Made by a program: the position numbers and the translations under genes
From: a virus
Direction: 5' to 3' (one strand)
Virus record (IMG/VR): IMGVR_UViG_3300050138_000120
Location: 1-34,100 of that record
DNA length: 34,100 nt
Shown here: positions 1 through 34,100 of the stretch, piece by piece
How the letters are laid out: each line of letters opens with the position of its first letter
How positions within the stretch are numbered: position 1 is the first letter of the stretch
The notes under the pieces: generated by a model
Told to the model about the DNA's origin: nothing
The model's database searches: none
The model's input: only the letters and a program-made list of their open reading frames with translations

Positions 1-113
1 CCGTCGTCGATCGCCCATGAGAACAGCATCACCTCGACCTTCTCGGCGTACCGATAGGTGCCCCACTTGATCGGGGTCTCGCAAAAAGTTTCCGTATCCC
101 CCCAGAGATTCAC
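1..113 (-). CDS. DNA polymerase, family A (N-terminus, partial at window edge)
   Basis: About 37 N-terminal codons lie on the minus strand and the gene continues past the left edge. The product begins VNLWGDTETF and continues through ETPIKWGTYRYAE and EVMLFSWAIDD. This matches the start of phage family A DNA polymerases, where the D-x-E of DTETF is ExoI of the 3'-5' proofreading domain. The role would be replication of phage DNA. The GTG start at 113 overlaps the TGA of the upstream gene (GTGA), the coupling used throughout this operon, which supports this start. DUF2815 and DUF2800 upstream are usual partners of such polymerases in phages. The fragment is too short for the open reading frame alone to prove it, so the call rests on motif and context. 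Confidence 0.72.
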   Translation of the reverse strand, partial: MNLWGDTETFCETPIKWGTYRYAEKVEVMLFSWAIDD

Positions 114-475
114 ATCGCCGCCTGTGCCTGTGCTGCAGATGAGAAGCCCATCCTGCAAACCTCGCAGAACTTCTGGCCCGGCCAATGATTGCAGCGCGGC
201 TCCGCTCCTTCCGGTGCCACTGGCTCGGGGTGGGAGGCGAGGGCATATTCCAGCATTCGCACGCCGACGCAAACGCCAATCGCCTTGGCATGTCTGGTGG
301 CACGGCTGCGCTCAACCTCTGCGTTCTGCGCGACGTACTGATAGTTCGTGTACGGATACGCTTGGCTCACCTCGTCGAAGACTTTGGTCACGAGTGCGCG
401 TTTCTCGTCCTTCGTCAGCCCCACCGGCTCACTCGGCCTCGCTGGCTGTGCTTCGCATCCATCGGATGTGGTCAT
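110..475 (-). CDS. Phage protein with C-terminal Cys/His cluster (121 aa)
   Basis: The start chosen is the ATG at 475, which overlaps the TGA of the upstream zinc-ribbon gene (ATGA). The open frame extends much further upstream, but that part is an out-of-frame reading of the neighbouring genes. The protein has a variable N-terminus, a helical middle (residues about 20-82) and a Cys/His cluster at C95, H97, C104 and C107, followed by an Ala/Gln-rich tail. The cluster suggests one bound zinc ion. I do not recognise the family. Its place between a zinc ribbon and the polymerase start suggests a DNA-metabolism accessory, but that is inference. Confidence 0.7.
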   Translation of the reverse strand: MTTSDGCEAQPARPSEPVGLTKDEKRALVTKVFDEVSQAYPYTNYQYVAQNAEVERSRATRHAKAIGVCVGVRMLEYALASHPEPVAPEGAEPRCNHWPGQKFCEVCRMGFSSAAQAQAAM

Positions 476-672
476 GAGTCGATCCCTTCTTCCCACCAGC
501 CTTTGCCACACGCCTGGCAGTCGTATCGATAGTCGGTCCAGCCACCGCAAGACGAATCCCATTCCTTCTCGACAACCTCGCCGACCTTCCCGCAGTGACG
601 ACATGGAGTGGCGACCGTCTTGTCGGGCGCGAATGCCCCGGCTGAATCTGGCATGCTTGGCGTATGGCTCAT
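472..672 (-). CDS. Small zinc-ribbon protein (66 aa)
   Basis: A 66-aa protein with two CxxC knuckles, C24-x2-C27 (TPCRHCGKVGE) and C52-x2-C55 (YDCQACGKGWWEEG), about 25 residues apart. This is the standard layout of a four-cysteine zinc ribbon. Such small ribbons are common in phage early operons, and their specific partners are usually unknown. The ATG at 672 overlaps the TGA of the upstream 237-aa gene, and its own TGA overlaps the next ATG, so it lies inside an uninterrupted translationally coupled chain. Zinc binding is well supported by the motif; nucleic-acid binding is only inferred. Confidence 0.8.
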   Translation of the reverse strand: MSHTPSMPDSAGAFAPDKTVATPCRHCGKVGEVVEKEWDSSCGGWTDYRYDCQACGKGWWEEGIDS

Positions 673-1382
673 TTCTGCTCCTTGGGTTTGCGTCCATCGG
701 ACGAGGGAGGGGCGACCTCACTCTCGGATGCTGTTAGCTTGCCGCCCCAGCCGGAGAAGAGGAAGTCCGGCGCGACACCTGTGATGGTCATGAACGCACC
801 CTCGACGGCACGGCGCATGGGGAAGTCCGCTCCGCCCGCGACATCGCAGACCGCGCCGATCTTGCATTCCCAAATCCGCTCGCCAACCGGCCGGCGCACC
901 GCCTCACTCTGCGTGGTTGCCGTCTGTGCGGCACGCATCAGAGAAGAAACGAGGACAACCTCACTGCCGGGTGGGCAATTTCCAGCCTTGATCTTGTGAC
1001 GGCGGATCATCGAAGTAAGCGATTCGCCCTCGACAGCTTCCCGCAGAGCGTGAGTTAGGTTGCGAATCGTTTCATCGCGCTCGTCCTCACTCTGCGGGGT
1101 TGCCGTCTGTGCGACCCTACGGCCAGCTTCAAAACCCTTCTCGGCTGAGATAGCGTCCGTCGAGACGTTGCGGCCCTTGTCGTGCCACCAACGTAGGAAT
1201 TCGGCGCTCCGCTCGGCTGGCAACTCGTCAGGCGAAAGCAACGGCGGGGTTGCCGTCTGTGCGCGGCGCATGTGCGCTTCTGCTGCTGCCTTCGCCACGT
1301 CCAGCGCAACGCCGAGCGCGATGCGAATCAGCGCATCCCTCTCCTGCTCCCTCGGATCGACCGGAGTTGTTTTTTCTGTCAT
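669..1382 (-). CDS. Hypothetical phage protein with AQTAT internal repeats (237 aa)
   Basis: No family is recognised. The start ATG at 1382 follows a near-perfect Shine-Dalgarno (GGAGGTGAT, 6 nt away), the strongest ribosome-binding site of this operon. The N-terminal half is helical and charged. A short peptide recurs three times, AQTATPPLLSPDE, AQTATPQSEDERD and AQTATTQSEAVRR, each after an Arg/Ala-rich helix, and is encoded by near-identical DNA. The C-terminal quarter reads as a compact beta-rich segment ending in charged residues. The repeats look like linkers between three small helical units. Its TGA overlaps the start of the zinc-ribbon gene. Confidence 0.75.
   Translation of the reverse strand: MTEKTTPVDPREQERDALIRIALGVALDVAKAAAEAHMRRAQTATPPLLSPDELPAERSAEFLRWWHDKGRNVSTDAISAEKGFEAGRRVAQTATPQSEDERDETIRNLTHALREAVEGESLTSMIRRHKIKAGNCPPGSEVVLVSSLMRAAQTATTQSEAVRRPVGERIWECKIGAVCDVAGGADFPMRRAVEGAFMTITGVAPDFLFSGWGGKLTASESEVAPPSSDGRKPKEQK
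904..1263 (-). repeat. Three dispersed in-frame copies of a 20-27 bp repeat inside the 237-aa gene
   Basis: Copies lie at 904-930, 1087-1113 and 1244-1263 on the plus-strand reading. The first two share 27 bp with one mismatch; the third shares the last 20 bp, centred on GGTTGCCGTCTGTGCG. On the coding (minus) strand each encodes an AQTAT peptide. The copies are 183 and about 150 bp apart and in frame, so they are protein-level repeats or small recombination scars rather than a tandem array. Confidence 0.85.
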
Positions 1383-1436
1383 GTTGAATCACCTCCGGCA
1401 AGAGGCCTCGTCGTCGAAGCCCCAAGCCGCAGAGGA

Positions 1437-2051
1437 CTAGACCAGATCGTCGGCGTTGCTGCCTTCGGTGATCTCGTCGAACGAAGCGTCATCGGGCGTG
1501 ATGCCACCGCTGAACGCATCGCCGCCCTTGGCACGCTGGATGCCCACCAGCTCGGCGCGGATCGCCTTGCCGTTGGCGTTGTCCTGCGCCCAGAAGTTGA
1601 TCTGCATCACGACGAAACATCCGCTGTAGATGCGACCGGCCTTGCCCGCGTACATCTCATTGCTCGGCTGGTAGATGGGCGAGCGGTCGCTGTCGAGGAC
1701 GAGTGGCCGGCCGTCGTTCTCCTTGCGGTGTGCCGTCAGCGCCCAGTGGTCTTGATACCCGTCGTAAGCCTTGCGCTTACCGTCCATCAGGCACGAGAGC
1801 TTCGAGTCGCTGAGAGCGTTCTCGAGGATCGGCTTGTACTTGGCGGCCCACTTCTCTTTGGCGCATTCCTCCATGCCCTGATCGACCACCTTCTTCCAGG
1901 GTGAACCGTAGGGGAAGAGCGCAGTCGCGGACCAGCGACGCTGATCACCCTCGCGTTGCTTCTTGCCTTGGTAGAACTCGGGCTCGGCGAGCACGATGAA
2001 CGAGCAGCGAACCGGATCTGACGGGCTGCCAAGTTTGATGATGTGGGGCAT
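1437..2051 (-). CDS. DUF2815 family phage ssDNA-binding protein (204 aa)
   Basis: The protein starts MPHIIKLGSPSDPVRCSF, reads KRKAYDGYQDHWALTAHRKE in the middle and has GRIYSGCFVVMQINFWAQDN near the end. This layout is typical of DUF2815, a phage family of single-stranded DNA-binding proteins found beside DUF2800 and family A polymerases. It would coat ssDNA during replication or recombination. The C-terminal tail is acidic (ITPDDASFDEI, ending ADDLV) and resembles the tail of the DUF2800 protein in this window, suggesting a shared docking peptide. The ATG at 2051 has an AAAGGAG ribosome-binding site 9 nt upstream. The length is normal for the family. Confidence 0.88.
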   Translation of the reverse strand: MPHIIKLGSPSDPVRCSFIVLAEPEFYQGKKQREGDQRRWSATALFPYGSPWKKVVDQGMEECAKEKWAAKYKPILENALSDSKLSCLMDGKRKAYDGYQDHWALTAHRKENDGRPLVLDSDRSPIYQPSNEMYAGKAGRIYSGCFVVMQINFWAQDNANGKAIRAELVGIQRAKGGDAFSGGITPDDASFDEITEGSNADDLV

Positions 2052-2129
2052 GGGACGAAACTCCTTTGGAGTGGTGGTGAAACTCGAAAACGCGCTGAAA
2101 AAATATGCGGGAAATTAGGAAATTCGGGG

Positions 2130-2411
2130 TCAGAAGCTCGACGGCTGTGCGACGGCGCGCGTGAGGGCCATGAGACCCTCTTGGAAGTGCGTGTTCGCAA
2201 TGGCGATCCAGCGTTCGGGCTGTGCGGCATCGAGCCTTGCCAGTTCGCCGGCCGGCATGGGGATGACGGCGCGCTGCGACGCGACGCGAATCCGCACAGA
2301 ATTCAATATGGCGGTCATCGACGCGCCGTGGCCTTTGATCAGGTTCATTGCGCTGATGTCGGCCTCGCTCAGGTCGCGGTAGCCGGTGATCTTGCGGTGC
2401 TGGTTTTCCAT
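2130..2411 (-). CDS. Acb2/Tad1-like cyclic-nucleotide sponge (anti-CBASS / anti-Thoeris candidate)
   Basis: The 93-aa protein reads ITGYRDLSEADISAMNLIK at the N-terminus, then PERWIAIANTHFQEG and ALTRAVAQPSSF at the end. This is the signature of the Acb2/Tad1 hairpin family (formerly a DUF). Acb2 proteins form hexamers that sequester the cyclic di- and trinucleotides made by CBASS cyclases, while Tad1 relatives bind the Thoeris signal gcADPR. Tyr11, Lys26 and Arg67 stand at the same numbers as ligand-contacting residues I recall for Pseudomonas phage PaMx33 Acb2; that recollection should be checked. Placement in the early operon between DUF2815 and DUF2800 fits early immune evasion. The ATG at 2411 has AAAGGAA upstream. 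Family membership is likely; ligand choice is unknown. Confidence 0.82.
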   Translation of the reverse strand: MENQHRKITGYRDLSEADISAMNLIKGHGASMTAILNSVRIRVASQRAVIPMPAGELARLDAAQPERWIAIANTHFQEGLMALTRAVAQPSSF

Positions 2412-2424
2412 TGCTTGTTTCCTT

Positions 2425-2625
2425 TCAGTGGTCAGAGTCGACTACATTCCAGATGTGGATGTCGCTGTAGCGAATGAATGACGCCAGGGTTTCCGCGAAC
2501 GCGCTTGTGCTGCACTCGAAGATCGCCGTTTCTGCGTAAGAGCCGCGGTCGGTTGTGACTTCCACGAGCCACGCATTCCTGTCGACAGCAATTTTCTCGT
2601 AGGTGACCAAGACGGTCGTTTTCAT
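2425..2625 (-). CDS. Small hypothetical phage protein (66 aa)
   Basis: The start is the ATG at 2625, which overlaps the TGA of the DUF2800 gene (ATGA); the open frame upstream of it is antisense noise. The protein reads MKTTVLVTYEKIAVDRNAWL and continues as a beta-beta-alpha-beta pattern ending IRYSDIHIWNVVDSDH. It is probably a compact soluble domain without Cys clusters or membrane segments. It sits between the DUF2800 nuclease and the Acb2-like gene, 13 nt before the latter's start. No function is recognised. Confidence 0.72.
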   Translation of the reverse strand: MKTTVLVTYEKIAVDRNAWLVEVTTDRGSYAETAIFECSTSAFAETLASFIRYSDIHIWNVVDSDH

Positions 2626-3968
2626 ACGAGATCGGCTCCGGGGTTCTCGTCGATCGCCTCGAACGACGAGTCGTCGGGGCCGGTCGGCGAGTAGGGGGTC
2701 TTGATCGCCGAGATCGGCTTGACCGAGGGCACGGGCTTGCTGCGCACGATGTTGGCCTGCATGCCTTTCCATTGCCGGTCGCTGATGACAGGCGGCTCCT
2801 TCGGCTTCGCGACCTTTTTGCCTTGCTTGTAGCCAGCGAGCTTCTCGGCGTCGGTGGGCGAGATCAGCTTCAGGTGGAAGGCCTTCTCGATCGGCAGCCG
2901 CATGGTCTTGCGCAAGTAGGTCTTCGCGGCCTCCTCGTCTTTCCAGTTGCGTGCGCCTTCACGGCCCAACTCGAGACCGAAGCCTTCGACGGGCCTGCCC
3001 AGGAGCAGACGGCGCTCGGTCTCGGCGCGTACGGCTTTGATGAAGTCTTCCATCTCGCCTGCGCACTTCATCGCCAAGGCGAGATCATCAACCGGGTAGT
3101 CGGTCACGGTCTGCCGGATCTCGTTCGAGAATCCGCCTTGTTGCTCGTCGATCCATTCAAAACATTCGCCCACAACCCGCTCCATCTTCGCGCGCTTTGC
3201 CGGGCACGTGCTCATGGCACGGCAGAACGCGCAGTCGTCCTCGTTGGGGTCAGGGTTCAGATAGGTCGTGTTCCAGTCTTCGATCGGAACGTGCCCGTGC
3301 TCTGCAGTGGCAGACTCGACAAACTGCGCCGCATCGTGCGCGTCTTTCGCGAACACCATCAGCTCCTCGATCGTGATCACCGACTCGCGCATGCCGCCGT
3401 GCTGCGGCTGGTAGATCATCAGCCGGATGCTGCGGATGTCGTGACTCAGCTCGTAGCGCGACAGGCAGCCGAGCGCGTAGAGCATGAGCTGCGTGTTGCC
3501 TTCGATCGGAACGAACCGGAACCCGGTCTTCAGGTCGCAGATGCACAGCTCGTGCGTGGTCGGGTCTTCGAGCGGCACGAGCCACTGCGCGTCCATCGTG
3601 CCGAACTGATCAGGCACGCCCACGTACTCACTGAACTCGACGCGCTGTTCGACGTGCAACTCGCGATCGACCGTGAGCGCGCGGATCGTGTCGATGTAGT
3701 CGTTGACGGTCTCGGCGTGTTCTTGGGTGAAGAGCACCGTGCGGACCGGCTCGACATCCACGTCGCTGACCTTGACCTGTTGGCCGATAGCCTCCGTCGC
3801 GTAGCCGCCTTCAACGAGGTGGATGCTCGCAAGGGCGTGCATCGCCGTGCCGCTGTCACTCCACTCGTTGCTGTTGTTCGGGAACGCGGACTCGAGCACG
3901 ATCGAGCCGGCGCAGGTGAGCCAGCGATGCGATCCGCTGGGCGAGAGACGGGCGTGTTGGCCGGGCAT
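2622..3968 (-). CDS. DUF2800 family Cas4/RecB-like nuclease (448 aa)
   Basis: The N-terminus HARLSPSGSHRWLTCAGS is the hallmark of DUF2800, a phage PD-(D/E)xK family. Visible motifs, in order: C19; the catalytic core D126 (GTMDAQW), D145-x-K147 (CDLKTG) and Q160; then C246-x2-C249-x5-C255. One N-terminal plus three C-terminal cysteines is the Cas4/AddB 4Fe-4S pattern. It probably acts as an ssDNA exonuclease in replication or recombination together with DUF2815. The start at 3968 gives a TGATG overlap with the upstream gene and a GGAG ribosome-binding site; a GTG one codon earlier is possible. The C-terminus (GPDDSSFEAID, ending GADLV) resembles the DUF2815 tail. Confidence 0.88.
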   Translation of the reverse strand: MPGQHARLSPSGSHRWLTCAGSIVLESAFPNNSNEWSDSGTAMHALASIHLVEGGYATEAIGQQVKVSDVDVEPVRTVLFTQEHAETVNDYIDTIRALTVDRELHVEQRVEFSEYVGVPDQFGTMDAQWLVPLEDPTTHELCICDLKTGFRFVPIEGNTQLMLYALGCLSRYELSHDIRSIRLMIYQPQHGGMRESVITIEELMVFAKDAHDAAQFVESATAEHGHVPIEDWNTTYLNPDPNEDDCAFCRAMSTCPAKRAKMERVVGECFEWIDEQQGGFSNEIRQTVTDYPVDDLALAMKCAGEMEDFIKAVRAETERRLLLGRPVEGFGLELGREGARNWKDEEAAKTYLRKTMRLPIEKAFHLKLISPTDAEKLAGYKQGKKVAKPKEPPVISDRQWKGMQANIVRSKPVPSVKPISAIKTPYSPTGPDDSSFEAIDENPGADLV

Positions 3969-4156
3969 CACTTGGCTCCCAGTGCTCTGATGAACAGTCG
4001 ACTGGCGGCAAGGTACTGCTCGTCCAGCTCGTTGATTCGCTTTGCGTTGTCAGGATCGTCGCGGTCGGGGCAGGTGACGATCTCGTTGCTGATCTCTTGC
4101 TTCAGTAGCTGGAGCCCTTGCACGACGATCGCGAGGTTTTTGCCGGTGAATCTCAT
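3968..4156 (-). CDS. Small helical hypothetical protein (62 aa)
   Basis: MRFTGKNLAIVVQGLQLLKQ followed by a second helix (RINELDEQYLAASRLFIRALG) makes a two-helix protein of 62 aa. A Cys-Pro-Asp turn separates the helices. It is coupled on both sides: its ATG overlaps the TGA of the upstream Cys/His gene, and its TGA shares a base with the DUF2800 ATG. No function is recognised. The position directly before DUF2800 is compatible with a nuclease accessory, but nothing in the sequence proves it. Confidence 0.7.
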   Translation of the reverse strand: MRFTGKNLAIVVQGLQLLKQEISNEIVTCPDRDDPDNAKRINELDEQYLAASRLFIRALGAK

Positions 4157-4434
4157 GCGATCTCCGAATCACACGTGCCGTGCGTCTGCGTCGCAGCGAC
4201 ACCGTTCGTCGGCACATCGGCCGGGCGCCAGATGTGGCCGCAAGGCATGGCAGAGGTGAGAGCGGTGCGGCGGGTTTCTCCAGTCGGGGCGTATGCCCAG
4301 GCTCCGCACAAGCAGCGTCGGGATGGGTGGTGTGAGTTGTTGCATGATGCTTTGAAGAGGGGGATCAGCCTCGCAAGGTAGTGGAATCGAACCACGTTTA
4401 TCCAGGGCTTTCCGGCCCGCTGACCCTTCTTCAA
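4153..4434 (-). CDS. Hypothetical Cys/His-rich protein; start uncertain
   Basis: The convincing part is the C-terminal half, RRCLCGAWAYAPTGE then AMPCGHIWRPADVPTN, with a CxC and a CGH that could bind zinc. The stop overlaps the ATG of the next gene (ATGA), which supports the frame. The start is unclear: a TTG at 4434 with an AGAGGG ribosome-binding site gives 93 aa, but the first 28 codons run straight through a strongly folding, tRNA-like element (see 4351-4451), and their translation (VVRFHYLAR) is what a T-arm looks like when read as protein. A shorter product, or a start within that RNA element, is possible. A 58-codon ATG frame at 4345 was considered and is less likely. Confidence 0.45.
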   Translation of the reverse strand: MKKGQRAGKPWINVVRFHYLARLIPLFKASCNNSHHPSRRCLCGAWAYAPTGETRRTALTSAMPCGHIWRPADVPTNGVAATQTHGTCDSEIA

Positions 4435-4451
4435 AACACCCTCTTGCGAGG
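4351..4451 (-). ncRNA. Candidate structured RNA, tRNA-like with pseudoknot potential
   Basis: Four helices can be drawn by eye. P1 pairs 4351-4369 with 4419-4435 (8 + 3 + 5 bp with small interruptions). P2 is GGGC/GCCC with a 6-nt loop (4405-4418). P3 is GTGG/CCAC with a 7-nt loop (4381-4395); on the minus strand it reads GGTTCGATTCC, an exact tRNA T-arm/B-box sequence. A 9-bp helix pairs 4369-4377 with 4443-4451; it encloses P2 and P3 like an acceptor stem and would form a pseudoknot with P1. A canonical D-arm and a 7-nt anticodon loop with U33 are missing, so it is not a normal tRNA. The strand is inferred from the T-arm; function is unknown. Confidence 0.45.
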
Positions 4452-4460
4452 GCGCAACGC

Positions 4461-4844
4461 TCAGGTGAGCGACTCTTCGGGCACCGTCGCCTTCTCGAGC
4501 GCGGCCAGGAAATCCGCGTACTGCCCGGGTATCAGTTCCTTGCCGTTCTTGGCGCCGAACGTCTTCAGCACGGCGATGGCCTTCGGCTTGTCCGTGGCCG
4601 CGGCAGCGCTGATCGCCTTGACCACCGTCTCATACGGGATGCCCGATACGGTCTCGGGGGTCGCGGGCGCAGCGACTGCCAGTGCAGTAGGCGGGGTAGG
4701 CGCAGCGGCTGCCGTCGTCGCAGCTTTGACGGACTTTGGGGTAGGGGCAGCCTCGACCTTGGCATCGCTGGCGCGCAGCTTCGCAAGGTTCGTGATCGCT
4801 TCTTCGAGCGAAGCGAAGGTGAGAGTGACAGAGACGGCAGACAT
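4461..4844 (-). CDS. Hypothetical phage protein, first gene of leftward operon (127 aa)
   Basis: Three parts are visible: a conserved N-terminal stretch (VTLTFASLEEAITNLAKL), an Ala/Pro-rich linker (residues about 31-65), and a C-terminal helical domain (TVVKAISAAAATDKPKAI, then GAKNGKELIPGQYADFLAAL). The C-terminal part looks like a small helix-loop-helix module seen in many phage early proteins of unknown function. As the first gene after the operator-bearing divergent region it is probably expressed very early and strongly. The ATG at 4844 has an AAAGGA site 7 nt upstream. The exact role is unknown. Confidence 0.75.
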   Translation of the reverse strand: MSAVSVTLTFASLEEAITNLAKLRASDAKVEAAPTPKSVKAATTAAAAPTPPTALAVAAPATPETVSGIPYETVVKAISAAAATDKPKAIAVLKTFGAKNGKELIPGQYADFLAALEKATVPEESLT

Positions 4845-4894
4845 GGGGCTATCCTTTCGGGTTGGAGTGAGGGTGTGACCGAAGCGAGCTTGCG

Positions 4895-4923
4895 AGCGTG
4901 TATCAGTTGATACGTCTTGTCAA
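4895..4923 (-). promoter_or_regulatory. Leftward early promoter with operator
   Basis: Read on the minus strand, an exact TTGACA (-35) lies at 4923-4918 and the palindrome GTATCAGTTGATAC lies at 4900-4913, inside what would be the spacer. The -10 at the usual spacing (CACGCT or ACACGC) is poor, so the promoter may be weak or activator-dependent. A repressor on the palindrome would block polymerase for the leftward operon. Confidence 0.6.
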
Positions 4924-4994
4924 TAGGGGTTCGAGGCCTGACGAAAAATAAATTTCGCTCGCGCGCCGAAAGCGACCGTGATCGAAATCAGCGC

Positions 4995-5023
4995 TTGTAT
5001 CGTTTGATACAAGGTGCTAGCCT
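4995..5023 (+). promoter_or_regulatory. Rightward promoter with variant operator, nearly leaderless transcript
   Basis: TTGTAT (4995-5000), a 17-nt spacer and TAGCCT (5018-5023) form a sigma70-type promoter. The variant palindrome GTATCGTTTGATAC (4997-5010) overlaps the -35 and spacer. Transcription would start near 5029-5031, 2-4 nt before the ATG at 5033, and no Shine-Dalgarno is present. The pattern resembles lambda PRM, where the cI message is leaderless. Confidence 0.62.
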
Positions 5024-5032
5024 AGCGTCCGC

Positions 5033-5329
5033 ATGAAAGAGCCGAAACCCAACAAACCCTTGCTCGCGCTCTGGAAGGTGATCACGCCGGACCTGCGCCG
5101 CCAGCTCGCGAAGCTCGCCCGCACCTCGTCGGGAAGCCTGCGCCAGTACGCCGAGGGTCGGCGTGCCACGACGCCCGCGCTCGCGATCCGGCTCGAGAAG
5201 GCCGTGACCGAGCTGGGGTTCAAGACCATCTGGCGCACGCAGCTCAATGACACGTGCGGCAAGTGCGAATTCGCCAAGGCAAGCCTGAGCAAGAAGGGGA
5301 AGCAAGATGCTGATCAAGCTGTCGAATGA
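5033..5329 (+). CDS. Cro/YdaS-like HTH transcriptional regulator (98 aa)
   Basis: Residues about 21-58 (RRQLAKLARTSSGSLRQYAE, then PALAIRLEKAV) match the helix-turn-helix of small phage Cro/YdaS-type regulators, in which a short 'xTSxGxLRQYAxGRR' turn precedes a helix that starts 'PxLAxRIEKA'. A CxxC follows at C75/C78. It probably binds the palindromes at 4900 and 4997 that flank its own promoter, so autoregulation and control of the leftward operon are expected. The transcript appears almost leaderless, with no ribosome-binding site. The last 23 nt overlap the next gene. DNA binding is likely; whether it acts as lysis/lysogeny switch or simple early repressor is not visible. Confidence 0.72.
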   Translation: MKEPKPNKPLLALWKVITPDLRRQLAKLARTSSGSLRQYAEGRRATTPALAIRLEKAVTELGFKTIWRTQLNDTCGKCEFAKASLSKKGKQDADQAVE

Positions 5330-5855
5330 CGATCTGCCGCTGAAGCTCGGCCGCAAGGTCGAGACGAACCCGCAGCCCGCACCGGCAAAGAACGCGAAAC
5401 CGGTCAAGCCCCCGATGCGGTGGGTGCCCGACGACCGCACGCCTCTGAGCGATTTCGATCACCCGGTCGCCGAGATGCCCGACCCGGTGGCTGTCGTCGC
5501 GGCCGAGTACGAGAAGATGTACGAGCGCTTTCCGCTCATCGCGGTAGACCCTGGGCGCGTCGGTGGTGACATGACTGCGGCTGTGCGGTACTCGTTCAAG
5601 AACGGCACCGTCGACGTCGAGTCGATCGAAGAGCGCGAAATCTACGAGCCGTTTCCGTTCGACGGCGCCCAGACCGCGCTACAGGTGCTGCAGGCCCAGG
5701 ATGCGCGCCGGATGCGCTTACGCGAAGAGCTTTGCGGCATCACCGACATCATGCGCGGCGTTGCCGACTGGCGACAGCAGGAGAAAATCTGCCCGGACTG
5801 TGGTGTGGGCCGCGGCTCGATTCATCACCCGCAATGCAAGGGGCGTTTCCGGTGA
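5307..5855 (+). CDS. Hypothetical protein with C-terminal zinc motif (182 aa)
   Basis: The N-terminus is basic and Pro-rich (residues 15-40). A central segment (FPLIAVDPGRVGGDMTAAVR) resembles the first strand of an RNase H fold and is similar in style to the TerL nuclease strand in this window, but the remaining catalytic acids cannot be assigned. The C-terminus has C162-x2-C165 and H173, H174, C177 (CPDCGVG, then HHPQC), a likely zinc site. It overlaps the HTH gene by 23 nt and is followed by a GTGA overlap, so it belongs to the same operon. No family is recognised. Confidence 0.72.
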   Translation: MLIKLSNDDLPLKLGRKVETNPQPAPAKNAKPVKPPMRWVPDDRTPLSDFDHPVAEMPDPVAVVAAEYEKMYERFPLIAVDPGRVGGDMTAAVRYSFKNGTVDVESIEEREIYEPFPFDGAQTALQVLQAQDARRMRLREELCGITDIMRGVADWRQQEKICPDCGVGRGSIHHPQCKGRFR

Positions 5856-6247
5856 GCTTCTCCGGCCCGGTGCGCACCGAGTGGCTGCCCGATGGCGTGC
5901 ATATGCGCGTTCTCGAGGAGATCAGCTACACCGATCCAGTCGGCCACGTGTGGACGGTGCCGGCCGGCTTCGTCACGGACGGCGCGAGCATTCCGCAAGA
6001 GTTTTGGTCTCTGATCGGCAGCCCCTTCACCGGCCTCTACCGCGTAGCTGCTGTGTTCCACGACGCGGCTTACGACAACTGGGGTGTCAAGCGCGACGAC
6101 GCCGACCAGATGCTGCGCTGCGCCATGCTCGACCTGGGCTGCAGCAAGTGGCTCGCAGACACGATCTACGAAGGCGTGCGACTCGGCGGGGAGATGAGCT
6201 ACGAGGGCGACCAGCGCAGCGTTGCGCCGAAGGTGCCAGCGCCGTGA
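5852..6247 (+). CDS. DUF1353 family phage protein (131 aa)
   Basis: The motifs VPAGFVTDGASIPQEFW and RVAAVFHDAAYDNWGV are diagnostic of DUF1353, a widespread phage family of unproven biochemistry. The GTG at 5852 is chosen because it overlaps the preceding TGA (GTGA) and has AAGGGG at proper distance; an ATG at 5834 lies inside the previous gene. Conserved His-Asp and Asp-Gly-Ala-Ser positions suggest an active site, but I know of no demonstrated reaction. The length is close to the family norm. It sits in the early operon rather than with virion genes. Confidence 0.85.
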   Translation: MSFSGPVRTEWLPDGVHMRVLEEISYTDPVGHVWTVPAGFVTDGASIPQEFWSLIGSPFTGLYRVAAVFHDAAYDNWGVKRDDADQMLRCAMLDLGCSKWLADTIYEGVRLGGEMSYEGDQRSVAPKVPAP

Positions 6248-6522
6248 CGCCACTGACTCTTCCACGCAAGCCACGCATCGTCATGCGCCATGGGCGCGGC
6301 GGATGGCCGGGCTCGCGGAACTTCGAGATCACGTTGGTCGACGGTGGCGAACCTCTTTACGTTACGACCGATGGATGGAAGGTCTTGGCGTGGGCCATCG
6401 ACGGCTACCGCAAGACCGGCAGCCGCACCTACGGTGGCACGCATCTTGGGTACGGAGATCATTCTCCATTCTCGCAACTGATGTTGCGGTCACGGCCACC
6501 CGCGCCGAAAGTGAAGACATGA
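6244..6522 (+). CDS. Hypothetical protein (92 aa)
   Basis: A GTG start at 6244 overlaps the DUF1353 stop (GTGA). The protein begins with a basic stretch (PRKPRIVMRHGRGGWPGSRN), followed by a beta-rich middle (FEITLVDGGEPLYVTTDGWK) and a polar C-terminus. There are no cysteines or membrane segments. It could be a small nucleic-acid-binding protein, given the arginine-rich head, but that is inference. Its TGA overlaps the ATG of an 11-codon frame that leads into the next gene. Confidence 0.6.
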   Translation: MTPLTLPRKPRIVMRHGRGGWPGSRNFEITLVDGGEPLYVTTDGWKVLAWAIDGYRKTGSRTYGGTHLGYGDHSPFSQLMLRSRPPAPKVKT

Positions 6523-6554
6523 GCGAAAACTACCGAGAGACCGAAGACAAATGA
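6519..6554 (+). CDS. 11-codon coupling ORF (MSENYRETEDK)
   Basis: ATG at 6519 overlaps the preceding TGA and its own TGA at 6552-6554 overlaps the next ATG at 6551. The tiny frame therefore bridges two genes by ATGA junctions at both ends. It may be a translated linker that passes ribosomes on to the 68-aa gene, or a chance bridge. Confidence 0.35.
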   Translation: MSENYRETEDK

Positions 6555-6757
6555 TCTCCGTGCGCCTCGACCCGAACGCGCTGCACCCGAACCCCGTGCA
6601 CAAGTTCCTCGCGCTCAAGAAGCGCCTGCGCGACGAGGGCATCCCTGTCTACGGCTCGATTGCCGTGGAAGGTGTGGAGTCTGGCGCGCTCACCATCGTA
6701 AGTCCCAATCTGTGCTCCGGCGAAGTGGAGTACCGTTGGGTTCCTGAAGAGAGTTAG
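6551..6757 (+). CDS. Hypothetical protein (68 aa)
   Basis: MISVRLDPNALHPNPVHKFL begins a compact alpha/beta protein with a helix (KFLALKKRLRDEG) followed by strands (GIPVYGSIAVEGV) and a C-terminal EVEYRWVPEES. It is the last gene of the operon that starts at 5033; about 200 nt of gene-free DNA and a terminator follow. The start is set by the ATGA junction with the 11-codon frame, preceded by GAGAGACCGAAG as a weak ribosome-binding site. No family is recognised. Confidence 0.6.
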   Translation: MISVRLDPNALHPNPVHKFLALKKRLRDEGIPVYGSIAVEGVESGALTIVSPNLCSGEVEYRWVPEES

Positions 6758-6824
6758 GCGGGGCATTTCCTAATACTGAAGCCCTGGGTGATCACCCGAG
6801 CGAAAACAGGCCTCTGCTAGGCAA

Positions 6825-6894
6825 CCCGACACGTCCCCCGCGGAGTTGCACCGTTCTCGATGGCGGTGTGGCGGCCACATGCAAGCGGGTCGGG
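6825..6894 (+). ncRNA. Candidate structured RNA in the gene-free stretch 6758-6964
   Basis: The region can fold as nested helices: 6825-6829/6890-6894 (CCCGA/TCGGG), 6837-6841/6885-6889 (CCCGC/GCGGG) and 6846-6850/6880-6884 (TTGCA/TGCAA). These close two hairpins, 6851-6866 and 6867-6879 (TGTGG/CCACA). The 3' side is paired continuously from 6864 to 6894 apart from the 3-nt loop. A perfect 12-bp palindrome (GGGTGATCACCC, 6786-6797) lies upstream and a terminator downstream. No clear promoter was found, so it could be a 3' untranslated structure rather than an independent RNA. No protein-coding frame is convincing here. Confidence 0.35.
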
Positions 6895-6964
6895 AAGCTA
6901 CCAAACGTCGGGGAAATGCGGTAACGGCATATGCGACGGATGCGAGGCAACGATCGTGAGATTG

Positions 6965-6994
6965 CTCCGACTGGGTGACCGGTCGGGGCTTTTT
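6965..6994 (+). terminator. Rho-independent terminator of the 5033-6757 operon
   Basis: CTCCGACTGG (6965-6974) pairs with CCGGTCGGGG (6979-6988) as 10 bp with two G-T wobbles and a GTGA loop, followed by C and five T. It insulates the upstream operon from the promoter that begins at 6998. Confidence 0.82.
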
Positions 6995-6997
6995 CAC

Positions 6998-7026
6998 TTG
7001 TATCAGTTGATACGCGGCGTTATGCT
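6998..7026 (+). promoter_or_regulatory. Promoter of the primase/helicase operon with embedded operator
   Basis: TTGTAT (6998-7003), 17 nt, TATGCT (7021-7026) is a good sigma70 pattern. The palindrome GTATCAGTTGATAC (7000-7013), identical to the copy at 4900, covers the -35 and spacer, so the same repressor should shut this operon. A run of C follows the -10, then an ACGAGG ribosome-binding site before the GTG at 7064. Confidence 0.75.
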
Positions 7027-7063
7027 GCGCATCCCCCCCCCAACTTTTCAACGAGGTTTCATT

Positions 7064-7243
7064 GTGAGCGACAAACCAATGGCCGCCGAAGGTCTCATCA
7101 GCTATCGCGTCAAAAGTGACTATGGTTGGGTCATGATCGGCGCCAAGAACGACAGCGACGCATGGAGTGAGGCACGTCGTAGCATCGACAAACCCTGCGA
7201 CCTGCAAGTCTGGAACGGTGAGCGCTACGTGCCGATAGCGTGA
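7064..7243 (+). CDS. Small hypothetical protein, first gene of replication operon (59 aa)
   Basis: The GTG at 7064 follows ACGAGG by 7 nt and is the first start after the 6998 promoter. The frame stays open further upstream, but that part covers the terminator and promoter. The protein reads SDKPMAAEGLISYRVKSDYG, then WVMIGAKNDSDAWSEARRSI and WNGERYVPIA, a beta-beta-alpha-beta pattern of a small soluble domain. Its TGA overlaps the GTG of the primase gene. No function is recognised; the promoter-proximal position suggests a high-level early product. Confidence 0.68.
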   Translation: MSDKPMAAEGLISYRVKSDYGWVMIGAKNDSDAWSEARRSIDKPCDLQVWNGERYVPIA

Positions 7244-7800
7244 CCGCCGCCCTCGTGGCGTCGCTGGCGCCACTCATCAGCCGCGTCCGCACTGACGTCA
7301 CGGCTCGCAAGAGCGACGACGGCCGGCAGTCGTGGACACGCGAGAGCCTGACCGAGAAGCGCTTGCTTGCGCACGTGCTCGGTGGCACGGCGCGCGGTGT
7401 CTCGCAGATACGAGCCGGCGAGAGCGTTACCCGGGTCGCGGTGCTGGATTTCGACTCGCACGGCGGTGAGGTGGACTGGCCGGCGATGAGCGCCGTGGTG
7501 CTGCGCGTCGTCGATACGCTCGAGATGGCCTACGGGTTGCGCGCGACCCTCTGGCGTAGCAGCGGCGGCCGAGGCGTGCACGCTTATTACCTCTGGAACG
7601 AGCCGCAGGACGCCTACAGCGTGCGCGAGACGCTGCGCCAGGGGCTGGAGGCTTGTGGCTTGCGTAGCGGCACGAAAGGCGTCGGTGCCGGCGAGGTTGA
7701 AGTGTTCCCAAAGAGCAATGAAGTGGGCGCTGATGGTTTCGGCAACCAAGTGATCTTGCCTTTGTGCGGCGCGAGCGTGCCGCTGGAGATCGTGGCGTGA
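7240..7800 (+). CDS. Small archaeo-eukaryotic-type primase domain protein (186 aa)
   Basis: Three AEP motifs are visible: motif I at D70-x-D72 (VAVLDFDSH), motif II at 107-115 (RSSGGRGVHAYYLW, with His114), and motif III around 154-172 (VEVFPKS, then GNQVILPL). The spacing resembles TOTE/PrimPol-type catalytic cores, which make RNA or DNA primers with two metal ions. At 186 aa it is only the catalytic domain; the PriCT and SF3 helicase parts usually fused to it are encoded separately at 8914. The GTG start overlaps the preceding TGA. Primase activity is well supported by motifs, not by length. Confidence 0.8.
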   Translation: MTAALVASLAPLISRVRTDVTARKSDDGRQSWTRESLTEKRLLAHVLGGTARGVSQIRAGESVTRVAVLDFDSHGGEVDWPAMSAVVLRVVDTLEMAYGLRATLWRSSGGRGVHAYYLWNEPQDAYSVRETLRQGLEACGLRSGTKGVGAGEVEVFPKSNEVGADGFGNQVILPLCGASVPLEIVA

Positions 7801-8594
7801 TTTCTCACGACTCGCGCATCGTCTGCAATTTCTCGTCCGGTGCTGCCTCGGCGGTGGCGACGAAGCTGATCCTGGGAACCTACGGGCTCACCCACGAGAT
7901 CGAGATCGTCAACGCGTTCTTGAAAGAAGAGCACGAGGACAACCGTCGTTTCCTGCACGATTGCGAGGCGTGGTTCGCTAGGCCGATCACAGTGCTGCGC
8001 GACGAAAAATACGGCGCGAGCGCTCGCGAGGTGTTTCGACGCAAGCGTTATCTCAAAGGTCTCCGTGGCGCACCGTGCAGCGGCGCACTGAAGCGCGACA
8101 TCCTCGAAGCGTTCCAGCGCCCAGGCGACACGACCGTGCTCGGCTACACGGCCGACACGGCCGACACGGCGCGGTGGGAGCACTGGCAGGACTCTCATAA
8201 CGAATTGCGTGGCGTGGCGCCGCTGATCGAAGCCGGCCTCACGAAGAGCGACGTGCTCGCGATGGTCGAGCGTCAAGGTCTCGTGCTTCCGCTCATGTAC
8301 CGGCTAGGGTTCCATAACGCGAACTGCATCGGTTGCGTGAAGGGCGGTGAAGGCTACTGGAACAAGATCCGCAAGCACTTCCCCGCAGCTTTTGAAGAGA
8401 TGGCTCAGATCGAGCAGACGATCGGCTACGGCGCGTTCCTGTTTCGCATCCGCAGCGGCCCTCTCAAAGGCCAGCGCTTCAGTCTGCGCGAACTGAAGCC
8501 GGATGCCGGCCGCTATCAAGACGAGCCTTCGATCGAGTGCGGAGCTTCGTGCGAGATGGCCGAAGAGTCACCCGCTTGGGACGACCTGACATGA
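7797..8594 (+). CDS. PP-loop ATP pyrophosphatase / PAPS-reductase-like protein (265 aa)
   Basis: The N-terminus IVCNFSSGAASAVATKLIL is a PP-loop of the adenine-nucleotide alpha-hydrolase superfamily, with SSGAAS in place of the standard SGGxDS. Further family marks are RDEKYGASAREVF (69-80), GAPCSGALKRD (C94), and HNANCIGCVKGGEGYWNK (C177, C180), plus C248 and C252 near the end. The four late cysteines may hold an Fe-S cluster or zinc. Phage members are usually annotated PAPS reductase, but assimilation of sulfate is unlikely here; nucleotide or DNA modification is an alternative. The GTG at 7797 overlaps the primase stop (GTGA). The product chemistry is unknown. Confidence 0.78.
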   Translation: MISHDSRIVCNFSSGAASAVATKLILGTYGLTHEIEIVNAFLKEEHEDNRRFLHDCEAWFARPITVLRDEKYGASAREVFRRKRYLKGLRGAPCSGALKRDILEAFQRPGDTTVLGYTADTADTARWEHWQDSHNELRGVAPLIEAGLTKSDVLAMVERQGLVLPLMYRLGFHNANCIGCVKGGEGYWNKIRKHFPAAFEEMAQIEQTIGYGAFLFRIRSGPLKGQRFSLRELKPDAGRYQDEPSIECGASCEMAEESPAWDDLT

Positions 8595-8917
8595 CAACGC
8601 AAATCGAACCGACCTACGTGATCCGGCTGTACCTGAGCGGGCCGATCGAAATCGCGAAGCAAACTCTTCGGCTCGAATGCCTGCGCGAAGGTCTGTGCGT
8701 CACGATCGAACCCACCACGTTCATCTACACAGGCGGCGAAGAGACCGGCTTCGTCGTCGGCCTGCTGAACTACCCGCGGTTCCCGACGACGCCCGAGGCC
8801 TTGCGCAAGCGAGCGCACGATCTGATGATCTCGCTGCTGAACGCGACTGCCCAGCACTCAGCGCTGATGGTCACGCCCGAAGAGTCAGTGTGGGTCAGCC
8901 AGCGACCGCAGCAATGA
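8591..8917 (+). CDS. Hypothetical protein between PP-loop protein and helicase (108 aa)
   Basis: The ATG at 8591 overlaps the TGA of the PP-loop gene and its TGA overlaps the ATG of the helicase gene. MTTQIEPTYVIRLYLSGPIE, EGLCVTIEPTTFIYTGGEET and GFVVGLLNYPRFP give an alternating strand pattern, followed by a helix (RKRAHDLMISLLNA). A small beta-rich domain with one C-terminal helix is the best description. No family is recognised. Strict coupling to both neighbours argues that it is produced with the replication proteins. Confidence 0.72.
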   Translation: MTTQIEPTYVIRLYLSGPIEIAKQTLRLECLREGLCVTIEPTTFIYTGGEETGFVVGLLNYPRFPTTPEALRKRAHDLMISLLNATAQHSALMVTPEESVWVSQRPQQ

Positions 8918-10947
8918 CCCTCGTCCCTCTCATCCGCGACGCGGCCTTGTCGCTCGACTGGCGCCTGAGCGACCCGGTGCTCGTGCGCGAGCGCCCGCCG
9001 AAGCGTGTTGCGACTGGCGAGGTGATCGGGCACGACGAGCTGCGCGCGTTGCTCGACGCGATCCCGAATGCCGGTGGTCTCGAGCTGGGTTACGACGAGT
9101 GGTTCCGTGTCTGCGCCGCAGTGCATCACGAGACAGGTGGCAGTGAGGTGGGCTTGCAGCTCGTGCACGAGCTGAGCGCACGCGCCGAGGGCAAGTACGA
9201 GCCCGAGTTCCTCGATCAGCGCGTCTGGCCGTTCATCCGCAGCGATCGTGAAGCGGTGGTCGGCCTCGGCACTCTGCGGCGCATGGCGAGCGGCTACGGC
9301 TGGCACGAGGTGCCAGTGGACGTGGAAGCGTTCGAGGACATGAGCCTGCTCGGCACCGACGACAGGCCGCCTGTGCCGCAGACGGCGCTGACCGATGTCA
9401 ACGGGCATGTCTATGAAGTGTCTGTTAGCCCTGAGACTAAATTTAGCCCTGAGACTAAATCTGCCGCTGCGCCGCCTGCCGTGCTCGCACCGGTCAAGCG
9501 CCGCGGCATCCCCGAGGCGCACCACCTCACCACCGATCAGGCGAACGCGAACCGTCTCGTCAACGCATTCGGCCGGCAGGTGCTCGTCGCCGCGGGCCGC
9601 TGGCACGTCTGGGACGGCCGGCGCTGGCTCGCCGACGAGGCGGACGTGTATCGCTACGGCTGCCAGCTCTCAGACCTGATCAGGGGTGAAGCGGCTGCAG
9701 TCAAGGCGAAGGCGTCGCTGCTCGGCGATCTGGCCGCTGCCAAGAAAGCGCAGGAGCTGGCTGAAGCGCTCGGGAAGTGGGCGCAGCGAAGCGAGATGAA
9801 AGCGACGATCGAAGCCGCGATCGGCTTGGCGAAGAAAATGCTCACCGTCGACGAGGCGTTGCTCGATCGCGACCCTTACGCGCTGAATTGCTTGAACGGT
9901 GTGGTCGACTTGCGGACGGGCGTCGTCAGGGGGCACAACCCCGACGAGCTGATCACGAAGCTCGTAGAGGTGCGCTACGTGCCGGATGCCGTGTGCGGGG
10001 CATGGGTGCAAGCGATCAGCGAGATCACGGGCAGCGACGAGCTGGCGAAGTTCCTGCAGCGGTGGTCGGGCTACTGCCTCACGGGCAGCGTTGTCGAGCA
10101 GTGCTTCGTCGTTCACTGGGGAAGCGGCTCGAATGGCAAATCGACTGTCTTGGACTTGCTCGCCGAGACGATGGGTGACTACGCCAGCACGGCGCCCCCT
10201 GGGCTGATGGCTGCGTCGAAAAGCGACCGGCATCCGACCGAGATCGCCGCGCTGATGGGCCGGCGCATGGTCACCGCGCACGAGTCAGGGGAGGGAGTCG
10301 TGCTGCGCGAGGACTTCATCAAGCAGGCCACAGGCGGCGACCGGCTCGAGGCGCGCTTCATGCGCGGCGACTTCTTCGGCTTCACGCCGACCCACAAGCT
10401 GCAGCTCCTCACGAACCATAAGCCCCAGATCAAGGGCACCGACCTGGGCATCTGGCGCCGGGTGCTGCTCCTGCCCTACCTAGCGTCGTTCGGCACGGCC
10501 GGGCAAGTGCTGGCGGGCACGCACACCGGGGTTGCCGATCCAGGGCTCGTGGAACGGCTCAGGAGCGAGCTGGAGGGCATCTTGGCGTGGCGAGTCCGCG
10601 GCGCGGTGGAGTGGGCCGTTGGTGGCCTGCAGGCGCCCTCGGCGGTGCTCGCGGCTTCTGAGGCATATCGGAGTGAGCAAGATCGCGTCGGGCAGTTCGT
10701 GGCGGAGTGCTGCGAGGTGGGTGGCGCATACGAAGAAGCGCTCACCGATCACATGGGCGGCTTGTACCCGGCGTTCGTGTCGTGGTGCAAGGATGGCGGG
10801 GTTTACCCGGAGTCAAAAACGAGGTTCGTGGCTGACATTTTGCGCGTCGTGCGGGGGAGTGTGGTCGCGACTCACCTCACCGCTGTTGAAGATTACAAGA
10901 GACGGAAGCTGACGATGATTCGTGGTTTGAGGCTCATGATGGAGTAA
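8914..10947 (+). CDS. PriCT / D5-like SF3 replicative helicase (677 aa)
   Basis: The N-terminal third (about 38-135, IGHDELRALLDAIPN, then GYDEWFRVCAAVHHETGGS and GLGTLRRMASGYGWHE) is a primase-C-terminal (PriCT) domain. A D5-N-like middle (YGCQLSDLIRGEA, then VDEALLDRDPYALNC and NGVVDLRTG) precedes an SF3 helicase: Walker A near residue 402 (GSGSNGKST), an acidic Walker B-type segment (MVTAHESGEG), and sensor region LQLLTNHKPQIKGTDLGIWR. It would unwind the origin and load or partner the separate AEP primase. A Lys/Ala-rich coiled coil lies near 270-300. The ATG overlaps the previous stop. The gene ends 23 nt before the origin-like repeat. Confidence 0.9.
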   Translation: MTLVPLIRDAALSLDWRLSDPVLVRERPPKRVATGEVIGHDELRALLDAIPNAGGLELGYDEWFRVCAAVHHETGGSEVGLQLVHELSARAEGKYEPEFLDQRVWPFIRSDREAVVGLGTLRRMASGYGWHEVPVDVEAFEDMSLLGTDDRPPVPQTALTDVNGHVYEVSVSPETKFSPETKSAAAPPAVLAPVKRRGIPEAHHLTTDQANANRLVNAFGRQVLVAAGRWHVWDGRRWLADEADVYRYGCQLSDLIRGEAAAVKAKASLLGDLAAAKKAQELAEALGKWAQRSEMKATIEAAIGLAKKMLTVDEALLDRDPYALNCLNGVVDLRTGVVRGHNPDELITKLVEVRYVPDAVCGAWVQAISEITGSDELAKFLQRWSGYCLTGSVVEQCFVVHWGSGSNGKSTVLDLLAETMGDYASTAPPGLMAASKSDRHPTEIAALMGRRMVTAHESGEGVVLREDFIKQATGGDRLEARFMRGDFFGFTPTHKLQLLTNHKPQIKGTDLGIWRRVLLLPYLASFGTAGQVLAGTHTGVADPGLVERLRSELEGILAWRVRGAVEWAVGGLQAPSAVLAASEAYRSEQDRVGQFVAECCEVGGAYEEALTDHMGGLYPAFVSWCKDGGVYPESKTRFVADILRVVRGSVVATHLTAVEDYKRRKLTMIRGLRLMME

Positions 10948-10969
10948 AAAGCTAAGGGTTTACCCTGAA

Positions 10970-11089
10970 TCTGATACCTGTGATACCTGTCCGCAAGCGT
11001 TTTTCTGTTTATCGGCTCTAGAAAAAAAAAAAAATCCCTAGGGCTCCTATACCGAAATCGATGTGCGGACAGGTATCACAGGTATCAGA
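10970..11089. repeat. 26-bp perfect inverted repeat with tandem TGATACCTG units; replication origin candidate
   Basis: Arms at 10970-10995 and 11064-11089 are exact reverse complements. Each arm holds two abutting 9-bp units: TGATACCTG at 10972 and 10981, and CAGGTATCA at 11070 and 11079. The 68-bp spacer is A/T-rich on average and has a run of 13 A (11022-11034). Iteron-like repeats with an A/T-rich segment directly after the helicase gene suggest the phage origin. A MITE-like mobile element is an alternative, but no target duplication is obvious. The core GTATCA is also the operator half-site. Confidence 0.7.
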
Positions 11090-11133
11090 AGAAAATTACA
11101 GAGACGGCTGCGCGACCTTGCCGTGGGCGAAAA

Positions 11134-11155
11134 AGAACCCGCCGAAGCGGGTTCT
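11134..11155 (-). terminator. UUCG-loop terminator between convergent operons
   Basis: A 9-bp perfect stem AGAACCCGC/GCGGGTTCT encloses four bases. Read leftward (minus strand) the loop is TTCG and is followed immediately by TTTTC, an ideal terminator for the 14532-11238 operon. Read rightward the loop is CGAA and a T5 tract comes only after GTTGA, so it may also stop the helicase operon, less efficiently. Confidence 0.85.
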
Positions 11156-11167
11156 GTTGATTTTTGC

Positions 11168-11230
11168 AGAGGGACCGAGATCGTGGCAAGAGGGGCCGAG
11201 ATCGTGGCAAGAGGGCTCGAGATCGTGGCA
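11168..11230. repeat. Three tandem 21-bp repeats downstream of the leftward operon
   Basis: Units at 11168-11188, 11189-11209 and 11210-11230 follow the consensus AGAGGGNCCGAGATCGTGGCA (variable base shown as N; third copy differs at two positions). They lie between the last leftward gene (ends 11238) and its terminator. A 21-bp window here (11183-11203) is 20/21 identical to the coding repeats at 12629. No convincing ORF uses them here. The stretch 10948-11237 otherwise holds only the origin-like repeat and terminator. Confidence 0.85.
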
Positions 11231-11237
11231 AACCTTC

Positions 11238-11378
11238 TCAGTCAAATGGCGGCCAGTAGAACCACGCGGCCAGTGAAAGCCAGACGAGGATCAGCGTGGC
11301 GATGATCCCCACGATGTCATCGAGGTTCACCGGGCCAGGGTCCGGCCCTGGGTCGAAGGGGTCGGCGTCGTGCCTCAT
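11238..11378 (-). CDS. Small single-span membrane protein (46 aa)
   Basis: The ATG at 11378 overlaps the TGA of the preceding gene (ATGA). The product starts MRHDADPFDPGPDPGPVNLD, an acidic Pro-rich segment, then crosses the membrane once (IVGIIATLILVWLSLAAWF) and ends YWPPFD. The acidic N-terminus and absence of positive charges at the C-terminal end do not give a clear orientation. It is the last gene of the leftward small-gene operon. Together with the next gene upstream it forms a pair of small membrane proteins; a lysis or exclusion role is possible but not shown. Confidence 0.68.
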   Translation of the reverse strand: MRHDADPFDPGPDPGPVNLDDIVGIIATLILVWLSLAAWFYWPPFD

Positions 11379-11596
11379 CGCAGCATCCCGAACATTCCTG
11401 CCACGGCGCGCAGCACCAGAAGCCAGGGCGTGAGCGTGATGAGGACGAGGGCGTAGAAGACCAGGAGACGGCCCAGCTCGGCGCGGCTAGGGTGAGGTGG
11501 CTTGACAGGCGCCGGAGCGCTCAGAAGGGTCCAGCGGGCGCGCTCGCTGGCCTCGTGGGTGAGGCCGGAGCTGGCGATATGGTCGGCGCGGATCAT
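11375..11596 (-). CDS. Small membrane protein (73 aa)
   Basis: MIRADHIASSGLTHEASERA begins a soluble basic N-terminal half; a hydrophobic segment (LLVFYALVLITLTPWLLVL) near residues 45-63 spans the membrane, followed by RAVAGMFGMLR. Its ATG overlaps the stop of the upstream 84-aa gene and its TGA overlaps the ATG of the 46-aa membrane protein. The segment preceding its start carries AGGTGCAACC, the ribosome-binding module repeated in this operon. No family is recognised. Confidence 0.68.
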   Translation of the reverse strand: MIRADHIASSGLTHEASERARWTLLSAPAPVKPPHPSRAELGRLLVFYALVLITLTPWLLVLRAVAGMFGMLR

Positions 11597-11847
11597 GGTT
11601 GCACCTGCAAGGTCGGCCAGGACGTTTCGGCGAGCTTCGCAAGCTCGGCGATGTCGAGCTGGGTCGCTACCTCAAGCGAGGATCGCAACGCAAGCGCGAA
11701 GTCGCATTCGGAACCCTTCGCGGCTTTGCGCGCGCAGTTCAGCACCTCGGCGCGGGTTTCGAGGATGCCGATTCGCGGCGAGCCGTAGTGAGAGCGCACG
11801 GCACGGAGCGAGGCAGTCAGTGCGTTGAATTGCTTGGCGTAGGTCAT
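11593..11847 (-). CDS. Hypothetical helical protein (84 aa)
   Basis: The ATG at 11847 (MTYAKQFNALTASLRAVRSH) is chosen because it overlaps the stop of the upstream gene (ATGA); the longer frame reads into that gene. The protein is helical with a CARKAAKGSECDFALALRSS segment and ends TLQVQP. The last codons are also the ribosome-binding site of the next gene (AGGTGCAACCATGA), so the C-terminal VQP is imposed by the translational signal. No function is recognised. Confidence 0.7.
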   Translation of the reverse strand: MTYAKQFNALTASLRAVRSHYGSPRIGILETRAEVLNCARKAAKGSECDFALALRSSLEVATQLDIAELAKLAETSWPTLQVQP

Positions 11848-12374
11848 TGCTTTTCCAATCGATTCAGGGTTGCGATGAGGTGTGCGGCCCACTTCGGCGG
11901 GGTCTTGGTGGGTTTGCTGCGGTACGTCGTGGTGTAGCTGCTCACGACGTGCCGCACAGCACTAGCAAGCTCACGCGAATTGAAAAGATCGCGGGTTGCA
12001 GCTTTGAGGTTTGCGCTCAGTGCGTCGCGCTCCGTGGTCATCTTGGCGAGCTTGTCGGCGAGCGTGTCGTCGATTTGCTCGTCACAGCGCTCCAACGCGG
12101 TTTCGGCGTCGTGGATGGCGTCGCGTAGTTTTTCGAGTCGGGCAGAGCATGCGCCGGGCAAAGGTTCGTCTTCGATGCCTTCGATGAGGTTGGCGCCGCG
12201 GTCGACGCAGGTTTGCAGCGCGTCGCGAAGTCTGTTGCGATCATCTAGCACGGCTTCGTGCTCAGGTGACACGTAGTCTTCGGCGTTCTCTTCGGCTGAA
12301 TGGAGTAGAGCAAGCGCGGCGGCGTCGTTGCGCAAGTAGGCGGCGCGTTCGTGCTCGGCTAGGGTGGTGATCAT
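11844..12374 (-). CDS. Coiled-coil hypothetical protein (176 aa)
   Basis: The start MITTLAEHERAAYLRNDAAA at 12374 overlaps the stop of the upstream gene; 18 more codons upstream are open but overlap that gene. Residues about 40-140 are rich in charged and Leu/Ala heptads (DDRNRLRDALQTC, ARLEKLRDAIHDAETALE, KMTTERDALSANLKAA), indicating a long coiled coil. The C-terminus (KPTKTPPKWAAHLIATLNRL) is basic. Similar proteins are common in phage accessory clusters with no known role. The stop overlaps the next ATG. Confidence 0.75.
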   Translation of the reverse strand: MITTLAEHERAAYLRNDAAALALLHSAEENAEDYVSPEHEAVLDDRNRLRDALQTCVDRGANLIEGIEDEPLPGACSARLEKLRDAIHDAETALERCDEQIDDTLADKLAKMTTERDALSANLKAATRDLFNSRELASAVRHVVSSYTTTYRSKPTKTPPKWAAHLIATLNRLEKQ

Positions 12375-12613
12375 GGCGAGACCCTTTGAAAGCTGGCTAG
12401 CGAGGGCTGATGTGCGCGCGTCGTGCATTCGGCGACCCAGGCGCGCCGCTCGGCGTGGCGCACGGCGCCGCCAGCGGATGTGATCGCGGCGCGAATGCGA
12501 GCCGCGGTTTTCGGGCAGTCGGCATCAGTTGCGTAGACGAGTGCGGCGCGGAGATGCGACAGGGCGGCCTTCGCGTCGCGGACGGTTTTGGTGGTGGCAG
12601 GACGCAGTTTCAT
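12371..12613 (-). CDS. Small basic hypothetical protein (80 aa)
   Basis: MKLRPATTKTVRDAKAALSH opens an Arg/Ala-rich helical protein with a predicted pI well above 9; a central helix pair (LRAALVYATDAD, then KTAARIRAAITSAGG) is followed by RHAERRAWVAECTTRAHQPS. The ATG at 12613 follows AGGTGCAACC and overlaps the TGA of the upstream 72-aa gene. High basicity could mean nucleic-acid binding, but nothing specific is recognised. The TGA overlaps the start of the coiled-coil gene. Confidence 0.7.
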   Translation of the reverse strand: MKLRPATTKTVRDAKAALSHLRAALVYATDADCPKTAARIRAAITSAGGAVRHAERRAWVAECTTRAHQPSLASFQRVSP

Positions 12614-12828
12614 GGTTGCACCTTAAGTGTGGCAAGAGGGGCCGAGTTCGTGGCAAGAGGGACCGAGTTCGCGGCAAGAAACTCGGCATCGGCGATGCCT
12701 TGTGCGTCGGATGTGTCACAGCCCTCGGCCTCGAGCTGGCGCACGCGTGCGGAGTACGCGGCCGCAGGCACCTTTATGAATGTGCCGTCTGGGCGGTAGA
12801 GAATTTCGGCTTCGATGATGGTTAGCAT
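12610..12828 (-). CDS. Hypothetical protein with a 7-residue repeated tail (72 aa)
   Basis: The folded part is MLTIIEAEILYRPDGTFIKV followed by PAAAYSARVRQLEAEGCDTS; the last third is a repetitive tail, LAANSVPLATNSAPLATLKVQP split in heptads (AANSVPL, ATNSAPL). The tail is encoded by tandem 21-bp units related to the noncoding units at 11168. The final VQP doubles as the ribosome-binding module of the next gene. The start at 12828 has the same AGGTGCAACC upstream. No function is recognised. Confidence 0.72.
   Translation of the reverse strand: MLTIIEAEILYRPDGTFIKVPAAAYSARVRQLEAEGCDTSDAQGIADAEFLAANSVPLATNSAPLATLKVQP
12629..12687 (-). repeat. Tandem 21-bp repeats encoding the tail of the 72-aa protein
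   Basis: Units at 12629-12649 and 12650-12670 differ at one position, and a degraded third copy starts at 12671. The first is 20/21 identical to 11183-11203. Period 21 keeps the coding frame, giving 7-residue repeats. Confidence 0.82.
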
Positions 12829-12837
12829 GGTTGCACC

Positions 12838-13059
12838 TCAGTAGCACGACAAGGGGTGACCGGCGAGCACGTGGCGTAATTCGCTCGGCGTCATCTTGCG
12901 GACACGTTCGTAACCTGATGCGCGGCGAACGGGACCGCAGGCATGGCAGTAAACGTAGCCTTTACTGCCGATCATCGAGACAGTGCCGATGCACTCGGGC
13001 GACGAAGGCCATCCGTCGCATGATGCAGGGGTCGACAATCTAGCCATGGAAGTTTGCAT
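12838..13059 (-). CDS. Small Cys-rich zinc-finger-like protein (73 aa)
   Basis: MQTSMARLSTPASCDGWPSS followed by PECIGTVSMIGSKGYVYCHA and CGPVRRASGY gives four cysteines arranged C14...C23...C38-x2-C41, compatible with a zinc-binding fold, and another near the end. The ATG at 13059 has AAGGGA 8 nt upstream; an internal ATG four codons later is possible. The stop is followed directly by AGGTGCAACC and the next ATG. A nucleic-acid-binding role is plausible, not shown. Confidence 0.7.
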   Translation of the reverse strand: MQTSMARLSTPASCDGWPSSPECIGTVSMIGSKGYVYCHACGPVRRASGYERVRKMTPSELRHVLAGHPLSCY

Positions 13060-13079
13060 GATGTTCCCTTAGAGGTTGC

Positions 13080-13126
13080 GATGCGCACTGTGCGCATCGG
13101 TGAGCAGCCGCAGCCGCTCACCGATG
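13080..13126. other. Hairpin pair in the gap after DUF932
   Basis: An 11-bp stem CATCGGTGAGC/GCTCACCGATG (13095-13105 and 13116-13126) has a 10-nt loop. Overlapping it, GATGCGCAC and GTGCGCATC (13080-13098) form an alternative 9-bp palindrome. The two folds share CATC and exclude one another. No T-run follows, so a classical terminator is unlikely; mRNA processing or attenuation is possible. A related hairpin lies at 14308-14339. Confidence 0.6.
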
Positions 13127-13136
13127 AGTTACAGGC

Positions 13137-14267
13137 CTAGCGCATCGCGAGCAGTTGCTCGAATGCGCTCGTCTTCATCTCATCGCCGCCGTTAAACCAT
13201 GCCGACTGCATGCGATGGCTGTCCGTCTTCGCAGAGGCCTTGTGATCCACGTATTCCGTGACTGCGTTCAGCATGCCCCATGCGGTGCCGCGCACGCCTG
13301 ACAGGTTGCTACCGATCGCGGCGCCACGAAACAGGCGCAGGATCTCGGCTTCGCCTTTGGGCGCGCGCCGCGTGTCGGCGTCGACATCGGCGAGCTTCAC
13401 GGTGCCACCGAGTAAACGCGCGAAGTCTTGCGAGCTGGATGCTGACGAGAGAATGCGCGCGGTTTCGGCTTGAGCTTCTGCGATCGTTGCGAGCTTCTTT
13501 GCGGCATCCTCGGGACGGAGCAGGTTACGCACGAAGTCGCAAGCCTTGTCGTCGTTCATACGCACTTGCGACAAAGACTCGCAGGCCTCGGCAACCTCAC
13601 GCACTTGTGCGACGCCGAGCTGATCCTTGATCTTGTCGGCATCGAACGTGGTGCGGTGGCTGAGGTTGACAACATGCTTGTTTTTCTCGCTCATCGCGGC
13701 GCTGAGGGTGTTATTGCAGACAACGCGCGTCAGCACGTGCCGTGCCGTTGTCTTGGCTGATCCGTCGCACGAGGTAGCGAGCAACAAGTAACCCTTCACG
13801 ATGTCACCTGATGCGAACGTGAAGCTCTCGCCGAGGTTCGCAGTAGCGTAAAACTTCTTGCCGCCGAAGAGCGTGCCAGCGGTCTCGAGCTTCACGCCAA
13901 GCGTAGCGCTCAAGTCGTGAAAGAATTCCAGCACTTGCGCGGGTTGCACGGTCTTGTACTTATCGCTGACGATGCCCAGGTCGGCGCCTGTGTCGCTGCG
14001 CATCAGAACATGCGCATCGGCGATCTCGCGCTGATCGTTGCCTTCGCGGTCGGCGAAGTACCTGACCTTCGACCGCAGGATGCGCCAGTCCATGCCGCTG
14101 CAGGTTGCCCATGCATGCGTCATCTGCTCTTGCGATGCGGTGCTGACCGTGAGGCCGTTCGATGCGAGGTAGGCTTCGATCGATTGCCCGAGCTTGTGCC
14201 ATCCAGCCTCGCCGATGTAGGCGAATTCAGCAAGACCCGAGGCGCGAACGGTGATTTCGTGAGACAT
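13137..14267 (-). CDS. DUF932 family phage/plasmid-like protein (376 aa)
   Basis: MSHEITVRASGLAEFAYIGE followed by WHKLGQSIE and, later, RSDTGADLGIVSDKYKTVQP and VLTRVVCNNTLSAAMSEKNK are diagnostic of the DUF932 (TIGR03299-type) family found on phages and plasmids. Its biochemical role is unknown to me; it often sits in accessory early regions. The ATG at 14267 has AAGGA 6 nt upstream. The 376-aa length is within the family range. It is bracketed by two related hairpins and separated from its neighbours by about 75 nt, unlike the ATGA-linked small genes, so it may be an independently acquired cassette. Confidence 0.86.
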   Translation of the reverse strand: MSHEITVRASGLAEFAYIGEAGWHKLGQSIEAYLASNGLTVSTASQEQMTHAWATCSGMDWRILRSKVRYFADREGNDQREIADAHVLMRSDTGADLGIVSDKYKTVQPAQVLEFFHDLSATLGVKLETAGTLFGGKKFYATANLGESFTFASGDIVKGYLLLATSCDGSAKTTARHVLTRVVCNNTLSAAMSEKNKHVVNLSHRTTFDADKIKDQLGVAQVREVAEACESLSQVRMNDDKACDFVRNLLRPEDAAKKLATIAEAQAETARILSSASSSQDFARLLGGTVKLADVDADTRRAPKGEAEILRLFRGAAIGSNLSGVRGTAWGMLNAVTEYVDHKASAKTDSHRMQSAWFNGGDEMKTSAFEQLLAMR

Positions 14268-14307
14268 GATGATCCTTGTGTGAACGGTTGCGACGCGCGG
14301 GGTTGCG

Positions 14308-14339
14308 CATCGGTGAAGCCTCGCAAGGCCTCACCGATG
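14308..14339. other. Hairpin upstream of DUF932, related to the one at 13095
   Basis: CATCGGTGA (14308-14316) pairs with TCACCGATG (14331-14339) for 9 bp, then a mismatch, then GCC/GGC closing a TCGCAA loop. The stem sequence equals that of the hairpin at 13095-13126 and both are followed by similar flanks (GAG, then CCTAGC), so the two are duplicates that changed their loops. Confidence 0.6.
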
Positions 14340-14343
14340 AGAC

Positions 14344-14532
14344 CTAGCAAGGATGCCGATCTGCGTGCGCCGCTTCTGCCTCGTCGAAGGCGTCGCGCAG
14401 ATCGTCGCTATCGACTCCGCAGATGACGCACGCCGCAGCGAGCGCGTCCGGGAATTCGCGCCCCTCACGAAGCTCACGGTAAAGGCGAGCGAGTGCTTGT
14501 GTCATCTTCTGCGCGAGTGTCAGTTTTTGCAT
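14344..14532 (-). CDS. Small hypothetical protein (62 aa), head of leftward operon
   Basis: MQKLTLAQKMTQALARLYRE starts a helical protein followed by LREGREFPDALAAACVICGV and an acidic C-terminus (DSDDLRDAFDEAEAAHADRH). It could be a DNA-binding-like or partner-binding helical bundle; no family is recognised. The ATG at 14532 has AGGG upstream. It is the first gene downstream of the divergent control region holding the operator at 14569. Confidence 0.68.
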   Translation of the reverse strand: MQKLTLAQKMTQALARLYRELREGREFPDALAAACVICGVDSDDLRDAFDEAEAAHADRHPC

Positions 14533-14543
14533 GATGTTGCCCT

Positions 14544-14613
14544 ATGTAAGATGTTGCATCGTTTCGCTGTATCAACTGATACCGCCCCCAGGATTGTGAT
14601 GTAAGATTTTGCA
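14544..14613. promoter_or_regulatory. Divergent control region with operator (14569-14582) and flanking direct repeats
   Basis: GTATCAACTGATAC (14569-14582) is the exact reverse complement of the operators at 4900 and 7000. It is flanked by ATGTAAGATGTTGCA (14544-14558) and ATGTAAGATTTTGCA (14599-14613), which differ at one base and are 55 bp apart, possibly sites for a second protein. On the minus strand TTGATA inside the operator could act as -35 for the leftward genes, but the -10 is poor on both strands. Confidence 0.6.
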
Positions 14614-14634
14614 GTGCGCTTAGAATAGTTCGGC

Positions 14635-14670
14635 ATGAAGTCGCTGCAAACCATCCACGAAACACGCTAA
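14635..14670 (+). CDS. 11-codon leader ORF candidate (MKSLQTIHETR)
   Basis: A short open frame ends 37 nt before the next gene. A TAGAAT lies 8 nt upstream of the ATG, which would make the message almost leaderless, but no -35 is evident. It may be a chance frame. Confidence 0.2.
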   Translation: MKSLQTIHETR

Positions 14671-14707
14671 AGCTCGCCAAGCTCTCCCCTTTCAGGAAAA
14701 ACAAGCA

Positions 14708-15031
14708 ATGAAGCTCTACCCTGCCGAGTCAGCCACGAGCGACGACACGTCGATAGGAGGCTTTATTGTCGAATTCGACAGCGGCGTCACTAAGTCGATT
14801 GATTGGCGCCAATCCGCGCCAATCGAGCCCACGCTAGACGCTGCTAAAGCCTTCACTACTGCGCTAATTCAGAGCTTGCTAGATGGCAGGCACATGCACG
14901 AGGTGGAGGGCACGAACTGGGCAAGCGCGACCGCTGCAGTTCAAAAAATCATCGTCGATTGGAACGTCAAGCGAAGAGCTTCTCTCTATCTGGAGAGTGA
15001 GCGAGGCGCGGCGGCGCGCGTGCTGCAGTGA
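14708..15031 (+). CDS. Hypothetical protein upstream of terminase (107 aa)
   Basis: MKLYPAESATSDDTSIGGFI, then VEFDSGVTKSIDWRQSAPIE and a helical C-terminus (AFTTALIQSLLDGRHMHEVE, then SATAAVQKIIVDWNVKRR). The codon use is less GC-biased than that of its neighbours. The ATG at 14708 has AGGA about 10 nt upstream. It is the first rightward gene after the divergent region and precedes a 250-nt gene-free stretch before TerS. No function is recognised. Confidence 0.6.
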   Translation: MKLYPAESATSDDTSIGGFIVEFDSGVTKSIDWRQSAPIEPTLDAAKAFTTALIQSLLDGRHMHEVEGTNWASATAAVQKIIVDWNVKRRASLYLESERGAAARVLQ

Positions 15032-15166
15032 GCGGCGCGCGGGGCGTGGCTCGACTGGCGCGTTGGAGAGCCCCGGGGGTGGGTCTGGGTGGGACCATAT
15101 CGTCCTTGGCTGAGAGGGGCCATACCCCCTTGTGCGCCCCCCACCGTTACGCCAATCAAATCGAAT

Positions 15167-15206
15167 GTTTTTAAGGGTGTTTTTAAGGGTGTTTTTAAGG
15201 GTGTTT
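15167..15206 (+). repeat. Tandem 12-bp repeat in the gene-free stretch 15032-15280 before TerS
   Basis: GTTTTTAAGGGT is repeated exactly three times (15167-15178, 15179-15190, 15191-15202) plus GTTT. The surrounding gap also holds G/C-rich runs (GGGGCCATACCCCC near 15115-15130). Position directly upstream of the small terminase suggests a packaging (cos/pac) or TerS-binding site. No promoter could be assigned in the gap. Confidence 0.88.
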
Positions 15207-15280
15207 GACGGGCTGGATGCAGATCGAGTCGTGATTTTTTGCACGAAATTTTTTACTGAAAAATCAGGAAAACCATCGCC

Positions 15281-15988
15281 ATGCCACGACTGAAAGACGA
15301 GCAGCGAGAGACGTTCTGTCGCGAGTACGTGCATCACTTCAATGCGACCAAGGCGGCATTCGCGGCCGGGTATCCGAACCCCACCGTCGCAGGCACGAAT
15401 CTGCTGTGCTATCCCGAGGTGAAGGCCAGGGCGCGCGAGCTGAACGAGCGCCAGTTGCGTCAACGAGACATCACGGCCGAGCGGACGATGCAGGAGTTGG
15501 CACGGGTCTCGTTCTCGGACATCCGCAAGATCGTCGACGTCGAGACCGGCCAACTGAGGCCGCCGAACGAGTGGGACGACGACACCGCCGCGTCGATCGC
15601 ATCGCTCACTGTCGAGACGCGCAGCGAGCGCGATGGCAGCGAGGTTGATCTCGCCACGGGCGAACGCAAGCCGCGCTTCATCAGCGTCACGACCACGAAG
15701 ATCAGGCGCTACGACAAGGTGCCCGCGCTCGGCATCCTCGCCAAGCATTTCAAGCTGGTGAACGACGAGGGCGATGGCGTGAACGCGCTGGCATCCGCGC
15801 TTGCGGATAGACTGAGCGCCGCGAAGCGCTCTTCGGCGCTGCCCTCCCCCGACGACACCCCACTACTGGAGAGAATCGATGGCACCCTCGAAAACGAGCA
15901 CGTTCAGCGGAACCCAAGTGAGCGACGAGAAGGCGAAGCAATTCAGGAATCAGGCGACGGGAATCGGGCAGACGCGCTCGGCCAGTGA
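15281..15988 (+). CDS. Terminase small subunit, Terminase_2 type (235 aa)
   Basis: MPRLKDEQRETFCREYVHHF followed by NATKAAFAAGYPNPTVAGTN and PEVKARARELNER is the classic helix-turn-helix of phage small terminases, which bind the packaging site and load TerL. The central coiled region and beta segment (VSFSDIRKIVDVETGQL, ALGILAKHFKLVND) complete the family pattern. The last 37 residues overlap the next gene in another frame and look compositionally odd, so the functional protein may end near residue 200. The ATG at 15281 follows CAGGA. TerL begins 182 nt after its stop. Confidence 0.9.
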   Translation: MPRLKDEQRETFCREYVHHFNATKAAFAAGYPNPTVAGTNLLCYPEVKARARELNERQLRQRDITAERTMQELARVSFSDIRKIVDVETGQLRPPNEWDDDTAASIASLTVETRSERDGSEVDLATGERKPRFISVTTTKIRRYDKVPALGILAKHFKLVNDEGDGVNALASALADRLSAAKRSSALPSPDDTPLLERIDGTLENEHVQRNPSERREGEAIQESGDGNRADALGQ

Positions 15989-16184
15989 GCAGACCGGCGC
16001 CGTGCGGGCACAGCGCGCGATCGACGCCGCGCCGCGCTCGCAACTCGCGTGCGCGGACCGCAGCTACCCGGCACCGGGACCGTACATGGGGCCGGACGGC
16101 ACGATGCTCGACCGGTTGACTGGCGACCCGTGGGTGGCGCCGTGCGTCATCGGTACTCGGCCGGCGCTCGGTGGCCCAAACTAG
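15879..16184 (+). CDS. Hypothetical protein overlapping TerS (101 aa)
   Basis: The ATG at 15879 has GGAGAGAATCG upstream. MAPSKTSTFSGTQVSDEKAK and the later segments (QTRSASEQTGAVRAQR, PYMGPDGTMLDRLTGDPWVA) have normal composition, unlike the overlapping TerS tail. The overlap with TerS is 110 nt, and with TerL 14 nt. A disordered N-terminal half and Pro/Gly-rich C-terminal half suggest a small linker or accessory to packaging; no family is recognised. Both frames are open, so expression of either tail needs protein evidence. Confidence 0.65.
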   Translation: MAPSKTSTFSGTQVSDEKAKQFRNQATGIGQTRSASEQTGAVRAQRAIDAAPRSQLACADRSYPAPGPYMGPDGTMLDRLTGDPWVAPCVIGTRPALGGPN

Positions 16185-17823
16185 GGTCATCTGGCGAAAG
16201 CGTGAGCGTAACTGGCGCAGTCCAGGGGTCGAGGGCGGCCCTTGGATTCCTCCGAGCAGAGAGGGCGCCGTACCTGTGAGAGCGGCCACTGTCGCAGCCG
16301 CGTCGATCCAGGGAACGCCGTTCGACGAGCTGTTCGGGATGCTCGCCGGCTTCCAGCACGACCCGCTCGGCTTCGTGCGCTGGGCGTTCCCGTGGGGCCA
16401 GCCGGGCACCGTGCTCGAGGACGAGGAGGGACCGGAGATATGGCAGGCCGAGCAGCTCGACCGGATCGGCCAGAAGCTGCGCGCGGGTGGCTCGCTCGGC
16501 TGCGTGATCGAGGAGGATATCTCCAGCGGCCACGGCGTCGGCAAGAGCGCTGAGGTGGCGTGGCTGATCTTGTTCGCGATGTCGACGTTCTCCGACACGC
16601 GCGGCGTGGTCACCGCGAACACCGACAACCAGCTACGCACGAAGACCTGGGCCGAGTTGTCCAAGTGGTACCAGCTCTTCATCGCCAAGGGCATGTTCAC
16701 GCTGACGGCCACCGCGCTCTACATCGCGGGCGACCCGGTGAGGGAGAAGAGCTGGCGCATCGACGCGGTGCCGTGGTCGGCCAACAACACCGAGGCCTTC
16801 GCGGGCCTGCACAACAAGGGCCGGCGCATCCTGTGCCTGTTCGATGAGGCCAGCACGATCGACGACCCGATCTGGGACGTGACGCGCGGCGCGCTGACCG
16901 ACGTCAACACCGAGATCATCTGGTGCCGCTACGGCAACCCCACGCGCACCAGCGGCGAGTTTTTCGCGGCGTGCTCGACGCCCAAGCGCAACGCCTACCA
17001 CCGTGTCGACGCGCGCAACGTGCGCTTCACGAACAAGGGCAAGATCGCCGAGTGGATCGAGGACTACGGCGAAGACAGCGACTTCGTGCGGGTGCGGGTC
17101 AAGGGAATGTTCCCGCGGGCCGGATATGCGAACTTCATCAGCCCCGAGCTGGTGACCCAGGCCCGCCGCCGCGCGCTGCCGCTCGCCATGTACCAGACCT
17201 ACCAGAAGATTCTGGCCGTCGACCCGGCGCGCTTCGGCGACGACTTCACGGTGATCACGCTGCGCCAGGGGCTGAAAGTGCACTGGCAGGTGAAGCTCAG
17301 CGGCTTCGACGGCCCTGATCTGGCGTCGCGGATCTTCGCGCTGCTGCGCAACGACGACACCCGTCAGCGAGACGACCGCGGCCAGCGCCGCGAGCCCGCG
17401 TTCGGTGCCTCGTGCATCGTCTACGACGCCAACGGCAACGGTGCCGACTTGGACTCATCACTCAGACGCATGCAGGGCCTGCCGCTGCTGATCCCGGTGA
17501 TGTGGGGCCAGCCTGCCAAGGACTCGAAGGCGTACTTCAACCAGCGCAGCGAGGCCTGGGGCAAGATGCGCGACTTTCTCGAAGAGGGCGACATCCCTGA
17601 CGACGACGAGCTTGCGACGCAGCTCTCCAGCCTCGACTACGGCTACGACGGCACGTTCAGGATTCAGCTCCAAAGTAAGAAGGACATGAAGAAAAACGGA
17701 GGCAAATCACCTGATTGCGCCGACTCTCTTGCTCTCTCATTTATCCCTGAACTCATAGATAGAAAGGTTACTTTGGCTAAGGCTAGACCGGTGCGCCGCC
17801 GCACGATGGTGTGGACACGGTAA
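16171..17823 (+). CDS. Terminase large subunit (550 aa)
   Basis: An ATPase domain carries Walker A at 118-126 (SSGHGVGKS) and Walker B at 220-226 (ILCLFDEAS). The nuclease domain starts with the aspartate strand ILAVDPARFGDD near residue 350 and ends with the conserved SPDCADSLALSF motif. It translocates DNA into the procapsid and cuts the concatemer. The GTG at 16171 overlaps the preceding gene by 14 nt; a later start is possible because residues 1-45 are poorly conserved in style. From about 17675 the codon use becomes AT-richer up to the end, next to a homing endonuclease gene. Confidence 0.95.
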   Translation: MAQTRVIWRKRERNWRSPGVEGGPWIPPSREGAVPVRAATVAAASIQGTPFDELFGMLAGFQHDPLGFVRWAFPWGQPGTVLEDEEGPEIWQAEQLDRIGQKLRAGGSLGCVIEEDISSGHGVGKSAEVAWLILFAMSTFSDTRGVVTANTDNQLRTKTWAELSKWYQLFIAKGMFTLTATALYIAGDPVREKSWRIDAVPWSANNTEAFAGLHNKGRRILCLFDEASTIDDPIWDVTRGALTDVNTEIIWCRYGNPTRTSGEFFAACSTPKRNAYHRVDARNVRFTNKGKIAEWIEDYGEDSDFVRVRVKGMFPRAGYANFISPELVTQARRRALPLAMYQTYQKILAVDPARFGDDFTVITLRQGLKVHWQVKLSGFDGPDLASRIFALLRNDDTRQRDDRGQRREPAFGASCIVYDANGNGADLDSSLRRMQGLPLLIPVMWGQPAKDSKAYFNQRSEAWGKMRDFLEEGDIPDDDELATQLSSLDYGYDGTFRIQLQSKKDMKKNGGKSPDCADSLALSFIPELIDRKVTLAKARPVRRRTMVWTR

Positions 17824-17845
17824 TAGACTGTGATAACATGGTGGC

Positions 17846-18346
17846 ATGAAATCCGTCACCCCTGAACGTGCTGAACTCATTGCCCTCTACGTCCGTGCTC
17901 ACTGGGGCTATAACCCAACCACGGGGATAGTCTCAGGCCGGGGTGGTCGACCCATCGGCAAGCTCCGACCTGACGGAGCGCTCGACTGCCTCGCCTACTT
18001 GCCGGATGGCACGAAGGCCTCAGTTCTGCTCCACCGTGCCGCGTGGCTGCTAGCGACCGGTGAGTGGCCGCCAGACGAGATCGATCACGATGATCGCGAC
18101 CGCTCAAACAACCGATGGGTAAACTTGCAGCTCGCCACGCACGCCGAGAACCGGCAGAACCTTGCGCGACGCAACTCCAGCGGCAACCTGCGTGGCACAC
18201 AGCCCTACTACAACAAGTGGAAAGCTACGATTCGTCTCGACGGTAAAACGCACTACCTCGGTCTTTATGAGACGGAAGAAGGCGCGCATGCTGCGTACTG
18301 CAAGGCGAAGCGAAAACTACACGTCTTCAACCCGGAGCAAAAGTGA
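17846..18346 (+). CDS. HNH/AP2 homing endonuclease (166 aa)
   Basis: The core [20 protein letters not shown], then [20 protein letters not shown] and ENRQN is the HNH_3 fold (His83-type, Asp-His and Asn-Arg positions). The C-terminal [20 protein letters not shown] followed by [19 protein letters not shown] is an AP2-like DNA-binding domain. This pairing is typical of free-standing phage homing endonucleases that nick or cut a site in related phages and spread by repair. It sits 22 nt after TerL, a frequent insertion point. The N-terminus has a variable segment. Confidence 0.9.
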
Positions 18347-18392
18347 TCGCGATACACTTCCGCTCTCACCTCAACTGCAATCGGAGATTTCC

Positions 18393-18869
18393 ATGCATCG
18401 AATTCAGCGCGGCTTCACCCTCATCGAGTTGATGATCGTCGTCGTGATCATCGGCATCCTTGCAGCCGTGGCGCTGCCGGCATATCAGGACTACACCAAG
18501 AGGGCCAAGCTCTCTGAGTTGATCCTCGCGGCCGGCGCCTGCCGCACGGCGATCACAGAGGCGGTCGAGTCATCGTCGACGCTGCCGGTAGCCGGCGCCT
18601 GGGGTTGCGAGAACGCTGGGCCGAACGTGACGAAGTACGTCGCGAGCATCGCGACAGATGGCAATGGCGTGATCACGGTCGTCGCGCAAGGCACGGGCGA
18701 CATCACGATCGACACCAGCTCGGTCCAGTTCGTGCCGAGCCTCACGGTGACCGGTGCCGTCGTGGTGCCCACGGCTGGCGGCCCGCAGATCGCGAGATGG
18801 ATCTGCGGCCCGACAGCAGTCGGTGGTGTGCCGTTGAAATTCTTGCCGTCGAGCTGCAAGGGCACTTAA
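18393..18869 (+). CDS. Type IV prepilin, PilA-like (158 aa)
   Basis: MHRIQRG followed by [20 protein letters not shown] is a complete class III leader: short basic leader, prepilin peptidase cut after Gly7, N-methyl-Phe8 and Glu at mature position 5. [20 protein letters not shown] continues the major pilin helix. Four cysteines follow: C41 (GACRTA), one in WGCENA, and a C-terminal pair (WICGP, SSCKGT) that would make the D-loop disulfide. Length and layout match major pilins of beta- and gammaproteobacteria. The ATG at 18393 has CGGAG 8 nt upstream. It is not a normal phage gene and sits between HNH and portal. Confidence 0.93.
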
Positions 18870-18979
18870 GATCGCATTGACGGCGCCAGGAAATCGGGCA
18901 GCCTAATCAGCACAGGGATGATCGAAGCGGAGTGATTTCCGTACTGTGCCTTCGACGCCTCCGCGCGGTAACTGCCACG

Positions 18980-19047
18980 CGCTGCGCAAGCAGCGGCAGG
19001 CCGCGAGCACGGGGGCGTTGTCGTTTTCAACAGACACACGCTATCAT
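18980..19047 (+). promoter_or_regulatory. Promoter candidate and GNRA hairpin before portal (gap 18870-19098)
   Basis: TTGTCG (19018-19023), 18 nt, TATCAT (19042-19047) could drive the structural operon. Upstream, CGCTGC and GCAGCG around GCAA (18980-18995) form a 6-bp GNRA-loop hairpin with further CTGC/GCAG pairing; no T-run follows. Nothing else was recognised in this 229-nt gap. Confidence 0.45.
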
Positions 19048-19098
19048 CCGCGCCAGCAAGCGGCTCCTGCCATGCGCCCACTACGGTGATCTATCCGC

Positions 19099-21429
19099 AT
19101 GGTTCCAGCCTCCGCCGCTCAGACAGGCCCCAGCGGTCCGCCGCCCGGCGTGACACCCTCGCCGACCCCGAGCAACGGCAAGAATCCGCTCATTCGCGCG
19201 CTCGGCCTGCAGCAACTGCTCCAGCGCGACGCCGAGAAACCCCCTGAAGCGCAGACCGTCGACGACGAGCGTGCGCTGACCGCGCTCGCGAGCCACGTGC
19301 GCGCGGCCTGGGGCCGCAACAAGCTGGCGAAGCAGAAGATCGACATGAAACTGCTGTCATGCCTGCGTGAGCGGCGCGGCCTGTACTCGCCGAGTGCGCT
19401 CGCCGCGATGCAACTTGCCAACGGCGGCATGAACATCGTCAAGGCGGACCTGACCGAAACGAAGTGTCGTGCCGCTTCCGCTTGGATTCGTGAGATCGTG
19501 CTGCCAGTGGGCGAGCAGCCGTGGGGTGTCGACCCTGACCCGATCCCCGACCTGCCGATGTCGATCAAGAAGGGCATCGTGCAGAAAGCGCTCGATGGCG
19601 CGAATCAGGCGATGCAGCAGATCGCGCAGAGCGGTGGCGGCACGATGAGCAAGGAGGAGTTCAAAGCCCTCGCCGTGCAACTCGGTGACAAGCTGCGCGA
19701 CGATACCGAGCACGCGCTCGTGAAGGAGGCTGCCAAGCGAGCCGCGCGCATGGAGAAGCACATCGCCGAGCGGCTCGATCAAGGCGGCTACGAGGCCGCG
19801 ATGGACGGCTTCGTCGAGGACTTCGTGACCTACCCGGCCGCGATCCTGAAGGGACCGATCTACAAGCGGCACAAGATGCTCGAGTGGGGCGCCGGCTTCA
19901 AACCGTTGGTGAGCGACAACCCGGCGCAGAGCTGGGAGCGCGTCAGCCCGTTCGACATCTACCCGGCGCCGAGTGCGAAGACGCCGCAGAAGGGCGACCT
20001 GATCGAACGGATTCGCTTCCAGCGTGACGAACTGCACGCTCTGAAGGGTTTGCCGGACTACAAGGACGACGAGATCGACAAGGCTCTCGTCGACTACTCG
20101 AACGGTCACCTCGAAGGGTGGTTGTGGACCGAGGCCGAGCGACAGCGGCTCGAGCAAGAGTCGCTTTACATGTGGCTGTCGCCACCGGGCGTCATCGACG
20201 CTCTCAGCTTCTGGGGCAACGTGCCCGGCTGGAAGCTGATGACCTGGGGCGTCACGACGGTCGACAAAGAAGCGATCGAAGACACGAAGGACTACGAATG
20301 CAACGTGCTGCTATGCGGCAAGTACGTGCTCTACGCAGCGTTGAACCCGGACCCGCTGTGCCAGCGGCCGTACCGCAAGGCCTGCTACGACGAGGTGCCC
20401 GGCGCGTTCTGGGGTCGCTCGATCCCTGACCTGTGCAGCACCAGCCAGAAGATGTGCGACGCCATTGCCTGCGCGCTGGCTGACAACCTGAGCATGGCGA
20501 GCGGGCCGATGGTCTGGGTGCACGCCGACCGGTTCGCTGACGGCGAGAACACGCTCGAGTTGTTCCCGTGGAAGGTCTGGCAGCTCAAGAGCGACCCGAC
20601 CCAAGGCGTGAATCCAGGCATGGGCTTCTGGCAGGCCGACGACCGCAGTGCGGCGCTGATGGCGACCTACGAGAAGTGGGAAGTCCGCGCCGATGACGCC
20701 ACCGGCATCCCGCGCTACACCTACGGCAACGAGCGTGCAGGCGGCAGCGCCGACACAGCCACGGGCCTGAGCATGCTGATGAACAACGCAGCCAAGGGCC
20801 TGCGTCGCGCGATCTCGAACATCGACCTGAACGTGATCAGCGCCACGATCGGCGACACGTTCGTCAACGAGATGCTCTACAACCCCGACACCTCGATCAA
20901 AGGTGCGTGCACCGTGGTGCCGCGCGGCGCCGCGGCGATCCTGATCAAGGAATCGGCGCAGCAGCGGCGTATGCAGTGGCTGCAGCTCGTTACCGGCAAC
21001 CCGGTGCTGTCGCAACTGCTTGGGCCGAAGTACATCGCCGAGAGCCTGCGCATGGTCGCGGCTTCGCTCGAGATGCCGGTCGAAGACGTCACGCCCAGCG
21101 AGGACGAAGTAGAGCAGCAGGTGGCAGCCCAGGCTCAAGCCGCGCAAGCGCAGGGTCAGCAGCAGATCCAGACCGTGCAGGCGCAAGAGGCCGCGATCGG
21201 TCAGCGCGAGCAGCAGGCGCAGAACACGAAGATCATCGGCGAGATCGTCACGGAAGCTGTCACGGCCTCGCTGAAAGGCACGCCGTTCAGTGAGGCCTCT
21301 GAGAGCAGTGCCGCGGTCTCGGGTCGTGCGGCCGGCGCGACAGCGCAGCAAGCGCTCGGTGCTTCGGGCGCGGCTGCACCGCAGCAACAGCCGCAGCCAG
21401 CGCAGCAGCCAGCACCCGCACCTGCTTGA
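19099..21429 (+). CDS. Portal protein (776 aa)
   Basis: Position directly after terminase, large size and the sequence pattern identify the portal. Visible parts: a disordered N-terminus, a stem-like helical part (SWERVSPFDIYPAPSAKTPQ and preceding), the wing region (NVLLCGKYVLYAALNPDPLC, then YDEVPGAFWGRSIPDLCSTS), and a Gln/Ala-rich C-terminal coil (about 690-776) reminiscent of the barrel of P22-like portals. It forms the dodecameric vertex ring for packaging and tail attachment. The ATG at 19099 has only a weak ribosome-binding site. Confidence 0.85.
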   Translation: MVPASAAQTGPSGPPPGVTPSPTPSNGKNPLIRALGLQQLLQRDAEKPPEAQTVDDERALTALASHVRAAWGRNKLAKQKIDMKLLSCLRERRGLYSPSALAAMQLANGGMNIVKADLTETKCRAASAWIREIVLPVGEQPWGVDPDPIPDLPMSIKKGIVQKALDGANQAMQQIAQSGGGTMSKEEFKALAVQLGDKLRDDTEHALVKEAAKRAARMEKHIAERLDQGGYEAAMDGFVEDFVTYPAAILKGPIYKRHKMLEWGAGFKPLVSDNPAQSWERVSPFDIYPAPSAKTPQKGDLIERIRFQRDELHALKGLPDYKDDEIDKALVDYSNGHLEGWLWTEAERQRLEQESLYMWLSPPGVIDALSFWGNVPGWKLMTWGVTTVDKEAIEDTKDYECNVLLCGKYVLYAALNPDPLCQRPYRKACYDEVPGAFWGRSIPDLCSTSQKMCDAIACALADNLSMASGPMVWVHADRFADGENTLELFPWKVWQLKSDPTQGVNPGMGFWQADDRSAALMATYEKWEVRADDATGIPRYTYGNERAGGSADTATGLSMLMNNAAKGLRRAISNIDLNVISATIGDTFVNEMLYNPDTSIKGACTVVPRGAAAILIKESAQQRRMQWLQLVTGNPVLSQLLGPKYIAESLRMVAASLEMPVEDVTPSEDEVEQQVAAQAQAAQAQGQQQIQTVQAQEAAIGQREQQAQNTKIIGEIVTEAVTASLKGTPFSEASESSAAVSGRAAGATAQQALGASGAAAPQQQPQPAQQPAPAPA

Positions 21430-21462
21430 CGAGTTGCATCCGCGCAACGATACTGCGCGCCA

Positions 21463-21714
21463 ATGCACTACGGAGCAACGCAGCTCGAATTCCTCAAGCG
21501 ACTCGGGATGTCGCCGGACGGGCAGCAGCTCATAGGGCTGATCCAGGCAGAGATCGCGGAATGCAATCAGACGCTGCGGAAATCGACAGGCGAGCAACTC
21601 CTGCGTGAGCAGGGCAAGGCGCTCTTTCTCGACGAGTTCCTGCGGAAAATGACACAAACCCAGTCTGTCCAGATCGTGCCAAGGCGACCCACGCTTATCG
21701 ACACGTCTGCTTAA
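21463..21714 (+). CDS. Small phage head-region protein (83 aa)
   Basis: MHYGATQLEFLKRLGMSPDG, QQLIGLIQAEIAECNQTLRK and STGEQLLREQGKALFLDEFL describe a helical protein with regular heptads, possibly a small coiled coil. It lies between portal and scaffold, a common place for small helical proteins of unknown role. A weak ribosome-binding site precedes the ATG. No family is recognised. Confidence 0.72.
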   Translation: MHYGATQLEFLKRLGMSPDGQQLIGLIQAEIAECNQTLRKSTGEQLLREQGKALFLDEFLRKMTQTQSVQIVPRRPTLIDTSA

Positions 21715-21784
21715 AGAGGGAACCGCATCTTGCATCCCCGACGAACCCCAGCCACTTCTGTGTCTCTGGATCGTGGAGAAATGA

Positions 21785-22732
21785 ATGCCGGTTTCATTGA
21801 GTCCCGAAACCCGTGTCCCTCGACAGGTTGCTGAACGAGCAGCTCGCGCTGCCGAACGGTATAAACCTGCTGAACCGGACGCCGCCATCCCCGCAGCCGT
21901 TGCCGACCCGGCCTTGCCGCCAGCCGCATCCGTTGCCACCCCTGCCGAACCTCCGGCCGACCCGCGCCACGCTGACCCTGCCTACTGGAAAGCCCGCTTC
22001 GACGTCACGTCGGGGCTGCTCACCAAGGAACGCATGGATCGACGTGGCGAGCGAGACGGCCTGAATCTGCAGGTTGCCAGTCTGCAAGAAAAGCTACGTC
22101 AGACCCGGGCAGCCAAGGCTGCTCCCGCCACGATCGATCTCGCGAAGTTCTTCACTCCGCAGCAGATCGAAACCTACGGCGAAGAGCAGTGCCTCGTGAT
22201 GGCCCAGACAGCCACCACCGCTGCGATCGCGAGCGCTCAGGAACTCATCACCGCCGAGGTTCGGCCGTTGAAAGAGCAGAACGAGCGTCGCGAAGCCGAA
22301 GCGAAGGCCGACGCGCAAGCCAGATTCGAGGACGCGCTCACCGCAGCGTGGCCCAACTGGCGCGTAGAAGACCCCGACCAGAAGTGGCGGGATTGGCTTC
22401 AGGAAGAAGACGAGAACGGTGCTGTGCGCCAGCAAATCCTCGACATTCATATTCGAGACGGCAACGTCCCGAAAATCATGCGGATTCGCAAGTTGTACGA
22501 GAAGATGATGCAGCCGGCGCTTCGCGCGCCGCCTGTGGCGCCCTCGGGCAACGGTGCCGGCCTGCCGCTCGATGCAGACCCTCCTCGTCGAGAGGATGTG
22601 GAAGCCTTGACATACCCGTCAAAAGCGGACATCAAGGACTTCTACACTCGCTCGACGCTGGGCAAGGTGAAGGATGACGAACGGACCAAGTTCGAGGCTC
22701 GATTGAAGCTGGGGCCAGCCGCCCGCCACTGA
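21785..22732 (+). CDS. Scaffolding protein (315 aa)
   Basis: The N-terminal third is Ala/Pro-rich and probably disordered (residues 1-65). A long charged helical middle follows (LLTKERMDRRGERDGLNLQV, LQEKLRQTRAAKAAP, EQNERREAEAKADAQARFE) and a basic C-terminus (DIKDFYTRSTLGKVKDDERT). High charge, helicity and position before the capsid gene fit a procapsid scaffolding protein. The ATG at 21785 has GGAG 7 nt upstream; an overlapping ATG in another frame at 21781 is not used. Assembly role is inferred from place and composition. Confidence 0.82.
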   Translation: MPVSLSPETRVPRQVAERAARAAERYKPAEPDAAIPAAVADPALPPAASVATPAEPPADPRHADPAYWKARFDVTSGLLTKERMDRRGERDGLNLQVASLQEKLRQTRAAKAAPATIDLAKFFTPQQIETYGEEQCLVMAQTATTAAIASAQELITAEVRPLKEQNERREAEAKADAQARFEDALTAAWPNWRVEDPDQKWRDWLQEEDENGAVRQQILDIHIRDGNVPKIMRIRKLYEKMMQPALRAPPVAPSGNGAGLPLDADPPRREDVEALTYPSKADIKDFYTRSTLGKVKDDERTKFEARLKLGPAARH

Positions 22733-22776
22733 TCGTGGTGGGTGGCTGAAAGAACCACCTTCTTTGGAGAGATGAA

Positions 22777-23709
22777 ATGACTGGAGTCGCACGAGCGTCC
22801 GGTATTCCGGACTATGGCCCGTCAGGGACCATCAACTTCGACCCCGAGCTGTACAGCGGCAAGTTGGTCGAAAAGTTCTACAAGACCACCGTCTTCGGCG
22901 AGATCGCTTCGACCGACTACGAGGGCGAAATCGCGGGCTACGGTGCCTCGGTGAAGATCCGCACGATTCCCGACGTCACGGTCAGTGACTACGTGATCGG
23001 TGCAGGACTGACGCCGCAGTATCCCGGCAACAACAGCGTCACGCTGTCGATCAATCAGGCCAAGAGCTTCAACGTCGCGCTGTCGACGGTGGACTCGCGG
23101 CAATCGGACCTTGACTTGGCGGACATCTTCGCCAACGACGGCTCGATTCAACTGAAGATCAGCGCCGACGCCGACATGCTGGTGACGATCCCGTCCGAGG
23201 TGGCCGCGTTCAACCAAGGACCGGACGCCGGCCAGGATAGCGCCAACATCAACCTGGGTACCTCGACGTCGCCCGTTTCGCTCGACAAGACCACCGTGCT
23301 TGACTTCATCGTCAACTGCGGTCAGGTTCTCGACGAGACGAACGTGTCGGACGAGGGTCGCTGGATGGTGCTGCCGCCTTCGGGCATCGCGGCGATCAAG
23401 AAGAGCGATCTGCGTATCGCATCGCTGGCCGGTGACGGCGTGTCGATCCTGCGCAACGGCAAGGTGGGCGAGATCGATCGCTTCACCCTCTACCAATCGC
23501 GCAACCTGCTGACGCAATCGAGCCCAGGCCCCGCGACCTACGTGATGTTCGGCCACAGCGCCGGTCTCACGTTCGCGAGCCAGATCGTCGAGTGCCAGAT
23601 GATCGACAACCCGAACGACTTCGGCTACATCATCCGGGGCCTCATGGTCTTCGGGTACGAAGTCATCGGGCCGAACTACGTCGGCACGGCGGTTTGCGTG
23701 TTCAGCTAA
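22777..23709 (+). CDS. Major capsid protein (310 aa)
   Basis: MTGVARASGIPDYGPSGTIN then YSGKLVEKFYKTTVFGEIAS and GEIAGYGASVKIRTIPDVTV resemble HK97-fold coat proteins, with the N-arm, E-loop and P-domain order typical of phage MCPs. Further blocks (DFIVNCGQVLDETNVSDEGR, WMVLPPSGIAAIKKSDL and C-terminal VFGYEVIGPNYVGTAVCVFS) are consistent with a coat subunit. Location after scaffold and a strong terminator at 23986 after the next gene support high expression. The ATG at 22777 follows GGAGAGATGAA. Confidence 0.88.
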   Translation: MTGVARASGIPDYGPSGTINFDPELYSGKLVEKFYKTTVFGEIASTDYEGEIAGYGASVKIRTIPDVTVSDYVIGAGLTPQYPGNNSVTLSINQAKSFNVALSTVDSRQSDLDLADIFANDGSIQLKISADADMLVTIPSEVAAFNQGPDAGQDSANINLGTSTSPVSLDKTTVLDFIVNCGQVLDETNVSDEGRWMVLPPSGIAAIKKSDLRIASLAGDGVSILRNGKVGEIDRFTLYQSRNLLTQSSPGPATYVMFGHSAGLTFASQIVECQMIDNPNDFGYIIRGLMVFGYEVIGPNYVGTAVCVFS

Positions 23710-23764
23710 TCGCAGTAGGATCGGGGCCTCTGCGCCCCGGTCCACTGCAACAGGAGATTCGACG

Positions 23765-23965
23765 ATGAAGACCAGCAACCCCTACGGCGCGAACTACGAC
23801 GTTCTCGTGCCGCCCGCGACGATCCAGAAGGAGCAGGCACAGGCCAGCAAGAAGGCCCGCGCTCGCTACCCGGACAAACCCCTCGGCCCGGGTCTCGGCG
23901 ACCCGGCGACGGGCAAGCCGTTCCGGCGAGCCCTGACCCCCGGCACGTCGCCGACCGGCTCCTGA
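23765..23965 (+). CDS. Small head protein (66 aa)
   Basis: MKTSNPYGANYDVLVPPATI, QKEQAQASKKARARYPDKPL and GPGLGDPATGKPFRRALTPG describe a small basic protein rich in Lys, Pro and Gly. The ATG has AGGAG well placed. It lies between capsid and a terminator, so it may be a highly expressed decoration or cement protein; that is inference. Confidence 0.7.
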   Translation: MKTSNPYGANYDVLVPPATIQKEQAQASKKARARYPDKPLGPGLGDPATGKPFRRALTPGTSPTGS

Positions 23966-23985
23966 GCCACGGCAACGACGGTCTA

Positions 23986-24009
23986 ACCGGCGCTTAGGCG
24001 CCGGTTTTT
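23986..24009 (+). terminator. Rho-independent terminator after the capsid cluster
   Basis: ACCGGCGC (23986-23993) pairs perfectly with GCGCCGGT (23998-24005) around TTAG, followed by five T (24005-24009). It lies just after the 66-aa head gene and before the 49-aa basic protein, so the capsid genes and the next genes may be transcribed at different levels. Confidence 0.88.
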
Positions 24010-24061
24010 CGATCCGCCCTCGTGGTGAGGACTGATCGCAAAACCTCACCGGAGAATGACG

Positions 24062-24211
24062 ATGGCAACGATGAAGAAACCGATGGTAAAAAAGGCGGTC
24101 AAGGCCGCGAAGATGCCCAAGGCGATGATGTCCACCACTGCGCCGATCAAGGGCGCGAAGATGCCGAGCAAGACGCCGAAGATGATGTTCGGCAAAGCAT
24201 CCAAGAAGTAG
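24062..24211 (+). CDS. Lysine/methionine-rich small protein (49 aa)
   Basis: The ATG at 24062 has CGGAG 7 nt upstream; an ATG two codons earlier is too close to it. The product MATMKKPMVKKAVKAAKMPK followed by AMMSTTAPIKGAKMPSKTPK and MMFGKASKK is extremely rich in Lys and Met, has no acidic residue, and is probably unfolded alone. Such a polycation could condense or neutralise DNA within the head or bind the capsid interior. It follows a terminator, so it may depend on readthrough or an unseen promoter. No family is recognised. Confidence 0.72.
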   Translation: MATMKKPMVKKAVKAAKMPKAMMSTTAPIKGAKMPSKTPKMMFGKASKK

Positions 24212-24241
24212 CAACCCCCACGAGCAAACGGAGCCTATTCC

Positions 24242-24679
24242 ATGCTTACCGATCAGCAAGAGAAGACCCTTTCCAACGCCCAACAGCGCTCCGCGAAGCG
24301 TCGTCAGGACAAGCAATTCCCGCATGTCGTCAACGTCAACGATGGGCGCCTGATGCCCAACGTTCTTGCGCTGCGCAACCACAAGGACTACCGGGTCTAC
24401 CAGGGGCCGAAAGACGCTTCGACGGCTGATCGGTTGCGCTGGCTGCAGGGCGTCTCGAAGACACCCAAGGTGACGAACAGCCTAGCCGAGGCCGATGATT
24501 TCGATGTCGGCAAGGCAACGAAGGACGATCTCATCGTCTTCGCGATGGAGCAGTACGGAGCACCGATCGATCCGGCGATGGACATCCGCACCATGCGCAA
24601 AAAGGTCGTCGAGATGGCCGAGAAGGCTGCGGCGCAAGGCACAGCCTTGCCGGCTGAAGAAACGAGCGATCTCACGTGA
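24242..24679 (+). CDS. Hypothetical head/neck protein (145 aa)
   Basis: MLTDQQEKTLSNAQQRSAKR begins with a basic helix. The middle (HVVNVNDGRLMPNVLALRNH and KDYRVYQGPKDASTADRLRW) reads as a beta-rich domain and the C-terminus (DDLIVFAMEQYGAPIDPAMD, then RTMRKKVVEMAEKAA) as helices. Its position before the adaptor and its GTGA overlap suggest a head-completion or connector-region protein. No family is recognised with certainty. Confidence 0.72.
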   Translation: MLTDQQEKTLSNAQQRSAKRRQDKQFPHVVNVNDGRLMPNVLALRNHKDYRVYQGPKDASTADRLRWLQGVSKTPKVTNSLAEADDFDVGKATKDDLIVFAMEQYGAPIDPAMDIRTMRKKVVEMAEKAAAQGTALPAEETSDLT

Positions 24680-25323
24680 TCTTGGCGGCCACGATCCTCG
24701 ATAGCGTAGCGACGACTCTGCTCGACGTTGCGCATCGGACGTGGCCCACCCTCGAGCTTCTCGGCTACTTGAACGAGGCGATGAACGCCACCGCGGCGGC
24801 GCGACCGGCTGACTTCTACGTCCTTGAATTATCGACGGCGCTCGTGGCCGGTGTGATCCAAGAGTTGCCTGATGGCGGCATCCTGTTGATCGATGTGCCG
24901 CGCAACACGGGCGGGCGTATCGTCACCCAGGTCGACAAGAGCCTGCTCGACGAGGCCGACCGCTTCTGGCCTGCAGCCACGCCGCAAGCCCAAGTCGAGA
25001 GCTTCACGTTCGACCCACGCAACCCACGTCGTTTCGTGTGCTTTCCGCCGAACAACGGCATAGGCATGGTCGATCTCGTCTTCGGCTCGGTGCCGCCCGC
25101 GCTCACCTACGAGAACGGCAGTGAAGAGATGCCGTGTCCTGACTCGTATCAGACGCCGTTGACGAACTTCGTACTCGCGAAGGCCTACGCGAAGAACAGC
25201 AAGCGGCAGGATCTCGTGAAGACCAGCAGCTACATGCAGATGTGGGGTCAGGCCCTCGGTCTCGAATCGCAAGCTATCGCCGCCGCCTCCACGAAGGTCG
25301 CATCGGCGCCAGGGACCGCATGA
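24676..25323 (+). CDS. Head-tail adaptor protein, DUF6682-like (215 aa)
   Basis: The GTG at 24676 overlaps the preceding TGA. The order of an N-terminal helix (SVATTLLDVAHRTWPTLELL then GYLNEAMNATAAARP), a beta domain (IQELPDGGILLIDVPRNTGG) and C-terminal helices (SYQTPLTNFVLAKAYAKNSK) resembles gatekeeper/adaptor proteins of short-tailed phages, grouped in DUF6682. It would join portal and tail. I recognise the style rather than strict motifs, so the family label is provisional. It is followed by an ATGA overlap. Confidence 0.72.
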   Translation: MILAATILDSVATTLLDVAHRTWPTLELLGYLNEAMNATAAARPADFYVLELSTALVAGVIQELPDGGILLIDVPRNTGGRIVTQVDKSLLDEADRFWPAATPQAQVESFTFDPRNPRRFVCFPPNNGIGMVDLVFGSVPPALTYENGSEEMPCPDSYQTPLTNFVLAKAYAKNSKRQDLVKTSSYMQMWGQALGLESQAIAAASTKVASAPGTA

Positions 25324-25982
25324 ACATCGTCAGCATCAACGATCAACTCGCGAACGTCGCCCAGGTGTGCCGCAAGGCCCCGACGCCGACGCTGCGGCAC
25401 GCCTACATGCGTGCCTTCCGTGAGTTCTGCCAGCAATCGCAATGGCTGCGCACGAACATCCCCGGCCTGACGGTCGCGAACACGCCGCAGTATTCGATGG
25501 GCAACGATCCGCAGCTCGACATCATGGGCATCTTCGCGATGCAAGGCACCCGGAACGCGAACACGCCACCAGGGCCGCAGACCTTCCCGATCGTGCCGAG
25601 CGATTCGAGCAACTGGGACCCGAATTTTCCGGCGCAGCAGCCGAACAGGTACCAGTACATCCCCGAGGGGCAGTTCGCGCTCAATCCGACACCAGATATC
25701 GTCTACCCACTGGTGATCACGCTGATCATCGCGCCGAAAGAAGGCGCCGTGAACGTGCCTGAGTCGCCACTGATCAAGTGGAGCAACGACATCGAAGCCG
25801 GTGCGCTCGAGTACCTGCTCGCGCTGCCGGGCATGCCTTGGACTGACAAGGTGACGGCAACTGCAAAAGGCAAGGAGTTTCGCTCCGGCATCGCGAACGC
25901 CAAGGCTGATGCGCAGCGCAGCTACAACGTGGGCTCGCAGCGGGCCCGTCCGCGGCAATTCATCATGGGGTCACTCACATGA
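25320..25982 (+). CDS. Neck/tail tube-like structural protein (220 aa)
   Basis: The ATG at 25320 overlaps the adaptor stop (ATGA); the longer open frame upstream is inside the adaptor gene. MNIVSINDQLANVAQVCRKA and LRHAYMRAFREFCQQSQWLR begin like podovirus gp11-style or neck proteins, and VYPLVITLIIAPKEGAVNVP then LEYLLALPGMPW and FRSGIANAKADAQR give a beta core plus a helical end. A nozzle or tail-tube role is inferred from position between the adaptor and tail proteins. Confidence 0.7.
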   Translation: MNIVSINDQLANVAQVCRKAPTPTLRHAYMRAFREFCQQSQWLRTNIPGLTVANTPQYSMGNDPQLDIMGIFAMQGTRNANTPPGPQTFPIVPSDSSNWDPNFPAQQPNRYQYIPEGQFALNPTPDIVYPLVITLIIAPKEGAVNVPESPLIKWSNDIEAGALEYLLALPGMPWTDKVTATAKGKEFRSGIANAKADAQRSYNVGSQRARPRQFIMGSLT

Positions 25983-26785
25983 CTGGCTTCAGCGTCACCC
26001 CGGTCGGTGCGTTCCCTCCTGCGGAAGACGAGGGGTTCCCGCAGTTCATTCAATGGCAGGCGTTGGGCGTCGATCTCGGCGGTCCGGACGCCGACACAGT
26101 GGACTTCGAGGGCGGACTCACGGCTACGCGCGGAACAGGAGAGAACGCGAACGTCGTCACAGTCAGCACGGGCCTGCAGTGGGAACTCGACGGAACACCG
26201 CTAGGCGATACGAACGTGAGTGTCGTGGATCTCGGCGCCGGCCTCACCGCTGCGCGCGGCACAGGCGCCGAGGCGAACACGCTACTCATTGCGGTCGAAT
26301 CAACGCCACCGTCATCCTTCATCCAGTGGCAGCAGGACGGCGGGAACGTTGGTGATGCGTTCGTGCAGGTGGCTGACGTCATCAGCCCGTTGACAGTCAC
26401 CCACGATACCGGTCTTGCCGACAACACCATCCGGCTCACGGTCGATCTACCGAGCCCCGACATTGCGTGGCGCGATGCGCCGGCTGACACGACGCTCACG
26501 ATCGACGACAACCAGAACGGCATCTCAACCAGCGGCACGACGGGGACGCAGAATGTCGTGATCCCGGCTGATACGGGTGACCCCGCTGTTGACCTACCGG
26601 ACGGCGCATCGGTGCTGGTTTACCAAGACGGCGCTGCGGGCTTCGAGATCACGGTGCAGAGCGGCATGACACTGAATGTCCGCGACGGTTTGACGCCGTT
26701 TTCGGCGGGTCAGTTTGCTACTGTCACGATCCTCAAGCGTCGCGCGAACACCTACATTCTCTGTGGTGACCTGGGGGCCGCGTGA
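25979..26785 (+). CDS. Tail/fibre-type structural protein with three internal repeats (268 aa)
   Basis: Residues about 23-63, 66-106 and 114-156 are three copies of a 41-45 aa beta repeat marked by (I/L)QW, a central (D/V)(F/L)-G-LT sequence and an (L)TVS/LTVD strand. The C-terminal 75 residues (NVVIPADTGDPAVDL, then VLVYQDGAAGFEITVQ and ATVTILKRRANTYILCGDLG) look like a fibre tip seen in phage tail proteins. It is coupled by ATGA to the gene before and by GTGA to the SPRY gene after. Function is probably receptor-side or head-decoration; that is inferred. Confidence 0.72.
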   Translation: MTGFSVTPVGAFPPAEDEGFPQFIQWQALGVDLGGPDADTVDFEGGLTATRGTGENANVVTVSTGLQWELDGTPLGDTNVSVVDLGAGLTAARGTGAEANTLLIAVESTPPSSFIQWQQDGGNVGDAFVQVADVISPLTVTHDTGLADNTIRLTVDLPSPDIAWRDAPADTTLTIDDNQNGISTSGTTGTQNVVIPADTGDPAVDLPDGASVLVYQDGAAGFEITVQSGMTLNVRDGLTPFSAGQFATVTILKRRANTYILCGDLGAA

Positions 26786-27441
26786 GCCTCGCCTCGCTCG
26801 CCGGGGCGCGCATTCCCCACTCCGGGGGTTCAGAGCGTCCGATCTTGTGGTCAGCCACAGATATCGCAGCGTCGTGGGTTCTTTCCGGAGGATTGAAGAC
26901 CGCGAGCGCGCCCGGGTCTCCTACAGCGACTTTTGGCGCTCGTTGTGATACCTATGTAGGCAGTGGGAAACGGTATTTCGAGGTGCGCGCATCAGCTAAC
27001 CCGTCTTCTAATGACGGGAGACAAGCGTGCATGGGACTAGCATCAGCATCCTACGTCGCTGACAGCACTGAAGTCTTGTGGAACAGCCCTGACCGGTGGG
27101 CACTTCTTCGCGGTACCCCATGCGTTTCTGAGCACAACGGTGCGTTAGGCGACGGACCCGTCGGTAGCTTTGGCGTCACGCCATCGATTCACATGATCGC
27201 GATCGATTTCACCACTGGCAACATGTGGTGGGGTAGCGCGGGTTCGTGGGTCCGTACAAACCATTCAACTGCCGACCCAAACACAGGGGTCAGTCCTTTG
27301 TTTAATGACGTTCTGGAGCCGGTTACCTTCGCTGCAACTGCGGACGCTGCGACGAACGCACTCGTTTTTACTCCCTTTTTCAGCGCCGCCGAATTCACCT
27401 ACGCCATTCCAACGGGGTATAAAGCCTTCGACGCAGCATGA
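26782..27441 (+). CDS. SPRY-domain virion protein (219 aa)
   Basis: Marks of the SPRY/B30.2 fold are GKRYFEVRA (about 62-70), MGLASASYVADSTEVL, IDFTTGNMWWGSAGSW and the C-terminal FTYAIPTGYKAF. In phages this fold usually mediates binding on virion surfaces or tail tips. The GTG at 26782 overlaps the preceding stop. Codon use is less GC-biased than in the head genes, consistent with recent exchange. An adhesin role is inferred from fold and place. Confidence 0.82.
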   Translation: MSLASLAGARIPHSGGSERPILWSATDIAASWVLSGGLKTASAPGSPTATFGARCDTYVGSGKRYFEVRASANPSSNDGRQACMGLASASYVADSTEVLWNSPDRWALLRGTPCVSEHNGALGDGPVGSFGVTPSIHMIAIDFTTGNMWWGSAGSWVRTNHSTADPNTGVSPLFNDVLEPVTFAATADAATNALVFTPFFSAAEFTYAIPTGYKAFDAA

Positions 27442-29846
27442 CTCTTCGAGCTGTCACTTCTTTCCGTGGCGAAGTGCCGTTGATGACGCCTCGTTCGTTA
27501 CCGGACAATGCGTCGCAGGCTGCGGTGAACTCACGCCTCTACACGGGTGACTTGACTGCGTTCAAGCAGTTCATGCTGACCTACCCCCTCGCCAACGCGG
27601 GGCCGGTGCAGACGATCTCGCTAATGGCGGCCGACACGCCTTATGCGACATGGCTCTCGTGGGATCAGCAGGTCGATGTTGCTCGTGGCACGGTGCCCGG
27701 CGACACGACCTACCGCACATACCTCACAGGACTTGATGCGCCTCGCTTCACGAACCTCGAGCTGGCGCTCACAGGCGGGCCGCCGTATCCAGGCACTACG
27801 CGGCTGCTTGGTGTGCCGCCACCCGATGCCGTGCCGACGCTCGTGATCGGTGTGGATACGACACCAACGACGTTCTCGGTCGACATCTTCGACGACTGCT
27901 CGGATCTTGCGACGAACTGGAGTCTGAACTCGCCACAGGTACCGAGCGGCACAAGCTATGTGTCGGAGGTGACGCAGGATCTCGTGGTCGGCAACCCAGC
28001 GCCGAGCTTCTTTCTCGAGGCCGACAACAATTTCGCGAATCCTGCCTATGCTGTCCGTGATTTCGGCACGTCCGGCGCGACAGTGATCCACGCGAGCTGG
28101 GACATCTATGTCGACGGGACCGGCAGCAACGACAGTGCCGCCGTCTACTTCATGTTCGCGTGCAGCTCGACCGGTGCCGGCCCGCGCGTCTTCGTTAGCG
28201 GCAAGATTGGTGATGCGATCAATGTCGGCATCGGCGTCGCTACAGTGTTCAATAACGGTTCGACGCTGCAAGTAGCCGCAGGACCGCCGGCTTCATGGAA
28301 TATCGGCATCTGGTACACCGTCGACGCGACGCTTTCTGTCAACGCCGACGGCACGATCACGATCCAGGCCAATGTCTATCTCGGTAGCGTGCAACTTGCT
28401 TCCGTGGTTGCGACCAACACGTTCACCTATGGTGGTTCATTCGGACCGATCCAGGGCAAAGGCGATGACGCGCTGACCTTGAATTTCGACAACATCCACG
28501 TGCAGGCTGCAGGCTCGCTCGGGGTGACGATCACCGACATCGCGACGAGCTACGTCTACACGTTCGTGAACGACCTGGGCGAAGAGAGTGCGCCGAGTCT
28601 GCCGAGTAGCACGATCCTGCGGCCGGACGGCGTGTCGGTGACAGTGACGACACCGACGACGTTGCCCACAGGGGTGAGCGAGAGCGATTACTTCGTCGAA
28701 ACGAAGCGCATCTACCGCGCGGCCACAGGCAGCACGGGGACCGCGTTCCTGTTCGTCGCCGAGATCCCTCTCAGTCAAGCCGACTACGTGGATGTCCTCA
28801 GTGACAACCAGTTGGGTGAGGTGTTGCCCTCGGATATCTGGGAGCTGCCGCCCACGGACCTGCGAGGCATCCTCGCGCTGCCGAATGGCGTGATGGTCGG
28901 TTTCAGCAAGAATCAACTGTGCTTCAGTGCGCAGAATTTTCCGCATGCGTGGCCGGTGGGTTACCGGTTGAACACCGACACCGACATTGTAGGCATCGGC
29001 AACATCGACACCACGGTGGTGATCGGTACGCAAAGCTTCTTGTACGTGGCCTCGGGCAATGACCCAGCCAACTACAGCATGAACAAGTTCGAAGTGCCTC
29101 ACGCATGCTCGAGCAAACTCAGCTTTGCTTACATCACCGGCTTGGGTGTCGTCTTCAGTGGGCCGCAAGGACTGATGGTGGTACGTGGTGTCGGGCAGGC
29201 GAGCAACCTCACGGAAGAGGTGTTCACGTTGCGGCAGTGGGAAGCGCTCGATCCGACGAGCATCTTCAGCGTCGCGCACGACGACATCTATTTCATGTTC
29301 TGGAACAACGGCATCGGTGCGGGCTGCTACGCGATCGACCTGCGGCCGAATGGTTTTGGTGTTGTCGAGATGGCGTTCCATGCAAGCGCGGCCTACGTCG
29401 ATCCGATCACCGACACGATGTACCTCGTGCTCGACGAGGACAACGAGCCCGACACCGCCGCGTTGCCGATCCCGCCGCAACTGCCGGTCTATATCGACAG
29501 CAAGACCATCTACCAGTTCGAGGGCAGCGACACCGATCTGATGGTCTATCGCTGGCGCACGAAGCTCTGGCTCGAGCCCTACCCGATGTTTCACAGTATC
29601 GCCCAGGTACGCGCCGAGACCTACTTCAACCTCGTCGCTCGTTTCTACGGAGATGGGATGCTGCTCGATGAAATCGTGATCGATGGCGAGGTGGAATTCA
29701 CGCTGACGGCACCCGATGCGGCTTACAACACGTTCGAGATGGAGCTGATCGGAACTGACACGGTGCGTGTCTTCCAGGCTGCCGACAACGTGCTCGAACT
29801 CGACGGGTTGTCGCAAGTACAGCAATACAACACGGTCGGAGGTTGA
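27438..29846 (+). CDS. Large tail protein with propeller-like domain (802 aa)
   Basis: MTLRAVTSFRGEVPLMTPRS begins the conserved arm typical of phage tail-hub/nozzle proteins. Residues about 150-365 form an extra beta-rich module (NWSLNSPQVPSGTS, ATVIHASWDIYVDGTGSN, NIGIWYTVDATLSVNADGTI) resembling a concanavalin-type sandwich. The C-terminal half has repeated short beta blocks (VYTFVNDLGEESAP, IYRAATGSTGTAFLFVAEIP, GILALPNGVMVGFSKN, IGTQSFLYVASGNDPANY) consistent with a propeller. Position and size suit the tail nozzle of a short-tailed phage; the sandwich may bind the host surface. The ATG overlaps the SPRY stop. Confidence 0.75.
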   Translation: MTLRAVTSFRGEVPLMTPRSLPDNASQAAVNSRLYTGDLTAFKQFMLTYPLANAGPVQTISLMAADTPYATWLSWDQQVDVARGTVPGDTTYRTYLTGLDAPRFTNLELALTGGPPYPGTTRLLGVPPPDAVPTLVIGVDTTPTTFSVDIFDDCSDLATNWSLNSPQVPSGTSYVSEVTQDLVVGNPAPSFFLEADNNFANPAYAVRDFGTSGATVIHASWDIYVDGTGSNDSAAVYFMFACSSTGAGPRVFVSGKIGDAINVGIGVATVFNNGSTLQVAAGPPASWNIGIWYTVDATLSVNADGTITIQANVYLGSVQLASVVATNTFTYGGSFGPIQGKGDDALTLNFDNIHVQAAGSLGVTITDIATSYVYTFVNDLGEESAPSLPSSTILRPDGVSVTVTTPTTLPTGVSESDYFVETKRIYRAATGSTGTAFLFVAEIPLSQADYVDVLSDNQLGEVLPSDIWELPPTDLRGILALPNGVMVGFSKNQLCFSAQNFPHAWPVGYRLNTDTDIVGIGNIDTTVVIGTQSFLYVASGNDPANYSMNKFEVPHACSSKLSFAYITGLGVVFSGPQGLMVVRGVGQASNLTEEVFTLRQWEALDPTSIFSVAHDDIYFMFWNNGIGAGCYAIDLRPNGFGVVEMAFHASAAYVDPITDTMYLVLDEDNEPDTAALPIPPQLPVYIDSKTIYQFEGSDTDLMVYRWRTKLWLEPYPMFHSIAQVRAETYFNLVARFYGDGMLLDEIVIDGEVEFTLTAPDAAYNTFEMELIGTDTVRVFQAADNVLELDGLSQVQQYNTVGG

Positions 29847-29849
29847 CTC

Positions 29850-31472
29850 GTGGCGACGCTCGGCAAGCCGGCAATCCCGACGCCGAATGCGCTCGATCTA
29901 CGTGCGCTGCAGACCGCGATCTCGAATGCGCGGCAGCGTATCGAAGCGCTTGAAGCGCAGCTCGGTCTCACGTCGAGCATGGCGCAGGCCACATCGAGCA
30001 CGACCACGACGAACCTGAACTCGTTGCTGACCGCGCTCTCGGCGCTGACAGCACGGGTCGTGATCCTCGAGAACGCCGTGACGACCGACATCGCGTCGTT
30101 CATCGCAGGTGAACCGATCACGATCGGGCAGTGCGTCGTTCCGATCAGTGCGACGAATGTGGGCGTGGCCGACCCCAACGACACGACACGTATGTTCGGC
30201 GTGATCGGCGTGGCGATCTCGAACGCTGCAGCATCTGGGGCGGCTGTGCTGGTGCAGCGCCGCGGCGTCTTCGCGATTCCGGGCGCAACCTCGTTTTTCG
30301 CCGGGCATGCGGTCTACGTTGACACGCTCGGCGCGATCACGCAGACACCGGACTACGACGCAACGGCGATCCCGATCGGCCTCGCGGTCTCAGGCTCGCA
30401 GATTTTCATCGCGCCCGACTGGCCGGCGCTGCTGCAGCCGACATTCTCGTCCGGGATTGAAGACTCGTTCGAGGCGTACCTGCCTGTCACCTACCGGGCG
30501 ATGCTGAACGCGCTAAGTCTCGAGGCGCAGATCGCGGCGTTACCGTTCAACAGCGGTGCCAGCCTCGACATGGAGGTGCCGGTGATCATCGCCGGTGTCG
30601 CGCTTCGCGTCACGGTGGGCGATATCGTGGCGCTCGCCGGTGGTGGGGGCGGCGGTACGGTCACCAGTGTGGCCCTGACCTCGACTGGCGGCTCGATAGT
30701 GATCACCGGCACGAATCCGATCACGGGCTCGGGGACGATCAACCTGGAAGCCGTATCCGGTACCTGGAAGCAAGAGGTGCGTGCCCGTACGACCGGTGTC
30801 TTGCCCGCGAATACTTACAACAACGGGGCAAGTGGGGTCGGAGCGACGCTGACCGGAAACGCGAATGGAGCGCTTGCTGCCCAAGACGGCGTAACCCCCG
30901 TCGCCAATGATGCTCTGCTCGTCATGAACGAGGTTGCGGGTGCGAATAACGGCATCTACGTTGTCACGGTCTTGGGTACGAGTCTCACTCCCTATGTCCT
31001 GACACGACGTATCGATGCCGATAGTGGCGCCGAACTGGTCGACGCGATTGTGCCGGTGAGCGAAGGAATGCTCTACGCAAACACGCAGTGGGAGAACATG
31101 ACTCCCGCGCCGATTACTGTTGGCACGACAGCTCTGGTGTGGGCTGCACCGTCGAGTGGTGCAGTTACTTTTAACGTCCAAACCGCGAATTACACGATTC
31201 AAGCCTCAGACTGCAACAACAACACCTGGATTCGGATGAATGTCGCAGCACCTAATAATTTAACGGTGCCGCCGGACTCGACAGTCAACGTTCCTGCGGG
31301 CACCGTTGTTCTTTTCGATCAACTCGGTGCGGGCATCACGACTGTCGTTGCTGGCGCGGGAGTCACATTGAACCAGTCCAGAACACTTGCGTTGAGCGCG
31401 CGATATGCGTGCGGCGGCTTGATCAAGACCGAGTTCGCAAATACCTGGGATGCCTTCGGAGATTTCACATGA
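29850..31472 (+). CDS. Tail fibre / receptor-binding protein (540 aa)
   Basis: A helical N-terminal coiled coil (LRALQTAISNARQRIEALEA) and a Ser/Thr-rich stretch lead to a beta domain (VVPISATNVGVADPNDTTR). A glycine hinge (GGGGGGT, about residue 265) then the fibre motif TSVALTSTGGSIVITGTNP, followed by an adhesin-type module (ANGALAAQDGVTPVANDALL, NNGIYVVTVLGTSLTPYVLT). The end (NYTIQASDCNNNTWIRMNV) is a beta-helix type tip. The GTG at 29850 follows the previous stop by 3 nt. The domain after the hinge is richer in A/T, suggesting exchange. Confidence 0.8.
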   Translation: MATLGKPAIPTPNALDLRALQTAISNARQRIEALEAQLGLTSSMAQATSSTTTTNLNSLLTALSALTARVVILENAVTTDIASFIAGEPITIGQCVVPISATNVGVADPNDTTRMFGVIGVAISNAAASGAAVLVQRRGVFAIPGATSFFAGHAVYVDTLGAITQTPDYDATAIPIGLAVSGSQIFIAPDWPALLQPTFSSGIEDSFEAYLPVTYRAMLNALSLEAQIAALPFNSGASLDMEVPVIIAGVALRVTVGDIVALAGGGGGGTVTSVALTSTGGSIVITGTNPITGSGTINLEAVSGTWKQEVRARTTGVLPANTYNNGASGVGATLTGNANGALAAQDGVTPVANDALLVMNEVAGANNGIYVVTVLGTSLTPYVLTRRIDADSGAELVDAIVPVSEGMLYANTQWENMTPAPITVGTTALVWAAPSSGAVTFNVQTANYTIQASDCNNNTWIRMNVAAPNNLTVPPDSTVNVPAGTVVLFDQLGAGITTVVAGAGVTLNQSRTLALSARYACGGLIKTEFANTWDAFGDFT

Positions 31473-31645
31473 CTTTTAGCCGGGCACTTATCGGCGTCAT
31501 CATGGCGGCGGGAAAAGGCTTCACGTGCCCGATCTATACGACCGTGCTCTTGAAGCTCTTCGCAACGCCCTACACGGCGCCTGCAGGAAATGCTTGTGTT
31601 CTCAAATTGCTGCCTTGCCCGTACACACCACCAACGGTGATCTGA
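31469..31645 (+). CDS. Small hypothetical protein after the fibre gene (58 aa)
   Basis: ATGA overlap with the fibre gene sets the start at 31469. MTFSRALIGVIMAAGKGFTC, then PIYTTVLLKLFATPYTAPAG and VLKLLPCPYTPPTVI is short, mildly hydrophobic and Pro-rich at the end. It could be a fibre-assembly helper or a small structural piece; no signature is visible. A membrane segment is not clear. Lower GC than the head genes. Confidence 0.6.
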   Translation: MTFSRALIGVIMAAGKGFTCPIYTTVLLKLFATPYTAPAGNACVLKLLPCPYTPPTVI

Positions 31646-31646
31646 T

Positions 31647-32606
31647 ATGACCATCACAGTCTACAAATCATCCGACGCCTCAGCGCCGGTAATGACAGGG
31701 CAGGCTGGCGCGCTGGCGGGCGTGCTGGATGCTTGTCTCGTTAACGGTTATGGCGCGAAGGCCGCAGCGGGTTGGGGAGTTGCATTCACCGGTACGAATC
31801 TGCGCTCGTATAGAGCTGCTAGTGGCAATCGACTGTATCTCGCGCTCGATGACACGGGAACCACGACCGGCAAGCTGACCGGCTACGAGGTGATGACTGC
31901 GGTGACGACGGGCACGGGATTGTTTCCGACAGCATTGCAAGTTTCAGGCGGCCTTTTTCAACTCAAGAGCACGACTGCCGACGGGACTGCGCGTCCTTGG
32001 ATGCTCATCGCCGACGGGACTTTCTTCTACCTGTTTGTTTACTCCGCGCAGACGGTGTTGCCTAGCAGCAGTTCGTCCGACGGGTTTTGCATGTTCGGAG
32101 ACATCATCTCCAATGCTTCGGGTGATGCCTACGGAACGATTCTGGTTGCGCAGACTGTAGCTACGGTCGCGAACGGGGTGGGCGCCCTCATAAATTCCCT
32201 GACAGGCTTCTCTGCTTCGACCGGTCACTACATCCCGAGGATATACACACAGACGGGGACCGCGCAGGCAGTAGCTAAAATTTCAGCAACGCGAAGTCTC
32301 AACTCGTCCCCAACAGTCATGGGGAACGACATGCTAGCACCCGTTTTTCCAGACCCTGTGACGGGAGGCCTGACACTCAAAGAGACCTTCATTGTCGAAA
32401 ATTCGACGCAGCCTCTTACGAGAGGCAAGATACCCGGTCTCTACGATTTACTACACAACAACACTTCGCTGGCGCTAGCGTTCACCAACCTCGACACGAT
32501 CGCAGGAACAGGCCCCTATGCGGGTATCACTTATGTGTTGGTCCGCATCTTCGGCGCCGGTGTCACAGGATATGCGGCGATTCAGATCACAGGAACTTGG
32601 GCATGA
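31647..32606 (+). CDS. Phage virion structural protein (319 aa)
   Basis: MTITVYKSSDASAPVMTGQA followed by GALAGVLDACLVNGYGAKAA and GWGVAFTGTNLRSYRAASGN is a pattern I recognise from tail-region virion proteins of many podo- and siphophages, but no function is established. Further blocks are TARPWMLIADGTFFYLFVYS and LKETFIVENSTQPLTRGKIP. The beta-rich composition fits a tail or fibre-associated protein. The ATG at 31647 lies one base after the previous stop codon. Confidence 0.75.
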   Translation: MTITVYKSSDASAPVMTGQAGALAGVLDACLVNGYGAKAAAGWGVAFTGTNLRSYRAASGNRLYLALDDTGTTTGKLTGYEVMTAVTTGTGLFPTALQVSGGLFQLKSTTADGTARPWMLIADGTFFYLFVYSAQTVLPSSSSSDGFCMFGDIISNASGDAYGTILVAQTVATVANGVGALINSLTGFSASTGHYIPRIYTQTGTAQAVAKISATRSLNSSPTVMGNDMLAPVFPDPVTGGLTLKETFIVENSTQPLTRGKIPGLYDLLHNNTSLALAFTNLDTIAGTGPYAGITYVLVRIFGAGVTGYAAIQITGTWA

Positions 32607-32980
32607 CACTGCTGACCCAAGTAGCCTCACCGGGCCCCCTCATACTTTCCGTAGCGCAGCTCAGTGTCTGGGCCGCGCTTAATCGAACCACTAACCCCGT
32701 TCGCATTTCGCAGATTCTCGGGACACGCGTAGTGGTCGTTCCGAGCTTCAGCAAACGTGTGAGTGGTACGTTTCAAGACCAAACCGGCGCCGCGATCTCG
32801 CGAACGGGATTTCTGATCGATCGAGCAACAGGTACGTTCATCACCTCCTTCACCTCCGATCCTTCGACAGGGGCATTTACCGCGAACGCGCCTAGCACGG
32901 ACCCCGTGATCGTCATCCTCGTGCCGAACCTGGGTGACTCACGCAACGCTATCGTCCTCGACGACATCATCCCGATCTGA
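32603..32980 (+). CDS. Small beta-rich virion protein (125 aa)
   Basis: The ATG at 32603 overlaps the preceding TGA. MTLLTQVASPGPLILSVAQL, SQILGTRVVVVPSFSKRVSG and RTGFLIDRATGTFITSFTSD describe a beta-sandwich-like fold close in style to small tail or carboxypeptidase-regulatory-like domains (FTxxxxGxFxxxxPS). A fibre-associated role is inferred from position. No motif is diagnostic. Confidence 0.68.
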   Translation: MTLLTQVASPGPLILSVAQLSVWAALNRTTNPVRISQILGTRVVVVPSFSKRVSGTFQDQTGAAISRTGFLIDRATGTFITSFTSDPSTGAFTANAPSTDPVIVILVPNLGDSRNAIVLDDIIPI

Positions 32981-32982
32981 CC

Positions 32983-33390
32983 GTGATTTCCGGCACGCCC
33001 TTCAAGATCGTCGACGTCGACGCCGAGTGGCCTCGGATCGGTCCTATGGTCGTGGGCGTTGACCCGAGTGATAATGCCGGCGATGATCTGCGTCGATGCT
33101 GCCGAGAAGGCAGGACGCTTTGCTTGACTTCGGATGACGGGTTGCTCGCGATCAGAGTGGACCCGGATTCCTACGGAAGCGGTGATCTCGAGCTGTTCGT
33201 CCGCATGGCGGTCTCGAACGGCGAGCCGGGAGCCATCCAGCGCAATGAGGCGCACCTTGACGCAATCGCAAGGGAACTGGGGGCTAAACGACTCGTGTTC
33301 TGCACGACGAGACCGGGGATGCACAAGGTGCTCAATCCGACTTGGAAAGTGCGGCACACAGCCTTCGAGAGAGCTGTGAATGGGAAATAA
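32983..33390 (+). CDS. GNAT-like internal virion protein candidate (135 aa)
   Basis: The protein has the spacing of a degenerate GNAT fold: MVVGVDPSDNAGDDLRRCCR, TLCLTSDDGLLAIRV, AHLDAIARELGAKRLVFCTT and NPTWKVRHTAFERAV. T7 gp13 is a GNAT-like internal protein at a comparable place, but identity here is not established. The GTG at 32983 follows the previous stop by 2 nt. It overlaps the next gene by 11 nt. A catalytic acetyltransferase motif is not visible, so a structural role is more likely. Confidence 0.5.
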   Translation: MISGTPFKIVDVDAEWPRIGPMVVGVDPSDNAGDDLRRCCREGRTLCLTSDDGLLAIRVDPDSYGSGDLELFVRMAVSNGEPGAIQRNEAHLDAIARELGAKRLVFCTTRPGMHKVLNPTWKVRHTAFERAVNGK

Positions 33391-34039
33391 AGCCGGACAG
33401 CAGAGCGAAACTGCAGCGCAGAAGGCGCAGGCCACGCATGCGGTGCAGCAGTTGCAGGACTACAAGCAACGCTGGGAGCCCGTTCAGGCGCAGCTCGCGT
33501 CGACGATCGAGCAAGAAGGCAAGACGGGCTCGGCTGCGCGCAAGCTCGCGACCGGAAAAGCATCGACCGACACGTCGATGCAGTTCGACAAGGCGAAGAC
33601 GCAGCTCAATGCTGGGCTGTCGAATTCCGGTGTCGCCCCAGGCTCGGGCCGAGCAGTGACCGCAGGCGCAGGCATGGGCGCCGATGCGGCCGGATCGAAA
33701 GGCCTGAACGAGATGATGTCGGACGAGGCCGTCACCGACGCCTACACGCAGGGCCTGGGCGCGCTCACGGCTCTCGGTCACGGCAATGCTGCCACGGTGG
33801 GTCAGAACATGACCCAGCAGGCACAAGCGAGCGGTCAGCAGGCTGCTGCCGATGCGAACGCATCGCTGCAAAGCTACGAGAATAAGGCAGGGGTTGTTGG
33901 TCAAGTCACAGGCTTCGGTCTCCAGCAAGCAATGAAACCCCCTAATCCGAATGACCCGGGGAGCACCGGGGGGATCGGGTACCAGGGGTTCCAGTCCCTC
34001 GGCTCTGGGTTAGGTGCGGCGTTCGGTGCAGGGACATGA
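33380..34039 (+). CDS. Internal virion / ejection protein candidate (219 aa)
   Basis: MGNKAGQQSETAAQKAQATH, then QQLQDYKQRWEPVQAQLAST and SYENKAGVVGQVTGFGLQQA: Ala/Gln/Gly-rich helices with small residues, the composition of T7 gp14- and P22-like ejection proteins. Such proteins form a channel through the envelope during DNA entry. The ATG overlaps the previous gene by 11 nt and its TGA overlaps the next ATG. Assignment rests on composition and context. Confidence 0.68.
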   Translation: MGNKAGQQSETAAQKAQATHAVQQLQDYKQRWEPVQAQLASTIEQEGKTGSAARKLATGKASTDTSMQFDKAKTQLNAGLSNSGVAPGSGRAVTAGAGMGADAAGSKGLNEMMSDEAVTDAYTQGLGALTALGHGNAATVGQNMTQQAQASGQQAAADANASLQSYENKAGVVGQVTGFGLQQAMKPPNPNDPGSTGGIGYQGFQSLGSGLGAAFGAGT

Positions 34040-34100
34040 GCGGCACTGGCGTTCCTCTTGCATCAGGTGCGTCGTATGGCGCGGGTGGCAATGCCTACGG
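34036..34100 (+). CDS. Next virion gene, partial at the right edge
   Basis: The ATG at 34036 overlaps the preceding stop (ATGA). The visible 21 codons, MSGTGVPLASGASYGAGGNA plus Y, are Gly/Ser/Ala-rich. Too short to identify; a further internal virion protein is expected from the order. Confidence 0.6.
   Translation, partial: MSGTGVPLASGASYGAGGNAY

Follow-up and report, generated by a model that had tools for sequence, protein, structure and literature searches.

The phage T4 sponge Acb2 (Vs.4) contacts cGAMP through Y8, H11, K23, R79 and F82, with Tyr8 and Phe82 stacking on the ligand and Tyr8, His11, Lys23 and Arg79 providing hydrogen bonds or salt bridges (PMC10097602), and the trinucleotide site of Acb2 is separate from the dinucleotide pocket (PMC12043709). 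In Tad1, an N-terminal four-stranded antiparallel β-sheet contributes loops that, with the helices, help to form the pocket for gcADPR (PMC12043709). Acb4, the family described by PF13876, is also an anti-CBASS sponge, and evasion of CBASS was restored when acb4 was put in place of acb2 in phage T4 (PMC11722364). Sequestration of dinucleotides by Acb2 is, moreover, what the host defence Panoptes detects, and Acb2 mutants in the binding site escape it (PMC12657218, PMC12657230).

We analyzed a window of 34,100 nucleotides, a 34.1-kb virus fragment with podovirus-like virion genes, in which the initial annotation had proposed a 93-residue sponge of the Acb2/Tad1 family. The open reading frame is present and intact, starts with ATG and is encoded on the minus strand, the plus-strand reading of bases 2130–2411 being unrelated, and all of the family motifs that had been quoted for its product were found: GYRDL at residues 10–14, ISAMNLIK at 19–26, RWIAIANTHFQEG at 67–79 and ALTRAVAQPSSF at 82–93. 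The sole Pfam match of the protein is PF24729, the Acb2/Tad1 hairpin, at 54.5 bits (E 1.3e-14), about twice the curated cut-off of 27 bits, and it also matches PHROG 717 (E 1.3e-24). Comparison by phmmer with 8h2j (Acb2/p26 of phage PaP2) aligned residues 1–93 with 1–93 (E 1.3e-18), and a profile of 46 homologues reached T4 Vs.4 as well (7uq2, E 3.9e-8). The AlphaFold model, a monomer prediction with a mean pLDDT of 91.6, is a helical hairpin in which about 15 residues precede the first of two long helices (16–48 and 65–88) and strands are absent. Foldseek ranked 8h2x/8h2j first (TM 0.86), followed by 7uq2 (TM 0.69), and VIA-align gave Z scores of 11.7, 11.3 and 9.6 for Acb2/Vs.4 structures vs. 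at most 8.1 for unrelated helical chains, the superposition with Z 11.7 spanning 91 residues. An HMM search placing the protein outside the family had been named as the outcome that would speak against the proposal; when it was run, PF24729, 8h2j and the fold agreed in placing it inside. By family membership, predicted fold and conserved contact residues, the window gene encodes Acb2.

The family name covers two kinds of sponge, and it is the Acb2 side that holds. Since PF24729 covers the hairpin shared by Acb2 and Tad1, the family match alone cannot separate Acb2 from a Tad1-type sponge whose main ligand would be gcADPR from Thoeris. The window protein is, however, an all-helical stand-alone hairpin of 93 aa (fetched homologues are about 72–118 aa long) that lacks the N-terminal β-sheet of Tad1, and its sequence matches are to Acb2 and T4 Vs.4 structures only; that Tad1 structures are absent among the reported fold matches excludes nothing by itself. 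We consider a Tad1-type sponge very unlikely and, because the N-terminal β-domain of Tad1 is missing from the modeled protein, regard the CBASS cyclic di- and trinucleotides, rather than gcADPR, as the likely ligands.

Profile alignment equates T4 Tyr8, Lys23 and Arg79 with Tyr11, Lys26 and Arg85 of the window protein, three of the five T4 contacts thus being kept. Tyr11 and Lys26 are each present in 120 of 122 distinct homologues and Arg85 in all 122, with the proviso that this set was gathered partly by N-terminal peptide patterns and Tyr11/Lys26 variants may be commoner than it suggests. The other two contacts are altered (H11 to Leu14 and F82 to Ala88); these T4 residues are not conserved in the branch of the window protein, and PaP2 p26 shows the same Leu14/Ala88 state, yet its structure was solved with 3′,3′-cGAMP. 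The alignment to 8h2j bears out the PaP2/PaMx33-type numbering that had been noted for Tyr11, Lys26 and Arg67, and the ligand role assigned to the first two agrees with that of T4 Tyr8 and Lys23 (PMC10097602). Arg67 occurs in 119 of the 122 homologues, T4 having no arginine there; no statement on its role was found in the literature accessible to our search, and its candidacy as a proven trinucleotide contact was dropped on that ground. Judging from sequence and model, the window protein almost certainly soaks up CBASS alarm molecules.

The surroundings of the gene are listed in Table 1. The sponge had been described as lying between DUF2800 and DUF2815 in a replication operon, and both neighbors were recovered: the DUF2800 protein additionally matches PF12705 (26.9 bits) and the phrog_69 exonuclease (253 bits), and the SSB matches phrog_112 (97.5 bits), the PF10991 protein of BcepC6B being annotated as DUF2815. 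The 65-aa ORF on the DUF2800 side had been overlooked, and "replication operon" is better narrowed to an exonuclease/SSB module, in which the position of the sponge recurs among relatives and is not a one-off. In our scans, neither terminator-like sites (minus strand, 4844 to 1437) nor a sigma-70-like promoter (1–5300) was detected, which fits a single transcript.

Table 1. Features around acb2 in the window, and Acb4-family genes found at the corresponding place in related loci.
Feature	Position	Strand	Basis or remark
237-aa ORF, downstream, same gene run	669..1382	minus	no Pfam/PHROG family
Enc34/Gp2.5-type ssDNA-binding protein (SSB), downstream slot boundary	1437..2051	minus	PF10991, 81.8 bits
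acb2, Acb2-type cyclic-oligonucleotide sponge, 93 aa	2130..2411	minus (2411→2130)	PF24729, 8h2j match, AlphaFold model
Putative ribosome-binding site region	2412..2426	minus	AAAGGAA ~8 nt 5′ of the acb2 ATG, read directly from the sequence
65-aa ORF between DUF2800 and acb2	2425..2622	minus	no Pfam family; weak PHROG match, E 0.009
DUF2800/PD-(D/E)XK exonuclease-type protein, upstream slot boundary	2622..3971	minus	PF10926, 199 bits
62-aa ORF, upstream, overlaps DUF2800 start	3968..4156	minus	no Pfam/PHROG family
127-aa ORF, upstream, same gene run	4461..4844	minus	homologue at same relative place in L088
Acb4-family (PF13876) slot gene, L236	6636–7010		
Acb4-family (PF13876) slot gene, L273	4581–4943		
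Acb4-family (PF13876) slot gene, L174	4706–4987		

Empty slots in other modules, together with the early stop reported in acb2 of PaMx41 (PMC12657218), could suggest that acb2 is a decayed or unexpressed remnant. Against this, the intact frame begins with ATG behind what reads as a good ribosome-binding site, the family-conserved residues are kept and the GC content of the gene (0.635) resembles that of the rest of the window (0.621); we hold a remnant to be extremely unlikely.

The nearest named type for the window phage, by SSB and gene content, is a BcepC6B/BPP-1-like podovirus. A search with the DNA for close relatives among named phages returned a 122-bp match to BcepC6B only; relatives of the window SSB escaped a scan with a single sequence and required alignment queries. 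Elsewhere in the window we noted a phosphoadenosine phosphosulfate reductase-like gene of the class of moron genes (7764–8594, plus strand; phrog_424, 155 bits) and a gene for a DUF932 protein (13137–14267, minus strand; PF06067, 174 bits; phrog_1221).

For a survey of the slot between exonuclease and SSB, HMMs of DUF2800 and SSB were run on all fetched loci, which yielded 121 distinct DUF2800–SSB pairs, 54 of them with a gap of at most 120 bp. The closest group, defined by an SSB HMM score of at least 230 bits, consisted of 18 pairs plus the window, and in these 19 modules the slot held Acb2 in 11 cases, Acb4/PF13876 in two and an unfamiliar ORF in two, and was empty in four. Thirteen of the 18 pairs had been found via their neighbors alone, five of these carrying Acb2 and two Acb4; compared with tblastn matches of the window protein in 230 of 50,697 phage records, the rate among these neighbor-found pairs is indicative and not unbiased, since the neighbor queries were built from Acb2-bearing loci. 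PF13876 is matched by the proteins that fill the slot in L273, L236 and the more distant pair L174, which has its gene in the same gap, and not by the window protein; for the L273 protein, the sole PDB match is Acb4 9e4w (E 0.006). Acb4 genes also lie directly 3′ of SSB in more distant modules (L145:5528–6001, L143:5404–6009 and L343, in an ORF ending at 4351). The notion that Acb4 always occupies the exonuclease–SSB slot was rejected, with 2 of 80 fetched Acb4 loci adjoining the module, and the majority of both Acb2 and Acb4 genes sit outside it.

A direct exchange is seen in L234, which carries Acb2, and L236, which carries Acb4. These two are sisters in the SSB tree (support 100/99). At the DNA level they share 79.8% identity across DUF2800 until about 30 bp before its stop, and then 85% identity beginning at the sponge stop codon and continuing through SSB, while blastn found no significant match between the DUF2800 end and the sponge stop. 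This is a clean in-place replacement by a non-homologous sponge of the same reported function. With its open branching, the SSB tree does not discriminate between a single acquisition of sponges and many.

A protein with the Acb2 fold that now serves replication or recombination, for example by assisting the exonuclease or SSB as a small partner, might be kept in position in 11 of 19 modules, and two slot homologues, L088 and L212, lack Tyr11 and have Lys26 changed with the C-terminal half retained. Yet four related modules do without a sponge, Acb2 with all conserved ligand residues is also found in unrelated genome contexts, and the Acb4 that replaces it in place has the binding of CBASS signals in common with it but a different fold, so that we regard such a replication partner as quite unlikely. 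The sponge is dispensable for the module, as the empty slot of close relatives shows. We favor an Acb2 sponge at a slot accepting an exchangeable anti-CBASS gene, which as a whole explanation we judge highly probable; the stronger proposition, that the DUF2800–SSB gap is a position dedicated to anti-CBASS genes, with unrelated sponges swapped in place and altered-pocket Acb2 variants kept, we put at about an even chance.

As regards these variants, L088 and L212 contradict the assumption that every slot member is canonical, and it was rejected. In L088 (7418–7705; two contigs) Phe stands for Tyr11 and Asp for Lys26, and the C-terminal part is 69% identical to the window protein over 36 residues; in L212 (6396–6710; one slot protein shared by four contigs) Tyr11 is absent and an Arg lies near Lys26, the C-terminal half being intact. 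Both proteins still pass PF24729, and that of L088 is predicted to fold as Acb2 (pLDDT 90.8, TM 0.73–0.74). A frameshift behind the changes was rejected, the missing motif occurring in no other frame of those slots, as was the idea that loss of Tyr11/Lys26 is exclusive to slot members: in L272, which lies outside the slot, His replaces Tyr11, and Lys26 is an Arg both there and in L271. Because Panoptes senses dinucleotide sequestration and binding-site mutants escape it, a loss of the dinucleotide pocket in L088 and L212 is an idea worth testing, and the two would be natural test cases for dropping the pocket that Panoptes exploits while keeping trinucleotide binding.

Proteins of other kinds were also observed in the slot. 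Those of L237 (6415–6750; ~107 aa from the second in-frame ATG) and L134 (4273–4632; 119 aa) are candidate new counter-defence genes. The same gap is filled in many distant modules by a conserved protein of 56–70 aa (L379:3319–3489, which is BPP-1 bbp39, L207:4834–5010 and others) with the consensus LPPEAxxLLQQAAxTPITRxDPLARVKAIEKAxERVKRxYPQFFK, for one member of which (L207) a Pfam scan gave no match. In several relatives DUF2800 appears as two separate ORFs (L234:4896–6598, L236:4806–6619, L129:2592–4442 and L237:4896–6415), a split that may stem from a frameshift, from an intervening element or from misassembly.

With regard to mechanism, we infer that the monomer, a two-helix hairpin, would assemble into a hexamer with three pockets between paired protomers, each clamping one cyclic dinucleotide, in which Tyr11 would stack on the base and Lys26 and Arg85 would give polar contacts and salt bridges. 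Cyclic trinucleotides would be held at separate sites at trimer interfaces. Removal of the CBASS second messenger would keep CBASS effectors silent during infection and so protect the phage, and production of the sponge would coincide with that of the replication and recombination proteins, a co-expression deduced from gene order and spacing alone.

Through these findings, a phage group from uncultured samples gains a well-supported Acb2, and the natural one-for-one swap of unrelated sponges between flanks 80–85% identical provides genomic evidence for selection of CBASS evasion at the slot. The slot also offers a rule, based on position, by which more counter-defence genes could be located; if our reading of it is true, the occupants of the L237, L134 and bbp39-family type are candidate undiscovered counter-defence proteins.

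Among known systems, the window protein resembles Acb2 (p26) of PaP2/PaMx33 (PDB 8h2j/8h2x/8ixz) in its length of 93 aa, its full-length alignment at ~42% identity and its predicted fold, and Tyr11, Lys26, Arg67, Thr74 and Arg85 are common to both. In PaMx33, acb2 closes a polymerase/primase/MazG cluster and the window acb2 is likewise near replication genes, but PaP2 and PaMx33 belong to a different phage group, and the window gene lies between exonuclease and SSB. T4 Acb2 is similar in fold and in three of its five cGAMP contacts, and dissimilar in its ~24% identity, in having His11/Phe82 where the window protein has Leu14/Ala88 and in lacking an arginine at the Arg67 position. Tad1 has the PF24729 hairpin in common with the window protein, but the N-terminal β-domain is its own. 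Acb4 (SPO1 Acb4, PDB 9e4w; N4 Acb4) is found in the same slot in L273, L236 and the distant L174, but it is a tetramer of unrelated fold and non-homologous to the window protein. The window protein is thus a member of a known family, and an acb2 adjoining replication genes is also already known from PaMx33; the position shared by Acb2 and Acb4, of which we found no description in the literature searched, forms an exchangeable slot that, as seen in a modest number of mostly metagenomic contigs, we regard as the new part.
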